From assembly GCF_016123485.1 (NCBI RefSeq), contig NZ_JADCKQ010000001.1:372001-436000 (forward strand): a stretch of 64,000 nt of DNA, in the 5' to 3' direction. Positions within the stretch are counted from its first letter, which is position 1; each line of letters begins with the position of its first letter. This DNA comes from Halocynthiibacter styelae (GTDB lineage Bacteria > Pseudomonadota > Alphaproteobacteria > Rhodobacterales > Rhodobacteraceae). This document shows, piece after piece, positions 1-64,000 of this stretch. The notes beneath the pieces are model-generated. The model had not been told where the DNA came from and did not search any database. It saw only the letters and a program-made list of their open reading frames with translations. The position numbers and the translations under genes are program-made.

Positions 1-87
1 TTAAAAAGCCTTCCCGAAGCAGCGCTTCCTGATATTCCCAACAGGTTTCTGGCGCCACGTCAGATCCTTATCGTGGAAGGTTACACC

Positions 88-387
88 ATGATTTCGGCCG
101 GGTTTCAGCATTCTGTACAAGATCCGGCATCGCAGTCTCTGTTCTCCCTGCGCCTGCATGGCAAACCCAGCCCAAGTTCTGAGGTCACCACCGGGTATAT
201 TCACTTTGCAGATCGTATGGGGCTAAAGCCCCCCAGCTGGATCGCAGAGCGAAAAGAACTGAACATCTGGATGGATCTGCGCGGTATGGATCATGTGTTG
301 ATGCAGTTAGGGCACCCTACCCGTTATATGTGGCGTGGCGAGTTTGCGAATGGTCATGTCTACGCGGATCTGCACAGCACACCATAA
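88..387 (+). CDS. hypothetical protein, frame open to left edge
   Basis: The frame is open back to base 1, so this could be the 3' end of a longer gene cut by the window. I chose the ATG at 88 because GGAAGG at 75-80 lies 7 bases ahead of it; a GTG at 73 is also in frame. The 99-residue product has no signal peptide, membrane segment or motif I recognise. It reads as a small soluble protein with several Trp and His residues. The next gene on the same strand starts about 195 bases later, so an operon is not obvious. Confidence 0.5.
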   Translation: MISAGFQHSVQDPASQSLFSLRLHGKPSPSSEVTTGYIHFADRMGLKPPSWIAERKELNIWMDLRGMDHVLMQLGHPTRYMWRGEFANGHVYADLHSTP

Positions 388-581
388 CGGCTTGCCCCTG
401 CCAGATATCCCGGTTAACGTCCCCATACGGTCCACAGTTCACCGAGGCGTCGCCGGGATTCACCCACGCTAAACCTGCGAGAGACACAGACAACATCGCT
501 TCCTTCTGACAGAGATGCGCCGTTGACAAGGGCGACCATCAACACCCCAACGGGCTGCGCATGTCATGCAAAGGATGCATT

Positions 582-1097
582 ATGTCTCGCGACACCACCT
601 CGCTTTATATTGAAGATCTGTCCCATTTCGCAAAATCCCTGCGTGCCGGACTGACCGCCCGCGACGAAACACCCGGACATCTGGCCCTGCTTGGCCTGAT
701 CGCAAAATCTGCAGGTCACGCGAATTATCAGAGCCTGAAAACAAGAGCCCTTCGTCCGGATGATACGAAACAGCACAGCACACAGATGAAACGGGCCCTG
801 CGCGTGTTTGATGATCAGGGAGTCATGATCCGCTGGCCGAAGCAGACACAGGTTCAGGGTCTTTGCCTCTGGGTGTTCTGGGCTGATCTTCCACCAGGAC
901 GCGCAATTACTGAACAAGACGTAAATGAAATTCTGAAGGAGCATAGCAGCTTCGGTGATCATGTTCTGATGCGCCGTTCACTGATTGATCACGGTCTTGC
1001 CCGGCGGGAGATCGACGGGCGTGCCTATTATCGTATCGAACAGGAACCTCATGATGAGGCCCTGCTTCTGATCCGGGAAATTCGCGGGCGGCGTTAA
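582..1097 (+). CDS. DUF2087 domain protein
   Basis: A 171-residue protein. The C-terminal part (about 110-165) has the DUF2087 pattern: an E-x-D-V-N-E-I-L segment, then D-H-x-x-x-R-R-x-L-x-D-x-G-L and an R-x-x-x-G-x-x-Y-Y-R end, resembling a winged-helix-like fold. The N-terminal part has an A-G-H-x-N-Y-Q-S-L motif often paired with this domain. The function of the family is not established; a regulatory or nucleic-acid role is a guess. I chose ATG 582 over the in-frame ATG at 561 because AAAGGA at 570-575 has a 6-base spacer to it. The stop overlaps the convergent hydratase gene by 4 bases. Confidence 0.75.
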   Translation: MSRDTTSLYIEDLSHFAKSLRAGLTARDETPGHLALLGLIAKSAGHANYQSLKTRALRPDDTKQHSTQMKRALRVFDDQGVMIRWPKQTQVQGLCLWVFWADLPPGRAITEQDVNEILKEHSSFGDHVLMRRSLIDHGLARREIDGRAYYRIEQEPHDEALLLIREIRGRR

Positions 1098-1870
1098 CGT
1101 CCCTCAAAATCGGCTTTGCGGTTTTCAAGGAAGGCGACAACGCCTTCTTTGAAATCCCGGGTCTGGCCGCAACGCCCCTGCATGCTGGCCTCTGCATCCA
1201 ACTGATCAGACAGGGTGTTTTCCCAGGAACCACGCAGCGCACGTTTGGTCTGGCGATAGGTCACGGTCGGGCCGCTGGCCAGCTGCGCCACACGTTTGGC
1301 CCAGTGATCTGTGAAATCCGCGTCTGCCACTGCTTCCCAGATCATACCCCAGGTTTCAGCTTTGTCCGCAGTGACGGGTTCCGCAAAAAGCGCCATGCCC
1401 ATGGCACGCGCCGCACCAACCTGACGGGGCAGCCACCAGGTGCTGCCACCATCGGGCATAAGGCCAACCTGTGAGAATGCCTGCACAAACACCGCCGATT
1501 TCGTGGCAATCACCACATCAGCGGCCAGGGCAAGGCTTGCGCCCACGCCAGCAGCAGCACCATTCACCGCGGCCAGAGTCGGAATACGGCAGTTGAAGAT
1601 TGCCTCAAACATCGGGTCATATTCTTCGCGCAGGGTGCGTTCCAGATCGATATCGTCGATCTTCGCCTGATCACCCAGATCCTGCCCGGCGCAAAACGTC
1701 GAACCATTGCCGGTGATCGCCAGCGCGCGCGCAGATTTTTCCACTTCTTTCACCGCATGCAGGATTTCCGCACGCATCTGAGTATTCAGCGCATTTTTCG
1801 CCCCGGGGCGGTCGAGCATGAGAATAGCAACATCATTTTCGATGCTAAGGCGAATGGTCTCGTATTGCAT
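1094..1870 (-). CDS. enoyl-CoA hydratase/isomerase, PaaG-like
   Basis: Crotonase-fold protein of 258 residues. It hydrates or isomerises the double bond of an enoyl-CoA thioester in the cytoplasm. The sequence shows the family landmarks: the N-terminal R-P-x-A-x-N-A-L segment, the oxyanion-hole segment F-C-A-G-Q-D-L near residue 60, and N-G-x-A-A-G-V-G-A-S-L-A near 105. C-A-G-Q-D-L and the G-L-x-P-D-G-G-S-T-W-W-L-P-R stretch are typical of PaaG-type 2-(1,2-epoxy-1,2-dihydrophenyl)acetyl-CoA isomerases, but no other paa gene is nearby, so the substrate is open. The ATG at 1870 has an AGGAGAG ribosome site; an in-frame ATG at 1888 is less likely. It follows ccmH by 26 bases on the same strand and may be co-transcribed. 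Confidence 0.85.
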   Translation of the reverse strand: MQYETIRLSIENDVAILMLDRPGAKNALNTQMRAEILHAVKEVEKSARALAITGNGSTFCAGQDLGDQAKIDDIDLERTLREEYDPMFEAIFNCRIPTLAAVNGAAAGVGASLALAADVVIATKSAVFVQAFSQVGLMPDGGSTWWLPRQVGAARAMGMALFAEPVTADKAETWGMIWEAVADADFTDHWAKRVAQLASGPTVTYRQTKRALRGSWENTLSDQLDAEASMQGRCGQTRDFKEGVVAFLENRKADFEGR

Positions 1871-1896
1871 GTCTCTCTCCTGCCCCATTTGGCGCC

Positions 1897-2349
1897 TTAT
1901 TCGTCCAGCAATTCTTTCAACCGCGCCTCTTCTGCGGCGCTCAGGCTGGCTGAACCGGACGGTTTAGATTTTCTTGAATATAGGAAGATTCCGCCCAACG
2001 ACAAGAGCAACATCAAAGGCCCTGCCACCCAAAGGATCACATTGGATCCATTCAGTTGCGGCGTCATCAGCACACGTTCACCGTAGCGTTCAACAAAAAA
2101 CTGCATGATTTCCTGATCGCCGCGCCCGTCCAGCAGCAGCTGACGCACCATAAGACGTGCATCTTTCGCCCAATCTGCGTTGGAAGATGCGATGTTTTCG
2201 CTCTGGCACTGCACACAACGAATGACTTCATCAAGCGATTGCGCCCGGGTTTCCAACAGCGGATCCGCAAGCATTTCTTCCGGCTCCACCGCGAAAGCAG
2301 GCAGCGTTAAAAACAGCAACATCAGTATAGAAAAAGCGCGCCGGATCAT
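1897..2349 (-). CDS. ccmH: cytochrome c maturation protein CcmH
   Basis: Thiol-disulfide component of the System I cytochrome c maturation pathway; it acts on apocytochrome CXXCH cysteines in the periplasm before haem ligation by CcmF. The 150-residue product has a signal sequence (about 1-20), the R-C-V-Q-C-Q-S motif with redox cysteines 45 and 48, and one C-terminal membrane segment (about 103-123). It is the short CcmH form, without the TPR domain of enteric CcmH. It overlaps the end of ccmF by 4 bases, so translation is probably coupled. Confidence 0.95.
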   Translation of the reverse strand: MIRRAFSILMLLFLTLPAFAVEPEEMLADPLLETRAQSLDEVIRCVQCQSENIASSNADWAKDARLMVRQLLLDGRGDQEIMQFFVERYGERVLMTPQLNGSNVILWVAGPLMLLLSLGGIFLYSRKSKPSGSASLSAAEEARLKELLDE

Positions 2350-4307
2350 GCCTGTGCCCCCGTTGATTTTGCTGCACCGGATCGTTTGCCGGCAGCCACC
2401 CGCAGGCGACGGTCAAACAGCGAGAAGAACCCGCCAAGCGCCATGAAAATCGCCCCACCCCAGATCCAGTTCGCAAAAGGTTTGATGTGGCTACGCACCG
2501 TATATCCGCCACCGGCCTGCGCATCGCCTACCACAAGATAGATGTCGCGCATCAGCCCATTGCTGATACCAGCTTCTGTTGTTGGCATGCCGGCAACCGG
2601 ATAACGTCGGCGTTCGGGGTGAAGCACTTCGATCAGCTCACCATCCTGTTCCACCCGCAGGCGGCCCTGGGTTGCGAAATAATTCGGCCCCTGCACTTCT
2701 TCCACCGCTTCCAGCGTCACGGAAAATGCGCCAACCTCAAAGGTTTCCCCGATTTGTGCGATGCGGATGTCTTCTTCTTCCCAGGCCACAAGCCCCGCGA
2801 TGCCAAAGATCACAATGCCAAAGCCCGCGTGCGATATGAATTTGCCCCAGTCAGCACCTGACAAACGCAGCAAGCGTGCAGGTTTGCGCCCCGCCCGCTG
2901 CCAGAGTTCCGTCACAGACCCGAGGAAAATCCACAGGCCACAGAACAGCCCAACCGGACCAAGCGCGGATCTGTCCGTTTGCATCGCCCAAAGCAGGATC
3001 GCAGCGGAAACCGCCACCAGGCCAGCCAGCGCCAGTGTCTTGACCACACGACCTGCCTTGGCGCGCTTCCAGGAGAACATCGCACCAATCGGCAGAAACA
3101 GCGCAAGCCCCAGAATGAAAGGCGTGAAAGCGGTATTAAAGAAGGGCGCACCAACGGACAGCGGGCGGTCAAAGGCAAGCTCTGACACCACGGGCCAGAT
3201 CGTGCCGACAAAGACCACAAAGGCTGAAACCACCAGCAGCACATTGTTCAGAACCAGGCCACTTTCACGGCTGACCAGGGCAAAAACGCCTTTGCTTTCC
3301 ATCACATGGGCGCGGGCCGCGAATAGCGTCAATGCGCCGCCCATGAACAGGGCCAGGATAATCAGGATGAACATGCCCCGCTCGGGGTCATTGGCAAAAG
3401 CATGCACCGATGTCAGCACACCAGACCGCACGATGAATGTGCCCATCAAGGAAAAGCCAAAGGCCAGAATTGCCAGCAGGATCGTCCAGCTTTTCAGGGT
3501 TTCACGTTTTTCTACAACAATCGCGGAATGCAGCAGGGCTGTCGCCACAAGCCAAGGCATGAAGGATGCGTTTTCCACCGGATCCCAGAACCAGAAACCA
3601 CCCCAGCCCAGTTCGTAATAGGCCCACCAGGACCCAAGCGCGATACCGATGGTCAGGAAGATCCAGGCGGCCAGCGTCCAGGGCCGCACCCAACGGGCCC
3701 AGGCGGCGTCGACACGGCCTTCAAGCAAGGCGGCGACCGCGAATGAAAACGCCATGGAAAGGCCAACATAACCAAGATACAGAAACGGCGGGTGAAAGGC
3801 CAGGCCCGGGTCCTGCAAAAGCGGGTTCAGTCCCTGCCCGTTCAATGGTGGGAATTCCAGCCGCAGGAATGGGTTAGAGGTGAAGATAATGAAAGCCAGA
3901 AAGGCCAAGCCAACTGCTCCCTGCACGGACAACACCCGTGCACGCAGGCGATCCGGCAGGTCTTTACCAAAGACCACAGCCGCCGCACCAAACAGCGCAA
4001 GGATCAGCGCCCAAAGCAGAACAGACCCTTCGTGATTGCCCCAAACGCCGCTGATTTTATAAAGCATCGGCTTCGCACTGTGGGAGTTAATCGTCACCAG
4101 TTGCAGCGAGAAATCAGAGGTCACGAACCCCCAGGTCAGCGCCAGAAAAGACAAGGTGATCAGCAGAAACTGCATCAGTGCGGCGGGGGCTGCGACACGC
4201 ATCAGGACAGCATCATTGCGCTGCGCCCCGATCATGGGAAGGATCATCTGAACCAGCGCGACAGGCAACGCAAGGATCAGGGAAAGATGGCCAAGTTCGA
4301 TATACAT
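2346..4307 (-). CDS. ccmF: cytochrome c haem lyase subunit CcmF
   Basis: Integral membrane haem lyase subunit that attaches haem b delivered by holo-CcmE to apocytochrome c in the periplasm. The 653-residue length fits the family. Visible landmarks are the many hydrophobic segments, a conserved W-G-N-H-E-G-S segment near residue 80 and the Trp-rich WWD haem-handling region (G-G-F-W-F-W-D-P-V-E-N) near 220. The frame extends upstream to 4460, but homologues start at M-Y-I-E-L-G-H, giving ATG 4307. It is followed by ccmH with a 4-base overlap. The CcmE gene lies about 2 kb upstream on the same strand, separated by a sirtuin and two lysis genes. Confidence 0.95.
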   Translation of the reverse strand: MYIELGHLSLILALPVALVQMILPMIGAQRNDAVLMRVAAPAALMQFLLITLSFLALTWGFVTSDFSLQLVTINSHSAKPMLYKISGVWGNHEGSVLLWALILALFGAAAVVFGKDLPDRLRARVLSVQGAVGLAFLAFIIFTSNPFLRLEFPPLNGQGLNPLLQDPGLAFHPPFLYLGYVGLSMAFSFAVAALLEGRVDAAWARWVRPWTLAAWIFLTIGIALGSWWAYYELGWGGFWFWDPVENASFMPWLVATALLHSAIVVEKRETLKSWTILLAILAFGFSLMGTFIVRSGVLTSVHAFANDPERGMFILIILALFMGGALTLFAARAHVMESKGVFALVSRESGLVLNNVLLVVSAFVVFVGTIWPVVSELAFDRPLSVGAPFFNTAFTPFILGLALFLPIGAMFSWKRAKAGRVVKTLALAGLVAVSAAILLWAMQTDRSALGPVGLFCGLWIFLGSVTELWQRAGRKPARLLRLSGADWGKFISHAGFGIVIFGIAGLVAWEEEDIRIAQIGETFEVGAFSVTLEAVEEVQGPNYFATQGRLRVEQDGELIEVLHPERRRYPVAGMPTTEAGISNGLMRDIYLVVGDAQAGGGYTVRSHIKPFANWIWGGAIFMALGGFFSLFDRRLRVAAGKRSGAAKSTGAQA

Positions 4308-4453
4308 GCGGCGCAAGTTACACTGCCCACGCCCGGGCCGAAAGAGATTCCCTGGCCCCTGTCGGTGCAGCACTGTCGCAGGCTCATGTGGATTTTTGTA
4401 GTTCTTTTTCAGGCGATTTAAGGGATAGTCTTCAGAAAACGGAAAGGCATGCC

Positions 4454-5155
4454 ATGACACATCCCACCATTGTGATCCTCACCGGTTCCGGTATCTCGGC
4501 AGAATCGGGGATTGATACGTTTCGTGGCGCGGGCGGGCTGTGGAACAGGAATGTGGTCCAGGATCTGGCCAATCCGCAGGCTTTCGCGCGGGATCCCAAA
4601 AAAGTACATGAATTCTATAACATGCGCAGACGTGGGTTGATCGGTAAAGAACCCAACGCGGCACATCACGCCCTTGCCCGACTAGAAGCGGAATATCCCG
4701 GTGATGTTTTGGTGGTGACGCAAAATGTTGATCACCTGCATGAAACGGCTGGCACGAAAAACCTGTTTCATATGCACGGCGAGCTGCGCAAAGCCTGGTG
4801 TCAGGCCTGTGATCTGCGTATGCCCTGGCAGGAAGATTTGACGATTGAAATACCCTGCCCGTCCTGTGGTGATTTCGGACAGATGCGTCCGGACATCGTC
4901 TGGTTTGGTGAGATGCCCTATCACATGGATGCGATCCTTGCGGCACTGGACGCGGCAGAGGTTTTTACCTCCATCGGCACCAGCGGTACGGTTTACCCCG
5001 CCGCCGGCTTTGTTGAAATCGCCCGTAATCGTGGCGTGCATACGGTTGAGCTGAACCTGGAACCTTCTGACAATCACTGGGATTTCTCCGAAAGCCATCA
5101 CGGACCCGCGACAGAGGTTGTGCCGCAATGGGTTGATCAGATCCTAAGAACGTGA
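4454..5155 (+). CDS. cobB: NAD-dependent protein deacylase, sirtuin
   Basis: Class III sirtuin of 233 residues that removes acyl groups from lysine using NAD+. Visible are the NAD-binding G-S-G-I-S-A-E-S-G-I (11-20), T-Q-N-V-D (89-93), catalytic His108 in M-H-G-E, and four zinc cysteines (116, 119, 135, 138). Tyr55 and Arg58 in Y-N-M-R match the pair that lets CobB and SIRT5 accept succinyl and malonyl lysine, so desuccinylase activity is likely. The start is ATG 4454; the frame runs upstream but antisense to ccmF. It is divergent from ccmF and its 3' end overlaps the convergent holin gene by 12 bases. Confidence 0.93.
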   Translation: MTHPTIVILTGSGISAESGIDTFRGAGGLWNRNVVQDLANPQAFARDPKKVHEFYNMRRRGLIGKEPNAAHHALARLEAEYPGDVLVVTQNVDHLHETAGTKNLFHMHGELRKAWCQACDLRMPWQEDLTIEIPCPSCGDFGQMRPDIVWFGEMPYHMDAILAALDAAEVFTSIGTSGTVYPAAGFVEIARNRGVHTVELNLEPSDNHWDFSESHHGPATEVVPQWVDQILRT

Positions 5156-5680
5156 ATTACGCCATTCGCTCAGCGCGGCATTCTCGTTCGCCTCCTCAGA
5201 TTGTCCCGCCCCGGATTTCAGCGCCTGAAGCGCTTTTGTGTTTTCCAGGACCCGTGGTACACGTGCCATAGTCTGCGCCACCGATCTTTGAAATTCCTGG
5301 TCTTTCTGCTGGTGCCGCGCGCCAAAATAGAAAGACACAATCGCACCCAACAACCACCAAAGCGGCTCTGGCACCAGTGCAAGCCCCTGCATCCGCGCGC
5401 CAAACCACAGGGGATCCACCATAGCACTGATGAACAGGCCCAAAGTCCCAAGCGCCAGTGCCGGACGCGGCAGACGGTTCAGCGCATCCATCAGACGATC
5501 AAACATACCACGTTGAGGCTGGGCAAACTCTGTCCCATATTGCGCAAGCGCCGCCTGCTGCAAGTCCGCCCCCCGTTTTCCCGCTGCTTCTGCGTTTTCG
5601 CGGAACACCTCGGCGGTTTCCACCACCATGTTACGCCCGCTACCAAAAACCAGTCCGAAGATACGTTCCAGAAACCCCAT
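5144..5680 (-). CDS. GTA-type holin (3TM holin family)
   Basis: A 178-residue membrane protein resembling the family described as holin of 3TMs for gene-transfer release. In Rhodobacter capsulatus the homologous holin and endolysin free gene transfer agent particles by lysing the cell. Hydrophobic segments lie about 75-95 and 105-125, with a charged C-terminal tail; a third, weaker amphipathic segment is at the N terminus. The ATG at 5680 lies 1 base past the endolysin stop codon and has a G-rich ribosome site inside the endolysin end. A longer frame reaches 5935 but only by overlapping the endolysin. No GTA structural gene is in the window; in R. capsulatus too the lysis cassette is separate from the capsid cluster. 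Confidence 0.85.
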   Translation of the reverse strand: MGFLERIFGLVFGSGRNMVVETAEVFRENAEAAGKRGADLQQAALAQYGTEFAQPQRGMFDRLMDALNRLPRPALALGTLGLFISAMVDPLWFGARMQGLALVPEPLWWLLGAIVSFYFGARHQQKDQEFQRSVAQTMARVPRVLENTKALQALKSGAGQSEEANENAALSEWRNSRS

Positions 5681-5681
5681 A

Positions 5682-6296
5682 TTACGCCCCCCATCCTGCT
5701 GTGCGTTTGCGGTGTTCATCATCAGACAGGTGGTAGCGCGGTGAAATGAACTCCTCTGCCCGGCTGATCCAGCCACCTTTGCCACCATCCCGGCGGCGGG
5801 CGTATTTGCGGCTGGCGGGACGCTGATCCGCAAGACGATAATAATAATTGCGCCGGGCAATCCCGTAGGCATCCGCCAGATGGGACGGCGCCGCTGCTTC
5901 GGCCACTTCAGCAGCCGCGATCGTCTGCGGACCAATCACACCATCCACCACAACCCATTGCCCCATCTGACGCAAAAGCCGTTGCAGAATTTTCACCGCG
6001 TTGCTGCCCGCATTCACATACATATCAAAAACGGACGGCCTCAGGCCTTCGGGCAGGCGATCAATCTTCGGGATCTGATAATAGTGGCGCATATAAATTT
6101 CGACCGCATCCGCACGGGTCAGACGCCTGACATCGGCCTCTGTCAGCCGACCGTCCCCGGTCTTATCGATCCCAAGGCGGCGCAAAGTGGCAAGCGTCAC
6201 ACCGTATTTCGTCGCCCCACCCGGATCATCCGGATCATTCACATAGCCACCTTCACGGGCGACAATTTCTTCGGCCAGCTGACGTACATCACGCAT
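5682..6296 (-). CDS. GTA-type endolysin, glycoside hydrolase family 108
   Basis: Muramidase of 204 residues. The N-terminal signature E-G-G-Y-V-N-D-P-x-D-x-G-G-x-T-x-x-G (about 14-31) identifies GH108, and the Glu of E-G-G-Y is the catalytic acid. A peptidoglycan-binding region follows (Q-M-G-Q-W-V-V-V-D-G-V-I-G-P-Q-T). There is no signal peptide, so the enzyme would need the downstream holin to reach the wall. The start M-R-D-V-R-Q-L at 6296 fits the family better than the upstream ATG at 6329. This pair matches the lysis cassette of R. capsulatus GTA, which is under CtrA-linked control; here I see only a possible half site (TTAACCCT on the minus strand, about 6383-6389). Confidence 0.88.
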   Translation of the reverse strand: MRDVRQLAEEIVAREGGYVNDPDDPGGATKYGVTLATLRRLGIDKTGDGRLTEADVRRLTRADAVEIYMRHYYQIPKIDRLPEGLRPSVFDMYVNAGSNAVKILQRLLRQMGQWVVVDGVIGPQTIAAAEVAEAAAPSHLADAYGIARRNYYYRLADQRPASRKYARRRDGGKGGWISRAEEFISPRYHLSDDEHRKRTAGWGA

Positions 6297-6389
6297 CGTA
6301 AAACCCCCGGGGTAATCAAAGTTACACATCGGGGATCAGGATCAGGGGGAAGTGTTAATTCACGTAAATATCACCGTACGCAGGGTTAA

Positions 6390-6845
6390 TCAGCTGTCGC
6401 TGTCTTCACCCGCATGTTGATAAACACCCTGTTCTTTCAGCGCGTCTACAACTTCTTTTGGCATATACTCTTCGTCATGTTTGGCAAGTATTTCAGTGGC
6501 ATGGAATACACCTTCTTCCCAGGATCCCGTGCCAACCATGCCCTGGCCTTCGGTGAACAGGTCCGGCAGAACGCCAACAAAACTGACCGGCACAGTCGCG
6601 CCACCATCAGTCACTGCGAAAGTCACAGCAAGCCCCTCACCGCGGATCAGCGACCCGTCTTCCACAAGGCCGCCAATGCGGAAAACCTCACCCTGGCGGG
6701 GCGGTTCGGCCATGACTTCAGACGGGGATTTGAAATACTGGAACGCGTCCTTGGGCAGAAACGCCAGGGCCACAAGAATGCCCGCAATTGCCAGGAAAGA
6801 CACCAGGATCACCTGAATGCGGCGTTTCTTTTCCAGTGATTTCAT
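6390..6845 (-). CDS. ccmE: cytochrome c maturation haem chaperone CcmE
   Basis: Periplasmic, membrane-anchored haem chaperone of System I. It binds haem covalently and delivers it to CcmF. The 151-residue protein has one N-terminal anchor (about 9-30), a beta-barrel domain, and the H-D-E-E-Y motif in which His123 is the covalent haem ligand and Tyr127 its partner. It lies downstream of argC (39 bases) and upstream of the endolysin, apart from ccmF and ccmH. Confidence 0.95.
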   Translation of the reverse strand: MKSLEKKRRIQVILVSFLAIAGILVALAFLPKDAFQYFKSPSEVMAEPPRQGEVFRIGGLVEDGSLIRGEGLAVTFAVTDGGATVPVSFVGVLPDLFTEGQGMVGTGSWEEGVFHATEILAKHDEEYMPKEVVDALKEQGVYQHAGEDSDS

Positions 6846-6884
6846 TTCTCTGCCTGCCTTTATGAAAGGTTGGTCGGTATGGGG

Positions 6885-7913
6885 TTACGGGAAAAGCGGG
6901 GCCAGCATCAGACCGGTCGTTTCCTCTACACCAAGCATAAGGTTCGCATTCTGAAGCGCCTGGCCAGAAGACCCTTTGGTGAGGTTATCCAGCGCTGCAA
7001 CAACAATTGTGCGCCCTTCAATCCGGTCTGCAACCACGCCGATATGGCAGAAGTTGGACCCACGGATATGTTTCGTGGATGGTGCTTGTCCCAGCGGCAA
7101 AAGTTCAATGAACGGTTCATCCGCATAAGCATTTTCAAAAGCTTTATGAATGACTTGCGCATCACCCTTCACGTAACACGTCGCAAGGATGCCCCGGTTC
7201 GTCGGCAAAAGATGCGGGGTAAACTGGATCTTCACTTCACGCCCTGCTATGGCGGAAAACTCCTGATCGAACTCACCCAAATGACGATGCGTGCCACCCA
7301 CCGCATAGGCGTGATACCCTTCTGCCAGTTCCGCATGCAGCAGGTTTTCTTTCAGCGCACGTCCAGCGCCGGAAACACCACATTTCAGATCCATGATGAT
7401 TTCATCCAGATCAATCACATCGGCTTCGATCAGCGGACGCAGAGCGAACTGTCCGGTCGCAGCATTACAGCCTGTGCCGGCCACAAGACGGGCGTTTTTA
7501 ATCTGATCGCGGTAGAATTCCGTCAGGCCGTAAACCGCTTCTTTCTGCATCTCGATGGCAGAATGCGGGTTGCCGTACCATGTCTCATAGGCCTCAGGAT
7601 CGCGCAGACGGAAATCAGCGGACAGATCTACGATTTTCAGATCCGCAGGCAGTGCGCTGATGACTTCCTGGCTGGTTTTATGCGGCAAAGCACAGAAACA
7701 CAGATCAACCGTCGAGAAATCAATTTCGCCAATCTTTACAAGGGTTGGCAGATCAAGATGGCGCAGATGTGGAAAGACGTCGCGCATTTCCATGCCCGCT
7801 TTTCGCTCTGCCGCCAGGGCCACAATCTCCATCTCAGGATGGGTTGCGATCAAGCGAACAAGTTCCGCACCTGTGTAACCAGATGCACCGAGAATTGCGA
7901 TTTTATGGGTCAT
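6885..7913 (-). CDS. argC: N-acetyl-gamma-glutamyl-phosphate reductase
   Basis: NADPH-dependent reductase that makes N-acetylglutamate semialdehyde in arginine synthesis. It is a 342-residue type 1 ArgC. The N-terminal [10 protein letters not shown] dinucleotide motif (9-18) is clear, and the catalytic cysteine is Cys149 in G-T-G-C-N-A-A-T-G, a variant of the more common P-G-C-Y-P-T. The H-R-H near residue 215 fits the substrate-binding His region. I used ATG 7913 (M-T-H-K-I-A-I); an in-frame ATG 12 bases upstream at 7925 has a slightly better ribosome site (AGGAAG), so four extra residues are possible. Confidence 0.95.
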
Positions 7914-8037
7914 TTGCGCCACCATGTCTTATCTTCCTGTTCTGGCTAGTCCTTTTACCCGGCCTCGTCAACGCGACACTCTTGTCACCCGGCCCGCGCT
8001 GCCCCTATTGTGGACAGGTAATTTGAGTGGAGTATTC

Positions 8038-8745
8038 ATGTCCTCGTTTTCTGATGGTGCTGGTCCGGAAATTACCGGCCTTGTAGACAGCCTTCTGGCA
8101 CTGGACAGCCGCAGCCTTATCGGCGCGCTGGCGGTTCTGGCAATCGGGGCGCTGATTGCGCTGACCGGCCGGGTGCTAAGCGGGTTTTGGACAAATTACC
8201 GCGCCTGGCGGGATCGTCGGCGGCATTTTCGCGAAGTCGTTATCGATATCCTAATCCACGTGGAATTTGATCGTAAAAGCGTCGAAGACACCACAGCCCC
8301 CGTCCGGCTTGAAGCCTTGAAAGCCCTGATCCGGGACAGCGGTGATGACTTCCGCCCTTTTGTCGCCTTTGAAAGCGACGACCCAACCTGGGAAGATTAC
8401 CGCAGTATCCGCCGTCGTCTGGAACCATCCCAAATCGTGGCCTGCGACCGGTTCTTCGACCATTCCCGCTTGTTCTACCGTTATTACGAAAAATTGCAGA
8501 GCGATGAATTCGTGGCCCTCTCCACCCCGCGCAAGGAGGCCGCCCTGGATGGATTGCAACACATTGGTCAGGATGTTCTGCAAAGCGGTGCCGAAATGGT
8601 CCAGGCTTTGCAAGATGGCAAACGCACCGCAGATATCTATGCGCGTGTTGAAAGCGACTTGAAGAAGATTGCACCCAAAGATGGGATAGCAGAAATCAAC
8701 CAACAGACTGAAAAGCCGGAAGGTTTCCTTGAAAGCAATGATTGA
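8038..8745 (+). CDS. hypothetical membrane protein
   Basis: Product of 235 residues with one hydrophobic segment (about 27-47) near the N terminus, then a long charged, mostly helical cytoplasmic-like domain rich in Arg, Asp and Glu. I do not recognise the family. The ATG at 8038 has GGAG at 8029-8032; the frame is open upstream to 7924, but that part lies across the argC promoter region. It is divergent from argC and convergent with murI. A role as a membrane-anchored accessory protein is only a guess. Confidence 0.7.
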   Translation: MSSFSDGAGPEITGLVDSLLALDSRSLIGALAVLAIGALIALTGRVLSGFWTNYRAWRDRRRHFREVVIDILIHVEFDRKSVEDTTAPVRLEALKALIRDSGDDFRPFVAFESDDPTWEDYRSIRRRLEPSQIVACDRFFDHSRLFYRYYEKLQSDEFVALSTPRKEAALDGLQHIGQDVLQSGAEMVQALQDGKRTADIYARVESDLKKIAPKDGIAEINQQTEKPEGFLESND

Positions 8746-8847
8746 TCAGACGATTGGGGGAAGTGGCCCTGACATGTATCTCTCCTCTTTCTGCTTTCTA
8801 TATAGCATCTCTGTTAATGGAATTCAAATTCCACCCCGTGCGGCGGG

Positions 8848-9660
8848 TTAACCGGCCTGAAAAGTAATTTCGCGTTTCAGGAACTGCGTCGCCTTATCAG
8901 ACACACGTTTCGCATCGCCTGAAGTCAGAAACATGTTCTCTTGCCCCGTGCCCAGCATGTCAGGATGACGTTTCAGATAATCCGCAAGGCTGTCCGCAAC
9001 CACATCCGCCTGGGAAAACACCTTAACATCTTCGCCCAAAGCCGCCTGAAACGTGTCTTTCAACAGCGGGTAATGTGTACAACCCAAGATTGCCGCCTGG
9101 GGTTTTGGCATACGGCGTTGCAGGGCTTCCACGTGGGACCGTACCAGCGCCTGGGCCAGCATTTCATCGCCGTCCTCAATCGCATCAACAAGGCCACCAC
9201 AGGGCTGCGCTTCGACATCGACACCAATCGCGCGAAACGCCAGTTCCCGCTGAAACGCACGGCTGGCAACAGTGGCCGGTGTCGCGAACAGGGCAACATG
9301 TTTCACGTCAACCTCACGTGGCGGGGAATTGTCCCCCCACTGGCGTTCGGTCAGGGCTTCGATCAGGGGCACAAAGACGCCCAGCACGCGTTTGCCTTTT
9401 GGCAAACCTTCTTCTTGCATACGACGCAAAGCCACGGCCGAGGCCGTATTGCAAGCCAGGATCACCAGATCACAGCCCGCGTCCCACAGACGTTCCGTCG
9501 CGGCTTTGGTCAGTTGGTAAATATCATCGGCCGCGCGCACACCATAAGGCGTGTTGGCGTGATCACCGTAGTAGACAAAGGCCTGATCCGGCAGATGTCT
9601 CGCAGCGCCTTCCAGCACTGTCAGCCCGCCAAGTCCACTGTCAAAAATACCTACTGCCAT
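8848..9660 (-). CDS. murI: glutamate racemase
   Basis: Cytoplasmic racemase that makes D-glutamate for peptidoglycan. The 270-residue protein shows F-D-S-G-L-G-G-L at the start, the first catalytic cysteine (Cys70) in A-C-N-T-A-S and the second (Cys194) in G-C-T-H-Y-P-L-L. The frame extends to 9717, but that would overlap the upstream acyltransferase; M-A-V-G-I-F-D-S at 9660 is the family start. It lies 28 bases downstream of the acyltransferase on the same strand and is probably in one transcript. Confidence 0.95.
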
Positions 9661-9688
9661 GATCTTTGCCTCGTATATCCGGACATTC

Positions 9689-10600
9689 TCAGGCCCGGTG
9701 ATTTTCTTCAAATTCAAACCCTAGCACACCCGGCACAGGTTCTGGCGACAAGTCATAGGTCGCTTTGCGCAGGAAATCCATCATGCCTTTCGGATCCTGC
9801 GCGAATCTGTCCAGTTCCGCCTGGGGAATGGGCTTACCCACAACAACACGCACCGGTTCATCCACGCGGCGCCTGAATTCCTTGATCAGCAGCGCCATCC
9901 GCAGCGTATAGTGCAGATGTGACGCAATCTGGAACAAGCGCGAATTCTGGCCATCAAAATAGATCGGCACCACCGTTGCACCCGATTTCGCGATCATCTT
10001 TGCGGTGAAACTGCGCCAGACCGGATCAAGCGGCGTTGCCATCGGGGTCTGCGCTGTCGACACCGTACCACCCGGAAAAATGCCAATCGCCCCGCCATCC
10101 GCCAGGTAATTCAGCGCAGTTTTGCGGGTGTTCAGGTTGGTTTTCACGGCTTCTTTGGTTTCATCAAAACTGATCGGCAGAATGACACGGTCCAGATCTT
10201 CGGCTTTGCGGAAAATCTTATGGGCCAGAATGCGAAAATCACCGCGCACACGGGACAGGATATTGCCCATCATCATACCATCGAGAATGCCGTATGGATG
10301 ATTTGCAACCAGGATCAAAGGTCCATTGGCCGGGATATTGTCCAGACTGCCGCCGACGACATCCAAGCTCAGGCCATAGCGTTCCGGGATCACATCCCAG
10401 AAATTGCGCCCCTCTGCGACCTCCGCGTCATAACCACGGGCGCGTTTGATCAGATTGATGCGTCCGGTGGCGTTTTCAAGCACCCGGATCACAGCCCGCC
10501 CACCGCGCGTCGAAGCAGAGCGCGCGTAAGTGATGTCGCGGGCGACTTCGCGTTGTTCGCGGGTGATTTTAACGCGTTTTAAAGGATTTGATTGGCGCAT
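9689..10600 (-). CDS. lysophospholipid acyltransferase (PlsC-like)
   Basis: A 303-residue acyltransferase of the PlsC superfamily, transferring an acyl chain to a lyso-lipid at the membrane. The catalytic block is N-H-P-Y-G-I-L-D-G (about residue 102), a variant of H-X4-D, followed by the F-P-G-G-T-V-S substrate-binding block near 175 and the V-V-P-I-Y-F-D block near 215. The N-H-P-x-G-x-x-D-G form occurs in acyltransferases related to OlsA and haemolysin-like proteins, so ornithine-lipid or phosphatidate synthesis are both possible. It lies upstream of murI. Confidence 0.82.
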
Positions 10601-10717
10601 TTTTGATCCTCCGGGGAAGATGAAACGGGAAACTCAGAACAGTATGTCACAGATTTTTATCAGAAATACGACAGATCACCACGATTTTCCGCCCTCTCAT
10701 TCCAGAAAACCAGTATT

Positions 10718-10737
10718 CCAGAATTCCGGAATTCTGG
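10718..10737. repeat. perfect 20-base palindrome
   Basis: CCAGAATTCCGGAATTCTGG is a perfect palindrome in the gap between the ior gene end and the acyltransferase start. It is embedded in a wider imperfect dyad: GAAAACCAG on the left (10704-10712) is matched by CTGGTTTTC on the right (10734-10742). The TTCC, GGTTTTCC and CCGG words recall the octamer array at 56095-56156. It lies 118 bases upstream of the acyltransferase start, so it could be an operator or a small repeat. It has no terminator T-tract. Confidence 0.7.
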
Positions 10738-10828
10738 TTTTCCAACATTGTGAGGTTGTTAACTGTTTGCCGGGGCACTGAATTCCTCAGCCCCCGGCAC
10801 GCTCAACACCTCTCAATGCTCACGCGGC

Positions 10829-13800
10829 TTATTCAGCAGCAACCTGCGCGGACCCGGTCAGAAACTGCGCCAACAAAGCCTCGCGCTTTTTCGCAGCCCT
10901 GGCCTCATTTTCAGCCTTCACCGGACCAAACCCGCGAATTTCCAGCGGCAGGCGGGCCAGTTCCGTGGCAACACCCAGATTGCCGTCAGTCAGCGCCGAC
11001 AGGATCATCCCCATATCCGCCTCATATTGCGCAATCAGAGCCCGCTCCATACGACGCTCGGACGTACGTCCAAATGGGTCAAATGCAGTACCCCGCAGGC
11101 GTTTCATCCTGGCCAGCACACGGAAGACAGGCAGCATCCACGCCCCGAATTCGCGTTTCTTCGGGCGATCCCCATGGCCCTGCCCCATAAATGGTGGTGC
11201 GAGGTGGAAACGAGGTTTGAAATCACCATCAAAGCTGTCTTTCGCCTTGGCAACAGTCGCCAAATGCAGGCGCGCCACCTCATATTCGTCCTTATAGGTC
11301 AAAAGCTTATGATAGCCCAGCGCGATAGCCTCGCGCAGATCCCCTTCTGATGCACGCATCACAAGGTCAAAGTATGTCTTTGCCAGATGCACGTCCTGAT
11401 ACGCCTCAATCTGTTCCATCCGGTAGGCAATGCGATCATCCAGGGTTTTCGGCAGCTCCACCACTTTCGGGGCTGCCAGGGCCTTCACCGCATCCAGATC
11501 GTGCGCCGCCCAGCGCCCAAGATCAAAGGCACGCAAATTGCCGTCGACAGCCTGACCATTCAGGCGGATCGCGTCGTGAATGGCCCCCTCGGACAAAGGC
11601 ACCAGACCGCCCTGCCAGGCCGCGCCCAGCATCATCATATTTGAGAAAATCGAATTCCCCATAGCAGCTTCGGCAATCTCAGAGGCATTCAGCACCATCA
11701 ATCGATCCCGCAGACGTGCCTGCAACTGCACATGCAGCTGATCCATCGGCAGCTGAAACCCGGTATCACGGGTGAAATCGCCTGTGATGATCTCCTGGCT
11801 GTTCACAACGGCCCCTGTGCGTCCCTCTGTCATCAGGCCAATGGTCTTGGACCCGGCTGTGGTCACAAGGTCCCCGCCAATCACAGCATCCGCTTCCCCC
11901 GTCGCCACGCGAATGGCGCTGATATCTTCCGGTGTCTCGGCAATACGGCAATGGATATGCACAGCACCGCCTTTTTGCGCAAGGCCGGCCATCTCCATCA
12001 TGCCAGCACCTTTACCGTCTATATGGGCGGCTTGGGCCATGATCGCACCGATGGTCACAACACCTGTGCCACCAACCCCCGTGATAATCACATTATGGGT
12101 GCCATTGATCTTGGGCAGCTTGGGCGCAGGCAGATCAGGGATGGTAAAGGCAGCGGCGGCACGTTTCTTAGGGGTTGCGCCCTCTAGCGTCACAAAGCTG
12201 GGACAGAAGCCATTCACACAAGAGAAATCCTTATTACACGAGCTTTGATCAATCGCGCGCTTGCGTCCCAGTTCGGTCTCAATAGGTACGATGGACACAC
12301 AGTTAGATTGCACCCCACAATCCCCACAGCCTTCACAGACATCAGGGTTAATGAACACGCGCTTATCAGGATCGGGGAACAGCCCACGTTTGCGACGACG
12401 ACGTTTTTCAGCGGCGCAGGTCTGGATATACAGGATCGCGGACACACCGTCGATCGTAGCCATACGTTTCTGCACATCCATCAGATCCGCACGCTCATAG
12501 AATTCAAGCCCGGCAGGGAACGCGGTTTTTACAACGTCTTCCTTATCGTCATAGACAACAACCAGCTTCTTCACCCCAATGGCCAGCACTTCACGGGCAA
12601 TCTTAGGCGCATCAATATCGCCTTCATGGTCTTGCCCACCTGTCATGGCGACGGCATCATTATACAGGATCTTATAGGTCATCCTGGTATTCGCCGCGAC
12701 AGCCGCCCGGATCGCCAGAATGCCCGAGTGGTTGTAGGTCCCATCCCCAAGGTTCTGGAACACATGATCGCGGTTGGAAAACGGCGCTTCGCCAATCCAG
12801 TTGGCCCCTTCCCCCCCCATTTGGGTAAAGCCTGTGGTCTCGCGGTCCATCCATTGCACCATATAGTGACAACCAATCCCCGCATAAGCGCGCGATCCAT
12901 CAGGAACCTTAGTGGAACTGTTATGGGGACAGCCGGAACAGAAGTAAGGCAGACGGGCGGCGATATCGGGCGCGTTATCTGCGCGTTGGGCGGCATCAAG
13001 CTTTGCCAGCGCGTCTTTCACCCCATCGGTGCCGCGCCCTTCCTCACATAGGATATCCCCCAAAGCACGGGCAATCATGATCGGGTCAATCGCCATACGG
13101 GTTGGGAACAGCTCTTCGCCGTTCTTATACCACCCATAGACTCGTCGCCCTTGCCGATCATCAAAGATCGCTTCTTTGATCTGAACTTCAATCAGCTTGC
13201 GTTTCTCTTCCACCGCAACAATGACATCCAGCCCTTCAGCCCAGTCATGGAAGCCCTGCATATCCATCGGCCAGACCTGCCCGACCTTATAGGTGGTAAT
13301 CCCCAGACGTTCGCATTCCTCTGCGTCCAGCCCCAGAAGTTGCAGCGCATGTGTCAGATCAAGCCAGTTCTTACCGGCCGCCACAAAGCCAATCTTTGCG
13401 CCTTTCCTCCCCCAGACGCGGTGGTTGATCTTATTGACCCGCGCGAATTCCTCAGCGGCAAAGCGTTTGTAATCAATCATCCGCGCTTCCTGCGCATGGG
13501 GCGTGTCTTGCAAACGGATGTTCAAGCCACCTTCCGGCATCTCAAAGTCAGGCGTGATGATCTTCATACGGTGCGGATCACCGTCAACCACCGCTGTGGC
13601 CTCTACCGTGTCTTTCATCACCTTCAGACCACACCACACCCCGGCGAAACGCGACAGTGCCCAGCCGTAGTGACCGTAATCAAGGATCTCCTGCACGCCA
13701 GCGGGGGACAGCACAGGCATATAGGCATCCAGCATGGCCCAGTCACTTTGGTGCAACGTGGTCGAGCTTTCCCCGGTATGGTCATCCCCCATGGCCATCA

Positions 13801-14221
13801 GCACACCGCCCATGGCACTGGTGCCCGCCATATTGGCATGACGCATCACATCACCCGAACGATCCACACCCGGGCCTTTGCCGTACCAAAGCCCATAAAC
13901 ACCGTCGTATTTGCCTTCCCCGCGCAATTCCGCCTGCTGACTGCCCCACAAGGCAGTGGCGGCAAGGTCTTCGTTCAATCCAGGTTCAAACCGCACATCG
14001 GATCCGGTCAACAGTTTCTCAGCCTTAGACATCTGCAAATCCACAGCCCCAAGAGGTGATCCACGATACCCCGTCACATAGCCAGCGGTATTCAGCCCTG
14101 CTACACGGTCACGTTCTTTCTGGGCCAGCATCAGGCGCACCAGGGCCTGCGTGCCGTTCAGCAACACAGGGGTTTTCTCCAGATCAAATCTGTCGTTCAG
14201 GCTGATTTTCGGCTGGCTCAT
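10829..14221 (-). CDS. indolepyruvate ferredoxin oxidoreductase, fused subunits
   Basis: A 1130-residue single-chain enzyme that oxidatively decarboxylates aryl 2-oxoacids from aromatic amino acids to the acyl-CoA. In order: an N-terminal IorA-like thiamine enzyme region; a thiamine diphosphate site (G-D-G-T-Y-N-H-S-G, about residue 500); a C-E-G-C-G-D-C-G iron-sulfur segment near 650 followed by further cysteines; an IorB-like gamma domain (G-V-G-G-T-G-V-V-T, about 745); and a C-terminal extension. This architecture is common in alphaproteobacteria. The start M-S-Q-P-K-I-S at 14221 has AGGGAGA ahead of it; the frame extends to 14278. It is divergent from a LysR gene with a dyad between them. 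Confidence 0.93.
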   Translation of the reverse strand: MSQPKISLNDRFDLEKTPVLLNGTQALVRLMLAQKERDRVAGLNTAGYVTGYRGSPLGAVDLQMSKAEKLLTGSDVRFEPGLNEDLAATALWGSQQAELRGEGKYDGVYGLWYGKGPGVDRSGDVMRHANMAGTSAMGGVLMAMGDDHTGESSTTLHQSDWAMLDAYMPVLSPAGVQEILDYGHYGWALSRFAGVWCGLKVMKDTVEATAVVDGDPHRMKIITPDFEMPEGGLNIRLQDTPHAQEARMIDYKRFAAEEFARVNKINHRVWGRKGAKIGFVAAGKNWLDLTHALQLLGLDAEECERLGITTYKVGQVWPMDMQGFHDWAEGLDVIVAVEEKRKLIEVQIKEAIFDDRQGRRVYGWYKNGEELFPTRMAIDPIMIARALGDILCEEGRGTDGVKDALAKLDAAQRADNAPDIAARLPYFCSGCPHNSSTKVPDGSRAYAGIGCHYMVQWMDRETTGFTQMGGEGANWIGEAPFSNRDHVFQNLGDGTYNHSGILAIRAAVAANTRMTYKILYNDAVAMTGGQDHEGDIDAPKIAREVLAIGVKKLVVVYDDKEDVVKTAFPAGLEFYERADLMDVQKRMATIDGVSAILYIQTCAAEKRRRRKRGLFPDPDKRVFINPDVCEGCGDCGVQSNCVSIVPIETELGRKRAIDQSSCNKDFSCVNGFCPSFVTLEGATPKKRAAAAFTIPDLPAPKLPKINGTHNVIITGVGGTGVVTIGAIMAQAAHIDGKGAGMMEMAGLAQKGGAVHIHCRIAETPEDISAIRVATGEADAVIGGDLVTTAGSKTIGLMTEGRTGAVVNSQEIITGDFTRDTGFQLPMDQLHVQLQARLRDRLMVLNASEIAEAAMGNSIFSNMMMLGAAWQGGLVPLSEGAIHDAIRLNGQAVDGNLRAFDLGRWAAHDLDAVKALAAPKVVELPKTLDDRIAYRMEQIEAYQDVHLAKTYFDLVMRASEGDLREAIALGYHKLLTYKDEYEVARLHLATVAKAKDSFDGDFKPRFHLAPPFMGQGHGDRPKKREFGAWMLPVFRVLARMKRLRGTAFDPFGRTSERRMERALIAQYEADMGMILSALTDGNLGVATELARLPLEIRGFGPVKAENEARAAKKREALLAQFLTGSAQVAAE

Positions 14222-14282
14222 CGCGTGCTTCTCCCTATGCTGCCCACTCCCCATGGGCATATGTCCAATGTAACACAAATAT

Positions 14283-14303
14283 TAGGTCACATTTTCTGAC
14301 CTA
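14283..14303. promoter_or_regulatory. LysR-type operator dyad
   Basis: TAGGTCA at 14283-14289 and TGACCTA at 14297-14303 form a perfect 7-base inverted repeat with a 7-base spacer. It contains T-N11-A spacings typical of LysR-family sites. It lies 62 bases upstream of the ior start and 89 bases upstream of the lysR start, in the shared divergent promoter region, so it is the obvious candidate binding site for the adjacent regulator. Confidence 0.6.
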
Positions 14304-14391
14304 CCAAGAAGAAAAACCACACAACTCAGATTGTTTCGTCTAGGGTAACAACTGAAAAGAAAAAGCGCGTATCAGGGTAGAGTAGCAAAAA

Positions 14392-15297
14392 ATGGATTGG
14401 GATAAGTTAAGAATATTTCACGCAGTTGCAGACGCAGGCAGCCTGACACATGCAGGCGATACGTTGCATTTGTCACAATCTGCAGTGTCGCGGCAGATCC
14501 GGGCCCTGGAAGAGAGCCTGGATGCCACATTATTCCACCGTCACGCACGCGGACTGATTCTCACGGAACAGGGTGAATTGCTGTTTGACGCCACCAAAGC
14601 CATGTCCAAACGCCTTGATGCGGCCTCTGCACGCATTCGTGACAGCGATGAAGAAATGTATGGCGAGCTGCGCGTCACCACCACGCTTGGCTTTGGCCTG
14701 ATGTGGCTTGCCCCCCGCCTGCACCATTTCTATGAGAAATACCCCAACATCAAAATTGACCTGATGCTTGAGGAACGCGTGCTGGACCTGCCCATGCGCG
14801 AGGCAGACGTTGCCATTCGTATGAAAGAGCCGTCCCAGGCGGATCTGATCCGCAAACGCCTGATGAGCGTCACCATGCAGCTTTATGCAAGCCAGGGCTA
14901 TCTGGAACAGAACGGCACGCCCGCGGAACTGGCGGATCTGAAACACCACCGCCTGCTGTGTCAGCGCACAACATCCAAACAGGTCAACGCCGCCGCCAGC
15001 TTTGTGCAGCGCCTGCTGGCCTATAATGTGCCCTCTATGCTGACGGTGAACAATTACTTCGGCGTGCTTCAGGGCGTAAAACATGACCTGGGCATCGGTG
15101 TTCTGCCAGATTACGTGACACAGGACGTGCCAGACCTTGTGCCAGTGCTGCCAGATGAGAAAAGCGTCGAAGTGCCGGTCTACCTCGCCTACCCCGAAGA
15201 ATTGCGCGCTTCCAAGCGTATCTCTGCTTTCCGGGACTTTGTGCAGGAAGAGATCATCATTCACCGCAAAGGCATTCTGGTCGAACAGGCGATGTAA
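14392..15297 (+). CDS. LysR-family transcriptional regulator
   Basis: A 301-residue regulator. The N-terminal winged helix-turn-helix (about 1-60) contains H-L-S-Q-S-A-V-S-R-Q-I-R-A-L-E, the usual LysR recognition segment. An effector-binding domain follows (about 90-290). It is divergent from the fused indolepyruvate oxidoreductase and shares a 170-base intergenic region with a clear dyad, so it probably controls that gene and itself. The ligand is unknown; an aromatic amino acid or its 2-oxoacid would fit the context but is inferred. Confidence 0.92.
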   Translation: MDWDKLRIFHAVADAGSLTHAGDTLHLSQSAVSRQIRALEESLDATLFHRHARGLILTEQGELLFDATKAMSKRLDAASARIRDSDEEMYGELRVTTTLGFGLMWLAPRLHHFYEKYPNIKIDLMLEERVLDLPMREADVAIRMKEPSQADLIRKRLMSVTMQLYASQGYLEQNGTPAELADLKHHRLLCQRTTSKQVNAAASFVQRLLAYNVPSMLTVNNYFGVLQGVKHDLGIGVLPDYVTQDVPDLVPVLPDEKSVEVPVYLAYPEELRASKRISAFRDFVQEEIIIHRKGILVEQAM

Positions 15298-15413
15298 TAC
15301 GCAGTTCTCCCCCCTGATCAGGTAAACTTATTGTTAAGTTCGGACTTAGCCCGTTGCTTCTGAACCATTGTGGTCCACATATCATCCTGACCCAATGAAT
15401 CAGGATCCCTGCA

Positions 15414-15677
15414 ATGCAGCCGAAAATTGTAATATACACCAAAGGTTACTGCCCTTACTGCAAAGCAACCAAGACGTTGCTGAACGCGAAAGGTGTCGCC
15501 TTTCTGAATCATGACATCACAAATGATCCCGATTTGCGCCGTGAAATGATCGCACGCAGCAATGGTCGAACCACCGTGCCTCAGATCTTTATTGATGATT
15601 TTCATGTGGGCGGGAACAGTGAACTGACCGCATTGGATCGGGCTGGAAAACTGAATCCTTTGCTAAACCCCGCATAG
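15414..15677 (+). CDS. grxC: glutaredoxin 3
   Basis: Small cytoplasmic dithiol glutaredoxin of 87 residues that reduces disulfides and glutathione adducts. The C-P-Y-C active site is at residues 13-16, followed by the T-V-P-Q-I-F-I cis-proline segment and V-G-G-N-S-E-L. It follows the LysR gene by 116 bases with its own upstream region, so it may be transcribed separately. Confidence 0.93.
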   Translation: MQPKIVIYTKGYCPYCKATKTLLNAKGVAFLNHDITNDPDLRREMIARSNGRTTVPQIFIDDFHVGGNSELTALDRAGKLNPLLNPA

Positions 15678-15802
15678 AAACGTCAATTGCTCTCGGACCA
15701 CCGCGTATTGAGAACATTCCACGATCATCAAAAACCGCTGGCCTGGACTATAACTTTATCTGACATGCACCCCGGGCCTCAAATAATTCAGAAAGAGACA
15801 TC

Positions 15803-16141
15803 ATGAGCTGGACAAAATTCCTGAACGAGACCGTCGGTCGTATTGGCACGCTTCAAAAAGAAACCCCTGACATGTTCGCAGGCTTTACCGCGATGGGGAC
15901 CGCTGCCAAAAAACCTGGTGTTCTTGACGAGAAAACCAAAGAACTGATCGCATTGGGCATCGCTGTTTCAACCCGCTGTGACAGCTGCATTGGCTTTCAC
16001 GTCAAATCATTGGTACGCCTTAAAACCACCCGCGAAGAAATCTGTGAAGCCCTCGCAATGATCGCTTACATGGGCGGTGGCCCGTCTGTGGCCTATGGTG
16101 CCAAAGCACTGGAAGCTTATGACGAGTTTACTAAAAAATAA
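15803..16141 (+). CDS. AhpD-like carboxymuconolactone decarboxylase family protein
   Basis: A 112-residue protein of the carboxymuconolactone decarboxylase superfamily. The C-D-S-C-I-G-F-H motif (Cys59, Cys62, His66) is the redox signature of the AhpD-like alkylhydroperoxidase branch rather than the decarboxylases, which lack the cysteine pair. A role in peroxide or thiol redox chemistry follows from the family; the substrate is unknown. It stands 125 bases after grxC, another thiol redox gene. Confidence 0.85.
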   Translation: MSWTKFLNETVGRIGTLQKETPDMFAGFTAMGTAAKKPGVLDEKTKELIALGIAVSTRCDSCIGFHVKSLVRLKTTREEICEALAMIAYMGGGPSVAYGAKALEAYDEFTKK

Positions 16142-16243
16142 GCTGTAGAAACTTCATTTGACCGAACCTGTCAGATGAATGGAAACATGTCTGAATCTGA
16201 CTTGTGACGATAGTTCGCTATATCCACAGGTCAGGCTTATTCA

Positions 16244-16273
16244 CCGGGTGGCACCTTAAGGCGTGCCGCCCGG
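16244..16273. other. strong hairpin without T-tract
   Basis: CCGGGTGGCAC at 16244-16254 pairs with GTGCCGCCCGG at 16263-16273 (11 pairs, one G-T), with a loop of 8 bases containing CTTAAG. No T-run follows on either strand, so it is not a standard terminator. It lies about 100 bases after the AhpD-like gene and could stabilise that mRNA end or belong to a longer untranslated RNA. Confidence 0.5.
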
Positions 16274-16441
16274 AAACCATACAAACAGCTGTCATCGCCA
16301 ATACCTGGCCAAATTTCAGGCAACTTGAGGCAGGGCGGTGAATGTGCCGCAAACTGCTTCAGGCCCCTTCTTATTAAGCCACCCCACGCAAGCCATGCAA
16401 AAACTGCATATCCGGTATGTCACGTTTTTGCATTTTTTTCC

Positions 16442-16470
16442 TTGATTGCATGCAGCTGCACACCTAAATC
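16442..16470 (+). promoter_or_regulatory. candidate promoter for small RNA
   Basis: TTGATT (16442-16447) and TAAATC (16465-16470) are separated by exactly 17 bases, a good housekeeping-sigma arrangement. The -35 region also reads CTTGAT, so an RpoH-type heat-shock promoter is an alternative. Transcription would begin near 16477, directly at the first hairpin of the candidate RNA. Confidence 0.45.
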
Positions 16471-16476
16471 AGTTCT

Positions 16477-16558
16477 CGAAGGCGATGGTTGATACTTATC
16501 CCATAACCTTCACCTCCCTGTTGGACTTCGCCGGGCCTTGTGCCCGGCATTTTTTTTG
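16477..16558 (+). ncRNA. candidate small RNA with single-stranded CCUCCC
   Basis: About 80 bases with the layout of a bacterial trans-acting RNA. First is a hairpin: GAAGG (16478-16482) pairs with CCTTC (16507-16511), and ATGG (16485-16488) with CCAT (16501-16504), closing a 12-base loop. An unpaired stretch with CCTCCC (16513-16518) follows, then an intrinsic terminator. The unpaired C-rich core is complementary to Shine-Dalgarno sequences and recalls the CCUCCUCCC loops of alphaproteobacterial stress RNAs (CcsR and related). It has its own promoter-like sequence and no reading frame. Expression is not shown by sequence alone. Confidence 0.5.
16530..16557 (+). terminator. intrinsic terminator
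   Basis: GCCGGGC (16530-16536) and GCCCGGC (16542-16548) form a 7-pair stem followed by A and eight T. It ends the candidate small RNA; the nearest plus-strand gene stops almost 390 bases upstream. Confidence 0.85.
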
Positions 16559-16575
16559 CCTGCACGAAACTTCAC

Positions 16576-18240
16576 TCAATGCGCTGACATATCCGGAAAT
16601 GTATATACGCCAAATGAACTGTGTGGCACCGGGACTTCACGCAATACGGCATCGCAGGCAAGGTCCAGCCGTCGCGCCAGATCACGCAGAAAAGCTGCCT
16701 TCCAACGTCGGGTTTCTCTGCCCGGTTCCGGGGCATAGCTTTCAATAAACTCCAATGCGGCAGACACATCCTGTTTTAGCAAAAGTTGCTCTGCGTAAAT
16801 TTTTGCCTGCGCCAGGGGCATTTCCGCGCCCTCTTCCTGCTCTCCTGCAATCTGTTGCGCAGTTGCCGTCCACAGGTCCCAATCAAACCCGGCACTGATC
16901 CCCTCGGGTCGCAAAACAGGCACTTCCCCATTCCCTTTCAGATAGTCCACACTGATGGCACGCGCCTGCACCCAGTCAAACAGATCAAAAAAACCTCCCT
17001 CACCTTGCAGAAAATGACCCAGAACAGGGGGCACCTGCATAGAAGACAGGATCTCTTCAAGCTGTGTGGTCCATTCATGTGCGTCCGGTTCGGCAGTCAT
17101 TCCGAGGACTTCAATGTACTTTTGGTCATCAGGATAAAAATGCAGATATTCTTCGCGTGTCAGACCTGAACGAAGAATATCCCAGGCATGCAACCAAACC
17201 GCATCGCTGTTGGCACGCATATTGATCTGCCCACTCTCAAATCCGGCCTGCATCTCGCGGAAAAAATGCACGTTCAGTTGATGAGGGCTACCGGAATTTG
17301 TTAACAGCGTCACAAGCCCTGAATAATGCATGGCGTTTTGTACGGTAATCGAGCTTCTGACGGCGTGATTTACGTTATATCTCTCATCCTCATAGGCCTC
17401 CCGAAACTCCTGAAAGGATCCATCCGGATTGTAAACGACAGCCTTATCGAAGATGTCATACCCACTGGTCACACGCAGACTGATCAGAGGCCACAATACA
17501 CCATCATCCAGAATACCTTCGCTGATAGGGCCCCACAGGGCATCTTTTGAATGCCGGGAAATCAGCGCCTCTATCGGTGCTGTATCTTCAACTGTCGCCA
17601 GTACCGCGACCGCCAGGCGATAAAATCCCGCCGCTTCTGCGTCTTCGGCGAACTGCAACCGGAATGTTTCATCCTGATCCAACAGCACACTGGCAAACTG
17701 ACGCCCCATAAGCCGGTCAAACCATACACTTCGCTGCGTATCGCTCTGCGCGATCAACCCGCGCATCAGATCGAAAAAACGCTGGTTACCCTCTGTCAGG
17801 ATGACGGCGCGCCCCAGGTCCAGCGGGGCTTCTGTCATCGCCTGCTCTGCATCCACATCATTCAAAAGCAAAGTTGCGTTCAGCCCTATCGCGGTGGTCG
17901 CCATGCTATATTGAATATTTTTCACCCGGGAATCCCGGTGGTCCGGTCGGCTGGTCAGTTCTTCCAGAAAATCGCGCGCACCAGCACCCGCGTTTTCCCA
18001 GGGCATGTTCTCATAACGGATCTTCAGATAGGCAGCGTCAGCAACCTGGCGACGGTAAAATCGCGGCCCCTGAGGTTCAGCCAGTGTCATATCTACCGTT
18101 TCCAGAAGCATCATACGATCGCATTGCAAAGGTGGTGCAGCACGGGTCTCTGCGATTCCACTTGCGGGATACAAAACACAAAGCGCCCCGCTCAAAACAA
18201 TTACAGCCTGTGAAATGAAACGCGGCAAAATACACGTCAT
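16576..18240 (-). CDS. unrecognised secreted protein
   Basis: A 554-residue protein with a signal peptide (hydrophobic about 10-30, cleavage after the A-E-T region near 31). The mature part is acidic and mostly helical, with no catalytic motif or repeat that I can name. Cysteines are few (in the signal region, Cys40 and one near the C terminus). A periplasmic location is likely. It is a single gene, convergent with the candidate small RNA and divergent from purL. Its length and even composition argue for a real conserved gene. Confidence 0.75.
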   Translation of the reverse strand: MTCILPRFISQAVIVLSGALCVLYPASGIAETRAAPPLQCDRMMLLETVDMTLAEPQGPRFYRRQVADAAYLKIRYENMPWENAGAGARDFLEELTSRPDHRDSRVKNIQYSMATTAIGLNATLLLNDVDAEQAMTEAPLDLGRAVILTEGNQRFFDLMRGLIAQSDTQRSVWFDRLMGRQFASVLLDQDETFRLQFAEDAEAAGFYRLAVAVLATVEDTAPIEALISRHSKDALWGPISEGILDDGVLWPLISLRVTSGYDIFDKAVVYNPDGSFQEFREAYEDERYNVNHAVRSSITVQNAMHYSGLVTLLTNSGSPHQLNVHFFREMQAGFESGQINMRANSDAVWLHAWDILRSGLTREEYLHFYPDDQKYIEVLGMTAEPDAHEWTTQLEEILSSMQVPPVLGHFLQGEGGFFDLFDWVQARAISVDYLKGNGEVPVLRPEGISAGFDWDLWTATAQQIAGEQEEGAEMPLAQAKIYAEQLLLKQDVSAALEFIESYAPEPGRETRRWKAAFLRDLARRLDLACDAVLREVPVPHSSFGVYTFPDMSAH

Positions 18241-18440
18241 AATTGATTCCCCTAAAGATATTCACCTTAATCTAGGGCGGGCCTCTCCTTCCTGTCCACA
18301 GCAACACGGTCGCAGGCATCAGGCAGATCACACAATGTCCGTCGATAACACTCTTCCATTCCGCCCCCCTTTCGCCTAAGAGGTGCGCAACTGCCAAAGC
18401 TGCGCATCCCGACGGGGACGCACCACAGGGGATAGACCAC

Positions 18441-20612
18441 ATGCAAGAGCCCGCCATCACCGAAGATCTGATTGCCTCCCACGGGTTCACACCCGATGAA
18501 TATGCGGAAGTGAAAAACATTCTGGGCCGCGAGCCGAACTATACCGAGATGGGTATTTTCTCTGCGATGTGGAACGAGCATTGCTCATACAAATCTTCCA
18601 AGAAATGGCTACGCACCCTGCCGACAGAAGGCCCGCAAGTGATCTGTGGCCCAGGAGAGAATGCCGGTATCGTTGATATTGGTGACGGTCAGGCCGTTGT
18701 TTTCAAAATGGAAAGCCACAACCACCCGTCCTACATCGAACCCTATCAGGGCGCGGCCACCGGCGTTGGCGGCATTCTGCGTGATGTGTTCACCATGGGC
18801 GCACGCCCTATTGCGTCTATGAACGCGCTGTCCTTTGGCGAACCTTCTCACCACAAGACCACACAGCTGGTCAACGGCGTGGTTGAAGGCGTTGGCGGCT
18901 ACGGCAATTGTTTCGGTGTCCCTTGTGTTGGTGGCGAAGTGCGTTTCCATCCGGCCTATAACGGCAACTGCCTTGTGAACGCTTTTGCGGCTGGCCTGGC
19001 TGATGCGGATAAAATCTTCTACTCTGCCGCCTCCGGCGTCGGCATGCCTGTTGTCTATCTTGGCGCAAAAACCGGCCGTGACGGTGTTGGTGGCGCAACC
19101 ATGGCGTCTGCTGAATTCGACGACACGATTGAAGAAAAACGCCCCACCGTTCAGGTTGGTGACCCGTTCACCGAAAAACGCCTGATGGAAGCGACGCTTG
19201 AGCTGATGGCAACCGGTGCTGTGATCTCAATCCAAGATATGGGCGCCGCTGGCCTGACCTGTTCCGCCGTTGAAATGGGCGACAAAGGCGGCCTTGGCGT
19301 CAAGCTGAACCTTGAAGACGTGCCACAGCGCGAAGAGAATATGACTGCGTATGAAATGATGCTGTCTGAATCTCAGGAACGTATGCTGATGGTTCTGAAA
19401 CCGGAACTGGAAGAAGAAGCCCGCGCGGTTTTCGTGAAATGGGATCTTGATTTCGCCATCGTCGGCGAAACGATTGAAGAAGACCGCTTCCTGATCATGC
19501 ACAACGGCGAAATGAAAGCCGACCTGCCCCTGTCCAAACTGTCATCCACTGCACCTGAATATGACCGCCCATGGGTGGAAACCCCGGCTGCAGAAGCTAT
19601 GGACGATGTTCCGGAAATCGACGCAATTGACGCTTTGCGCGCCCTGATTTCCTCGCCAAACTACGCGGGCAAACAGTGGGTCTATGAGCAATACGACACA
19701 TCCGTTATGGGTGACTCTGTGCAGACACCAGGTCTTGGTGCCGGCGTGATCCGCGTGCATGGCACCGATAAACTGCTGGCGTTCACCTCTGACGTGACCC
19801 CGCGCTATGTGAAAGCCAACCCGGTTGAGGGTGGCAAACAGGCGGTGGCCGAAGCCTTCCGCAACCTCTGTTCTGTTGGTGCCAAACCACTGGCGACCAC
19901 CGACAATATGAACTTCGGCAACCCGGAAAAGCCCGAAATCATGGGCCAGTTCGTTGGTGCGATCAAGGGCATCGGCGCGGCGGTTTCCGCGCTTGATATG
20001 CCAATCGTTTCCGGCAACGTATCGCTTTACAATGAAACCGACGGTCAGGCGATCCTGCCGACACCAACCATCGGTGCTGTTGGTCTGATTGATCACGCCG
20101 ATGATCTGATTGCCGGTGAAGTGCGCGACGGCCATGTGGCGATTGTCATTGGCGCAAGCCAGCATGAGGTCGGTTCCCACCTTGGCCAATCCGCCCTGCT
20201 GGCCGAAGTTTTCAACCGCGAAGATGGCGACGCGCCTGCCGTTGATCTGGATGCGGAACTGAAAGCTGGTCTCTTCATTCGCGAAAACCGCGAGATGATC
20301 CGCGCCTGTTCTGATCTGTCCGACGGTGGCCTTGCGCTGGCAGCCTTTGAAATGGCGGAAACCGCTGGTGTTGGTGTATCTCTTGACCCAACCACTACTG
20401 CAGAACTTTATGGCGAAGATCAGGGCCGCTACCTGGTGGCCTGTAACTTTGACCAGGCCGAAGCCCTGTTCATCGCTGCTGGTCAGGCCGGTGTGCCTGT
20501 GGCTTCCGTCGGCAGCTTTGGCGGCGACAGTGTGACCATGGGCGGCAACAGCGCAGATCTGGCGGAACTCTCTGCGATCTATCGCACAGGCTTTGCCGAC
20601 GCCGTCGCCTGA
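18441..20612 (+). CDS. purL: phosphoribosylformylglycinamidine synthase subunit PurL
   Basis: Large subunit of the fourth step of purine synthesis: ATP-dependent conversion of FGAR to FGAM, working with PurQ and PurS. The 723-residue length is that of the small-type PurL, not the fused enteric enzyme. Visible landmarks are N-E-H-C-S-Y-K-S-S near residue 34, the K-M-E-S-H-N-H-P-S motif near 90 and the repeated AIRS-synthase-like domains with P-T-P-T-I-G near 530. It overlaps the next gene by 1 base. purM and purN are also in this window, but 37 kb away. Confidence 0.97.
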
Positions 20613-21127
20613 TGGTTGCGCATATTGAAAACCTGCTGACGCCTGACTGTGAAAACTGTCAGGCGTTGTGCTGTGTGGCGCTGGCCATCGATAAAGGGCC
20701 GGAATTTGCGCTTGATAAACCCGCAGGCATGCCCTGCCCCAATTTGCGCACAGACCACCGCTGTAAAATCCACGAAAACCTGACAGATCTGGGCTTTGGC
20801 GGCTGCGTCAGATATTCCTGCCTTGGTGCGGGTCAATGGGTCAGCGCGCTTTATGGCCGGGAAACCTGGCGCGCAAATCCACAGAACGCCCGCCCGATGA
20901 TGGATGATTTCGCCACTGCCCGTGAGATGCGCGCAGCCCTCGAACTTCTGATCGCCGCCGCCCGCCTGCCTCTGCCGGATGCGCTGGAAGAGGAACGCCA
21001 GGCCCTGATCACCACAATCACCCCCGGCCCCGAAGAAAGCCGCGCGGCCCTCGCCCGTTGGCCCGAGACAACCAAACCCCGCCACCAGGCCTTCCTGGTC
21101 TCTCTGCGCGCTGTGGTCTCACACTGA
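20612..21127 (+). CDS. Cys-rich protein, possible metal or Fe-S binding
   Basis: A 171-residue protein with seven cysteines in its first 70 residues: C-E-N-C, L-C-C, P-C-P-N-L, R-C-K-I-H, G-C and Y-S-C-L-G-A-G-Q. The pattern C-x2-C-x3-CC ... D-K-P-A-G-x-P-C-x-N-L ... G-F-x-G-C resembles YkgJ-like zinc or iron-sulfur proteins. The C-terminal half is helical without cysteines. Its ATG overlaps the purL TGA by 1 base, so it is translationally coupled to purL. No enzyme activity can be assigned. Confidence 0.7.
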   Translation: MVAHIENLLTPDCENCQALCCVALAIDKGPEFALDKPAGMPCPNLRTDHRCKIHENLTDLGFGGCVRYSCLGAGQWVSALYGRETWRANPQNARPMMDDFATAREMRAALELLIAAARLPLPDALEEERQALITTITPGPEESRAALARWPETTKPRHQAFLVSLRAVVSH

Positions 21128-21251
21128 TCTTCATCTTGCTGAAAATACTCCCGCCGGAGGCATCCTGAGCCAGCAACACACGCAAATCTCCTTGCAGATC
21201 ACCCCGCCCGCCCCTAAATCTTACGTAAGACATATGACCAGAGGAGCCCCC

Positions 21252-21488
21252 ATGGCCGTTACCGCACAGGATATCGAAGACCTGATCCGCGAAAGCTTCC
21301 CCGAAGCACAAATCACCGTTGTTGGTGATGATGGCGTGCATTTTAATGCCGAAGTGGTGGATGAAAGCTTCCGTGGCCAGAATCGCGTCAAACAGCAACG
21401 CGCTGTTATGGCGGCCCTGAAGGGCAAAATGGATGGCTCTCACGGAGAAATCCACGCTTTGGGCCTGACCACACGGGCACCGGAATAA
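21252..21488 (+). CDS. BolA family protein
   Basis: A 78-residue BolA-type protein with the class II KH-like fold: an N-terminal helix, the G-V-H-F-N-A strand and the R-V-K-Q-Q-R-A-V-M-A-A-L helix. BolA proteins pair with monothiol CGFS glutaredoxins through a shared [2Fe-2S] cluster, and grxD lies 520 bases downstream in the same run of overlapping genes. The ATG at 21252 has GAGGAG at 21241-21246. The stop overlaps the next ATG by 1 base. Confidence 0.9.
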   Translation: MAVTAQDIEDLIRESFPEAQITVVGDDGVHFNAEVVDESFRGQNRVKQQRAVMAALKGKMDGSHGEIHALGLTTRAPE

Positions 21489-21724
21489 TGGGGTTCTGGG
21501 GCTGGTGGGTACTGCTTTCTGCTCTTGCGGTGATGGCCTTCATCGCAAAGGCTGTCCGCGACATTCGCTACCCCAAAGCCAGCCAATCCCGTGGCACGGT
21601 TCCTGGACATGGCAATAGTATTATTGACAGCGGCACCGGAGAGTTAACTTACACTCCAACCCTAAGCGTCACCAAAGATCCACAGGAATACGCAAAAGGC
21701 ATGATGCCCGGAGGCCGGACATGA
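21488..21724 (+). CDS. small membrane protein, paralogue of next gene
   Basis: A 78-residue protein with one N-terminal membrane segment (about 4-20) followed by a basic, hydrophilic tail. The tail ends D-S-G-T-G-E-L ... K-D-P-Q-E-Y-A-K-G-M-M-P-G, and the same layout ends the next gene. It overlaps bolA by 1 base and the next gene by 4. I do not recognise the family; the position suggests a link to the BolA-GrxD iron-sulfur pair. Confidence 0.75.
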   Translation: MGFWGWWVLLSALAVMAFIAKAVRDIRYPKASQSRGTVPGHGNSIIDSGTGELTYTPTLSVTKDPQEYAKGMMPGGRT

Positions 21725-22014
21725 CCTTCAAACTGATCCTTCTGGGCGGAATTATATTGTTAGCTCTGTTAGTCTCAGCCGAAGCCTGGCTAAAACGAAA
21801 GAAAAAGCGGCCTCTCTCCCGACATGCGATCAATGAGCGTCGCTGGGACGACAACGAACGGGGCGCGGAAACTGTTCACATTATGCATTCCGCCTGGCAC
21901 GACAGCCGGACGGGAGCAACAACCGAAAAAAGCTGGAGTATCTCCAGAAATCCACATGACCAGGCCAAAGCACTGATGCCGGGTCACGCCAAACAAAAGA
22001 AAGACCAAACATGA
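21721..22014 (+). CDS. small membrane protein, paralogue of previous gene
   Basis: A 97-residue protein with one N-terminal membrane segment (about 4-22), a strongly basic K-R-K-K-K-R stop-transfer segment, and a tail with D-S-R-T-G-A-T ... [13 protein letters not shown]. This matches the end of the preceding gene at D-S-x-T-G, N/D-P-x-x-x-A-K and M-P-G, so the two look like a tandem duplication. It overlaps both neighbours by 4 bases, including the grxD start, which points to coupled translation. Confidence 0.75.
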
Positions 22015-22373
22015 CCGACGCGAAAACAGCAATCGACGAAACCGTCAAAGCCAATGACGTTGTGCTTTTCATGAAAGGCACAAAATCCATGCCGCAATGC
22101 GGGTTCTCTTCCCGCGTGGCTGGCGTTCTGAACTTTATGGGCGTGGACTACCAGGACGTGAACGTGCTGGAAGACGAAACCATTCGTCAGGGCATCAAGG
22201 ATTATTCCGACTGGCCGACCATCCCCCAGCTTTACATCAAAGGCGAGTTTGTTGGCGGGTGCGACATCATCACCGAAATGACCCTGTCCGGTGAACTTGA
22301 CGGCATGTTTGATGAAAACGGCGTGATCTATGACAAAGACGCTGCCGATAAGATTCGCGAAGCTAACGCCTGA
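22011..22373 (+). CDS. grxD: monothiol glutaredoxin, CGFS type
   Basis: A 120-residue CGFS monothiol glutaredoxin that carries and transfers [2Fe-2S] clusters, usually with BolA. The active site M-P-Q-C-G-F-S has Cys30; the W-P-T-I-P-Q-L-Y-I and G-G-C-D-I glutathione-binding segments are intact. It is the last gene of the overlapping bolA - small protein - small protein - grxD run. Confidence 0.95.
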
Positions 22374-22442
22374 GGGCATGCGTATCTAAACGATCCTCAC
22401 AACGCGTTGCCCGACCTTTTTAACTGAAGGAGGCAACGCGCT

Positions 22443-22769
22443 ATGAGCGATAAAAAGACTGCAAGTGAACGCCGGGCACAACTTGAGAAACGCCTGGCGG
22501 AACTGGATACCCGCGTTCACGACATTGAACACACCCTTGATGCCCCCGTCCCAAAAGACTGGGAAGAAGCAGCCCAGGAAGCGGAAGACACCGAAGTTCT
22601 GGAAGCGATGGGAAATCAGGGACTTGTTGAAATCCGACTGATTGATATGGCGCTGAAACGCATTGAAACCGGCGAATATGGTGCCTGTGACACATGCGGT
22701 GATGACATTGCCGAAGCACGGCTTGATCTGGTGCCACACGCCCCGCTGTGTGCCCGCTGTGCGCGCTGA
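22443..22769 (+). CDS. DksA/TraR-family zinc-finger protein
   Basis: A 108-residue protein with an N-terminal coiled coil (about 5-45) and a C-terminal C-D-T-C ... C-A-R-C zinc finger. This is the DksA/TraR layout, whose members bind in the RNA polymerase secondary channel. It is shorter than E. coli DksA and has the acidic D-W-E-E-A-A-Q-E-A-E-D segment where DksA has its coiled-coil tip, so it is better called DksA-like. AAGGAGG precedes the start. Confidence 0.88.
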   Translation: MSDKKTASERRAQLEKRLAELDTRVHDIEHTLDAPVPKDWEEAAQEAEDTEVLEAMGNQGLVEIRLIDMALKRIETGEYGACDTCGDDIAEARLDLVPHAPLCARCAR

Positions 22770-23091
22770 CAACAGTGTCTGCGGTATGAAAGGTGATCCG
22801 GCGCCCCAGATCTCAGTGAACGGCGAAACAATACTGCCTCTGCGATCCCAGTGCCGGATATACATGGTCAGAGTGCCAGGACCTGCTATCCCTGCCCGAT
22901 CATAATATCCGATCCGGCAACCAGTTCACCTTTCATTTGCAGAGACACCATATCTCTGCAGTCCACGACGACCTATTTAGTGTGGTCATTTTTATGCATC
23001 ATTTCTGTGCCCTGGGACACAAAACCTGTGGTAAAAAAATTTGTCCGGGTTTCATCCGTGACACCGCCAATCAATCCGCTATATCTGAAAT
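22770..23091. other. intergenic region, 322 bases
   Basis: No gene is convincing here. On the minus strand an open frame starting at 22865 runs through this stretch but continues antisense to the DksA-like gene, so it may be a shadow. I see no clear terminator or promoter; an AT-rich stretch at 23030-23040 may hold the promoter of the TfoX-domain gene. Confidence 0.4.
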
Positions 23092-23433
23092 ATGTCTGAT
23101 ACTGCCTTCAATCCGGTTTCTTCCTTACGTAATCTTGGCCCGGCCATGGACGAAGCCTGCGCCCGTGCAGGCATTCATTCGGCGGAACAGCTGAGCGCGC
23201 TTGGCACCGATAAAGCCTATGCCCGCCTGCTGCAAAATGGCACGCGCCCGCATTTCATCGGCTACTATGTACTTGAGATGGCACTTCAGGAGCGCCCCTG
23301 GAACGACTGCAAAGGCGAAGAAAAGAAGGCCCTGCGGAAACGTTTTGACGCAATCAAAGCCAGTTCCTTTGACCCCGATTTATCAGAGTTTGAAAACATG
23401 ATGAATCAAATCGGTCTGCCGTCCAGATCCTGA
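23092..23433 (+). CDS. TfoX/Sxy C-terminal domain protein
   Basis: A 113-residue protein consisting essentially of the TfoX C-terminal domain: the S-L-R-N-L-G-P-A-M-D segment, then a helix-hairpin-helix-like A-G-I-H-S-A-E-Q-L-x-x-L-G-x-x-x-A-Y-x-R-L pattern. Full TfoX/Sxy activates competence genes in gammaproteobacteria; alone, this domain has no fixed role, and the N-terminal TfoX domain is missing. It is convergent with zapA and shares a terminator with it. Confidence 0.82.
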   Translation: MSDTAFNPVSSLRNLGPAMDEACARAGIHSAEQLSALGTDKAYARLLQNGTRPHFIGYYVLEMALQERPWNDCKGEEKKALRKRFDAIKASSFDPDLSEFENMMNQIGLPSRS

Positions 23434-23454
23434 TCTGACACAATCCCAAACGCA

Positions 23455-23482
23455 AAATGCCGCCTCAGAACCGGCGGCATTT
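23455..23482. terminator. bidirectional terminator
   Basis: AAATGCCGCC (23455-23464) pairs with GGCGGCATTT (23473-23482), with an 8-base loop. A-rich and T-rich flanks on both sides let it end both the TfoX-domain gene (plus) and zapA (minus). Confidence 0.8.
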
Positions 23483-23498
23483 ATTTCTGTGCGTGGGC

Positions 23499-23903
23499 TC
23501 AGCTGCCTGCGGCTTTGGTCTCTGCTTCCAAAGCGATTGCTTCGGCACGTTTCGCCAGCGATTCCAGCGTATCGGTCACGATGTCCGGTATCACAGCGAC
23601 TTCGACTGTTTCCGGCTCAGGTGTTTCAGGGGCCTGATTGCGGATCTCGTCCAGAAGCTGTTCCTGATCAGCCAGCTTTTTTTCAAGCGTACCGATCTTA
23701 TCCTCAAGCCCTGCAGTCTTGTCAGCCAGCATCAGTCCAGACATCAAAAGCATGCGTTCTTCGGGCATACGTCCGATCTGCTTCAGCAAAACCTGGGCCT
23801 CTGTGTTCAGCATTTCTGCGGCAGATTGCAGGAAATGTTCTTCTCCATCCTGGCAGGACACAGAAAAATCACGTTCGCCGATCTTAATCGTTACCTCAGG
23901 CAT
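23499..23903 (-). CDS. zapA: cell division protein ZapA
   Basis: Cytoplasmic FtsZ-ring-associated protein of 134 residues. The N-terminal V-T-I-K-I-G-x-R-x-F-x-V-x-C segment and the E-x-x-L-x-x-A-A-x-x-L helix are typical of ZapA, followed by a coiled coil (about 65-90). An acidic Pro-Glu-rich linker and a C-terminal helix extend it past the usual 100-110 residues. It overlaps the upstream coiled-coil gene by 1 base. Confidence 0.88.
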   Translation of the reverse strand: MPEVTIKIGERDFSVSCQDGEEHFLQSAAEMLNTEAQVLLKQIGRMPEERMLLMSGLMLADKTAGLEDKIGTLEKKLADQEQLLDEIRNQAPETPEPETVEVAVIPDIVTDTLESLAKRAEAIALEAETKAAGS

Positions 23904-24436
23904 TATTCTGCTCCCTGGCTGTCAGCGGCTGGTTGCGCAGCACTGATGGCCGGGCGTAATTCCGCAAGGATCGCGTCCAGTTCAACACGATCTGCCTGCA
24001 TTTGCGCACGCAGCATATCAATCTCCGCCTGCAAACCGCTGTTAATCAGGCTCACATCCCCGCCACCCGCAGCATTGGAATCGCGCAGCTGATTGTTGTT
24101 CTCACGCAGACGGTTACAAACCTCGCGCAAATTGGCCAGTTCGGTCTGTTGTTCCGCTGAACGCTTGCCAAAACCAATCACACGATCTTCCAGTTCCTGC
24201 ATCGCACCGGCCTGGCGGCTCTGCATCTGCTGAAGACGGTCTTCCAGGTTAAGGGTCTTTGCACGTTCCTCTTCCAAAGCAGAGCTCAGTTCCGCAAGTT
24301 CGGTATCATCCCCGTTGCCAAGCGCGCCAAGGGCCGTGTTGATCCGGCCAAAAGCAGCTGTGACCCGCTGTTCAAGCGCGGCGACATTGGCAACCTTATC
24401 GTCATTTTCACTGATATCCTGGCTGTGGTCGTTCAT
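23903..24436 (-). CDS. coiled-coil protein upstream of zapA
   Basis: A 177-residue, mostly helical protein with long heptad-like stretches (about 20-160) rich in Gln, Glu, Leu and Arg. There is no signal peptide or membrane segment. It overlaps zapA by 1 base and so is translationally coupled to it, which suggests a part in cell division, perhaps like ZapB-type coiled coils, but I see no family signature. The ATG at 24436 has AGGAGTG ahead; an open frame continues to 24535. Confidence 0.75.
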   Translation of the reverse strand: MNDHSQDISENDDKVANVAALEQRVTAAFGRINTALGALGNGDDTELAELSSALEEERAKTLNLEDRLQQMQSRQAGAMQELEDRVIGFGKRSAEQQTELANLREVCNRLRENNNQLRDSNAAGGGDVSLINSGLQAEIDMLRAQMQADRVELDAILAELRPAISAAQPAADSQGAE

Positions 24437-24630
24437 ACCACTTTCACTCCTGCGTCTGTCCTGCACCACCGGTTTGTCCGGCTTACTCTCATACAAGGTC
24501 CGGGATAGCCCGGAAACCACCGGAAAGCGAATCAAGCGCCCCGGCTTTATGACAGTTTACTGAAATCTTCTGCGGATTGCTTCCCTTTCCGCATGATCCC
24601 CCCTCCATCTTGGGGAAATCCGCCAGGATA

Positions 24631-24652
24631 AATCCCCCGGGTCCGGGGGATT
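24631..24652. repeat. perfect GC-rich inverted repeat
   Basis: AATCCCCCGG (24631-24640) and CCGGGGGATT (24643-24652) are perfect arms around GT. Similar C-rich words lie on both sides (GATCCCCCCTCC near 24597, CATCCCCCGGAATCC near 24669), so the 343-base gap between the coiled-coil gene and tkt holds a cluster of related hairpin elements. There is no T-tract. It could be an operator, a small repeat or part of the tkt leader. Confidence 0.55.
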
Positions 24653-24779
24653 GGCCGGTTTTCTTCATCCATCCCCCGGAATCCCTTCCTGACAGGCTTC
24701 CAGGACCATCCACGCCTTGAAATCACCCCAAGGGCTGTTATGAGAGGGCAACAGCTTACCAACGCCAGAGGACTATACC

Positions 24780-26810
24780 TTGGAACAACAGCCAGTGGAT
24801 ATCGCCGCCCTTCGCTCTGCCAACCCGGATCACTGGAACAAGGCCACCGCTATTCGCGCCCTTGCTCTTGATGCGGTTGCCGCTGCCAACTCCGGCCACT
24901 CCGGTGCGCCGATCGGTCTTGCCGATGTGGCAACAGTCCTGTTCGAAAAGCACCTGAAGTTTGACCCGAAGGCCCCGCGCTGGCCTGACCGTGACCGGTT
25001 TATCTTGTCCGGTGGTCACGCCTCTATGCTGATCTATTCCCTGCTGCATCTCACCGGTTACGAAGATGTCACCCTGGATCAGATCAAAAACTTCCGTCAG
25101 TGGGGCGCGATCACAGCCGGTCACCCGGAATATGGTCACGTGTCCGGCGTTGAAACCACCACAGGTCCTCTGGGCCAGGGCATCGCAAATGCCGTTGGTT
25201 TCGCCATGGCCGAAGAAATTCAGCGCGCCCAATACGGCAAAAAGATCGTTGATCACCACACCTATGTGATCGCGGGCGACGGTTGCCTGATGGAAGGCAT
25301 CAGCCAGGAAGCCATCGGTCTTGCCGGGCGTCACAAGCTGAGCAAGCTGATCGTTCTCTGGGATGACAATGACATTACCATCGACGGTAAAGTATCCCTC
25401 TCCGACATCACCGATCAGAAGAAACGTTTTGCGGCTTCCGGCTGGTCCACACATGAATGTAACGGTCATGATCCTGCGGACATCGATCGCGCGATCTCCG
25501 AGGCCAAAGCCACCGGCAAACCGGCGCTTGTTGCCTGTAAAACCCATATTGCTCTGGGCACCTCTGCGCAGGATACCTCCAAAGGCCATGGCGCATTGAC
25601 CGCACCTGACCTGATGGCAGACGCCAAGAAAGCCTGGGGCTGGGATCAGGACGCATTTGTTGTGCCTGCGGACATCAAAGCACAATGGGAAGCCATTGGT
25701 GCACGCGGTGCAACTGATCACGCCGAATGGAAAACCCGTTTTGAAAGCGTATCTGAGCGCAAACAAGCGGAATTCAACCGTGCCTATGCGCTGGAAGTTC
25801 CAAACAAACTGTCTTCCGCGATCAAACGCCTGAAGAAGAAGATCTCTGAAGAGCAGCCAAAGGTTGCAACACGGAAATCCGGTGAAATGGCGCTTGAAGT
25901 CATCAACCCGATCATGCCGGAAACCGTGGGTGGCTCTGCTGATCTGACAGGCTCCAACAACACCAAAACCGGTGAAATGGAAGCCTTTGATCTGGACAAC
26001 CGCGGTGGCCGTTACGTGTACTGGGGCATCCGTGAACATGCGATGGCAGCAGCCATGAACGGCATGGTGCTGCACGGTGGTATCCGTGCATACAGCGGCA
26101 CCTTCTTCTGCTTCACCGACTATGCGCGCCCAAGCATGCGCCTGGCCGCTCTGATGCAGATCCCGACCGTGTTTGTCATGACCCATGATTCAATCGGCGT
26201 GGGCGAAGATGGCCCGACACACCAGCCTGTTGAACACCTGGCAATCTGTCGTGCGACACCAAATTCCTGGACCTTCCGCCCTGCTGATACTGTCGAAGCA
26301 GCAGAAGCCTGGGAAATGGCTGTGACCACCAAGACAACCCCGTCTGTGATGGTCATGTCGCGTCAGAACCTGCCAACTGTCCGGACTGAACATAAGAACA
26401 AAAACCTGGTTGCTCAGGGTGCTTATGTTCTGGCTGACGCGGAAGAAAAGCGTCAGGCGATCATCATGGCATCCGGTTCCGAAGTTGAAATCGCTCTGAA
26501 AGCGCGTGATCTGCTTCAGGCCGAAGGCATCGGCACGCGTGTTGTTTCCGTACCATGTATGGAACTGTTTGATGCGCAGGACGAAGCCTATCGCAAACGC
26601 GTTCTGCCAGGTGGCCCGGTGCGTGTTGCCGTGGAAGCGGCAGTTCAACAGCCATGGGACAAATACCTGACCGGCGAACGTGGCAAATCCACCAAAGCTG
26701 GCTTTGTTGGCATGACCGGCTTTGGCGCATCAGCCCCGGCAGCCGTTCTGTACGAACAATTCGGCATCACCGCCGAAGCCGTCGCCCAAAAGGTCAAAGA
26801 CCTGCTGTAA
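24780..26810 (+). CDS. tkt: transketolase
   Basis: Thiamine-dependent transfer of two-carbon ketol units in the pentose phosphate pathway and Calvin cycle. The 676-residue protein has the G-H-S-G-A-P segment near residue 40, the thiamine site G-D-G-C-L-M-E-G ... N near 165, and the C-terminal G-S-E-V-E-I-A-L near 565. The start is TTG at 24780 with an AGAGGAC site; homologues begin at M-D-I-A-A-L-R-S, matching an in-frame GTG at 24795, but that start has no ribosome site. Downstream is a terminator. Confidence 0.96.
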
Positions 26811-26832
26811 GCAATTGCAATATCCAGGAAAA

Positions 26833-26858
26833 GGCGGCCTTTACGGTCGTCTTTTTTT
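26833..26858 (+). terminator. intrinsic terminator after tkt
   Basis: GGCGGCC (26833-26839) pairs with GGTCGTC (26845-26851, two G-T pairs) and is followed by seven T. It ends the tkt transcript 23 bases past the stop. Confidence 0.8.
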
Positions 26859-26919
26859 GTTGCAACCGCCAAGTGTTGGACACAGTCTGAAAATATGTCC
26901 ACAATCGACTGGAAGAAAA

Positions 26920-27339
26920 ATGTTCTTCGTAGATGTCCTCGCACAAACCGCAGAACGAAAAATCCGGGAAATAACATCAAGCCTCGGCATTCCAGACAGC
27001 TGCGTCATTTCGGAAGATGACGAACACAGCGACTACAGCTACCTGTCAGCTAAACATGGATACCTGATTTTCAGAAAGGTCTCAGGGCATTTCACATATT
27101 GGCTGACATTTCGCGCACCGGTCCTTCCGGATTGGCCCGCAGTTGAACACTATCTGCTCCCTCAAACTCTGACCCATGCAAGTTTCATGATAGAGCAATA
27201 TGACAACCCGGATCAGGCTCCTTGGGACTATTATCTCATTTCAGATGGAAAACGGTACACTGCGGAACTTCTGGAACATGACGATCCACGTCTGCCCCCC
27301 AACACCTGCGAAGGATATTTTGAATTCCGCCTGACCTAA
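26920..27339 (+). CDS. hypothetical protein
   Basis: A 139-residue soluble protein, acidic and rich in aromatic residues (Tyr, Phe, Trp), with no signal peptide or motif I recognise. The ATG at 26920 has GGAAG with a 5-base spacer; an open frame continues upstream but crosses the tkt terminator. It is more AT-rich than its neighbours, like the hypothetical gene at 32542, which may mean later acquisition. It overlaps the convergent LysR gene by 4 bases. Confidence 0.7.
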   Translation: MFFVDVLAQTAERKIREITSSLGIPDSCVISEDDEHSDYSYLSAKHGYLIFRKVSGHFTYWLTFRAPVLPDWPAVEHYLLPQTLTHASFMIEQYDNPDQAPWDYYLISDGKRYTAELLEHDDPRLPPNTCEGYFEFRLT

Positions 27340-28247
27340 TCCAACCGCCCCACCCGGCTGACGCCAATCCAGGCGCGTTGGTCCCATGTTGCAAGCTCTG
27401 CCAGGATCCAGCGCATGACCGGACCGGTTGTTGTACTGTGACCACTCAGCAAACCAACAGTTTCAAGGATCGAATTCTGCGCGAAATCATAGTGCAGGAC
27501 TTTCAAACTGCCGGACAGCACCCCATCGGTCACCAGTTCCGCAGGCAATTCTGACCAGCCCAGCCCTTCGTTCACAAAGGTCAGACAACTGCGCGCGCCA
27601 TCAGACACCCAGATTTTCGGGCTGATCCGATCCCCATCCGCAGACACAAGCTGACGGTGTTTCACAAGCTCTGCCCGATTAATTTCCGGCGCATGGGCCA
27701 GAGGGTGATCACAATGCACAACCGGCACCAGACGCAGAAACCCAATGCCACGTGACATGCCACCAGACGCAGCATTGCCCCGCGTTTCTTCCAGGCGGCT
27801 GACAAGCACCAGATCGGCCTGCCCGTTGTTCACCGCAGAAATCACCTCTGATCGTGGGCGTTCTTCAATATGCAGCTCAAGCCCCGGAAACTGATCCGCC
27901 AGCGCACACAGCAAGTCACGCACCCGCGACACCAGCAGGCCTTCCTCAATCCAGATCGCAAAACGGGGTTCCACCTGCGCCCCAAGCGCATCTGCCTGCC
28001 CTTCCAGCGCCGCCATACTGTCCAGAACAGATTGCGCATAGCCCAGAACCACACGCCCCTGACGGGTCAGTTCCGGCCGATACCCGCTGCGATCAAACAA
28101 GGTCAGATCCAGATCAATTTCCAGGTTTGCAATGGCCGCACTGATCGCGGATTGCGCTTTGCCCAGCTCGCGCGCAGCCGCAGAAAAGGACCCGACCTGC
28201 TGTGACACCACAAAGGCCCGCAATTGTTCAATATCCGCCAAAGCCAA
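27336..28247 (-). CDS. LysR-family transcriptional regulator
   Basis: A 303-residue regulator with the N-terminal helix-turn-helix (S-F-S-A-A-A-R-E-L-G-K-A-Q-S-A-I-S, about 20-36) and the periplasmic-binding-like effector domain. It is divergent from the secreted tyrosine phosphatase gene. The gap holds an AT-rich dyad, GATAG at 28265 and CTATATC near 28281, that may be its operator. The effector is unknown. Confidence 0.92.
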   Translation of the reverse strand: MALADIEQLRAFVVSQQVGSFSAAARELGKAQSAISAAIANLEIDLDLTLFDRSGYRPELTRQGRVVLGYAQSVLDSMAALEGQADALGAQVEPRFAIWIEEGLLVSRVRDLLCALADQFPGLELHIEERPRSEVISAVNNGQADLVLVSRLEETRGNAASGGMSRGIGFLRLVPVVHCDHPLAHAPEINRAELVKHRQLVSADGDRISPKIWVSDGARSCLTFVNEGLGWSELPAELVTDGVLSGSLKVLHYDFAQNSILETVGLLSGHSTTTGPVMRWILAELATWDQRAWIGVSRVGRLD

Positions 28248-28341
28248 ACTCCATCTGCAAATCCGATAGTCATTAACTTTCTATATCAATAAAGCATCTG
28301 TTTAAACCCGGCAAACGACTCGCGAGTAAAGGACATGCGAT

Positions 28342-29247
28342 ATGAACCGCTTTCACGCCCTGCTGCTGACCACTGCCATCATGACAACCTCTGCCCAGGC
28401 CCAGACAGCCTGTGACACCACGCTTGATATCGCGATGCCCGCGCAATGTGCCGGCATCGGCGTATCCCACCCGGTGGAAGGCCTGGCCAATTTTCGGGAA
28501 CTGACGACACCAGACAATGGCATTCGCCAAGGCCAGCTGTTCCGGTCCGACCAGTTGCACGACCTGACCGATGCAGATCTTGCCCTTCTGTCGGACAAGG
28601 CGATTGAAACCGTGGTTGACCTGCGGGCTGCGAATGAACTTGAAACACATCCCAACCGACATATCCCATCCGTGGATTTCACCGCCAATCTGCCAATCGG
28701 ATCGGATCCCGCAGATGTTGCAAAGATCATGCCGGTTGAAGTTGCTGATCAGATCCGCCCGCTGTGGTTTGAAGGGAAATTCACCGAAATTGATGCCCTG
28801 CTGGCCGAACATAATGTTGACCTGCGCCAGACCCGCCTTGACCGCTATGAAGAGTTCGCCACAGATTTCGCACCACAGGTGTCACGTTTTCTGCATCTGC
28901 TGACAGAGGCCGATAACTACCCAGTGCTGTTCCACTGCGCCGGTGGCAAAGACCGCACGGGTTACATTGCTGCTGTCACCCTGCTTGTGCTGGGATATAG
29001 CGAAGAAGACGTGATGCGCGATTACCTCGTCACCAATGTTTTTACCTACGAAGAACTGGAACAGCTGGTCGGTCATGGCCCCGCGTCTTTGCGTCCGGCC
29101 TTTGGCGCACATCCGGAACAGATGACGAAGGCTCTGCAAACCATCAAAGACGAATACGGGTCATTTGATCTTTACCTCAGCGAGGTGCTGGATATCTCGG
29201 CAGAGGACATCAAAGCCATCCGACAGAACCTGCTGACCGACAGTTAA
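28342..29247 (+). CDS. exported tyrosine phosphatase, Y_phosphatase3 type
   Basis: A 301-residue protein with a signal peptide (about 1-20, ending A-Q-A). The phosphatase P-loop H-C-A-G-G-K-D-R-T-G has nucleophile Cys199 and phosphate-binding Arg205, as in bacterial tyrosine or dual-specificity phosphatases of the Y_phosphatase3 group; the upstream F-R-S-D-Q-L and V-V-D-L-R segments fit too. It would act in the periplasm or outside the cell, on a phosphoprotein or a phosphoinositide-like substrate. The divergent LysR gene is its likely regulator. It overlaps the convergent transporter gene by 4 bases. Confidence 0.88.
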   Translation: MNRFHALLLTTAIMTTSAQAQTACDTTLDIAMPAQCAGIGVSHPVEGLANFRELTTPDNGIRQGQLFRSDQLHDLTDADLALLSDKAIETVVDLRAANELETHPNRHIPSVDFTANLPIGSDPADVAKIMPVEVADQIRPLWFEGKFTEIDALLAEHNVDLRQTRLDRYEEFATDFAPQVSRFLHLLTEADNYPVLFHCAGGKDRTGYIAAVTLLVLGYSEEDVMRDYLVTNVFTYEELEQLVGHGPASLRPAFGAHPEQMTKALQTIKDEYGSFDLYLSEVLDISAEDIKAIRQNLLTDS

Positions 29248-30149
29248 GATCGATTAAACCTGGAAAAGATGCGCCCGTCCGTCACCGCAAACCCAACTGC
29301 GATAATGGCAAAGCCGATCCAGGCGGCCGGCGCGATCACCTCGCCCAGAAACAACGCGCCAAGGCCAATCGCAAAGGGCGGGATTAAAAGCGTGACCAGC
29401 ATCAGGTTCGCTGCCCCCGCCCGTATAAGGATGGCAAAATAAAGCACATAGGCAAACACGGTTGAAAGCGCCGCGATCCCCCAAAGCGCGCCCCAGACAG
29501 GCAGCGACAGGCTGACCGAAGGCACACCATCCACCAGCAGAACCACAGGGATCATAAGCAAAATCGTCCCACAGATCATGCCAAATGCATTCATCATGGG
29601 CGGCTGTCCCGCCAGCATGACCTTTCCCCAGACACTGGCAAACGCATAGGACACTGCGCCCAGGATCACAGCAAACTGCGCCAGGTTTCCGGGGTTCAGC
29701 CCGGCTATGGCATCGGGCCCCATAATCACCGCAACGCCTGCCAGCCCAATCACTGCGCCCGCGATTTTATTGCGCGTCAACGGTTCATCCTTCAGCAATA
29801 GTCCCGCAACCACCGCCCCAAACATCGCAGTTGTTCCGTTCAGGATGGATGCCACTCCACTGTCAATCTGCTGCTGCGCCCAGAATATCAGTGAAAATGG
29901 GATCGCATTGTTCAGCGCGCCCATCCCCAGATAGCCCAGCCAGATTTGTGGGTCGCGCGGCAGGGACAATCTTCGCAGGCGGATCAGAATGAACAGCAAG
30001 GGCAAAGCCCAGAACACCCTGTGCAAAGTGATTGTCATGGGCGGCACTTCCCGCAGGGCTATTTCAGCGAAGAAGAACGACCCGCCCCAAACCGCCGCCA
30101 GACACAGCAACATAACCAGAGATTTCGGATCCAGAGACGGTGTATTCAT
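29244..30149 (-). CDS. EamA-family drug/metabolite transporter
   Basis: A 301-residue inner-membrane protein with about ten hydrophobic segments arranged as two EamA repeats, the first covering about 10-145 and the second 155-290. Members export amino acids, nucleosides or drugs; the substrate cannot be read from the sequence. The first repeat has the typical W-G-G-S-F-F segment near residue 21. It sits alone between convergent and same-strand hypothetical genes. Confidence 0.9.
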   Translation of the reverse strand: MNTPSLDPKSLVMLLCLAAVWGGSFFFAEIALREVPPMTITLHRVFWALPLLFILIRLRRLSLPRDPQIWLGYLGMGALNNAIPFSLIFWAQQQIDSGVASILNGTTAMFGAVVAGLLLKDEPLTRNKIAGAVIGLAGVAVIMGPDAIAGLNPGNLAQFAVILGAVSYAFASVWGKVMLAGQPPMMNAFGMICGTILLMIPVVLLVDGVPSVSLSLPVWGALWGIAALSTVFAYVLYFAILIRAGAANLMLVTLLIPPFAIGLGALFLGEVIAPAAWIGFAIIAVGFAVTDGRIFSRFNRS

Positions 30150-30222
30150 TGCAGCTTCCTATTTACAGATCTGACTGCAATGCATTCATCCGTATAAATC
30201 CGCGACCCGTTTCCTGCTCAAA

Positions 30223-31182
30223 TCACTCCAATGCCAGATCAATCAGGCGCGTCGCCTGCGGGAATTTGTCCGCCACCACAGGCCGCCATTGCGCAAAGGC
30301 ATCGCGGGTATCTTCGGCCGGGCTATTTGCGTAACTTAAACAGACATCCAGCCAGGCGGCTTCAAGTGGTTCGCGTTCCAGCATCGCAAACGCCGCCCCA
30401 ACCATCGCCTGTATTTTCAGATTGCGTGCTGCGCCTTCCGGTGGGTTATCCTCCGGATCATCCGGGTTTAGCGTGAGAGGGAAGAAATCGTTCCGGGCGA
30501 TCCGGCGCAGATCATCTGCGATATAGTCCGCATACCCCGGATACCAAAGCGCATAATAAACAATCGCAGTTGCCAGGCTGAAAGCATCATGATCCGCATC
30601 AGAATAATCCTCAATCCGCATCAATTCCGGCGGTTCTGATGAAAACCACAGCGCCTTCAGCGCATCAAGCATTTCATCCCCACCTTCCGGCACCAGATGT
30701 CCAAGATCACGCATCCAGTCGTTCAGATCCGCCGTTTCAAAAACATCCAGATAATCCAACCTCCGAATACCCTGCGCAAGCCGCGCAAAATCTGCCTGCC
30801 TAAAGGCCGGTTCCTGCCCCTTCAGTATCTTCAACGTACAGGAAAAATAGCCCAGCCGGGCGCAATCGCGACCAGAGGCCAGGACGCGCTGCAGGAGTGC
30901 GTCTTTCGCAGCTGCCCCCACAGCCGGTATTCCCGCAAAAAGCGCATCACTCCAAGCGTCACACCATTGATTAAACGTCAGCTCTGGGTTTTCCGGGCGC
31001 ACCATGTCCAGATTCAGGTTCACAAGTTCAGAAATCTCGTCCGCCGTAAAATCGGGGCAAAGCCCGGCAGCCATGCGATCCGCAGCCGCCCTGTCAGTCA
31101 CGGCAATCACCGCCAGCTGAAAGATATATGTATCAACCCGATTTCGGGGCTGTGCTTTGAAACGATCCCAAATACCTGACAA
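30223..31182 (-). CDS. hypothetical protein, Asp/Trp-rich
   Basis: A 319-residue soluble protein with no signal peptide. It is acidic, helical, and has several Trp and Cys residues; I see no known motif. A stretch of N-P-D-D-P-E-D-N-P-P-E near residue 235 looks like a flexible linker. It lies 73 bases upstream of the EamA gene on the same strand. Its start is 243 bases from the gap gene, in a divergent arrangement. Confidence 0.7.
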   Translation of the reverse strand: MSGIWDRFKAQPRNRVDTYIFQLAVIAVTDRAAADRMAAGLCPDFTADEISELVNLNLDMVRPENPELTFNQWCDAWSDALFAGIPAVGAAAKDALLQRVLASGRDCARLGYFSCTLKILKGQEPAFRQADFARLAQGIRRLDYLDVFETADLNDWMRDLGHLVPEGGDEMLDALKALWFSSEPPELMRIEDYSDADHDAFSLATAIVYYALWYPGYADYIADDLRRIARNDFFPLTLNPDDPEDNPPEGAARNLKIQAMVGAAFAMLEREPLEAAWLDVCLSYANSPAEDTRDAFAQWRPVVADKFPQATRLIDLALE

Positions 31183-31300
31183 AATGCTTTAACCTGAATA
31201 ACTTACTACGACATGTCAGATAACATACCATTTTTTCGCCCGGACGCACAGTTTTTTAACACTCCGGTCCCGTCCCCTTTTGGGAAGGCACATCAGACCA

Positions 31301-31346
31301 CGTTACCGCAAACATTACATGTTTACGCTAACATGTTGGCGCTAAA
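31301..31346. promoter_or_regulatory. overlapping operator-like copies upstream of gap
   Basis: Three copies of a GTTA-x-CGC-xAAC-like motif lie ahead of the first gap gene: CGTTACCGCAAACAT (about 31301), ATGTTTACGCTAACAT (31320-31335) and ATGTTGGCGCTAAAC (31332-31346). The last two overlap. The second gap gene has the related ATGTTAGCGTTAACAT. The pattern resembles LacI-family operators; in Rhodobacter the LacI-type regulator CceR controls central carbon genes. Confidence 0.6.
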
Positions 31347-31425
31347 CTCTTTTCCCTCAGCCATCGCAGGCATATAGAACCCCAAATCCATATCGGATAT
31401 CTGCTGTTCTCTGGAAGGAATAATC

Positions 31426-32424
31426 ATGACTGTCACTGTTGCAATTAACGGATTTGGTCGCATTGGCCGCTGCACACTTGCACATATTTCCGAAAGCGCG
31501 CGTGATGACGTGAAGGTCGTAAAGATCAACGCAACCGGCCCACTGGACACAGCCGCCCATCTGATGCGCTATGACTCTGTGCACGGTCGTTTCCCAAATG
31601 ACATCATTGTTGGTGACAAGACCCTGGATCTGGGCCGTGGCCCGATTGAGATGTTCTCAACCTACAACCCGGAAGAACTGGACTGGTCCGGCGTTGATGT
31701 GGTTCTGGAATGCACCGGCAACTTCAACGACGGCGAAAAGGCGAAAGTTCACCTGGAACGCGGCGCAAAGAAAGTTCTGATCTCTGCCCCCGCAAAGAAC
31801 GTTGAGAAAACCATCGTATATGGCGTCAACGATGAGCTGATGACAGCCGGTGACACCATGATCTCCAACGGCTCCTGCACCACCAACTGCCTTGCACCAC
31901 TGGTGAAAGTGCTGAATGACACGGTTGGCGTCGAGCGCGGCATCATGACCACAATCCACAGCTACACCGGCGACCAGCCAACGCTTGACCGTCGTCACAG
32001 CGATCTGTACCGCGCCCGCGCAGCCGCCATGGCGATGATCCCGACCTCTACCGGTGCCGCCAAAGCCCTGTCCGAGGTTCTGCCAGAAATGAAAGGCCGC
32101 CTGGACGGTTCCGCCATCCGCGTTCCAACCCCGAACGTATCCGCAGTTGATCTGACATTCGAAGCAGGCCGCGATGTGACCGTCGAAGAAGTCAATGCAG
32201 CCGTGAAAGCCGCCTGTGAAGGTCCAATGGGCCGCGTGATGTCATATGACCCTGAGAAAAAGGTCTCTATCGACTTCAACCACACGCCACATTCTTCTAT
32301 CTTCGCACCGGACCAGACCAAAGTCATCGGCGGCCGCACCGTACGCGTTCTCGCATGGTACGACAACGAATGGGGTTTCTCTGTGCGTATGGCAGATGTA
32401 GCTGCGAAAATGGGCAACCTGTAA
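31426..32424 (+). CDS. glyceraldehyde-3-phosphate dehydrogenase, GapB-like
   Basis: Type I GAPDH of 332 residues, interconverting glyceraldehyde 3-phosphate and 1,3-bisphosphoglycerate. The catalytic S-C-T-T-N-C has Cys151, and the N-terminal N-G-F-G-R-I-G dinucleotide motif is present. At the end of beta-strand 2 it reads I-N-A-T where NAD-specific enzymes have I-N-D. Loss of that Asp (position 36) is seen in gluconeogenic GapB-type enzymes that accept NADP, so an anabolic role is likely. It has operator-like copies upstream and a terminator after it. Confidence 0.96.
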   Translation: MTVTVAINGFGRIGRCTLAHISESARDDVKVVKINATGPLDTAAHLMRYDSVHGRFPNDIIVGDKTLDLGRGPIEMFSTYNPEELDWSGVDVVLECTGNFNDGEKAKVHLERGAKKVLISAPAKNVEKTIVYGVNDELMTAGDTMISNGSCTTNCLAPLVKVLNDTVGVERGIMTTIHSYTGDQPTLDRRHSDLYRARAAAMAMIPTSTGAAKALSEVLPEMKGRLDGSAIRVPTPNVSAVDLTFEAGRDVTVEEVNAAVKAACEGPMGRVMSYDPEKKVSIDFNHTPHSSIFAPDQTKVIGGRTVRVLAWYDNEWGFSVRMADVAAKMGNL

Positions 32425-32447
32425 AAACGGCCTGCCCCCGAAATGTC

Positions 32448-32475
32448 AAAGCCCGGCCATCGCGCCGGGCTTTTT
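32448..32475 (+). terminator. intrinsic terminator after first gap
   Basis: AAAGCCCGGC (32448-32457) pairs with GCCGGGCTTT (32464-32473), followed by a T-run. It ends the transcript 24 bases after the gap stop. Confidence 0.88.
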
Positions 32476-32541
32476 CTTTGCAAAATAGAAATGGGGCAAA
32501 TACATTCAACCTCTGACTATTTGACCTCAGAAGGTATCTCA

Positions 32542-33093
32542 ATGAAACTATTTGTTTCACCCGAAGCTATCAATATCACCAATGATGAATTTGACTACGA
32601 GCTCCTTACAGACTTATTTTACTATGCTTTTTACCTGACAAGGGAATGCAAAATCCCAGCCGAAACGTTTCCACCACTGTTGAACGCAGTGCAACATCTG
32701 CCCACATACGGGGAACATGTGCTTTCGGGCGGACATCTTTCAATGTTCAAACGCATGCGGTCCGAAAGTACCACAACCCTAAACGGGGTCATTGCGCTTT
32801 TCCAAATAACAGAATCCCCGGCTTTTGAAGCAATCGCCAGGGAAGCGCTTGATTGGTTTGACAAAAATGAGACCTCCCTGGATGCATTGGAAGAAGCACC
32901 TGCGGATTTGGCTAGCCTGGACCTGCGATTTGCGGAAGAATGTAATAAAAAACATGCTTTTACATTGGCAGCCCAATACGTTCGCAACACACAAGAGCTT
33001 GTCGAGTACATTGAAGGTGATGACGAACATTATGAACAACTCCGCCAATATGCCGACGAGCTGAAACATGAATATGCATCGGCACTAAAGTAA
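32542..33093 (+). CDS. hypothetical protein, possibly DUF4375/DMP19-like
   Basis: A 183-residue acidic, helical protein. A central segment (about 60-110) reads H-V-L-S-G-G-H-L-S-M-F ... F-E-A-I-A-R-E-A-L-D-W-F, which recalls DMP19-like (DUF4375) domains with their Y-N-G-G-F-x-Q-F-F and A-L-x-x-I segments, but the match is weak. It is AT-richer than the gap genes around it, a hint of transfer. The ATG at 32542 has AGAAGG ahead; it has no obvious operon partner. Confidence 0.65.
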   Translation: MKLFVSPEAINITNDEFDYELLTDLFYYAFYLTRECKIPAETFPPLLNAVQHLPTYGEHVLSGGHLSMFKRMRSESTTTLNGVIALFQITESPAFEAIAREALDWFDKNETSLDALEEAPADLASLDLRFAEECNKKHAFTLAAQYVRNTQELVEYIEGDDEHYEQLRQYADELKHEYASALK

Positions 33094-33207
33094 CGCAAGC
33101 AACGCAGCATCAAAGGAAACTCCGGGAAATCGCTCACACCCAAGGCTTGTAACTCTCAGGCCAGAGGTTACAACTGACAGCGTAACCTCTACCAGTCAGG
33201 CCCTTCC

Positions 33208-33351
33208 GTGACCAACTTTTCAGCCATAGCCATTATCACCCTGTTAATCCTTTCGATGATCGTTGACGCTGTCTTCTTTGACTCTTACGGCACAGTTTAC
33301 ATGCTGAAAAAAATTGTTGATCTGCGTGAATGGGTGGCTTTCTGGCGTTAA
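33208..33351 (+). CDS. 47-residue membrane protein upstream of second gap
   Basis: A short frame starting with GTG at 33208 and ending TAA at 33351. The product has one hydrophobic helix (about 5-22), then D-A-V-F-F-D-S-Y-G-T-V-Y-M-L-K-K-I-V-D-L and the ending W-V-A-F-W-R. Similar small membrane proteins ending in W-x-A-F-W-R are, as I recall, conserved beside gap in Rhodobacteraceae and sometimes carry a misleading GAPDH name. It stands 143 bases ahead of the second gap gene, so it may be co-regulated with it. Its ribosome site is poor, which lowers certainty. Confidence 0.65.
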   Translation: MTNFSAIAIITLLILSMIVDAVFFDSYGTVYMLKKIVDLREWVAFWR

Positions 33352-33442
33352 TTTTGCCCTGCCCGGTGACCCTCACCTGCCACACCCCTGCTTTTCCCGG
33401 AACAACACTCGCTTTCTGATTGACCTTCTCGCAAAAATGAAC

Positions 33443-33458
33443 ATGTTAGCGTTAACAT
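33443..33458. promoter_or_regulatory. operator-like palindrome upstream of second gap
   Basis: ATGTTAGCGTTAACAT has perfect 6-base arms (ATGTTA and TAACAT) around GCGT. It lies 37 bases ahead of the gap start and matches the copies at the first gap gene. It fits a LacI-family operator; repression or activation cannot be told from sequence. Confidence 0.62.
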
Positions 33459-33494
33459 ATCTCATGACGGAGGGGCCACACCGGCCGAAGGACT

Positions 33495-34499
33495 ATGGCA
33501 GTAAAAGTTGCAATCAACGGATTTGGCCGCATCGGTCGCCTGGTTCTGCGGGCGATTATTGAAACCGGCCGGACGGATCTGGAAGTCGTCGCCATCAATG
33601 ATCTTGGCGATGTAGAGATGAACGCCTTGCTTCTGCAGCACGATTCCGTTCACGGGCGCTTTCCCAATGACGTGGTGGTCAACGGCGATACCATTGACGC
33701 AGGCCGCGGTCCGATCCGCGTCACCGCGATGCGCAACCCGGATGATCTGCCCTGGCAGGATGTGGATGTTGTGATGGAATGCACCGGCATCTTTAAATCG
33801 CACGAACAGGCCTCTGTTCACCTTGGTAACGGGTCTTCCAAAGTGCTGATCTCTGCCCCTTCCGGCGACGCGGATCGCATGGTGGTTTATGGCGTCAACC
33901 ATGACACGCTTCTGGCCGCTGACAAGATCGTGTCCAACGCATCCTGCACCACCAACTGCCTGTCCCCGGTGGCGAAAGTCATCAATGACACTGTCGGCAT
34001 TGACAAAGCCTTCATGACAACCGTGCACAGCTATACCGGCGATCAGCCGACACTGGACCGTCTGCACAAAAAAGACCCGCGCCGTGCGCGTGCCGCTGCG
34101 CTGTCCATGATCCCGACATCCACCGGTGCCGCTGTGGCCGCAACCAAAATCCTGCCGGAACTGGCAGGCAAAATGGATGGCGTTGCGATCCGTGTGCCGA
34201 CCCCAAATGTGTCCTGTGTGGATCTGACCGTAGATTGCGCCCGTGACACAACTGTTGAAGAAATCAATGCCGCCATTCAGGCCGCCGCAAGTGGCCCGAT
34301 GAAAGGCATCCTTGATGCAACCGACAAACCGCTGGTGTCCACTGATTTCAACCATGACCCGCATTCTTCCATCTTCCAGCTGGACGAAACCAAGGTCATC
34401 GGCGGCAACATGCTGCGGATCCTGGCCTGGTATGACAATGAATGGGGCTTCTCAAACCGTATGTGTGACACAGCGGCTTTGATGGGAAATCTGAAGTAA
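33495..34499 (+). CDS. gap: glyceraldehyde-3-phosphate dehydrogenase, GapA-like
   Basis: Type I GAPDH of 334 residues with catalytic Cys151 in S-C-T-T-N-C. Unlike the first copy it keeps I-N-D-L after beta-strand 2 (Asp36), the residue that favours NAD over NADP, so a glycolytic role is more likely. The two copies otherwise align along their length. The stop is followed by a GGGCTGACC/GGTCAGCCC hairpin (34510-34536) without a T-run, overlapping the end of the convergent Hint gene. Confidence 0.97.
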   Translation: MAVKVAINGFGRIGRLVLRAIIETGRTDLEVVAINDLGDVEMNALLLQHDSVHGRFPNDVVVNGDTIDAGRGPIRVTAMRNPDDLPWQDVDVVMECTGIFKSHEQASVHLGNGSSKVLISAPSGDADRMVVYGVNHDTLLAADKIVSNASCTTNCLSPVAKVINDTVGIDKAFMTTVHSYTGDQPTLDRLHKKDPRRARAAALSMIPTSTGAAVAATKILPELAGKMDGVAIRVPTPNVSCVDLTVDCARDTTVEEINAAIQAAASGPMKGILDATDKPLVSTDFNHDPHSSIFQLDETKVIGGNMLRILAWYDNEWGFSNRMCDTAALMGNLK

Positions 34500-34518
34500 A
34501 CCCTTTTGGGGGCTGACC

Positions 34519-35568
34519 TTAATGCAGGGTCAGCCCATCCTGCACCAGACGTTTGAGCATCTTCCCTGTGTCAACAAATCGCCTGGCAGGTTCCGGTGTC
34601 TGTTGTTCCAGCTCTGGGAACAGTGCATAAATGTCTTTCAGAGCCTCAACAGACATCGCCTGTTTTGCCTGCGCCCCCAGATAAAGACTTTCTGTTGGGG
34701 CACCTTCCGCATAGATGATCTCATGACGGTCAAACAGCAGATGGTGATAGCTCACCTCTGTCACCTCCTCATCCACGTAAATACCTGGCAAACGGGTCAA
34801 TTTAATCGCGGGGATCATAACTTCGTCCTCCCCAAACAGACGTTTCACCTTCGCCCCCTGCACCACCATCCGGTGCTGGCGGGATACAAGGAGATCACGC
34901 GTCGGCAGAGGAGACGCCGCACAGCCCCCCAGCGCACCGGCTGAAATCCGGACGGGCGCAAGTTTTGGCTGCTCTCGCAACCAATTTCTCGTAACCTTTT
35001 GCGCCCCGACCCATCGCAGAACCTGCCAGCCACTGTCCCGGGTTAAAACACGATCCCCCACCTGCAGATCTTCAACAGGACGCAGGCCAGGTTTCGTTTC
35101 CACAAGTGTGCCACCGGCAAGGCAGACGATCTTAGGCTCATAACGTTCCTGGCTGAGCACCCGGAATGCGTCATTTCCGGAATCAAAAAACTTCGGATCA
35201 ATGAAAACCGGGTTCTTCACATCCAGATCCAAAGTTGCCGGATCTACAGGAATAATCATGCTATCCCCGCCATGCAGGTTAAAGATATTGATCACTGTAT
35301 ATTGTGCAGTTTCACCAGTTGCTGAATCTCTGAATTCGATCACCCGAACCCCACGTCCGCGAATATCAGTATCCAGAACACCATTGATCCGTAACTGATC
35401 ATTCCGGTCAGTCTTACCAAATCCGATCTGTGTGCCTCGGTCCGTATCTGTCAGAAATACTGTTTCCGGTCCGCTTTTGACAGATTCCCGATCACCGCGA
35501 TCAATCACGATATTTCCATTCAGGCGGTATGCGTTTCTGATTTCAAGGTCTGTGACAGAGATCACCAT
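34519..35568 (-). CDS. Hint-domain protein, Rhodobacteraceae type
   Basis: A 349-residue protein. The C-terminal half (about 147-300) is a Hedgehog/intein (Hint_2) domain: C-L-A-G-G-T-L-V-E-T with Cys149 as the presumed nucleophile, V-E-D-L-x-V-G-D-R-V-L-T-R-D, W-V-G, the S-R-Q-H-R-M block near 238, and D-R-H-E-I-I-Y-A-E-G near 285. No C-terminal splicing Asn follows, so self-cleavage without splicing is likely. The N-terminal part is an unrecognised beta-rich domain. No signal peptide is evident. A CCTTTCG/CGAAAGG hairpin (35598-35622) lies in its leader. A related gene is at 61395. Confidence 0.88.
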   Translation of the reverse strand: MVISVTDLEIRNAYRLNGNIVIDRGDRESVKSGPETVFLTDTDRGTQIGFGKTDRNDQLRINGVLDTDIRGRGVRVIEFRDSATGETAQYTVINIFNLHGGDSMIIPVDPATLDLDVKNPVFIDPKFFDSGNDAFRVLSQERYEPKIVCLAGGTLVETKPGLRPVEDLQVGDRVLTRDSGWQVLRWVGAQKVTRNWLREQPKLAPVRISAGALGGCAASPLPTRDLLVSRQHRMVVQGAKVKRLFGEDEVMIPAIKLTRLPGIYVDEEVTEVSYHHLLFDRHEIIYAEGAPTESLYLGAQAKQAMSVEALKDIYALFPELEQQTPEPARRFVDTGKMLKRLVQDGLTLH

Positions 35569-35993
35569 CTTCGTGAAATCCTTTGCGCTTCAATTAACCT
35601 TTCGGCAATAAAGATCGAAAGGGGGTTTCAGCTAATTAGCCACACAACCTTAAATGTCAATTAATCAGAATATCAAAAAATCGGAATGCAGATCAAATAT
35701 ACGTGAAACGCGCCATCACTCTGAATAAAAACACATTTTAAGATATGGAATTATAAAGGTACAAATTGAAGAAAACCCTGCTCACTTAAAAGACACGGAA
35801 CTCTGCGAAAGGGGGTAATAAATAAAGATGGCGGAAATTCATTTGGAATTAATACAACGCGACAGGAAAAACCGGCTCTGACATCCTGAAAAGACATCAT
35901 CCGATCCCCTGAAACTGCGCTGGCGCCAGACAGATTATATTGAAACATGCGCAAGGCTTAACCCGCCTTTCACGGTGCTAAACACTTACTGTC
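35569..35993. other. AT-rich intergenic region, 425 bases
   Basis: It separates the Hint gene start from the coaD stop. The right half is markedly AT-rich. It contains the 35598-35622 hairpin in the Hint leader. An open minus-strand frame at 35751-35954 has no ribosome site or recognisable sequence, and I see no gene here. The AT-richness may mark a horizontally acquired Hint locus. Confidence 0.5.
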
Positions 35994-36491
35994 TCAGCTG
36001 CGGCCAAGCTTTTCATAAAGCGCCGATTTCACCGCTGGCGGCACGAACTTGGTAATGTCACCGTTCAGGCGCGCAATCTCTTTCACAAGCTTCGATGCAA
36101 TCGCCTGGTGCTTTGCATCCGCCATCAGAAAGACGGTTTCGACCGATGAATCAAGTGAACGGTTCATGCCAACCATCTGATATTCATACTCAAAATCCGC
36201 CACAGCACGCAGGCCGCGCACGATAACTTGTGCGCCGACATCATTGGCGCAATCAATCAGCAGATTTTCAAACGGATGGGCCACGATCTCTGTGCCGGTT
36301 TCTTTCGAAAGCACTGCGCACTCCTCCTCGATCATTGCGACACGTTCTTCCAGAGAAAACATCGGCCCTTTGTCGCGATTAATCGCAACACCAATCACCA
36401 GACGATCCACAAGCTGGGCACCACGGCGAATAATATCGAGATGCCCGTAGGTTACGGGATCAAATGTACCCGGGTAAAGACCAATGCGCAT
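35994..36491 (-). CDS. coaD: phosphopantetheine adenylyltransferase
   Basis: Fourth step of coenzyme A synthesis: ATP plus 4'-phosphopantetheine to dephospho-CoA. The 165-residue protein has the nucleotidyltransferase G-T-F-D-P-V-T-Y-G-H-L-D motif (9-20) and the V-R-G-L-R-A-V-A-D-F-E-Y-E segment near 90, with I-S-S/T-like K-L-V-K-E-I near 133. Confidence 0.97.
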   Translation of the reverse strand: MRIGLYPGTFDPVTYGHLDIIRRGAQLVDRLVIGVAINRDKGPMFSLEERVAMIEEECAVLSKETGTEIVAHPFENLLIDCANDVGAQVIVRGLRAVADFEYEYQMVGMNRSLDSSVETVFLMADAKHQAIASKLVKEIARLNGDITKFVPPAVKSALYEKLGRS

Positions 36492-36748
36492 GGCGGGATT
36501 CCCTTCGCTTTTCGTAACAAGGCACGTCCCGGACAGTCCGGAACCTCATGATAACCTGTTGTCATTTCATTCCTGCAACCAGATCCAGCTGGCTGCGTTT
36601 CACAAAGCATGCACGCCAGGCCCGCAGTTGCAAGCCTCCATCGCTGCAATGCGGCATTTTTCCGCGACGGAATATTACGACAACCAGGTCGTTTACTTTC
36701 CCCCCCCGATCTGCAAACTTTGCCCGGTATTATTATGGAGAACCGGTC

Positions 36749-37381
36749 ATGTTATCTGATCAGTATGGCAAAATCGACATTCACAGCCTCAATCCGCTGA
36801 TCCTGACCATTGATGATTTTTGCGACGCTGATGAAGTCCTGAAAATTCAGAACTTTGCCCGCGCTCAGGAATTCATGCCATCCCAGGTTTCAACTGTAGA
36901 AGGGATGAAAACTGATCGCACCATCCGGTCTGCAAGCGGGTCTGAGCCCACCAAAGAAACCGAACGTATCATCGGGCCAGCCCGTGAACGCGCTGCTGAT
37001 CTGTTGAACTTTACGATTAACGCAAGTGAACCAACCGCCCTGCTAAAATATGAAGTGGGTGAAGAATATAAAAATCACTTTGATACCACTGCAGATCCTG
37101 AATCAGAAACGTTTGGCCGTTGCTTTACGGCCGTCCTTTATATCAATGATGACTTTGAGGGCGGCGAAACCAGGTTTTCCCGCCTGGGCCTCGATATAAA
37201 ACCTAAAGCCGGGCGCCTTGCGCTCTGGAGCAATAAACGCCCAAACGGCACAGACCCCCATCCAATGAGCTTACATGCGGGTCTGCCTGTCACTGCAGGC
37301 ACCAAATGGATTGCAACCTTCTGGATCCATCGTGGCGTAGTTGGAAGGGGCGCAGCGCCTGCTGCGGTCAGTGCCCCATAA
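36749..37381 (+). CDS. 2-oxoglutarate/Fe(II) oxygenase, prolyl 4-hydroxylase-like
   Basis: A 210-residue oxygenase. The iron triad is His110-x-Asp112 (N-H-F-D) and His176 (S-L-H-A-G), and Lys186 in G-T-K-W-I-A-T-F-W would bind the 2-oxoglutarate carboxylate. F-E-G-G-E-T and P-x-A-G-R-L-A-L-W are typical of prolyl 4-hydroxylase-type enzymes, so a protein substrate is likely but unnamed. The ATG at 36749 has GGAG at 36737-36740; an open frame extends upstream to 36548. It overlaps the convergent CBS gene by 14 bases. Confidence 0.9.
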   Translation: MLSDQYGKIDIHSLNPLILTIDDFCDADEVLKIQNFARAQEFMPSQVSTVEGMKTDRTIRSASGSEPTKETERIIGPARERAADLLNFTINASEPTALLKYEVGEEYKNHFDTTADPESETFGRCFTAVLYINDDFEGGETRFSRLGLDIKPKAGRLALWSNKRPNGTDPHPMSLHAGLPVTAGTKWIATFWIHRGVVGRGAAPAAVSAP

Positions 37382-37802
37382 TCATGCCCTGAAGCGCTTC
37401 TTTCTCCATGGAAATCTCTGAAAGCTGCGCTTTCACCACATCGCCCAGGGAAATCAGGCCAATCAGCGCGCCTTTGTCAACGACAGGCATATGACGGAAG
37501 CGGCCTTCTGTCATTTGCGACAGAACCTTATCTGTGCTGTCTTCCGGGGCGCAGGTGACAAGTTTCTTTGTCATCAGATCATTCACAGTTTCCGACATAC
37601 AGCCAGGCCCGCGCTTGCCCAGTTCGCGCACGATGTCACGTTCAGACAGAATACCATCGGCCTTATTCCCATCTGTCGAAATCACAACCGTCCCGATCCG
37701 TTTTTCTGAAAGCATTGCCGCAGCTTCAGAGACACTTGCCCCTGGCTTCAGCGTCACAACCCCATCAGAAGATTTACCTTTCAGGATCTGTTGTACGAGC
37801 AT
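37368..37802 (-). CDS. CBS-domain pair protein
   Basis: A 144-residue protein made of two CBS motifs (about 10-65 and 75-135), which bind adenosine nucleotides and sense energy state. The first has G-T-V-V-I-S-x-x-x-x-x-x-G-I-L-S-E-R-D, the second R-H-M-P-V-V-D-x-G-x-L-I-G-L-I-S-L-G-D-V. Stand-alone CBS pairs usually regulate partner enzymes; none is identified here. The ATG at 37802 has GAGGAGGT ahead. Confidence 0.92.
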   Translation of the reverse strand: MLVQQILKGKSSDGVVTLKPGASVSEAAAMLSEKRIGTVVISTDGNKADGILSERDIVRELGKRGPGCMSETVNDLMTKKLVTCAPEDSTDKVLSQMTEGRFRHMPVVDKGALIGLISLGDVVKAQLSEISMEKEALQGMIMGH

Positions 37803-37862
37803 ATTGGGGGACCTCCTCAGGAATAAATACACTTCCAGCGTGGCCGTTTGCCCTGCCCTCTG

Positions 37863-38768
37863 TCAAGCCTGCGGTTCACAAAGACCTTCCAGTCGGGTCA
37901 CTTCCCTGCGGATTTCCCGGGCAAGTGCGGTGGAAAACCGGTTCAGCCGTTCAACCCGCCTCTCATCCGCATGGCGCACCAGATAAAAGCTGCGGGTCAG
38001 GGACAACTGATCTGTCAGAATGCGACGGATTGGTACGTCAGAAGCCGGAATGGCAAAATCATGTACCACCGCAACCCCCGCCCCCTGGCGCATGAAATTG
38101 AACTGCACAGAGAAGGAATTGGACGAAAGATGCACTTTCTCTGCCTGCATATCAGCGAGATAATCCAGTTCTTTGTCGAAAATCATATCCGGGATGTAAC
38201 CGATCAGCCGGTGATGCTTCAGATCTTCAAGCGATGTGATCTCCGGATGCCCCGCAAGATAGCTTTCCGTCGCCGCCAGATGCAGATGATAATCCGACAG
38301 TTTCTGCACCAGCAGCCGTCCCGTGTCCGGCGGTGAAACTGTCACTGCCATGTCGGCCTCACGTTTTGACAGGTTAAACACCCTAGGCAGCGCGACGATT
38401 TCAACCTCCAGCCCGGGGTTTTCATCGCAGATCTTCGCGCAGACCTGCGGCAGCAGATAATTCGCAGATCCATCCGGCGCTCCCAGACGGATCGTGCCCG
38501 TCAATAGCCCTGCCTGCCCGCGCAGTTCTTCTTCACCAAGATGCAACGCCTGTTCTGCCCGCGTGGCGTGCGCCAGCAGACGTTCGCCCTCATCCGTCAA
38601 CGCATAGCCCTGCGGCGATTTCAGAAACAGCGGCGCGCCCAGGGCTTCTTCCAGCCGGGAAATCCGCCGCGCCACAGTCGCAGGATCCATCTTCAACCCT
38701 TTCCCTGCCCGCGAGATGCTTTCTTCCCGCGCCACCGCCAAAAACACCCGTGTGTCATCCCAATTCAT
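37863..38768 (-). CDS. LysR-family transcriptional regulator, probably of mmsA
   Basis: A 301-residue LysR regulator with N-terminal helix-turn-helix (E-E-S-I-S-R-A-G-K-G-L-K-M-D-P-A-T-V-A-R-R) and effector domain. It is divergent from mmsA with only about 110 bases between, so it is the likely regulator of the valine-catabolic genes. A TTGCA-N4-TGCAA dyad sits just upstream of its start. Confidence 0.92.
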   Translation of the reverse strand: MNWDDTRVFLAVAREESISRAGKGLKMDPATVARRISRLEEALGAPLFLKSPQGYALTDEGERLLAHATRAEQALHLGEEELRGQAGLLTGTIRLGAPDGSANYLLPQVCAKICDENPGLEVEIVALPRVFNLSKREADMAVTVSPPDTGRLLVQKLSDYHLHLAATESYLAGHPEITSLEDLKHHRLIGYIPDMIFDKELDYLADMQAEKVHLSSNSFSVQFNFMRQGAGVAVVHDFAIPASDVPIRRILTDQLSLTRSFYLVRHADERRVERLNRFSTALAREIRREVTRLEGLCEPQA

Positions 38769-38777
38769 GAATTATCC

Positions 38778-38791
38778 TTGCATTTTTGCAA
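38778..38791. promoter_or_regulatory. dyad in lysR-mmsA intergenic region
   Basis: TTGCA (38778-38782) and TGCAA (38787-38791) form an inverted repeat with a 4-base spacer, 10 bases upstream of the lysR start; a third TTGCAA-like word lies at about 38827. Its position would let the regulator repress itself while activating mmsA. Confidence 0.4.
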
Positions 38792-38876
38792 AACCTCTTT
38801 GTGAAATTACGGCTTTTCCCGGCAAAATTGCAAGTGTAACCTGCCCCCAACGTGAAAACCTTTAGGGAGAGTTTTG

Positions 38877-40376
38877 ATGCAAAACATCGGACATTTCATC
38901 AACGGCGCAGAAGTTGCAGGCACCACCGGCCGCACCAGCGACGTGTTCAACCCGGCCACCGGCGAAGTTCAGGCAAAACTGGCTGTGGCATCTGCCGCTG
39001 AAGTCAACGATTTCGTTGCCAAAGCCGCTGAAGCACAGGTTGCCTGGGGCAACACCAACCCACAAAAACGCGCACGCGTTATGATGGCAATGGTTGGCCT
39101 GATGAACCGCGACATGGACAAACTGGCAGAAGCCCTGTCCCGTGAGCACGGCAAAACCATCCCGGACGCCAAAGGCGATCTGCAGCGTGGCCTCGAAGTG
39201 ATCGAATACTGCATCGGCGCCCCTGAAATGCTGAAAGGTGATTACACCGACGCAGCCGGCCCTGGCATCGACATGTATTCCATGCGTCAGCCTCTGGGTG
39301 TTGTGGCATCCATCATGCCGTTCAACTTCCCGGCTATGATGCCGCTTTGGCATGTTGGCCCGGCTCTGGCTTGTGGTAACGCTGTGGTTCTCAAACCATC
39401 CGAGCGTGACCCATCCGTTCCAATGATGCTGGCTGAACTCTTTGTTGAAGCTGGTCTGCCTGCGGGTTGTTTCCAGGTTGTAAACGGCGACAAAGAAGCT
39501 GTTGACGCGCTGCTGGACAATGAAACCATCATGGGCGTGTCCTTTGTGGGTTCCACCCCAATCGCGCAATACATCTATTCCCGCGCAACTGCGAACGGCA
39601 AACGTGCGCAGTGTTTCGGTGGTGCGAAAAACCACATGATCATCATGCCTGATGCGGACATCGAACAAGCCGCTGACGCGTTGATCGGTGCTGGTTTTGG
39701 CGCGGCTGGCGAACGCTGCATGGCGATTTCCGTTGCGGTGCCTGTGGGTGAAGAAACAGCAAACAAGCTGATCGACGCTCTGGTTCCACGTGTGGAAAAG
39801 CTGCGCGTTGCCCCTTACACTGACGGCAATGATGTGGATTACGGCCCGGTTGTGACCGCAGAAGCAAAACAGCGTATCCTCGGCCTGATCGAGAGCGGCG
39901 TTGAGCAAGGCGCGAAACTGGTTGTTGATAACCGCGATTTCAAACTGCAAGGTTATGAAAACGGCTTCTTCGTTGGTCCACACCTGTTCGACAATGTGAC
40001 CACCGACATGGACATCTACACCCAGGAAATCTTTGGCCCTGTTCTGTCCGTTGTGCGTGCAACAACCTATGAAGAGGCCATCGGCTATGCCATGGACCAC
40101 GAATATGGCAACGGCACCGCGATCTACACACGTGACGGCGACACCGCCCGTGACTTCGCACATCGCATCAACATCGGCATGGTCGGCATCAACGTGCCAA
40201 TCCCTGTGCCGCTGGCCTACCACACCTTCGGCGGCTGGAAGAAATCCATGTTTGGTGACCTGAACCAGCACGGCCCGGACAGCTTCAAGTTCTACACACG
40301 CACAAAAACTGTGACCTCCCGCTGGCCATCAGGCATCAAAGAAGGCGGCGAGTTCAACTTCAAAGCGATGGACTAA
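38877..40376 (+). CDS. mmsA: methylmalonate-semialdehyde dehydrogenase
   Basis: CoA-acylating aldehyde dehydrogenase of valine and myo-inositol breakdown; it turns methylmalonate semialdehyde into propionyl-CoA. The 499-residue protein has catalytic Cys281 in G-A-A-G-E-R-C-M-A, the N-F-P-A-M-M-P-L-W segment near 150 and the K-P-S-E-R-D-P-S segment near 174, all typical of MmsA rather than other ALDHs. The ATG at 38877 has AGGGAGA; a TTG lies 3 bases before. A terminator follows. Confidence 0.97.
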   Translation: MQNIGHFINGAEVAGTTGRTSDVFNPATGEVQAKLAVASAAEVNDFVAKAAEAQVAWGNTNPQKRARVMMAMVGLMNRDMDKLAEALSREHGKTIPDAKGDLQRGLEVIEYCIGAPEMLKGDYTDAAGPGIDMYSMRQPLGVVASIMPFNFPAMMPLWHVGPALACGNAVVLKPSERDPSVPMMLAELFVEAGLPAGCFQVVNGDKEAVDALLDNETIMGVSFVGSTPIAQYIYSRATANGKRAQCFGGAKNHMIIMPDADIEQAADALIGAGFGAAGERCMAISVAVPVGEETANKLIDALVPRVEKLRVAPYTDGNDVDYGPVVTAEAKQRILGLIESGVEQGAKLVVDNRDFKLQGYENGFFVGPHLFDNVTTDMDIYTQEIFGPVLSVVRATTYEEAIGYAMDHEYGNGTAIYTRDGDTARDFAHRINIGMVGINVPIPVPLAYHTFGGWKKSMFGDLNQHGPDSFKFYTRTKTVTSRWPSGIKEGGEFNFKAMD

Positions 40377-40393
40377 GTCTTTCTTTAAAAACA

Positions 40394-40723
40394 CTAATCG
40401 GGCGGTGCAGAAATGCGCCGCCCTTTTTCATGCGCACGCAGCTGTTGTGATTTCTCAATCTTTGATCTGCATAGTTCTACGTGATCGATCACACCCGGAC
40501 CATCAATCCGGGAACCATAAACGGAACGAGGCCCGATAAAATACTGGGCGAAACAAGCTTTCTCACCGGATTTCACAAACCCGGTCTCATCCTCCGTATG
40601 GGCGGCGCCGCCACTTTATAAACGGCACGAATTCCATACCTGAAAGCGGCGGACATCCGGGCAAGGCACAGGCTTTGCACCGGTAAAAGCGCTGCCCGCC
40701 TCTGCGTTTTCCACCTCAATCAT
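40394..40723 (-). pseudogene. small open frame broken by one stop
   Basis: On the minus strand an ATG at 40723 with an AGAGG site starts a frame that runs to 40394, interrupted only by a TAA at 40618-40616 (codon 36). The parts before and after the stop both read like one protein of about 108 residues: K-P-V-P-C-P-D-V-R-R-F ... then G-F-V-K-S-G-E-K-A-C-F-A-Q-Y-F-I-G-P-R-S-V-Y. I do not recognise the family. It may be a recent pseudogene, a 36-residue protein followed by chance sequence, or a sequencing error. It overlaps the mmsA terminator at its end. Confidence 0.4.
40400..40428 (+). terminator. intrinsic terminator after mmsA
   Basis: GGGCGGTGC (40400-40408) pairs with GCGCCGCCC (40415-40423; one mismatch), followed by five T. 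It separates mmsA from the ybdK-acd region, so the later valine genes need their own promoter. Confidence 0.85.
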
Positions 40724-40791
40724 GTCGCCTCTTCTTCTTGCACTTCTCTTTTCTGCATGCTGAACTCTTCCAAACGAGTGAGGGTATTTTT

Positions 40792-41925
40792 ATGGCACAT
40801 GCAGATCCGGATTTCACAATTGGTGTTGAGGAAGAATACCTTCTGGTCGACACAGACAGCCTCGCCCTTGCCCCTGCGCCCCAGGAATTTATGGATCGCT
40901 GTGTGTCTGAACTGGAAGGCCAGGCCAGCCCTGAGTTCCTTGCCTGCCAGATCGAAATCGGCACAACGGTTTGCGCCACGACAAGCCACGCCCGCGAGGA
41001 ACTGAAACGCCTGCGCAGCTGTGTGGCCCGTGTGGCCGGTGACTATAATCTCGCCCCGATCGCCGCCTCTTGTCATCCGTTTTCCGACTGGAAAGATCAG
41101 GTGCATACAGATCGCGAACGCTATCAGGTTCTGAAACGTGACCTGGCCGGTGTTGGGTATCGCATGTTGATTTCCGGCATGCATGTGCATGTGGGCATTC
41201 CGGCAAAGAACCAGCGTATCGATCTGATGAATCAGCTGAAATATTTCCTGCCACATCTGCTGGCGATGTCCGGCTCATCCCCGTTCTGGCAGGGATCAGA
41301 CACCGGCATGAATTCCTATCGTCTGACAGTGTTTGACAATCTGCCGCGCACCGGCCTGCCGCCGCAGATCGACAGCTGGGGAGAATATGAACGTTCGGTC
41401 GAATCCCTTGTGGACACTGGGGTGATTGAGGACAGCTCAAAAATCTGGTGGGATCTGCGCCCCTCTGCAAAATTCCCCACGATTGAAAGCCGCATCTGTG
41501 ATGTTCAGCCGACCATAGATACCACCCTTGCGCTGGCGGGTCTGACCCAATGTCTCACCCGGATGCTCTGGCGGTTGGGCAAAAAGAACCAGCGTTGGCG
41601 GCTGTATGACAACTTCCTGATTTCTGAGAACCGCTGGCGCGCGCAGCGTTATGGGGTGAATGAAGGTCTGATTGATTTCGGCGCCGGGGAAATCCTGCCG
41701 TTTTCCGAGCTGCTTGAACATATCTTTGAACTGGTGGAAGAGGATTCCGTCGCAATGAACGCCTGCGACGATATCGAAGTCGCGCGCCAGATCATTGCCG
41801 GCGGCACCGGATCCGACAAACAACGCGCGGTGTATGAGGCTGCGATTGCCGCGGGGAAAGACAAAGACGACGCGCTGAAAGACATTGTCCGTTGGTTGAC
41901 AGAAGCCTTTCACGAAGGGCTGTGA
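40792..41925 (+). CDS. YbdK-family carboxylate-amine ligase
   Basis: A 377-residue GCS2-family ligase related to plant-type glutamate-cysteine ligase. The N-terminal G-V-E-E-E-Y-L-L (about 11-18), M-H-V-H-V-G-I near 132 and the R-I-C-D-V-Q-P-T segment near 230 are typical. E. coli YbdK has weak glutamate-cysteine ligase activity and its true substrate is unknown. The ATG at 40792 has a GAGGG-like site. It splits mmsA from the other valine genes. Confidence 0.92.
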   Translation: MAHADPDFTIGVEEEYLLVDTDSLALAPAPQEFMDRCVSELEGQASPEFLACQIEIGTTVCATTSHAREELKRLRSCVARVAGDYNLAPIAASCHPFSDWKDQVHTDRERYQVLKRDLAGVGYRMLISGMHVHVGIPAKNQRIDLMNQLKYFLPHLLAMSGSSPFWQGSDTGMNSYRLTVFDNLPRTGLPPQIDSWGEYERSVESLVDTGVIEDSSKIWWDLRPSAKFPTIESRICDVQPTIDTTLALAGLTQCLTRMLWRLGKKNQRWRLYDNFLISENRWRAQRYGVNEGLIDFGAGEILPFSELLEHIFELVEEDSVAMNACDDIEVARQIIAGGTGSDKQRAVYEAAIAAGKDKDDALKDIVRWLTEAFHEGL

Positions 41926-42036
41926 CGTCAGGTTTCAACGCAGTTTTCTCCTGGGATCAGCATTGCAAAACTCCTGTAACAATCGTTAATTAAACGCGTG
42001 TTCAGTTAGAATGCTTGACCCTGCCGGGAGGACATA

Positions 42037-43182
42037 ATGGATTTCGCGCTTACCGAAGAACAAACCCTGATCTTTGACATGGCAAAAGGCTTTGCCGATG
42101 AACATATCGCGCCCTTTGCCGCAGAATGGGAAGCTGCAGGCACCGTCCCGAAGGAACTTTGGGGCAAGATGGCGGAACTGGGGTTTGGCGGGCTATATGT
42201 TTCTGAAAAGAACGGCGGATCCGGCCTGACGCGCCTTGATGCGACTCTTGTTTTTGAAGCCCTGTCTTCCGCCTGCCCGGCTGTCGCCGCCTGGCTGTCG
42301 ATCCACAATATGTGCGCGGCGATGCTCGATAAATTCGCAAGCCAGCATGTGGTTGATACCTGGCTGAAACCAGCCGTGAATATGGAAAAATTCTTCGCCT
42401 ATGCCCTGACCGAACCCGGTTCCGGATCAGACGCCGCCGCGTTGAAAACCCGTGCGGATCTGGTTGGCAATGAATATGTCCTGAACGGTTCCAAAGCCTT
42501 CATTTCCGGCGCGGGCTATGCCGATGCCTATGTTGTCATGTGCCGCACCGGCGGTGACGGGCCGAAAGGCGTATCCACCGTGGTTGTTGACAATGGCACC
42601 GAAGGGTTAAGTTTCGGCGGGCTTGAGAAAAAGATGGGCTGGCACGCCCAGGAAACCCGTCAGGTGCAGTTTGACGATTGCAAGATCCCCGCAACGAACC
42701 TTGTGGGTGAGGAAGGCAAAGGCTTTTCCTATGCCATGGCCGGGCTTGATGGCGGGCGTCTGAATATTTCCTCCTGCTCGCTGGGTGCCGCGCAAACTGC
42801 CCTGACGAAAACCTTAGAATACATGGGCGAACGTCAGGCCTTCGGCAAATCCATTGACCAGTTCCAGGCGCTGCAATTCCGCCTGGCGGATATGGAAATC
42901 GAACTTCAGGCCGCCCGCACCTTCCTGCGCCAGGCCGCCTGGAAGCTGGATCAAGGCGCACCGGATGCCACAAAATTCTGCGCCATGGCCAAACGTTTCG
43001 TGACCGAAACCGGGTCACAAGTTGCCAATGGTTGTCTGCAACTGCACGGCGGCTATGGCTATCTGGCAGATTACGGCATTGAGAAACTGGTGCGTGATCT
43101 GCGCGTGCATGAAATCCTGGAAGGCACCAATGAAATCATGCGCATGATCGTCGCCCGCAACCTCCTGGCGGAGCGCGGCTGA
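42037..43182 (+). CDS. acyl-CoA dehydrogenase, probably isobutyryl-CoA
   Basis: FAD enzyme of 381 residues that oxidises a branched acyl-CoA to the enoyl-CoA, passing electrons to ETF. Landmarks are the Y-A-L-T-E-P-G-S-G-S-D segment (about 130) that binds FAD, G-x-x-R-L-N-I near 245, and the catalytic Glu362 in E-G-T-N-E-I-M. Placement before 3-hydroxyisobutyryl-CoA hydrolase and mmsB marks it as the isobutyryl-CoA dehydrogenase of valine breakdown. Its stop overlaps the next start by 1 base. Confidence 0.93.
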   Translation: MDFALTEEQTLIFDMAKGFADEHIAPFAAEWEAAGTVPKELWGKMAELGFGGLYVSEKNGGSGLTRLDATLVFEALSSACPAVAAWLSIHNMCAAMLDKFASQHVVDTWLKPAVNMEKFFAYALTEPGSGSDAAALKTRADLVGNEYVLNGSKAFISGAGYADAYVVMCRTGGDGPKGVSTVVVDNGTEGLSFGGLEKKMGWHAQETRQVQFDDCKIPATNLVGEEGKGFSYAMAGLDGGRLNISSCSLGAAQTALTKTLEYMGERQAFGKSIDQFQALQFRLADMEIELQAARTFLRQAAWKLDQGAPDATKFCAMAKRFVTETGSQVANGCLQLHGGYGYLADYGIEKLVRDLRVHEILEGTNEIMRMIVARNLLAERG

Positions 43183-44243
43183 TGGATCTGGTCAAATCTG
43201 ACGACATCCACATCCGCCGTGAAGGCCATGTTGGTCGCATCACCCTGACCCGTCCTAAGGCATTTAATGCGCTTGGGTATCAGATGGCGCTTGAGGTGGA
43301 AAAAGCACTGGATGCCTGGCGCGATGATGACGCGGTGAAACTGATCCTTCTGGATGCAGACGGTGATCGTGCCTTCTGTGCTGGCGGTGATATTCAGGAA
43401 ATGTATGACACCGCCAAGGCCGGTGACTTTGAATATGGCCGCACGTTCTGGCGCGATGAATATCGTATGAATGCCAAAATGTTCGAATTCCCCAAACCCG
43501 TAGTCAGCCTGATGCAGGGATTCACCATGGGCGGCGGCGTTGGTATCGGCTGTCATGGCTCGCACCGCGTGGTCTGTGACAGTTCCCGCATCGCCATGCC
43601 GGAATGTGGCATTGGGTTAATCCCAGATGTGGGCGGTACGCTGATCCTTGCCCGTGCGCCGGGACGTCTGGGCGAATATATCGGCATGTCCGGTGTGCAA
43701 CTGGGCGCAGCGGATGCGATTTATGCCGGGTTTGCTGACTATTATATCCCGGAAGAGGCGTGGCCTGATCTTATCAAGGCACTCTGCGAAACAGGGGATG
43801 TCAGCGCTGTGGACGCTGCGGCACGAACCGCGCAGGACGGCGCACTCGCGGCAAATGAGGAAGCGATTAATCGTCATTTTACCGGCGAAACCGCCCTTGA
43901 TATCCTGCGCAACCTGGACGGCGACGACAGTGAATTTGCGCAAAAGGCCCTGAAAACCCTGCGCCGGAACTCTCCGCTTGCGGTTGCTGCCACAGTCGAA
44001 CTTGTACATCGTGCGCGCGGCGCAAAAGGTATCCGCGCCGCCCTTGGGCAGGAATACCGCTTTACCCATCGGGCCGCCAGTGAAGGTGACTTTATCGAAG
44101 GCATCCGTGCCCAGATCATCGACAAAGACCGCAACCCGACCTGGAAACACGCCAGCGTGGAAGATCTGTCGCCGGTGGATGTCACAAAAATGCTGATGCC
44201 CGTGCCCGGCATCAAAGTCGAATTTGAAGGAGAAGAGCCATGA
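43182..44243 (+). CDS. 3-hydroxyisobutyryl-CoA hydrolase
   Basis: Crotonase-fold hydrolase of 353 residues that frees 3-hydroxyisobutyrate from CoA in valine degradation. F-C-A-G-G-D-I-Q-E-M-Y near residue 66, M-G-G-G-V-G-I-G-C-H near 115 and P-E-C-G-I-G-L-I-P-D-V-G-G near 140 are characteristic of this group; a plain hydratase would be about 100 residues shorter. It overlaps the dehydrogenase by 1 base and mmsB by 4, so it is translated in a coupled operon. Confidence 0.93.
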   Translation: MDLVKSDDIHIRREGHVGRITLTRPKAFNALGYQMALEVEKALDAWRDDDAVKLILLDADGDRAFCAGGDIQEMYDTAKAGDFEYGRTFWRDEYRMNAKMFEFPKPVVSLMQGFTMGGGVGIGCHGSHRVVCDSSRIAMPECGIGLIPDVGGTLILARAPGRLGEYIGMSGVQLGAADAIYAGFADYYIPEEAWPDLIKALCETGDVSAVDAAARTAQDGALAANEEAINRHFTGETALDILRNLDGDDSEFAQKALKTLRRNSPLAVAATVELVHRARGAKGIRAALGQEYRFTHRAASEGDFIEGIRAQIIDKDRNPTWKHASVEDLSPVDVTKMLMPVPGIKVEFEGEEP

Positions 44244-45112
44244 AAATCGGATTTATCGGCCTTGGCAATATGGGCCATCACATGGCACGTAACCTGGCAA
44301 GCGCCGGGCATGACGTCACGGGTTTTGACCTAGCCGCCCCCTGTCCGGATGGCGTCATCAAAGCCGACAGCCCCGCGGACGTTGCCACGGGTGCCGACGT
44401 GGTTGTCACCATGCTGCCCAATGGCGCGATCCTGAAATCGGTTGCGGCGGAAATCATTCCTGCAATGTCCGCAGGTGCCGTGTTGTGCGACTGTTCCACA
44501 GTTGATGTGGAAAGCGCGCGTTCTGTGGCAGAAGACGCCAAAGCCGCAGGCCTAATGGCGGTGGATGCCCCGGTGTCTGGTGGTATTGGCGGTGCAGATG
44601 CAGGCACGCTGACGTTCATGGCTGGCGGCGATGATGCGGCCTTTAAGACGGTTACAGAATTATTTGATATCATGGGGCAAAAGGCCGTTCACTGTGGCGA
44701 AGCAGGCGCGGGTCAGGCGGCCAAGATCTGCAACAATATGATCCTTGGCATCACCATGGCAGGCACCTGCGAAGCCTTTGCTCTGGCGGATAAACTGGGC
44801 CTTGATCGTCAAAAAATGTTTGACGTGGTCAGTACCTCTTCCGGCTACTCCTGGACCATGAACGCCTATTGTCCTGCCCCCGGCGTCGGCCCGCAAAGCC
44901 CGGCGGATAATGATTACAAACCCGGATTTGCCGCGGAGCTTATGCTGAAAGATCTGCGCCTGTCCCAACAAGCTGCTGTTGCTGCCGATGCTGACACCCC
45001 CATGGGCGAACGCGCGACCGAACTTTATTCCACCTTCGTAGAAGACGAAGACGGTCAGGGCCGCGACTTTTCCGCCATGCTGCCGCGCTTTGAGAAACGT
45101 GGGCGGGACTGA
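44240..45112 (+). CDS. mmsB: 3-hydroxyisobutyrate dehydrogenase
   Basis: NAD-dependent dehydrogenase of 290 residues that makes methylmalonate semialdehyde, the MmsA substrate. It has the N-terminal I-G-F-I-G-L-G-N-M-G Rossmann motif (3-12), the D-A-P-V-S-G-G segment (109-115) and catalytic Lys162 in A-K-I-C-N-N-M. It ends the acd-hydrolase-mmsB operon. Confidence 0.96.
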   Translation: MKIGFIGLGNMGHHMARNLASAGHDVTGFDLAAPCPDGVIKADSPADVATGADVVVTMLPNGAILKSVAAEIIPAMSAGAVLCDCSTVDVESARSVAEDAKAAGLMAVDAPVSGGIGGADAGTLTFMAGGDDAAFKTVTELFDIMGQKAVHCGEAGAGQAAKICNNMILGITMAGTCEAFALADKLGLDRQKMFDVVSTSSGYSWTMNAYCPAPGVGPQSPADNDYKPGFAAELMLKDLRLSQQAAVAADADTPMGERATELYSTFVEDEDGQGRDFSAMLPRFEKRGRD

Positions 45113-45186
45113 CAATGTCTGATTTGCGACAAAAATAACGTCGCAAATACTCTATACGGGTCACGGTGACCTCTCGCACTATGGTG

Positions 45187-45202
45187 TTAACGCAGCATTA
45201 AC
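45187..45202. promoter_or_regulatory. perfect CtrA-type box
   Basis: TTAACGCAGCATTAAC is an exact TTAAC-N6-TTAAC match to the CtrA consensus. It lies only 10 bases before the MmgE/PrpD start and overlaps its ribosome site region, so CtrA binding there would more likely block than activate. Most CtrA sites of this type are expected upstream of a promoter, so chance occurrence is possible. Confidence 0.5.
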
Positions 45203-45212
45203 GAGGCCCGCC

Positions 45213-46565
45213 GTGACCCTTTCTTTCGCCGATTTCGCATCCAATCTGACCTATGACGACCTGCCAGAGGCGGTCCTTCAGGTACTGCGCCGCAGTTTCC
45301 TTGATACGATGGGCGTGGCTGCGATCGGGTCCACCACCGAAATGTCTGAAGCCGCCTATAAAGGGGCAACTGCCATGTTCGGCGTCACGTCAACCGGCCC
45401 GGCCCGCGTTATGATGCGCGGCACGGAGCTATCGCCTGCCGGGGCGGCCATGGCCAATGCCTTCACCGTGGATTCCGTTGATGCCCATGACGGAACCTCC
45501 CACTGCAAAGGCCACGCGGGCAGCGCTATTTTCCCCGCACTTATGGCGGTGGCAGATGCAGAAGCCAGCCTTGGCCGCCCCGTGGATGGTAAAACCTTTG
45601 CCATGCTTCTGGCCCTTGCCTATGAGGTCAGCTATCGCGCGGGCCTGGCCCAACACGCGACTTGCGCGGATTACCACACGTCTGGTGCCTGGACGGCTGT
45701 CGGCGTCGCGGTTGCCGTGGCACGGATGCTTGGTCTGGATAAAGAACAAATCCGCCACGCGGCAGGCATCGCCGAATACCATGGCCCGCGCAGCCAGATG
45801 ATGCGCTGCATTGATTTTCCGACCATGCTACGCGATGGCGTTGGCTGGGGCGCACCCACCGGCGTGACGGCCGCCTATCTGGCCCAGGCCGGCTTCACAG
45901 GCGCACCCGCCCTGACCTGTGAAGGCACGGAAGAAGCCCATTTCTGGGAGGATCTGGGTCAGGCCTGGCGCCTGGTCGAGGACACGCATTACAAACCCTA
46001 CCCCTGCTGTCGCTGGGCGCATCCCTCCGTCGATGCGGTGGCCGATCTCATGCGCGACCATGATCTGCATCATTCCCAGATTGCCTCTGTGAACATTAAA
46101 ACCTTCCACAACGCGACACGTCTTGCAGGCCACGCCCCGGCAACCCTGGATGAATTCGCTTATGGCATCGCCTTCCCTGTTGCGACCATGATCGTGCGCG
46201 GCCAGATCGGTGTGCCGGAACTGACCAATGACACACTGCAAGACCCCGATATTCAGCGTATTTCAAAGGCCACACAGCTGATCGACGATCCGCATTACAC
46301 AAAGATCAGCGTCGGCAAACGTTGGGCAGAGGTTTCGATGACGCTTACCGACGGGCGCATTATCAGCGCGGCACCGCGCACCCCGCGTGGGGATACGGAT
46401 ATGCCTCTGTCGGATCAGGAGATCAGCGACAAATTCCACCTCTTCACCGACCCGGTCCTGGGGCGCACACGCGCGGATGAGATTGAAGCACTCAGCACAG
46501 ATTTTGATGCATTAAATGCCGGGGATCTCATGCGCCTGAATGAACTCTGCCTGACAGCGCCCTGA
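45213..46565 (+). CDS. MmgE/PrpD family protein
   Basis: A 450-residue protein of the MmgE/PrpD superfamily, which includes 2-methylcitrate dehydratase. The typical segments D-T-M-G-V-A-A, G-A-A-M-A-N-A-F ... D-x-x-D and H-K-G/H-C-K-G-H near 90 are present. Propionyl-CoA from valine via MmsA could feed methylcitrate, which fits the place after mmsB, but the family also contains aconitate and other isomerases and no prpB or prpC is here. It begins with GTG and has GAGG at 45203-45206. Confidence 0.85.
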   Translation: MTLSFADFASNLTYDDLPEAVLQVLRRSFLDTMGVAAIGSTTEMSEAAYKGATAMFGVTSTGPARVMMRGTELSPAGAAMANAFTVDSVDAHDGTSHCKGHAGSAIFPALMAVADAEASLGRPVDGKTFAMLLALAYEVSYRAGLAQHATCADYHTSGAWTAVGVAVAVARMLGLDKEQIRHAAGIAEYHGPRSQMMRCIDFPTMLRDGVGWGAPTGVTAAYLAQAGFTGAPALTCEGTEEAHFWEDLGQAWRLVEDTHYKPYPCCRWAHPSVDAVADLMRDHDLHHSQIASVNIKTFHNATRLAGHAPATLDEFAYGIAFPVATMIVRGQIGVPELTNDTLQDPDIQRISKATQLIDDPHYTKISVGKRWAEVSMTLTDGRIISAAPRTPRGDTDMPLSDQEISDKFHLFTDPVLGRTRADEIEALSTDFDALNAGDLMRLNELCLTAP

Positions 46566-46628
46566 TCTTTTCATCTTGCCCGAAATACTCCGGGGTCCGG
46601 GGCAGCGCCCCGGTCCGACCTGCCAGCT

Positions 46629-49499
46629 TTATTCTGCCGCCAGCGTCTTCCCCATCAACATTTCTTTCAGATAGCGTCCGGTGTGACTGCGCGGTTCCAT
46701 CGCGACTTTTTCAGGCGTTCCAGCCACGACCAACTCGCCGCCGCCATCGCCACCTTCAGGGCCGATGTCCAGGATCCAGTCGGCGGTTTTCACCACATCC
46801 AGATTGTGTTCAATCACCACAACGGAATTGCCTTGTTCCACCAGTTCATGCAGCACTTCCAAAAGTTTACGCACATCTTCAAAATGCAAACCGGTGGTTG
46901 GTTCATCCAGAATATACAGCGTACGACCGGTGGATCGTTTCGCCAGTTCTTTTGACAGTTTCACCCGCTGCGCTTCGCCACCAGACAAAGTTGTCGCCTG
47001 TTGGCCCACTTTGATATAGCCAAGCCCGACCCGCATCAGGGCTTCCATTTTATCGCGAATGGAAGGCACTGCATCAAAGAACTGACGCGCGTCTTCAACG
47101 GTCATATCCAGCACATCCGCGATGCTTTTGCCCTTGAATTTCACCTCCAGAGTTTCACGGTTATAGCGCGCACCGTCACAGGTTTCGCAGGTCACATAGA
47201 CATCGGGCAGAAAGTGCATTTCGATCTTGATCACACCGTCGCCCTGACAGGCCTCACACCGCCCGCCTTTGACGTTGAAACTGAACCGCCCGGGTTTATA
47301 GCCGCGCGCACGTGATTCAGGCAGACCGGCAAACCAGTCGCGGATCGGGGTGAACGCGCCAGTATAAGTCGCCGGGTTGGACCGTGGCGTACGCCCGATG
47401 GGGCGCTGATCAATGTCGATGACTTTGTCCAGATGTTCGAGGCCCTTGATGCTTTCACAGGGCGCAGGCGTCTGACGCGCGCCGTTCAACTGCATGCTTG
47501 CTGTCTTAAACAATGTCTCAATCGTCAGGGTCGATTTCCCGCCACCGGACACACCGGTAACACAGGTGAATTTGCCCAGCGGGAAGTCCGCAGTCACCTT
47601 TTTCAGGTTGTTGCCAGTGGCTTTTTTCACGGTGATCTTTTTCCCGTTGCCCTTACGACGCTCAGACGGCACCATAATTTCACGACTGCCTGTAAGATAT
47701 TGACCTGTAACAGAAACCGGGTCTGCACAGATTTCCGCAGGGGTGCCTTTTGCAACGATTTCACCGCCATGCACACCGGCGCCTGGGCCAATATCAAAGA
47801 CATAATCTGCCTCGCGGATTGCCTCTTCATCATGTTCCACAACAATCACGGTATTGCCCTGATCGCGCAGGTTCTTCAGCGTGGTCAAAAGCCGCCCATT
47901 GTCGCGTTGGTGCAGACCGATCGAAGGTTCATCCAGCACATACAGAACACCCGTCAGACCAGATCCAATCTGGCTGGCCAGACGGATACGCTGGCTTTCA
48001 CCACCAGACAATGTGCCGGAATTACGCGACAGCGACAGATATTCAAGACCGACATTGTTCAGGAAACCCAGGCGTTCGCGGATCTCTTTGACAATCGCGC
48101 GGGCGATTTCTGCTTTTTGTTTACTCAGCACATCCGGCACCTGGGAAATCCAGTCCAGTGCCTCGCGGATCGACATCTGAACCACCTGCCCCACGTGCAG
48201 CAGTTCGTCAGCGCCACCAATTTTCACGGCCAGGGCTTCGTCCTTCAGACGATAGCCTTCGCAGGCCTCGCAGGATCGGTTGTTTTGATAGCGTTCGAAT
48301 TCTTCACGGATAAAGTTACTGTCCGTTTCGCGGTAGCGGCGCTCCATATTGGGGACCACGCCTTCAAAGCTGCGTGAAATTTCATAAACCCGACCTGAGT
48401 CATCATAACGGAACGGAATTTCATCGCCGTTGGACCCATACAGAAACACCTGCTGAATATGTTTCGGCAGATCTTTCCAGGGGGTCTTCGGGTCAAATTC
48501 GTAGTGTTTTGCAATCGCTTCAATCGTTTGCAGGAAATAGGGTGATTTGCCCTTGCGCCAAGGCGCAATCGCCCCGTCGGACAGACGCAGGGACTGATCA
48601 GGCACCATCAGGCGTTCGTCAAAGAACAGTTCCACGCCCAGGCCGTCACAATCAGGACAGGCCCCAAAAGGCGCGTTGAAAGAAAACAGGCGCGGTTCAA
48701 TCTCGGGGATGGTGAAACCGCTTTCTGGACATGCGAAATTTTCACTGAAGGTAAAGCGTTCCGGATCACCTTCCTTGGGTGCAGTTTCCAGAACCGCAAT
48801 CCCATCCGCCAGATCAAGTGCTGTACGGAAGCTGTCAGCAAGACGGGTTTCCATGCCTTCGCGCACGACAATCCGATCAACCACAACATCAATGTCATGG
48901 CGGAATTTCTTGTCCAGCGTGGGCGGCTCATCCAGTTCATAAAATTCGCCGTCGACCTTTACCCGCTGGAAACCCTGCTTGCGCAATTCCAGAAACTCTT
49001 TCTTATATTCGCCTTTGCGGTCGCGGATGATCGGGGCCAGAAGAAAGCCGCGCGTGCCCTCTTCCATGTTCATCACACGATCCACCATATCCTGGACCTG
49101 CTGGGCCTCAATCGGCTTACCGGTGGCTGGGGAATATGGCGTACCAGCGCGGGCGAACAGCAGACGCAGATAGTCATAAATCTCGGTTACGGTGCCGACG
49201 GTGGAACGCGGGTTTTTCGATGTGGTTTTCTGTTCAATCGAAATCGCAGGCGACAGACCCGAGATATGATCAACGTCAGGTTTTTCCATCATATCAAGGA
49301 ATTGGCGTGCATAGGCAGACAGGCTTTCGACATAGCGCCGCTGCCCTTCTGCGTAGATCGTATCAAAAGCCAGGGATGACTTGCCAGACCCGGACAGGCC
49401 GGTGATCACCACCAGTTCATCGCGCGGAATATCCACATCAATAGACTTCAGGTTATGTTCCCGCGCACCGCGTACTTCGATCTTCTTCAACTCGGCCAT
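46629..49499 (-). CDS. uvrA: excinuclease ABC subunit A
   Basis: DNA-damage recognition ATPase of nucleotide excision repair, 956 residues. It has two ABC modules: Walker [11 protein letters not shown] near residue 31 and [10 protein letters not shown] near 650; signature L-S-G-G-E near 495 and 835; and Zn fingers C-P-D-C-D-G near 280 and the C-E-A-C-Q-G-D-G segment near 745. The frame extends to 49553, but M-A-E-L-K-K-I-E at 49499 is the family start. A LexA box lies about 65 bases upstream. Confidence 0.97.
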
Positions 49500-49564
49500 A
49501 TCTGCCCCCGTAATGTCAGAAACAGAGATAGGGTATTCCCCCCGCCACGCCAAGGGTTAATTAA

Positions 49565-49579
49565 GAACTAAAAGTGAAC
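49565..49579 (-). promoter_or_regulatory. LexA (SOS) box of alphaproteobacterial type
   Basis: GAAC-N7-GAAC on the plus strand is GTTC-N7-GTTC on the minus strand, the alphaproteobacterial SOS box. It lies 66 bases upstream of uvrA, where the promoter should be, and fits damage-induced uvrA expression. Confidence 0.85.
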
Positions 49580-49705
49580 ATCCTGATCTCTGCTGACAAA
49601 CCTATAAATACATATCGGCGCGCAAACGAAATTGGTTAATCCTGGCCGTATCACACCTTCTTACATGTGTTATAAGCGGTTTTTCGTTTTTTTTCTGAAT
49701 TTACA

Positions 49706-50305
49706 ATGAAATAACTACTCACCAGAATTGTCGCTGCACTTGCAGCAACAACATCTGCCCAGGCCGCTGACTGGTCCGGGGCTTACGTCGGCGCAGGCCT
49801 GTCACTGAATAATGGTACAGCTTACGACGCCAGTTTTGGAAACGGACCCGTTGACATCGACGGCGCAGAAGCCCTTCTGTTTACCGGCTATAACTGGCAG
49901 TTTAACCGATTGATCTACAGCGGTGAATTCTGGTTGGGTCTCGGCGGCCCCTCCGGTGATGACGGGGATTTTCTGCGCCCTGTCACACAGGAAAGCTCTT
50001 ATGGGGTAAAAGCCCGGCTTGGCTATGACATGGACCGCTTTATGCCCTTTGTGTCACTTGGCTATGCAAACCTCAGCTATTCTGCTGATCACGATGGAGG
50101 CGGAAGCAATATCGCAAATGACAGTTTTGGCGCGACAACACTTGGAGTCGGCGCAGATTACGCCCTGAGCCGGAATACCATTCTGCGTATTGAAGCAGAA
50201 CATTTGAATATTGAAGGCACCGCCTTTGATTTTGGCGGCGGCGACCTGCACGGCACAGAATTCTCTCGAAACCGTTTGAACTTAAGTGTCGCCTGGAAAT
50301 TCTGA
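49706..50305 (+). pseudogene. outer-membrane beta-barrel gene with stop at codon 3
   Basis: The frame from ATG 49706 reads M-K-stop-L-L-T-R-I-V-A-A-L-A ... S-A-Q-A-A-D-W, a signal peptide broken by TAA at 49712-49714; a single base change from AAA would restore M-K-K-L-L. The rest (to 50305) is intact: a mature beta-barrel of about 180 residues with alternating aromatic strands, ending S-V-A-W-K-F, the usual C-terminal Phe of outer-membrane proteins. No other good in-frame start with a ribosome site precedes the signal sequence; a TTG at 49910 would lose it. So this is a fresh pseudogene, a read error, or a gene using an unusual start. Confidence 0.75.
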
Positions 50306-50789
50306 TCCTTCCGGGTATACATCTGAGAAATGCCTTTTCCCCGGTCTTTCATCCCGGGGAACGGGCCATGTAAGAATGAAGGCTTCACGGTATCTGATGG
50401 CCCTTCGCAAAACCCTTGTTTCATGCAGCTTTTACCCCATTGATGTATTTTTGAGGCTATGATGCTGCTGAATTTTTCCGTGTCCAGAATGCTATCGGCT
50501 CCATGTAGGGACAGATTAGTAGCATCCCGAAAATCGAAATCGCACGCATTGTGATCGGGGATCTGTTTCTGGAAATTCCACAGGACATAGCGATCATTGC
50601 CGACGAAACCCGGGCAATATCTGATCGAATATTCCATGGGGCCGGGTCCGGGGCGGCTGATCAATCTCCAGCCGGTAACTGCAAACAACTGATACGGCCC
50701 ACCGGTGCCGTTTTTTTTTGTGACAGAGTCACTGACTTGTGGGGCCCTGGTCGTGTAAACCGGGAAAAACGCAACAAACAGGACGCCAG
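50306..50789. other. intergenic region, 484 bases
   Basis: No gene is certain. A hairpin (TTCCCCGG/CCGGGGAA, about 50337-50361) follows the outer-membrane gene stop but lacks a T-run. On the minus strand a frame (about 50688 to 50306) reads P-M-E-Y-S-I-R-Y-C-P-G-F-V-G-N-D-R-Y-V-L-W and could be a fragment of a gene; on the plus strand a frame from 50551 also exists. Just before the rhodanese gene is a terminator-like element. Confidence 0.4.
50693..50722 (+). terminator. possible terminator, nine-T run
   Basis: ACGGCCCAC and GTGCCGT flank CG with a bulge and are followed by nine T (about 50711-50719). It lies 70 bases before the rhodanese gene and could end an untranslated RNA or the outer-membrane gene transcript; the stem is weak. 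Confidence 0.4.
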
Positions 50790-51152
50790 ATGTTTAATTT
50801 TATCAAAGCTATGAGTGCCGGTAAAATCGACACAGGGGAAGCCGTGGCCCGTATCAACGCCGGAACAATGACTCTGATTGATATCCGGGATCCCGGCGAA
50901 GTGCAGGCCAGCGGTATCGCATCAGGCGCGCTGCATATCCCGATGGGGCAGCTGCCCACCCGTGCCCGCCCCGGCCATAAGGATTGCGCTTCAGGCCTGA
51001 CATTCGACACGCCGCTTGCGCTTTATTGTGCTTCAGGTGCACGATCTGGCATGGCGGCCCAGACCCTACGCAAAATGGGCTATAAAGAGGTACAAAATTT
51101 CGGCGCCCTCGCAGACTGGCAGCGCGCGGGCGGCACGATCACCAACATCTGA
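50790..51152 (+). CDS. rhodanese-like domain protein
   Basis: A 120-residue single rhodanese domain with active-site Cys80 in L-Y-C-A-S-G-A-R-S-G-M, the usual C-x5-R sulfur-transfer loop. The D-I-R-D-P-G-E-V segment near 32 fits. It would carry a persulfide in the cytoplasm; the acceptor is unknown. The ATG at 50790 has AGGA ahead. A hairpin terminator lies between it and lpdA. Confidence 0.92.
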   Translation: MFNFIKAMSAGKIDTGEAVARINAGTMTLIDIRDPGEVQASGIASGALHIPMGQLPTRARPGHKDCASGLTFDTPLALYCASGARSGMAAQTLRKMGYKEVQNFGALADWQRAGGTITNI

Positions 51153-51153
51153 C

Positions 51154-51185
51154 AAAAAAAACCGGAAACTTTGAAAGTTTCCGGT
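51154..51185 (-). terminator. terminator of lpdA
   Basis: ACCGGAAACTTT (51161-51172) pairs with AAAGTTTCCGGT (51174-51185). On the minus strand it is followed by seven T (the run of A at 51154-51160 on the plus strand), so it ends lpdA; on the plus strand the T content after it is weaker. Confidence 0.85.
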
Positions 51186-51214
51186 CCGTTTTCTTTGAAA
51201 AGAAAACGCTACCC

Positions 51215-52621
51215 TCACATGTGAATGGCACGTCCATAGGCATCCAGCACGCTTTCATGCATCATTTCTGACAGTGTCGGATGCGGGAAAACGGTGTGCA
51301 TCAGGTCTTCTTCGGTGGTCTCAAGCTGACGCCCGATCACATAACCCTGGATCATTTCCGTCACCTCAGCACCAACCATATGCGCCCCCAGAAGTTCGCC
51401 AGTCTTTGCGTCAAACACAGTTTTCACCATGCCTTCCGGCTCACCCAAGGCAATCGCTTTGCCATTACCAATGAAGGGGAAGCGCCCGACTTTTACGTCA
51501 AAGCCCAGCTCTTTTGCTTTCGCTTCGCTATACCCAACCGAGGCGACCTGAGGATGGCAATAGGTACAGCCCGCGATGCTTTCCGGACGCACAGCATGCA
51601 CCTTTTGGCCCGCGATTTTCTCAGCCACCATCACACCTTCATGACTGGCCTTATGCGCAAGCCAAGGGGCCCCGGCGATATCACCAATGGCGTAAAGCCC
51701 CGGGACGTCGGTTTCGCAATATTCATTTACCACGACATGCGTACGGTCGATCTTCACGCCCAGTTCTTCCAGGCCCAGGCCCTCAACATTGCCGACAATG
51801 CCGACAGCGGAAATGACCGTGTCAAATTCCTGTTTTTCAACTTTGCCGCCAGTTTCGATATGCGCCGTTACTTTATCAGCCGCGCGATCCAGCTGTTTGA
51901 CCATGGCTTTTTCCATGATCTTCATGCCTTGTTTCACGAATTGTTTCTTCGCGAATGCGGAAATCTCGGCATCTTCCACGGGCAGAACCCGATCCATGAC
52001 CTCGACCACAGTGGTATCCGCACCAAGCGTGTTGAAGAAGCTGGCAAATTCAATGCCAATCGCACCGGATCCAATCACCAGCAGTTTCTTCGGCATATGT
52101 GGCGGGTTCAGCGCGTCTTTATAGGTCCAGACACGTTTGCTGTCCGCCTCAAGCCCCGGCAGTTCGCGCGCGCGGGCACCGGTGGCAAGGATGATGTCTT
52201 TCGCTTTAAGTGTTTCAGTACCCTTTTCCGTCTGAACGCTGACTTCACCCGGACGGGTCACTTTCGCGCTTCCCATCACAACAGTCACTTTGTTTTTCTT
52301 CATCAGGTGACCAATGCCACCGGACAATTGTGCTGCAACCCCACGGGAGCGTTTCACAACCTTATCAAGGTCATAGCCAATTTTATCAGCAGAAAGGCCG
52401 TAATCCCCCGCATGCTGCATCAGATGAAACACCTCTGCAGAACGCAACAGCGCTTTCGTTGGGATACAGCCCCAGTTCAGGCAGATCCCGCCCAGATGTT
52501 CACGTTCAACAATCGCCACCTTTTTACCGAGCTGCGCAGCACGGATTGCAGCCACATAGCCACCGGGGCCAGCCCCGATCACAATAACATCATAAGAAGC
52601 CTGGGCAGGTTTTGCAGACAT
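51215..52621 (-). CDS. lpdA: dihydrolipoyl dehydrogenase
   Basis: E3 flavoprotein of the 2-oxoacid dehydrogenase complexes and the glycine cleavage system, 468 residues. It has the FAD motif G-A-G-P-G-G-Y (17-23), the redox disulfide C-L-N-W-G-C (Cys47, Cys52), a second dinucleotide motif G-S-G-A-I-G-I-E near 190 and the C-terminal His-Glu pair in H-P-H-P-T-L-S-E. No E1 or E2 gene is adjacent, so it could serve any complex. A strong terminator follows. Confidence 0.96.
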   Translation of the reverse strand: MSAKPAQASYDVIVIGAGPGGYVAAIRAAQLGKKVAIVEREHLGGICLNWGCIPTKALLRSAEVFHLMQHAGDYGLSADKIGYDLDKVVKRSRGVAAQLSGGIGHLMKKNKVTVVMGSAKVTRPGEVSVQTEKGTETLKAKDIILATGARARELPGLEADSKRVWTYKDALNPPHMPKKLLVIGSGAIGIEFASFFNTLGADTTVVEVMDRVLPVEDAEISAFAKKQFVKQGMKIMEKAMVKQLDRAADKVTAHIETGGKVEKQEFDTVISAVGIVGNVEGLGLEELGVKIDRTHVVVNEYCETDVPGLYAIGDIAGAPWLAHKASHEGVMVAEKIAGQKVHAVRPESIAGCTYCHPQVASVGYSEAKAKELGFDVKVGRFPFIGNGKAIALGEPEGMVKTVFDAKTGELLGAHMVGAEVTEMIQGYVIGRQLETTEEDLMHTVFPHPTLSEMMHESVLDAYGRAIHM

Positions 52622-52745
52622 GGGAGAACTCCGGCAGAAAAATGATAGTTTGACGTTAAACTATTTTTTCACCCGTTTCAATATACCAGTGCATTCGGGG
52701 ATTTGATTGTTCAATTCAAAGATTGCATCACGTCCTGCACCCAAA

Positions 52746-52781
52746 ATAGAACCGCCTTCCCTGACAGGAAAGCGGTTCTAT
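52746..52781 (-). terminator. hairpin terminator after DUF924 gene
   Basis: ATAGAACCGC (52746-52755) pairs with GCGGTTCTAT (52772-52781), extended by a CTTCC/GGAAAG inner part. The short T-run on the minus strand fits an intrinsic terminator 28 bases past the DUF924 stop. Confidence 0.65.
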
Positions 52782-52809
52782 AGAAACCAATTGTGCACCC
52801 CAATAAGGA

Positions 52810-53382
52810 TCAGGCGCGCACGGCCTCAACGGCGGAACCATAGCCACCGTCCGCAATGAAAGCAGATTCAGGTACGGTCATGGACCGATCCAGTGCCGCG
52901 TTGCGATAAGGGAAACGACCAAAGCGGCGAATGATTTCGCGATGCGCTTTGGCGTGCAACAGGTTGCCTTCACCGGCTTCCGGCATCCGTGTCAGCATCA
53001 GACGCACACAGCGTTCCTGATCAGACAGACATTCCGAATGCATCAGCGGCAGATAGAAAAACTGACGCTGAGGTTCATCAATGCGCTTGTCCCAGCCCTT
53101 ATCAATCGCCTTATTCGCAACTTTGCGCGCCAGCGCATCGGTCGAAAAGGCTTTGGCGGACTCCCGGAACATATTGCGTGGGAACTGATCAAGCAGGATC
53201 AGAAGCGCAAGTGTGCTTTCCGGCTTTGCCGTCCAGCCGCACAGCTTACCGTCCCGTGCATCTTCCCACATTGTTTCAAATTTTTCGCGGATTTCAGCGT
53301 CAAGCGCCTCACCACCCATATACCAGTCACTTGGCTTTTTCTCTGAAAGCCAGAATGACAGAACCTGCTCTGGTGTATGCAT
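52810..53382 (-). CDS. DUF924 family protein
   Basis: A 190-residue protein of the DUF924 family: it opens with V-L-S-F-W-L-S-E-K-K-P-S-D-W-Y, then has L-L-I-L-L-D-Q-F-P-R-N-M-F-R near residue 75 and Q-R-x-F-x-Y-L-P-L-M-H-S-E-C near 120. The family is helical with a TPR-like fold; its function is unknown. The ATG at 53382 has GGAGGAGGG. A possible operator (53512-53540) lies in its upstream region. Confidence 0.9.
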   Translation of the reverse strand: MHTPEQVLSFWLSEKKPSDWYMGGEALDAEIREKFETMWEDARDGKLCGWTAKPESTLALLILLDQFPRNMFRESAKAFSTDALARKVANKAIDKGWDKRIDEPQRQFFYLPLMHSECLSDQERCVRLMLTRMPEAGEGNLLHAKAHREIIRRFGRFPYRNAALDRSMTVPESAFIADGGYGSAVEAVRA

Positions 53383-53511
53383 TGGAACCCTCCTCCCATG
53401 CGCTTCGTGCAACTCTTTACGCATCTAGCGTTACAAAAGTTTTACACAGATACAATGGGAAACCAGCTTATCTGCGCCAAATAGTTGCCTGTATGCGACG
53501 AATGCGCCTAC

Positions 53512-53540
53512 GTTAGCGCCAACGGTCACCGCTGGCGCTA
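53512..53540. repeat. inverted repeat TAGCGCCA/TGGCGCTA
   Basis: TAGCGCCA (53514-53521) and TGGCGCTA (53533-53540) are perfect arms with an 11-base spacer. The left arm sits in GTTAGCGCCAAC (53512-53523), which resembles the half-site words at the two gap genes. It lies 15-40 bases past the MFS stop and about 130 bases upstream of the DUF924 start. There is no T-run, so an operator is as likely as a terminator. Confidence 0.45.
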
Positions 53541-53554
53541 TACGTTCGGATATA

Positions 53555-54820
53555 TCAGGTGGCGTTTTCGTCTTCGGCGGCCTCTTCCTGGGCTTCAATG
53601 AAGACTTCCTGTGCAACCTCAACCGCAACAGGTGTCGCAGATTGCAGAACCGGCGCCCAGGTCCCGCTTTCCTCAACGCTGACCGTCGGACGCTGTGTCA
53701 TACGATAGGCAGCATATGCTGTCAGCGCTGTCATCAGCACGCCGATATACACATAGAATCCTTCCGGGCCGAAGACCTGCATCGCCCAGCCTGTGACAAC
53801 CGGGCCTGCAATGGCCCCCAGGCCGTTGGCAAACACCAGGCCGCCAGAAGCCGCCGCCATGTCTTCCGCGTCAAGAAAGTCATTCGTATGCGCAATCGCA
53901 AGGCCGTAAAGCGGGTTTGACATGCCACCAATAATGAAAGCGGCGACCAGCAGAATCTCGAACCGGCCGCCAGCGAAGAACCCAATCACGGTGCCAATCA
54001 CACCAAGCCCTGCAACAATCGCGATCAACTGACGGCGATCCATGCGATCGGAGATCCAGCCAATCGGATATTGCAGAACCATCGCGCCAATATAGAGCGC
54101 AGAGACAAAGATCGACAGTTCTCCAACGCTCATGCCGGCCTGAGTCGCGTAAACCGCCCCCATGCCGAACTGCGCCGCAAAGATCGCGCCAAGAAGCGCA
54201 ACCGAAACGCAGCCCAGAGGTGAACGATTAAACAGTTCTTTCACGGACATCGCTTTGGCGGTTTCAAAGGCCGGGGTCGGGCTGATTGACAGAAGAATTG
54301 GCGCGAAAGAGATCGAAACCAGCACGGAAGAGATCACAAACAGCGTGTATCCACCGGTGTCAGCAAGGTTCAGGATGCCCTGGGCTGACACGATCCCGAC
54401 CATTTGCACGATCAGGTAAAGCGACAGGGATTTTCCGCGGTTTTCATTGGACGATGCGTTGTTCAGCCAGCTTTCCGCCGTCACATACACGCCAGAGAAG
54501 CAGAAACCGATGATGACACGGCCAATGGTCCAGGCGATGGGATCGGTCAGGGTCGGATAGAGGATCAGAACCGCCGAAATGAAAGAGGCCAGCGCCGCAA
54601 AGACCCGCACATGGCCCACACGACGGATCATTTCAGGCGCCATGCGTGACCCGCCAAGGAAGCCGACAAAGTACCCCGACATAATGATCGAGAGCGAGAA
54701 GGTCGAAAATTCGTTTTCCGTCCCGACCACCCCCAGGAGCGAGCCCTGAAGGCCGTTCCCCACCATCAGAAGACCCATCCCCAAAAGCAGCGCCCAGGAA
54801 TTTTTCAGCACTTCAAACAT
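53555..54820 (-). CDS. MFS transporter, YcaD-like
   Basis: A 421-residue protein with 12 predicted membrane segments and the Y-V-T-A-E-S-W-L-N segment near residue 112 that marks the YcaD-like MFS branch. The central loop (about 185-205) and the acidic C-terminal tail E-A-A-E-D-E-N-A are hydrophilic. The substrate is not known for this branch. It is not in an obvious operon. Confidence 0.9.
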   Translation of the reverse strand: MFEVLKNSWALLLGMGLLMVGNGLQGSLLGVVGTENEFSTFSLSIIMSGYFVGFLGGSRMAPEMIRRVGHVRVFAALASFISAVLILYPTLTDPIAWTIGRVIIGFCFSGVYVTAESWLNNASSNENRGKSLSLYLIVQMVGIVSAQGILNLADTGGYTLFVISSVLVSISFAPILLSISPTPAFETAKAMSVKELFNRSPLGCVSVALLGAIFAAQFGMGAVYATQAGMSVGELSIFVSALYIGAMVLQYPIGWISDRMDRRQLIAIVAGLGVIGTVIGFFAGGRFEILLVAAFIIGGMSNPLYGLAIAHTNDFLDAEDMAAASGGLVFANGLGAIAGPVVTGWAMQVFGPEGFYVYIGVLMTALTAYAAYRMTQRPTVSVEESGTWAPVLQSATPVAVEVAQEVFIEAQEEAAEDENAT

Positions 54821-54950
54821 CGCATTTCCTTAATGATTGCCCATATCAGGCAGTGTTTTTCCCGACCCATACAACGGTCAGAATAAGGAAACCGTGCAGG
54901 AACGACTAATTATAGTCGTCTTCGGGCATTTTGTCGCATCTGAGTTCAGG

Positions 54951-56024
54951 TCAGCCCTTTGGCAGTAAGAGCGAGCTGTCGCCATAGGAGAAGAAGCGAT
55001 AGCCGTCACGGATCGCGTGTTCGTAAATGCGTTTCATTTCATCCACGCCCATGAGGGCTGAGACCAGCATCATCAATGTGGATTTCGGCAGGTGGAAATT
55101 GGTCATCAGACCGTCGGCCACTTTGAAATCGAAACCGGGTGTGATGAAGATATCTGTTTCATCGGTAAATGGGGCAATTTCACCGGTATCACGGGCCGCG
55201 GATTCGATCAGGCGCAGTGCCGTTGTGCCCACCGGGATCACACGCCCGCCAGCTTCTTTTGTCGCTTTGATCTCTGCCGCGGCCTGCGCCGTGACTTCAC
55301 CCCATTCCGCATGCATTTTGTGGTCGCGCACATCATCGACTTTCACGGGCAGGAATGTCCCTGCGCCCACATGCAGCGTTACATGGCTGAAATCCACGGC
55401 CATATCCGTCAGTCGATCAAGCAGTGCCTGATCAAAATGCAGACTGGCGGTTGGGGCCGCAACTGCGCCGGAATGTTTTGCAAAAACAGTCTGGTAATCC
55501 GTGTTGTCCTGATCATCTGCGGCACGTTTTGCAGCGATATAAGGCGGCAGGGGCATATTTCCGGCCTTCTGCAAAGCCACGTCAAATTCATCGCCTGTGG
55601 TGTTGAACTCAAGCAAAGCTGCGCCATCATCGCGCCCGGTCACACGGGCTTTGAAGCCGTCACCGAAGTTGATTTCCTCACCGTCTTTGACTTTACGCAG
55701 GGGTTTGATCAGCGCCCGCCAGCCCCCGGGGGTTTCCCCCAGGGGGTCAAGCAAAGTCACCTCAATTTTTGAACTGACCCGCCCCTGGGCGCTATCGCGA
55801 AAGCGCTGTCCGGTCAGACGCGCGGGAATAACTTTGGTGTCATTCAGAACCAGTCGGTCACCGGGCCGCAGAAGCTGCGCAATGTCATGTACATGATGAT
55901 CCGTCAGAGACAGATCGCCCCCCTGCCCCTGCGCGACAAGAAAGCGCGAGGCTGTGCGCGGCACCGCCGGGCGGGTCGCGATCAGGTCTTCAGGCAGGTC
56001 GAAATCAAAGTCAGAAAGTTTCAT
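54951..56024 (-). CDS. queA: S-adenosylmethionine:tRNA ribosyltransferase-isomerase
   Basis: Transfers the ribose of S-adenosylmethionine to 7-aminomethyl-7-deazaguanine in tRNA, the step before queuosine. The 357-residue protein begins [12 protein letters not shown] and has [11 protein letters not shown] near 58 and the [11 protein letters not shown] segment near 235. I used ATG 56024; the ATG at 56033 is 3 codons upstream. It lies downstream of rnd, and an octamer array separates the two. Confidence 0.96.
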
Positions 56025-56094
56025 AGGCGTCATCTGCGATATTCACGCGCCGCTGGCAAGATGAAAGGCAGATCCGGACAGTAAAGGTCCAGAG

Positions 56095-56156
56095 TTCCGG
56101 TTTTCCGGTTTTCCGGTTTTCCGGTTTTCCGGTTTTCCGGTTTTCCGGTTTTCCGG
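56095..56156. repeat. tandem octamer array, TTTTCCGG
   Basis: Seven complete copies of TTTTCCGG (56101-56156) follow a partial copy (56095-56100), 7.75 units in all. The unit length of 8 is not a multiple of 3. On the minus strand it reads CCGGAAAA and lies between the rnd stop (56216) and the queA start (56024), 71 bases ahead of queA. The perfect tandem form is slippage-prone, so copy number should vary between strains. The CCGG cores can pair with one another. Confidence 0.95.
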
Positions 56157-56215
56157 TGAAAATGGCGTTCAGACAGGGCTTGTCCAGGGAAATCAACGCC
56201 CTGATTGTGGTGAAC

Positions 56216-57373
56216 TTACAGTTCAACCACTTTCACAGCAGATCCCTTCGCGGTCAGGGCAATCTCACCCTGACACAGACGTATCGCATCTTCGCCAAAG
56301 ACCTCGCCACGCCAGCCTTTCAGCGATGGCACATCCCGCTTGCCAGACGCAATTTCATCCAGTTCAGATGCGGTGGCGATCAGCTTCTGTGCAACGCCTG
56401 CATTCTCAGCCTTGGCTTTCAGCAGCACACGCAGAAGATCCGCCAGCGCGGGGTTCACCTGGGCCTTATCTTTGTCATTACTGACCTTCGGCCAGGTCGC
56501 CGGATCGCTGTTCAAGCCCGCTTTCACAGCCTTCAGAATGCCATCTGCAACATCGCCCTTACGTGCTTCACGCAGCAGAAGGCGCGAACGACCAAGGTCC
56601 TGCGCGTTTTGTGGTTTGGTCGATGCCAGTTCCATCAGCGCATCATCCTTCATCACACGGTTGCGTGGGATGTTACGGGACTGTGCGTAGCTTTCCCGAA
56701 ACTCAGCCAACTCGCGGGCAACAGCCAGAAACTTACCAGAATTTGTCCGTGTTTTCAGACGCTTCCAGGCCTCTTCCGGCTTAATGATATAGGTTTCGGG
56801 TGACAGCAGAACCTGCAGTTCTTCCTGCAACCATGGTTCACGCCCGTTCTTCTTCAGATCAGCTGAAAGCCGTTCGTAGATCATCCGCAAATGGGTCACA
56901 TCCCCGACAGCATAGGTTTTCTGCGCATCGGTCAGCGGACGGCGGGACCAGTCGGTGAAACGGGAGGATTTATCAAGCGGTTGTTTTGCAATTTTACGCA
57001 CAAGGGTTTCATAGCCCACCTGTTCGCCAAAACCGCACACCATCGCCGCAACCTGAGTGTCAAACAGCGGAAGCGGGAAAACGCCTGCTTCGATAAAAAA
57101 GATCTCCAGATCCTGGCGGGCGGCATGGAACACTTTCACCACGTCTTCGTTGCGGAAAAGATCGTGAAGAGGTTCCAGAGACATGCCTTCAACAAGGGGA
57201 TCCACCAACACCGCGTCGGTTTTACCGTCACCCGGATAAGCCAGCTGCACAAGGCAAAGCTTTGAATAATAGGTTCGTTCGCGCAGAAATTCTGTATCAA
57301 CGGTGACGTAAGGATGAGCGGCAGCGCGGGCACAAAATTCGGCAAGCGCCTGGGTGGTGGTAATTGTCTGCAT
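56216..57373 (-). CDS. rnd: ribonuclease D
   Basis: 3'-5' exoribonuclease that trims tRNA precursors, 385 residues. The DEDDy active site is spread over V-D-T-E-F near 25, H-A-A-R-Q-D-L near 85 and Y-A-V-G-D near 155 (Tyr then Asp). A HRDC domain (about 210-290) follows, as in enteric RNase D. It lies upstream of queA on the same strand, and both process tRNA. Confidence 0.95.
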   Translation of the reverse strand: MQTITTTQALAEFCARAAAHPYVTVDTEFLRERTYYSKLCLVQLAYPGDGKTDAVLVDPLVEGMSLEPLHDLFRNEDVVKVFHAARQDLEIFFIEAGVFPLPLFDTQVAAMVCGFGEQVGYETLVRKIAKQPLDKSSRFTDWSRRPLTDAQKTYAVGDVTHLRMIYERLSADLKKNGREPWLQEELQVLLSPETYIIKPEEAWKRLKTRTNSGKFLAVARELAEFRESYAQSRNIPRNRVMKDDALMELASTKPQNAQDLGRSRLLLREARKGDVADGILKAVKAGLNSDPATWPKVSNDKDKAQVNPALADLLRVLLKAKAENAGVAQKLIATASELDEIASGKRDVPSLKGWRGEVFGEDAIRLCQGEIALTAKGSAVKVVEL

Positions 57374-57432
57374 GTGGCCTGATTATCTTTCTGTTTCAGA
57401 CGTTGTAAGCGAAAATAATTCTCCTGGGAAGG

Positions 57433-58035
57433 TCAGAGACGCAAAAGCCCAGGCTCACCCGTCAGGAAATGGCGCAATACGGCCGGATAAAGCTGATGTT
57501 CCTGAACCAGAACACGTTTTGCAAGGCTGTCTGGCGTATCATCCGCCCGGATCGGAACAGAAGCCTGACCAAGCAATGGGCCATCATCCAGACCCGCAGT
57601 GACCTTATGCACAGAACAACCTGCTTCATTGTCCCCGGCCTCAATCGCCCGGGCATGGGTGTTCAGGCCTTTGTATTTCGGCAGCAGGGACGGGTGAATA
57701 TTCAGAACCCGCCCTTCCCAGGCATCCACAAACACAGGGGTCAGGATGCGCATGAAACCGGCAAGGCAGATCACATCCGGCGCGGCATGGCGCAATGTAT
57801 CATTCAGGGCGGCGTCAAAATCTTCACGGGTGTCATATGCTTTGTGATCGAGAACCGCAGTCGGAATACCCAGATCGCGGGCTTTCGCCAAACCACCCGC
57901 GTCCGCAATATTGCTGAGCACCAGCACAGGCGCACCAGGATGCATTGGGTCGCCCAACATATCCTGCGCCAGCGTCACCATGTTCGAGCCGCCCCCTGAA
58001 ATCAGGATGGCGACCCGTTTTTTCTGCGCTTTCAC
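57433..58035 (-). CDS. purN: phosphoribosylglycinamide formyltransferase
   Basis: Transfers a formyl group from 10-formyl-THF to GAR, the third step of purine synthesis. The 200-residue protein has the G-G-G-S-N-M loop (14-19) and the [16 protein letters not shown] segment near 112 with the catalytic His. It overlaps purM by 4 bases and is translated with it. Confidence 0.96.
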
Positions 58036-59078
58036 AGCAGCGCGCCTTTGTAGGTCACGCCTTCACCTGCGGAAAGCTGACCCAGGGTGCAGACGTCATG
58101 GCCCGCGTCTTCAAAGATCTTTTGCGCCTCTGCGGCTTTGTCGGCAGACACAACCGCAATCATGCCAATACCGCAGTTGAAGGTCTTCAGGATCTCAGCC
58201 TGTTCCATCCCACCGGTTGCAGCCAGCCATTTGAACACGCCAGGCAGTTCCCAGGCGTTCAGGTCGATCTCAGCGCCCAGACCTTCCGGCAGAACGCGCG
58301 GCAGGTTTTCGGTCAGACCGCCACCGGTGATATGCGCAAGGCCACGCACAGCGCCCGCTTTCATCGCCGCGACAGATCCTTTGACATAAAGTTTTGTCGG
58401 CGCCAGCAAAGCCGCGCCAAGGGTGCCTTCACCCCATGGGCAATCTGCATCCCAGCCAAGGCCGGACATATCAACCAACTTGCGCACAAGGCTGTAACCG
58501 TTGGAATGCACGCCGTTTGAAGACAGGCCCAGCAGAACGTCACCTTCGCCCATTTCCGCCGGCAGGGTTGCACCGCGTTCCATCGCGCCAACCGCAAAAC
58601 CCGCAAGGTCAAAGTCACCTTCGGAATACATGCCTGGCATCTCAGCGGTTTCCCCACCAATCAGGGCACAACCGGATTGCGCACAACCTTCCGCAATGCC
58701 GTTGATGATGGTGGTTGCACTGTCCAGATCCAGCTTGCCAGTGGCGAAGTAATCAAGGAAGAACAGCGGTTCCGCCCCCTGACAGATCAGGTCGTTCACA
58801 CACATGGCGACGAGATCAATACCGATGGTGTCATAGTTGCCGGTGTCAATCGCGATGCGCAACTTGGTGCCAACGCCATCCGTCGCGCCGACCAGGATCG
58901 GATCGTTATAACCTGCGCCTTTCAGGTCGAACATCGCACCAAACCCGCCAAGGCCGGACATCACACCAGGACGTATGGTACGCTTGGCGGCCGGTTTGAT
59001 ACGTTCAACCAGCTCATTGCCTGCATCAATGTCCACACCCGCGTCTGCATAGGTGATTCCGTTCTTTCCGTCAGTCAT
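58032..59078 (-). CDS. purM: phosphoribosylformylglycinamidine cyclo-ligase
   Basis: AIR synthetase, the fifth step of purine synthesis, 348 residues. Typical segments are Y-A-D-A-G-V-D near residue 9, the ATP-binding D-G-V-G-T-K near 75 and [13 protein letters not shown] near 185. The start used is ATG 59078 (M-T-D-G-K-N), with GGAG ahead; a frame continues to 59126. Together with purL it shows at least two dispersed purine loci. Confidence 0.96.
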
Positions 59079-59255
59079 GGTGCGCTCCGGCTCATCAGTT
59101 AGCTTTGCGCGCCAGTTATCACTCAATTGTCGCTATGTCGATTGCAGAAGGAATATGTGAGGTCTTAATCTTCACAACCGGGGAAATCCTGCGTTTTTCA
59201 GCGCGGGTCACAAAAACAACTCATTTAAGGCGGATAAACCGCCTTGGGGGGACGC

Positions 59256-60161
59256 ATGGAATTTCTGACTGATCTTTACGCCGCTTTTTTCGGCTCTGGT
59301 GTAATGACCGCACCGGAATATCTGATCCTCAGCCTTCCGGTTGCATGGATCATCTATCTGCTGCGCCGCCGTCCCGGTGGGTTCTGGGCCTGGCTGATGC
59401 CACGTAAAATCTGGCTTCACAAATCCCACGGCCTTGACATAAAACTGTTTTTTCTCGGACGCCTGATGTCCTTTTTTAATGTGGCGGCACGTATTTCTCT
59501 GACCACATTCATTGCAATAAATGTTGGGCGCATGATCGGGCAGGAAGACCCTTTAATCTCATCCCCGCTTCTGCTGACACTGTTGCTTTGGTTGTCTGCC
59601 GATCTTGCCAGCTATGTCAGCCACCGGCTGCATCACCAGGTTCACACGCTCTGGCCGCTTCATGCCGTGCATCACAGCGCCGAGGTTCTGACCCCGTTCA
59701 CCGCATACCGACAGCACCCGCTTGTGCATTTCACAGCCATACTGATCAATTCTGCCCTGATCGGCGTTGCGCAGGGTTTTTTGATCGGCGGCCATGATCC
59801 GGCCAGCATGATCTACAGCGTTGCCGGCATTAATGTGCTGTTTGTTCTGGCCAATATCGCCATGTCAAATTTCCATCACACACATCTCTGGATCAGTTTT
59901 GGACCGGTGCTGGAACATATTCTGATTTCCCCTGCACAACATCAGATCCACCACAGCACCGCCCCGAAGCACTATAACAAAAACTATGGGCATACGCTTG
60001 CGATATGGGACTGGATGTTTGGTACGCTCTATGTGATCCGGGGCATTGAAAATGTGAAATTCGGCGTTGAGGATCCACAAAAAGACCCCTCCCGAAGCTA
60101 TAGTTTGCTTTACACGCTGGTCTATCCCCTGAAGCAAATGACCGCGCGGCTGCGCAAATAA
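59256..60161 (+). CDS. sterol desaturase / fatty acid hydroxylase family protein
   Basis: Membrane di-iron protein of 301 residues. The His-box set is H-R-L-H-H near residue 130, H-A-V-H-H near 145 and H-Q-I-H-H near 230, within a membrane-spanning region. Such proteins hydroxylate or desaturate lipids, including hopanoids, carotenoids or ornithine lipids; which lipid is not seen here. The ATG at 59256 has GGGGGGA; an AAGGCGG/CCGCCTT hairpin (59227-59245) just ahead of it could influence translation. A TTG at 59244 is an alternative start. Confidence 0.9.
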   Translation: MEFLTDLYAAFFGSGVMTAPEYLILSLPVAWIIYLLRRRPGGFWAWLMPRKIWLHKSHGLDIKLFFLGRLMSFFNVAARISLTTFIAINVGRMIGQEDPLISSPLLLTLLLWLSADLASYVSHRLHHQVHTLWPLHAVHHSAEVLTPFTAYRQHPLVHFTAILINSALIGVAQGFLIGGHDPASMIYSVAGINVLFVLANIAMSNFHHTHLWISFGPVLEHILISPAQHQIHHSTAPKHYNKNYGHTLAIWDWMFGTLYVIRGIENVKFGVEDPQKDPSRSYSLLYTLVYPLKQMTARLRK

Positions 60162-60185
60162 AAACGGCCCCTGAAACAGGGGCCG
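60161..60185 (-). terminator. terminator of small membrane protein gene
   Basis: CGGCCCCTG (60165-60173) pairs with CAGGGGCCG (60177-60185). On the minus strand it is followed by a T-run, ending the small gene at 60208; on the plus strand there is no T-run. Confidence 0.75.
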
Positions 60186-60207
60186 CAGTCAACATGTCTG
60201 ACGGAAA

Positions 60208-60453
60208 TCAGAATTCCATCAGAATTTCACCTTTTCCATCGTCTTCAGCAGGCGCTTCGCGGGATGCGGCATTGCCATTGCCGGATCCACCAAATGCCCA
60301 GGCCAGAACACCGATTACCACCGCGGCAATCAGCACCTTTTCCGCCCCGTTTGATCCGGATGGCGGTGGTGTGACCACTTCTCCGGCATTCACACTGTTG
60401 ACGCCCAGTGCAACGACAAGCGTTGTGCCCAGTAATGTATTGCGTAATTTCAT
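60208..60453 (-). CDS. small exported or membrane protein
   Basis: An 81-residue protein with a signal peptide or N-terminal membrane segment (about 1-23), a second hydrophobic segment (about 38-56) and an acidic Gly-rich tail. The ATG at 60453 has AGGGGAG. I see no family motif. It lies convergent with the desaturase-family gene and divergent from the tRNA. Confidence 0.7.
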   Translation of the reverse strand: MKLRNTLLGTTLVVALGVNSVNAGEVVTPPPSGSNGAEKVLIAAVVIGVLAWAFGGSGNGNAASREAPAEDDGKGEILMEF

Positions 60454-60609
60454 GCGTCTCCCCTTTTCTTCTTTGGGAAAAATTCCCGACCCTATCAAAA
60501 CGCGATAAATTGTCAGAAAAAGGGCGGTGTTGAATTTTGCGCAACGGAATGCATATCCCACACTGCGCGCTTGACCTCCCGTCTCAGAATGATACGGATA
60601 AGCACAGGC

Positions 60610-60686
60610 GGGCTTGTAGCTCAGTTGGTTAGAGCAGAGCGCTCATAACGCTTTGGTCGTAGGTTCGAGTCCTACCGGGCCTACCA
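60610..60686 (+). tRNA. tRNA with CAT anticodon, probably Ile (lysidine type)
   Basis: A 77-base cloverleaf with encoded CCA. The acceptor stem pairs base 60610 onward with 60676-60682 and includes G-T wobbles. The T arm is GTAGG-TTCGAGT-CCTAC, and the anticodon loop is C-T-C-A-T-A-A with anticodon CAT. There is no C1 mismatch, so it is not initiator Met. The loop and the following TTTGGTCG resemble tRNA-Ile2 (CAT modified to lysidine), but elongator Met cannot be excluded. Confidence 0.9.
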
Positions 60687-61394
60687 TTTTGAAAATCTTT
60701 TCAATAAAACAATGGGAACCTTTTCTACAGGTCACGTCCTCGACACATTAAATTTCTATGACTTACAAGTAGCCTGTCCGACGAACCGTCGATTGATTCA
60801 TCCGCGTCGCGCTGAAAGAGGATCTTTGCATATCGGTCATCCAACTTGCATATCCGTTATCCAAAAAGATCATCAGAATATCTTCTGGGTTCAGGCCTGG
60901 TTCAAGAAGTTTCACAATTTCAATTACACCCCTACTAACTTTTGTATCCAGGCTCTCTGCCACAGAATGGCCGATTAACTATGTTCCTCCGCACTGCAAT
61001 CTGGTGCACAGCGTCACGCTTAAAACCTTCACTGAAATTTGGCTTCCCCATAACGGGCACCTCGCCACAAAGTTAAGGAAGAAAGTGTCTGAAACATTAG
61101 GATCTATTCAACCATCCCTTGAATGCTTGCTTCTTCTGCGTCCGTGATTGGTGTTGGTTGTTTTACAGTCATATCAGGATTCGTTTCATTGTCGCTGCCC
61201 CCCTGCGAGAACAGGCACGGATCTCAGTAAAACGAACCAATTCACGCGCAAAACGGTCACCAAATGGAAGGACCTCAACCACAGCGTATAGTCATTCGAA
61301 ATTGAACGAATACAGAGCAAGATTTTAGCTTGACCCGAAATTACTGGTCTGGATAGACGAACTAAGTTGCAAAGTGCAAATGTGGAGTTAACAA
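60687..61394. other. gene-poor region after tRNA, 708 bases
   Basis: The stretch is more AT-rich than the flanking genes. It holds the short minus-strand frame 60763-60963 and other short open frames without a ribosome site. I found no direct repeat of the tRNA 3' end in the window, and no integrase, so an island is only a possibility. The downstream gene is a Hint protein. Confidence 0.5.
60763..60963 (-). CDS. possible small protein of 66 residues
   Basis: A frame with GTG at 60963 and no clear ribosome site. It has an amphipathic stretch K-V-S-R-G-V-I-E-I-V-K-L-L-E-P-G-L-N-P-E-D-I-L, which looks like real helical protein. The frame is open a little further upstream, so the start is uncertain. 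It could be a small gene or a chance frame. Confidence 0.3.
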   Translation of the reverse strand: MAESLDTKVSRGVIEIVKLLEPGLNPEDILMIFLDNGYASWMTDMQRSSFSATRMNQSTVRRTGYL

Positions 61395-62717
61395 GTGCCA
61401 GAGTTTCATTACGCCCTCTTTAAAGCAAGCGATGTAACTGTCGCGACGTCGCCTGCCCTGAACCTGGTCACACTGAATGGTATGTCTGGTACCTTTGGGA
61501 GTGGTGGGGTCGCAACAGAGATTGTTGTAACCGATGATGACAACTTTTTGGGCAACAACCAATACACCTCTATTGGAACGGGATCTGTTGTCGATAGTAC
61601 GCCCTATACAATGGCGAACACAGATGGGTCCCTTGGATTTGCTGGTGATGAGCGCTTGCAGTTCAATACGATGATCCACACGTATAATACATCTCCTGTT
61701 ACGGCTTCTAACCTGTATACAAATGCATATGTGACACCCGAAGCCAGCGCATCGCAGACAAAGGAGTCTTATGGTGCAAGTTTTGGTGTCCCTTCGACAC
61801 CTTCGGGCCCAGGGGTTGGTCGTTCCGTCTACGGCATCTCTTTTAACGCTACTGGCCCGGATGGGACGACCAGTTGGGCTATGCATCAGGTTCGCATTAC
61901 AAGTGCGACCAATGGTACATCAGAAACATATTGGATGGTCGCTCCTACGTCGGCGGATCAGTCTCTGTCTGATCTGACATCTGCGACCTCTTTTTCCGGC
62001 GTTAGCTATGGGGGGATGTCCCTTGTCGCTCCAGCTGCGCATTCTCTCGGACTGCGAACAGGTGGACGTGCGAATTGGAGCGGTTCAAGCGAGTCCTTCG
62101 TCTGTTTCTCAAAAGGCACAATGCTCAGCACAGAAAATGGATCCATCTCTGTTGAGGAGGTGCGCGCGGGCACCTTGCTGATGACCAAAGATAATGGATT
62201 GCAACCAGTGCGTTGGATCGGATCGCGGACGGTTGCCGTGGATGACAAGACCGCACCGATATGCATCAGCGCTGATGCCTTGGGTACGGGTTTCCCAAAG
62301 CGTGACTTGCGGGTCTCTCGCCAACACCGGATGATTGTCAGATCAAAGATAGCCATGCGCATGTTTGAACAGTCCGAAGTTCTGATCGCCGCCGGGAAAC
62401 TTACGGATCTTCCAGGGATTTATGTGGATAAATCAGAACCTGAGGTGGAATATTTCCATGTCCTTCTGGACCGCCACGACATAATCTTTGCTGAGGGTTC
62501 AGAAACAGAAAGTCTGTTTACAGGTGCTCATGCCTTGGACACGCTCGCACCCGAATATTATGATGAGGTGATGACGTTGTTTCCTGAGCTGTCTGATCGT
62601 GATTTTAAACCGGAGCCTGGTCGCTACATCCCGACGATCAGGCAGCAAAAGCGGCTTATTGAACGACATCTCCAGAACAACCGCCCCTTACAAATCTCTC
62701 AGCAGGAAGCAACATAA
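61395..62717 (+). CDS. Hint-domain protein with large N-terminal domain
   Basis: A 440-residue protein. Residues 1-230 form a Gly/Ser/Thr-rich beta-like domain with no known signature. The Hint_2 domain begins at Cys237 in F-V-C-F-S-K-G-T-M-L-S-T, has V-E-E-V-R-A-G-T-L-L-M-T-K-D, R-W-I-G, S-R-Q-H-R-M and D-R-H-D-I-I-F-A-E-G, matching the gene at 34519. GTG at 61395 is the start with GGAG ahead. Without a C-terminal Asn, cleavage without splicing is expected. No signal peptide is obvious. Confidence 0.85.
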   Translation: MPEFHYALFKASDVTVATSPALNLVTLNGMSGTFGSGGVATEIVVTDDDNFLGNNQYTSIGTGSVVDSTPYTMANTDGSLGFAGDERLQFNTMIHTYNTSPVTASNLYTNAYVTPEASASQTKESYGASFGVPSTPSGPGVGRSVYGISFNATGPDGTTSWAMHQVRITSATNGTSETYWMVAPTSADQSLSDLTSATSFSGVSYGGMSLVAPAAHSLGLRTGGRANWSGSSESFVCFSKGTMLSTENGSISVEEVRAGTLLMTKDNGLQPVRWIGSRTVAVDDKTAPICISADALGTGFPKRDLRVSRQHRMIVRSKIAMRMFEQSEVLIAAGKLTDLPGIYVDKSEPEVEYFHVLLDRHDIIFAEGSETESLFTGAHALDTLAPEYYDEVMTLFPELSDRDFKPEPGRYIPTIRQQKRLIERHLQNNRPLQISQQEAT

Positions 62718-63255
62718 ATTCAGGTGTGGCATTGTTGACGTTCCCCTCGACTATGACGATCAGGATAACGTTATCCAATGCGGTGAGGACAGGGAGCGAT
62801 TGAAAACAGTCGTGATGGGTTAACCCAACTTATGTAAACGCTTACGTTGGGGGCCTCAAAGGTTTCACCACCTGTGTGGAGGCTTTCCATAAATCACCTG
62901 TTCTCACAATATGTCTCAAGTCAGCGCATTACCCCGAACAATACCGACAAGTTCAGACCATTTTCGCACCAGTGGAAACGATCAGCCCTGACAGGGAAAA
63001 CGAACAGATCATCCATGACCCGCGCCAGCCGGTAGAATCGGTAAAAACCATTCCAACCAAATGCTTAAATATCTGAAATCCCAACAACTCAGGATTGTTA
63101 CGCATACAGATTCCACCCAAAAGGTAGCAATTTTGACCGAATTTGTTGCTATTCGGGCACCATTTAACGGAAGGCGACGTCTTCGCGTTGTCACTCATAA
63201 TATTTACGTGCAAAAAGTAATGTAACTGACGTTCAGTCTTCGAGGTAGAGTAATA
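62718..63255. other. intergenic region, 538 bases
   Basis: No gene is supported. A CCCAAC/GTTGGG dyad (about 62823-62851) lies after the Hint gene. Frames on both strands (for example 62876-63076 on the plus strand) lack ribosome sites and show no family signature. It is possible decayed sequence. Confidence 0.45.
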
Positions 63256-63579
63256 ATGAATCTGATTAAACAAATCGCCGCCGTCACCTTTATGAGCGCA
63301 ACTGCCGCTCTGGCAGGTAATCTTGAAACAGTACGCATCGATCCGGAAGTATCCCGCTTCGACCCGATCACTCAGATCGAGCCAAGCTGCGTTGCTTACA
63401 TTCCGAACGTTGTCCTCTGGGATCATGGCACCAGTCACTTTGTGACAGGCATTCAGGATCTGACCAACCTCGATCGCCGCACTGCAGGCTCTATCGCGCG
63501 GCAGTATTGCCGGGCTGTTCGCCTCAACTACCCTGACCCAATCGGTGATCTGCGCGCAAGCATCGAACAGTTCATGTAA
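63256..63579 (+). CDS. small exported protein
   Basis: A 107-residue protein with a signal peptide ending A-L-A-G near residue 21. The mature part has two cysteines that could form a disulfide in the periplasm, and no known family motif. GAGG-like sequence at 63242-63245 precedes the ATG. A strong terminator follows at 63610. Confidence 0.75.
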   Translation: MNLIKQIAAVTFMSATAALAGNLETVRIDPEVSRFDPITQIEPSCVAYIPNVVLWDHGTSHFVTGIQDLTNLDRRTAGSIARQYCRAVRLNYPDPIGDLRASIEQFM

Positions 63580-63609
63580 CTGCAACATCGAGTTCCCGCT
63601 AAAAAACGC

Positions 63610-63638
63610 AAAGCCGACGTATCCACGTCGGCTTTTTG
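63610..63638 (+). terminator. intrinsic terminator
   Basis: AAAGCCGACGT (63610-63620) pairs with ACGTCGGCTTT (63625-63635) around a 4-base loop, followed by T. It ends the small exported gene; its symmetry lets it also end the convergent monooxygenase. Confidence 0.9.
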
Positions 63639-63643
63639 TCGTT

Positions 63644-64000
63644 TCAGACTTCTGCCCCGTAGAGCCAGTCATAGCGCCGGTAAAGCAGACCAGGGGCAAA
63701 CCGCCCGGCCAGCCCGGCAGACCCGAAAGATATCCCCCTCATCAGGCTGCCCTGGCTGTGAAACAGACGCAGATTGGCAGCTGATACTTCCTGCACTTTC
63801 GTTGCGCGTTGTATTCGCGTCTGAAAATAGCGATGCCCCGCTGCGATAACGTCGCCACCCTGCCCCAGCACACGTGCCAGAACCACGGCATCTTCGAACG
63901 CCGCAACCGCACCTTGCGCCATGGAAGGCAGCATAGGGTGCGCAGCATCGCCCAGCAAAACAACACGGCCGTCAGACCAGCGCGGCAGCGGTGCACGGCC
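63644..64000 (-). CDS. FAD-dependent monooxygenase, 3' part
   Basis: The C-terminal 119 residues of a flavoprotein aromatic hydroxylase, cut by the window edge. [15 protein letters not shown] and M-A-Q-G-A are the FAD-binding GD motif region of salicylate or 3-hydroxybenzoate 6-hydroxylase-type enzymes. The exact substrate cannot be read from this part. It is convergent with the small exported gene. Confidence 0.88.

Follow-up and report, generated by a model that had tools for sequence, protein, structure and literature searches.

A SorY-type small RNA of Halocynthiibacter styelae and a conserved complementary RNA, a probable sponge for the core common to Sor RNAs

The small RNA locus and its neighborhood

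The window analyzed here is the whole 64-kb stretch of DNA, positions 372001-436000 of contig C1 in its source genome (G000:C1:372001-436000). A small RNA is predicted in it between the genes of a LysR-family regulator and PurL, on the same strand as both (Table 1). An earlier sequence-only reading of this DNA had proposed an RNA of some 80 bases that has its own promoter and consists of a structured head, an anti-Shine-Dalgarno core left unpaired and an intrinsic terminator; our analysis of the sequence bears this out. The promoter boxes TTGATT (16443-16448) and TAAATC (16465-16470) stand as given there, but direct reading yields a spacer of 16 nt and not 17, and the start had been placed one base early. 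These boxes fail a sigma-70 consensus scan of the window, and fit the RpoH-type consensus. The head hairpin is recovered by folding as proposed, while CCTCCC (16513-16518), the terminator stem (16530-16548) and the run of eight T (16550-16557) are read directly from the sequence, also in agreement with the earlier proposal.

Table 1. Genes and predicted RNA features at the focal locus (window positions).
Feature	Position	Strand	Basis
LysR-family regulator, upstream SorY synteny marker	14392-15297	+	PF03466, PF00126
Glutaredoxin, between LysR and the RNA in this lineage	15414-15677	+	PF00462
Carboxymuconolactone decarboxylase (CMD, AhpD-like) family protein	15803-16141	+	PF02627
Predicted RpoH-type promoter (CTTG 16442-16445, CCTAAAT 16463-16469)	16442-16469	+	Sequence and conservation
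Predicted SorY-type small RNA, ~81 nt	16476-16556	+	Start predicted by alignment with the mapped R. sphaeroides SorY start
Head hairpin	16478-16511	+	Present in MFE and centroid folds
Core CUCCCUGUUGGACU, anti-Shine-Dalgarno seed and predicted sponge-pairing site	16514-16527	+	Near-identity of SorY-type 14-mers
Intrinsic terminator, 7 G-C pairs and 8 T	16530-16557	+	Sequence, fold, terminator scan
554-aa reading frame, convergent with the RNA, no Pfam match	16576-18240	-	ORF list, Pfam
purL, downstream SorY synteny marker	18441-20612	+	PF00586, PF02769, PF18072

The focal RNA folds with z = -2.72, two of 200 shuffled sequences folding equally well. Terminator-like sites are not above chance when taken alone (one found, 2.3 expected), and the focal element exceeds chance as a whole because of the E-value of its Rfam SorX match (1.7e-10 in the 64-kb window) and because its parts recur in orthologs. 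Single sites of this kind being common, and the CMD gene lying about 330 bases upstream on the same strand, the region might be read as a mere terminator of that gene with no regulatory RNA; we find this hardly credible, as the promoter, head and core are kept at loci showing no CMD gene. A mechanically called frame with a TTG start (16446-16748) crosses the focal region and was not taken for a gene.

Among the loci compared, glutaredoxin and CMD genes are present at Sor loci only in G000 and its congener G002. Elsewhere in the window, Rfam matches are observed to the cis-regulatory COG3860 RNA (RF02940; 428-480, 56.6 bits) and to a tRNA gene (RF00005; 60610-60683).

Assignment of the RNA to SorY

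Two Rfam models describe the focal RNA. The SorX model (RF02784) scores 54.6 bits at 16471-16555, above its cut-off of 46.6, and the SorY model (RF02651) scores 35.9 bits at 16479-16556, below its cut-off of 111. Thus, an RNA that the sequence-only reading had regarded as possibly new falls into a known class, and its arrangement of hairpin, CCUCCC core and terminator, thought there to be unusual, is the layout of SorX and SorY. Sub-cut-off Rfam matches at the same place (mmgR, anti-hemB and others) were taken as chance hits via the C-rich core and the terminator.

The choice between the two names is decided by position. In genome G077 the SorY model scores 115 bits at C4:1632645 and the SorX model 88.8 bits at C4:2598225-2598299, which coincides with the published R. 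sphaeroides 5' ends of SorY (1,632,642) and of the 75-nt SorX (2,598,224) (PMC6238624), and so G077 was identified as R. sphaeroides 2.4.1. SorY of G077 sits between LysR and PurL, and since the focal RNA is placed in the same way, we conclude from sequence and synteny that the RNA at 16476-16556 is the SorY ortholog. The two loci further agree in the head hairpin, the identical CUCCCUGUUGGACUU core, the terminator, and an RpoHI/RpoHII-type promoter of the same length (L079 in R. sphaeroides), as judged by sequence and conservation; they differ in the diverged head of the focal RNA, in the glutaredoxin and CMD genes upstream and in the 554-aa frame downstream. It is due to the diverged head that the focal RNA misses the strict SorY cut-off, which is reached by just one of 295 family genomes; given this and the score of 35.9 bits, we name it an ortholog of SorY and do not count it among the members of RF02651 in its curated form.

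As the SorX model does exceed its gathering score here, one could suppose that the focal RNA is SorX, a product of RNase E cleavage in the 3' UTR of an mRNA encoded upstream. In R. sphaeroides, SorX is cut from the ompR-1 3' UTR (PMC6238624), whereas the gene upstream of the focal RNA is of the CMD family, and the focal locus has the SorY neighbors and a conserved promoter of its own. Moreover, the SorX model matches three places in G000 (C3:44339-44409, the focal locus and C1:351397-351449), the first of which scores better (63.5 bits) and lies directly behind an OmpR-type response regulator gene (PF00072, PF00486), that is, in the published context. The focal RNA and SorX have the core and the terminator half in common, and because this 3' half is shared, the SorX label on the focal RNA is explained as a cross-match. 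Assignment to SorX by the Rfam label was therefore ruled out by synteny, and we consider it very improbable.

CcsR RNAs were named for comparison in the sequence-only reading, and a placement of the focal RNA nearest to them is not supported. CcsR1-4 have a C-rich motif, which lies in hairpin loops. They are RpoH-controlled stress RNAs, as is predicted for the focal RNA, but derive from the 3' UTR of ccaF1 in R. sphaeroides (PMC8625941, PMC8307010), where they form a cluster, while the focal RNA is present in one copy behind LysR, glutaredoxin and CMD genes. Beyond the common CCUCCC-type motif, which speaks for a CcsR-type RNA or a new class, the SorX and SorY models match over the whole length and the locus is that of SorY, so that CcsR-type identity was rejected and either version of this assignment seems extremely unlikely to us.

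For analysis of conservation, we gathered 68 SorY-type loci by the core together with LysR or PurL on the strand of the RNA. A LysR relative is present in 67 and PurL in 38 of the 68 stretches (about 1.5 kb on each side), both genes having served as the selection criterion. Sixty loci were counted, after leaving out deviant family members (L036, L257, L260), loci from other families (L060, L062, L075), a locus cut short (L064) and the second copy in L042. The promoter pattern CTTG-N-C[ACT][TA]ANNT is found at 45 of these loci and is absent from 15, compared to a mean of 0.76 and a maximum of 4 in 200 shuffles. Head hairpins fold better from their own halves (mean -15.7 kcal/mol) than as chimeras (-10.1 kcal/mol; nominal P = 1.7e-22, which is inexact, as all 1185 chimeras were assembled from one set of 60 heads), and hence the two halves change together. 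Eighty-three of 85 SorY-type 14-mer cores are identical, although only the middle bases are informative, the 14-mers having been chosen by CTCCCTG and the ending A[CA][CT], mostly via Sor models. The hairpin and core proposed from this single sequence thus prove to be conserved among relatives, with covarying hairpin halves. The SorY model matches 279 of the 295 family genomes, some of these matches possibly being cross-matches to SorX.

Tandem Sor-type RNAs are observed at three loci, two behind OmpR (L017, L022) and one at a SorY locus (L042). Sor-like RNAs (CCTCCCTGTTTGACT and variants) are also present in four genomes of other alphaproteobacterial families (L059, L060, L062, L075), near a LysR relative in L060, L062 and L075, and the hairpin ACGTCT..AGACGT is common to L060 and L062.

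A common core and an RNA complementary to it

One core is common to SorX, SorY and a third Sor-type RNA beside ialB, located in G000 at C1:351397-351449 (L003:1501-1553), near genes of an IalB-family protein (PF06776) and a "fabF-like" ketoacyl synthase (PF02801). In our comparison of cores the third copy is more variable than SorY. Of three species compared in the window's genus, two (L001, that is G000, and L028, that is G002) have a SorX whose core has changed by drift to CTCCCTTATGGACT, while the SorY core is kept.

A search of G000 for complements of the core with at most one mismatch yielded 20 sites, compared to 22 in the backwards control; as there is no enrichment, no mRNA target was taken from it. 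Exact matches are just two, the focal RNA's own complement and a site at C1:351576, which follows the third copy at a distance of about 160 bases. The latter belongs to a candidate sponge-like RNA at C1:351565-351630 (L003:1670-1735), a unit of TTGACC, a -10 box, AGTCGGCCAGTCCGACAGGGAG and a terminator. This RNA is the new element of the present analysis, and lies outside the window and outside the region covered by the sequence-only reading.

A similar element was seen by eye behind the third copy at all 11 loci examined. The covariance model R1, built from 10 third-copy loci with the promoter outside the model, matches 266 of the 295 family genomes at E <= 0.001, and 247 at 5.6e-7 or better. 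In R. sphaeroides the sponge-like RNA is predicted on the minus strand at G077:C4:1426526-1426596 (L163), between the ketoacyl-synthase and IalB-family genes. An exact 21-mer occurs in at least 119 stretches of named genomes; the 80 titles listed are nearly all Rhodobacterales, with Ruegeria, Roseovarius, Shimia, Jannaschia, Leisingera, Tritonibacter and other genera, as well as two vague metagenome labels and one Maritalea, among the matches listed. No Rfam family corresponds to the element, the matches listed for these loci at E up to 0.1 being Sor RNAs and one chance family, none of which falls on the sponge-like RNA.

The sequence is consistent with an independent transcript having its own promoter and terminator. 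At the 30 best-scoring R1 loci, which are not a random draw, TTGACN-N17/18-TANNNT is present just upstream in all 30 (N17 in 28, N18 in two; 0.1 in shuffles), and a T-run follows GGGAG within 75 bases in 28.

Outside the family, R1 gave 28 matches over 289 genomes of the class, four of which are in the family and the other 24 weak (best 38 bits, E 1.0e-6). In the four non-family genomes with Sor-like RNAs, the promoter-plus-core pattern gave five matches versus four in the control, and no sponge-like element was found; the match in G041 is the complement of its own Sor-like RNA. Within the family, we picked 30 genomes with absent or weak R1 matches and read their ketoacyl-synthase locus and Sor matches, drawing no statistic. 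The sponge was found by pattern or by eye in nine of them (G006, G083, G127, G176, G188, G229, G258, G279, G291). Eight have no SorX-model match (E <= 0.01), and in these R1 has no match in six and a weak one in two. Eight more have a Sor-type match, weak in some cases, and no sponge was found at the places read (G003, G010, G016, G019, G025, G135, G198, G220); in G010 and G220 a Sor-like RNA lies near an ialB-like gene, with no sponge in the next 215 bases.

Pairing was tabulated for 103 genomes, in 80 of which the sponge was read; in the other 23 its place was mostly not fetched, and in the rest the sponge is absent or missed by the pattern. The 14-mers were scored in a fixed register with no gaps, and third copies with a deletion therefore score lower. 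In 55 of 63 genomes the sponge is complementary to SorY at all 14 positions, and at 13 in the remaining eight. With SorX, 14 pairs are formed in 11 of 19 genomes, 13 in six and 12 in two; in two species of the window's genus the drifted SorX core makes 12 of 14 pairs. With the neighboring third copy, full pairing is observed in only nine of 65 genomes, 13 pairs in 43 and fewer in 13. The reversed control gives 4.2 pairs of 14. Where SorY, the third copy and the sponge could all be compared (50 genomes with the full set of three), pairing with SorY is better than with the neighbor in 40, equal in 10 and worse in none. As pairing with SorY and SorX is fuller than with the neighbor, these counts suggest that the sponge sequence is held by SorY and SorX.

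Energies agree with pairing of the focal SorY (ddG -19.8 kcal/mol, with a mean of -7.3 for shuffled sponges and 0/300 as low) and, to a lesser degree, of the drifted SorX of G000 (-15.9; 5/300). Trans covariation is thin because the core is nearly invariant. In G229 a change is compensated, SorX and the third copy reading GAAC and the sponge GTTC, with SorY staying GGAC and pairing by G-U; G127 has the same compensated change in the third copy and the sponge. Compensation is partial in G006 and missing in G188, and with too few variants and this counter-example, trans covariation was not retained as the main proof of pairing.

Taken together, the complementarity and its conservation make this RNA probably a sponge for SorY and SorX, with pairing in the cell and the direction of the effect being predicted. 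An alternative that we consider unlikely is that it is no decoy of SorX and SorY, and has its own functions, or antagonizes the third copy only, or is an attenuated ialB leader under Sor control. The sponge pattern is present at 46 of 50 loci, and a core-like match lies 101-218 bases upstream in 41 of these 46 (three doubtful), which speaks for this alternative; the third copy also pairs with the sponge energetically as well as SorY does (ddG -20.3; 0/300 shuffles as good). Full complementarity in the fixed ungapped register is nevertheless kept to SorY rather than to the neighbor. As for a leader, AGGGAG of the sponge resembles a Shine-Dalgarno sequence, yet ATG or GTG follows it at 4-10 nt in only four of 30 loci, the element has the promoter and T-run frequencies given above, and in G000 and R. 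sphaeroides about 100 bases or more separate the end of its terminator from ialB.

Neither a sponge of SorX or SorY nor a seed common to the two is mentioned in the accessible text of the literature searched (including PMC6238624, PMC8625941, PMC8307010, PMC9438474, PMC7074977, PMC5036791, PMC7866481, PMC3688512, PMC5089854, PMC5107571, PMC10503654 and PMC13414033), a scope that excludes the primary SorX and SorY papers. The second small RNA is apparently undescribed, and may already appear as a numbered entry in an RNA-seq list.

Proposed control by the sponge, and core matches in viral contigs

We hold with high confidence the joint reading, based on sequence, that the focal RNA is a SorY ortholog driven by an RpoH-type promoter and that the conserved complementary RNA is most likely a sponge for the common core. 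SorY of R. sphaeroides depends on RpoHI/RpoHII, is induced by singlet oxygen and binds Hfq (PMC8307010, PMC5036791), and takP mRNA is its target (PMC6238624). By analogy with R. sphaeroides, RpoH-type stress sigma factors would transcribe the focal RNA (~80 nt) from its own promoter, the head hairpin and terminator would protect its ends, and the exposed core would bind, probably together with Hfq, to the Shine-Dalgarno regions of its mRNA targets, as for SorY. Given the takP target of SorY, uptake and metabolic flux may be lowered in this way under oxidative stress. The sponge promoter is of housekeeping type and the SorY promoter of stress type, which suggests a threshold device: the sponge would set the level which Sor RNAs induced by stress have to surpass, being in excess of them at rest and exceeded by them under stress.

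Sponge RNAs titrating small RNAs are a known kind. In R. sphaeroides, StsR binds the RNA UpsM (PMC8307010), and the candidate resembles it in its predicted role of binding other small RNAs; by description, it differs from StsR and known sponges in its predicted pairing with one seed common to three RNAs.

The Sor core followed by a T-run was also found in 36 viral contigs (L449-L484; e.g., L464:2284-2330), in which none of nine host marker proteins was detected on the sequence examined. In 19 of the 36 contigs the core lies 26-42 bases behind the major capsid gene (PHROG 371); since some of these contigs nearly duplicate one another, the independent cases are fewer. Other contigs have the core in unrelated contexts; in L456 and L469 the opposite strand reads like a gene start, and the matches in L453, L473, L456 and L469 may be due to chance. 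Looser forms of the core, CTCTCGTTGGGTT and CCTCTCTGTTGGGTT, occupy this position after the capsid gene in Roseobacter phages CRP-901 and CRP-902, and no core is present there in Pelagibacter phages HTVC023P and HTVC027P, Caulobacter phage GB2A and phage DSL-LC04, which have related capsid genes. In its capsid protein, L464 resembles DSL-LC04 (74%) and HTVC023P (73%) more than CRP-901/902 (57-58%), which counts against a simple roseophage reading. The sponge sequence has no match in the viral contigs. A wider reading, which we offer tentatively and at slightly less than even confidence, somewhat lowered in view of the capsid protein being nearer to that of a Pelagibacter phage than to those of Roseobacter phages, is a two-sided switch, in which three RNAs with one seed are set against a dedicated, constitutive, family-wide sponge, and phages, perhaps of this clade, carry the seed after their capsid gene and, on infection, either soak up the sponge or imitate the Sor RNAs.

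The correction of the label from SorX to SorY is of use beyond this genome, as Rfam-based annotation would spread the SorX label through the family, and SorX and SorY, studied apart, turn out to have one common seed. If the complementary RNA is a sponge, R. sphaeroides, a model of the singlet-oxygen response, would have, at a defined position, an unexamined brake on its stress RNAs; what has been found in strains deleted for SorX or SorY would then have to be interpreted in view of a free sponge pool. If phage transcripts do carry the common seed, this would be a contact point between stress control and infection.
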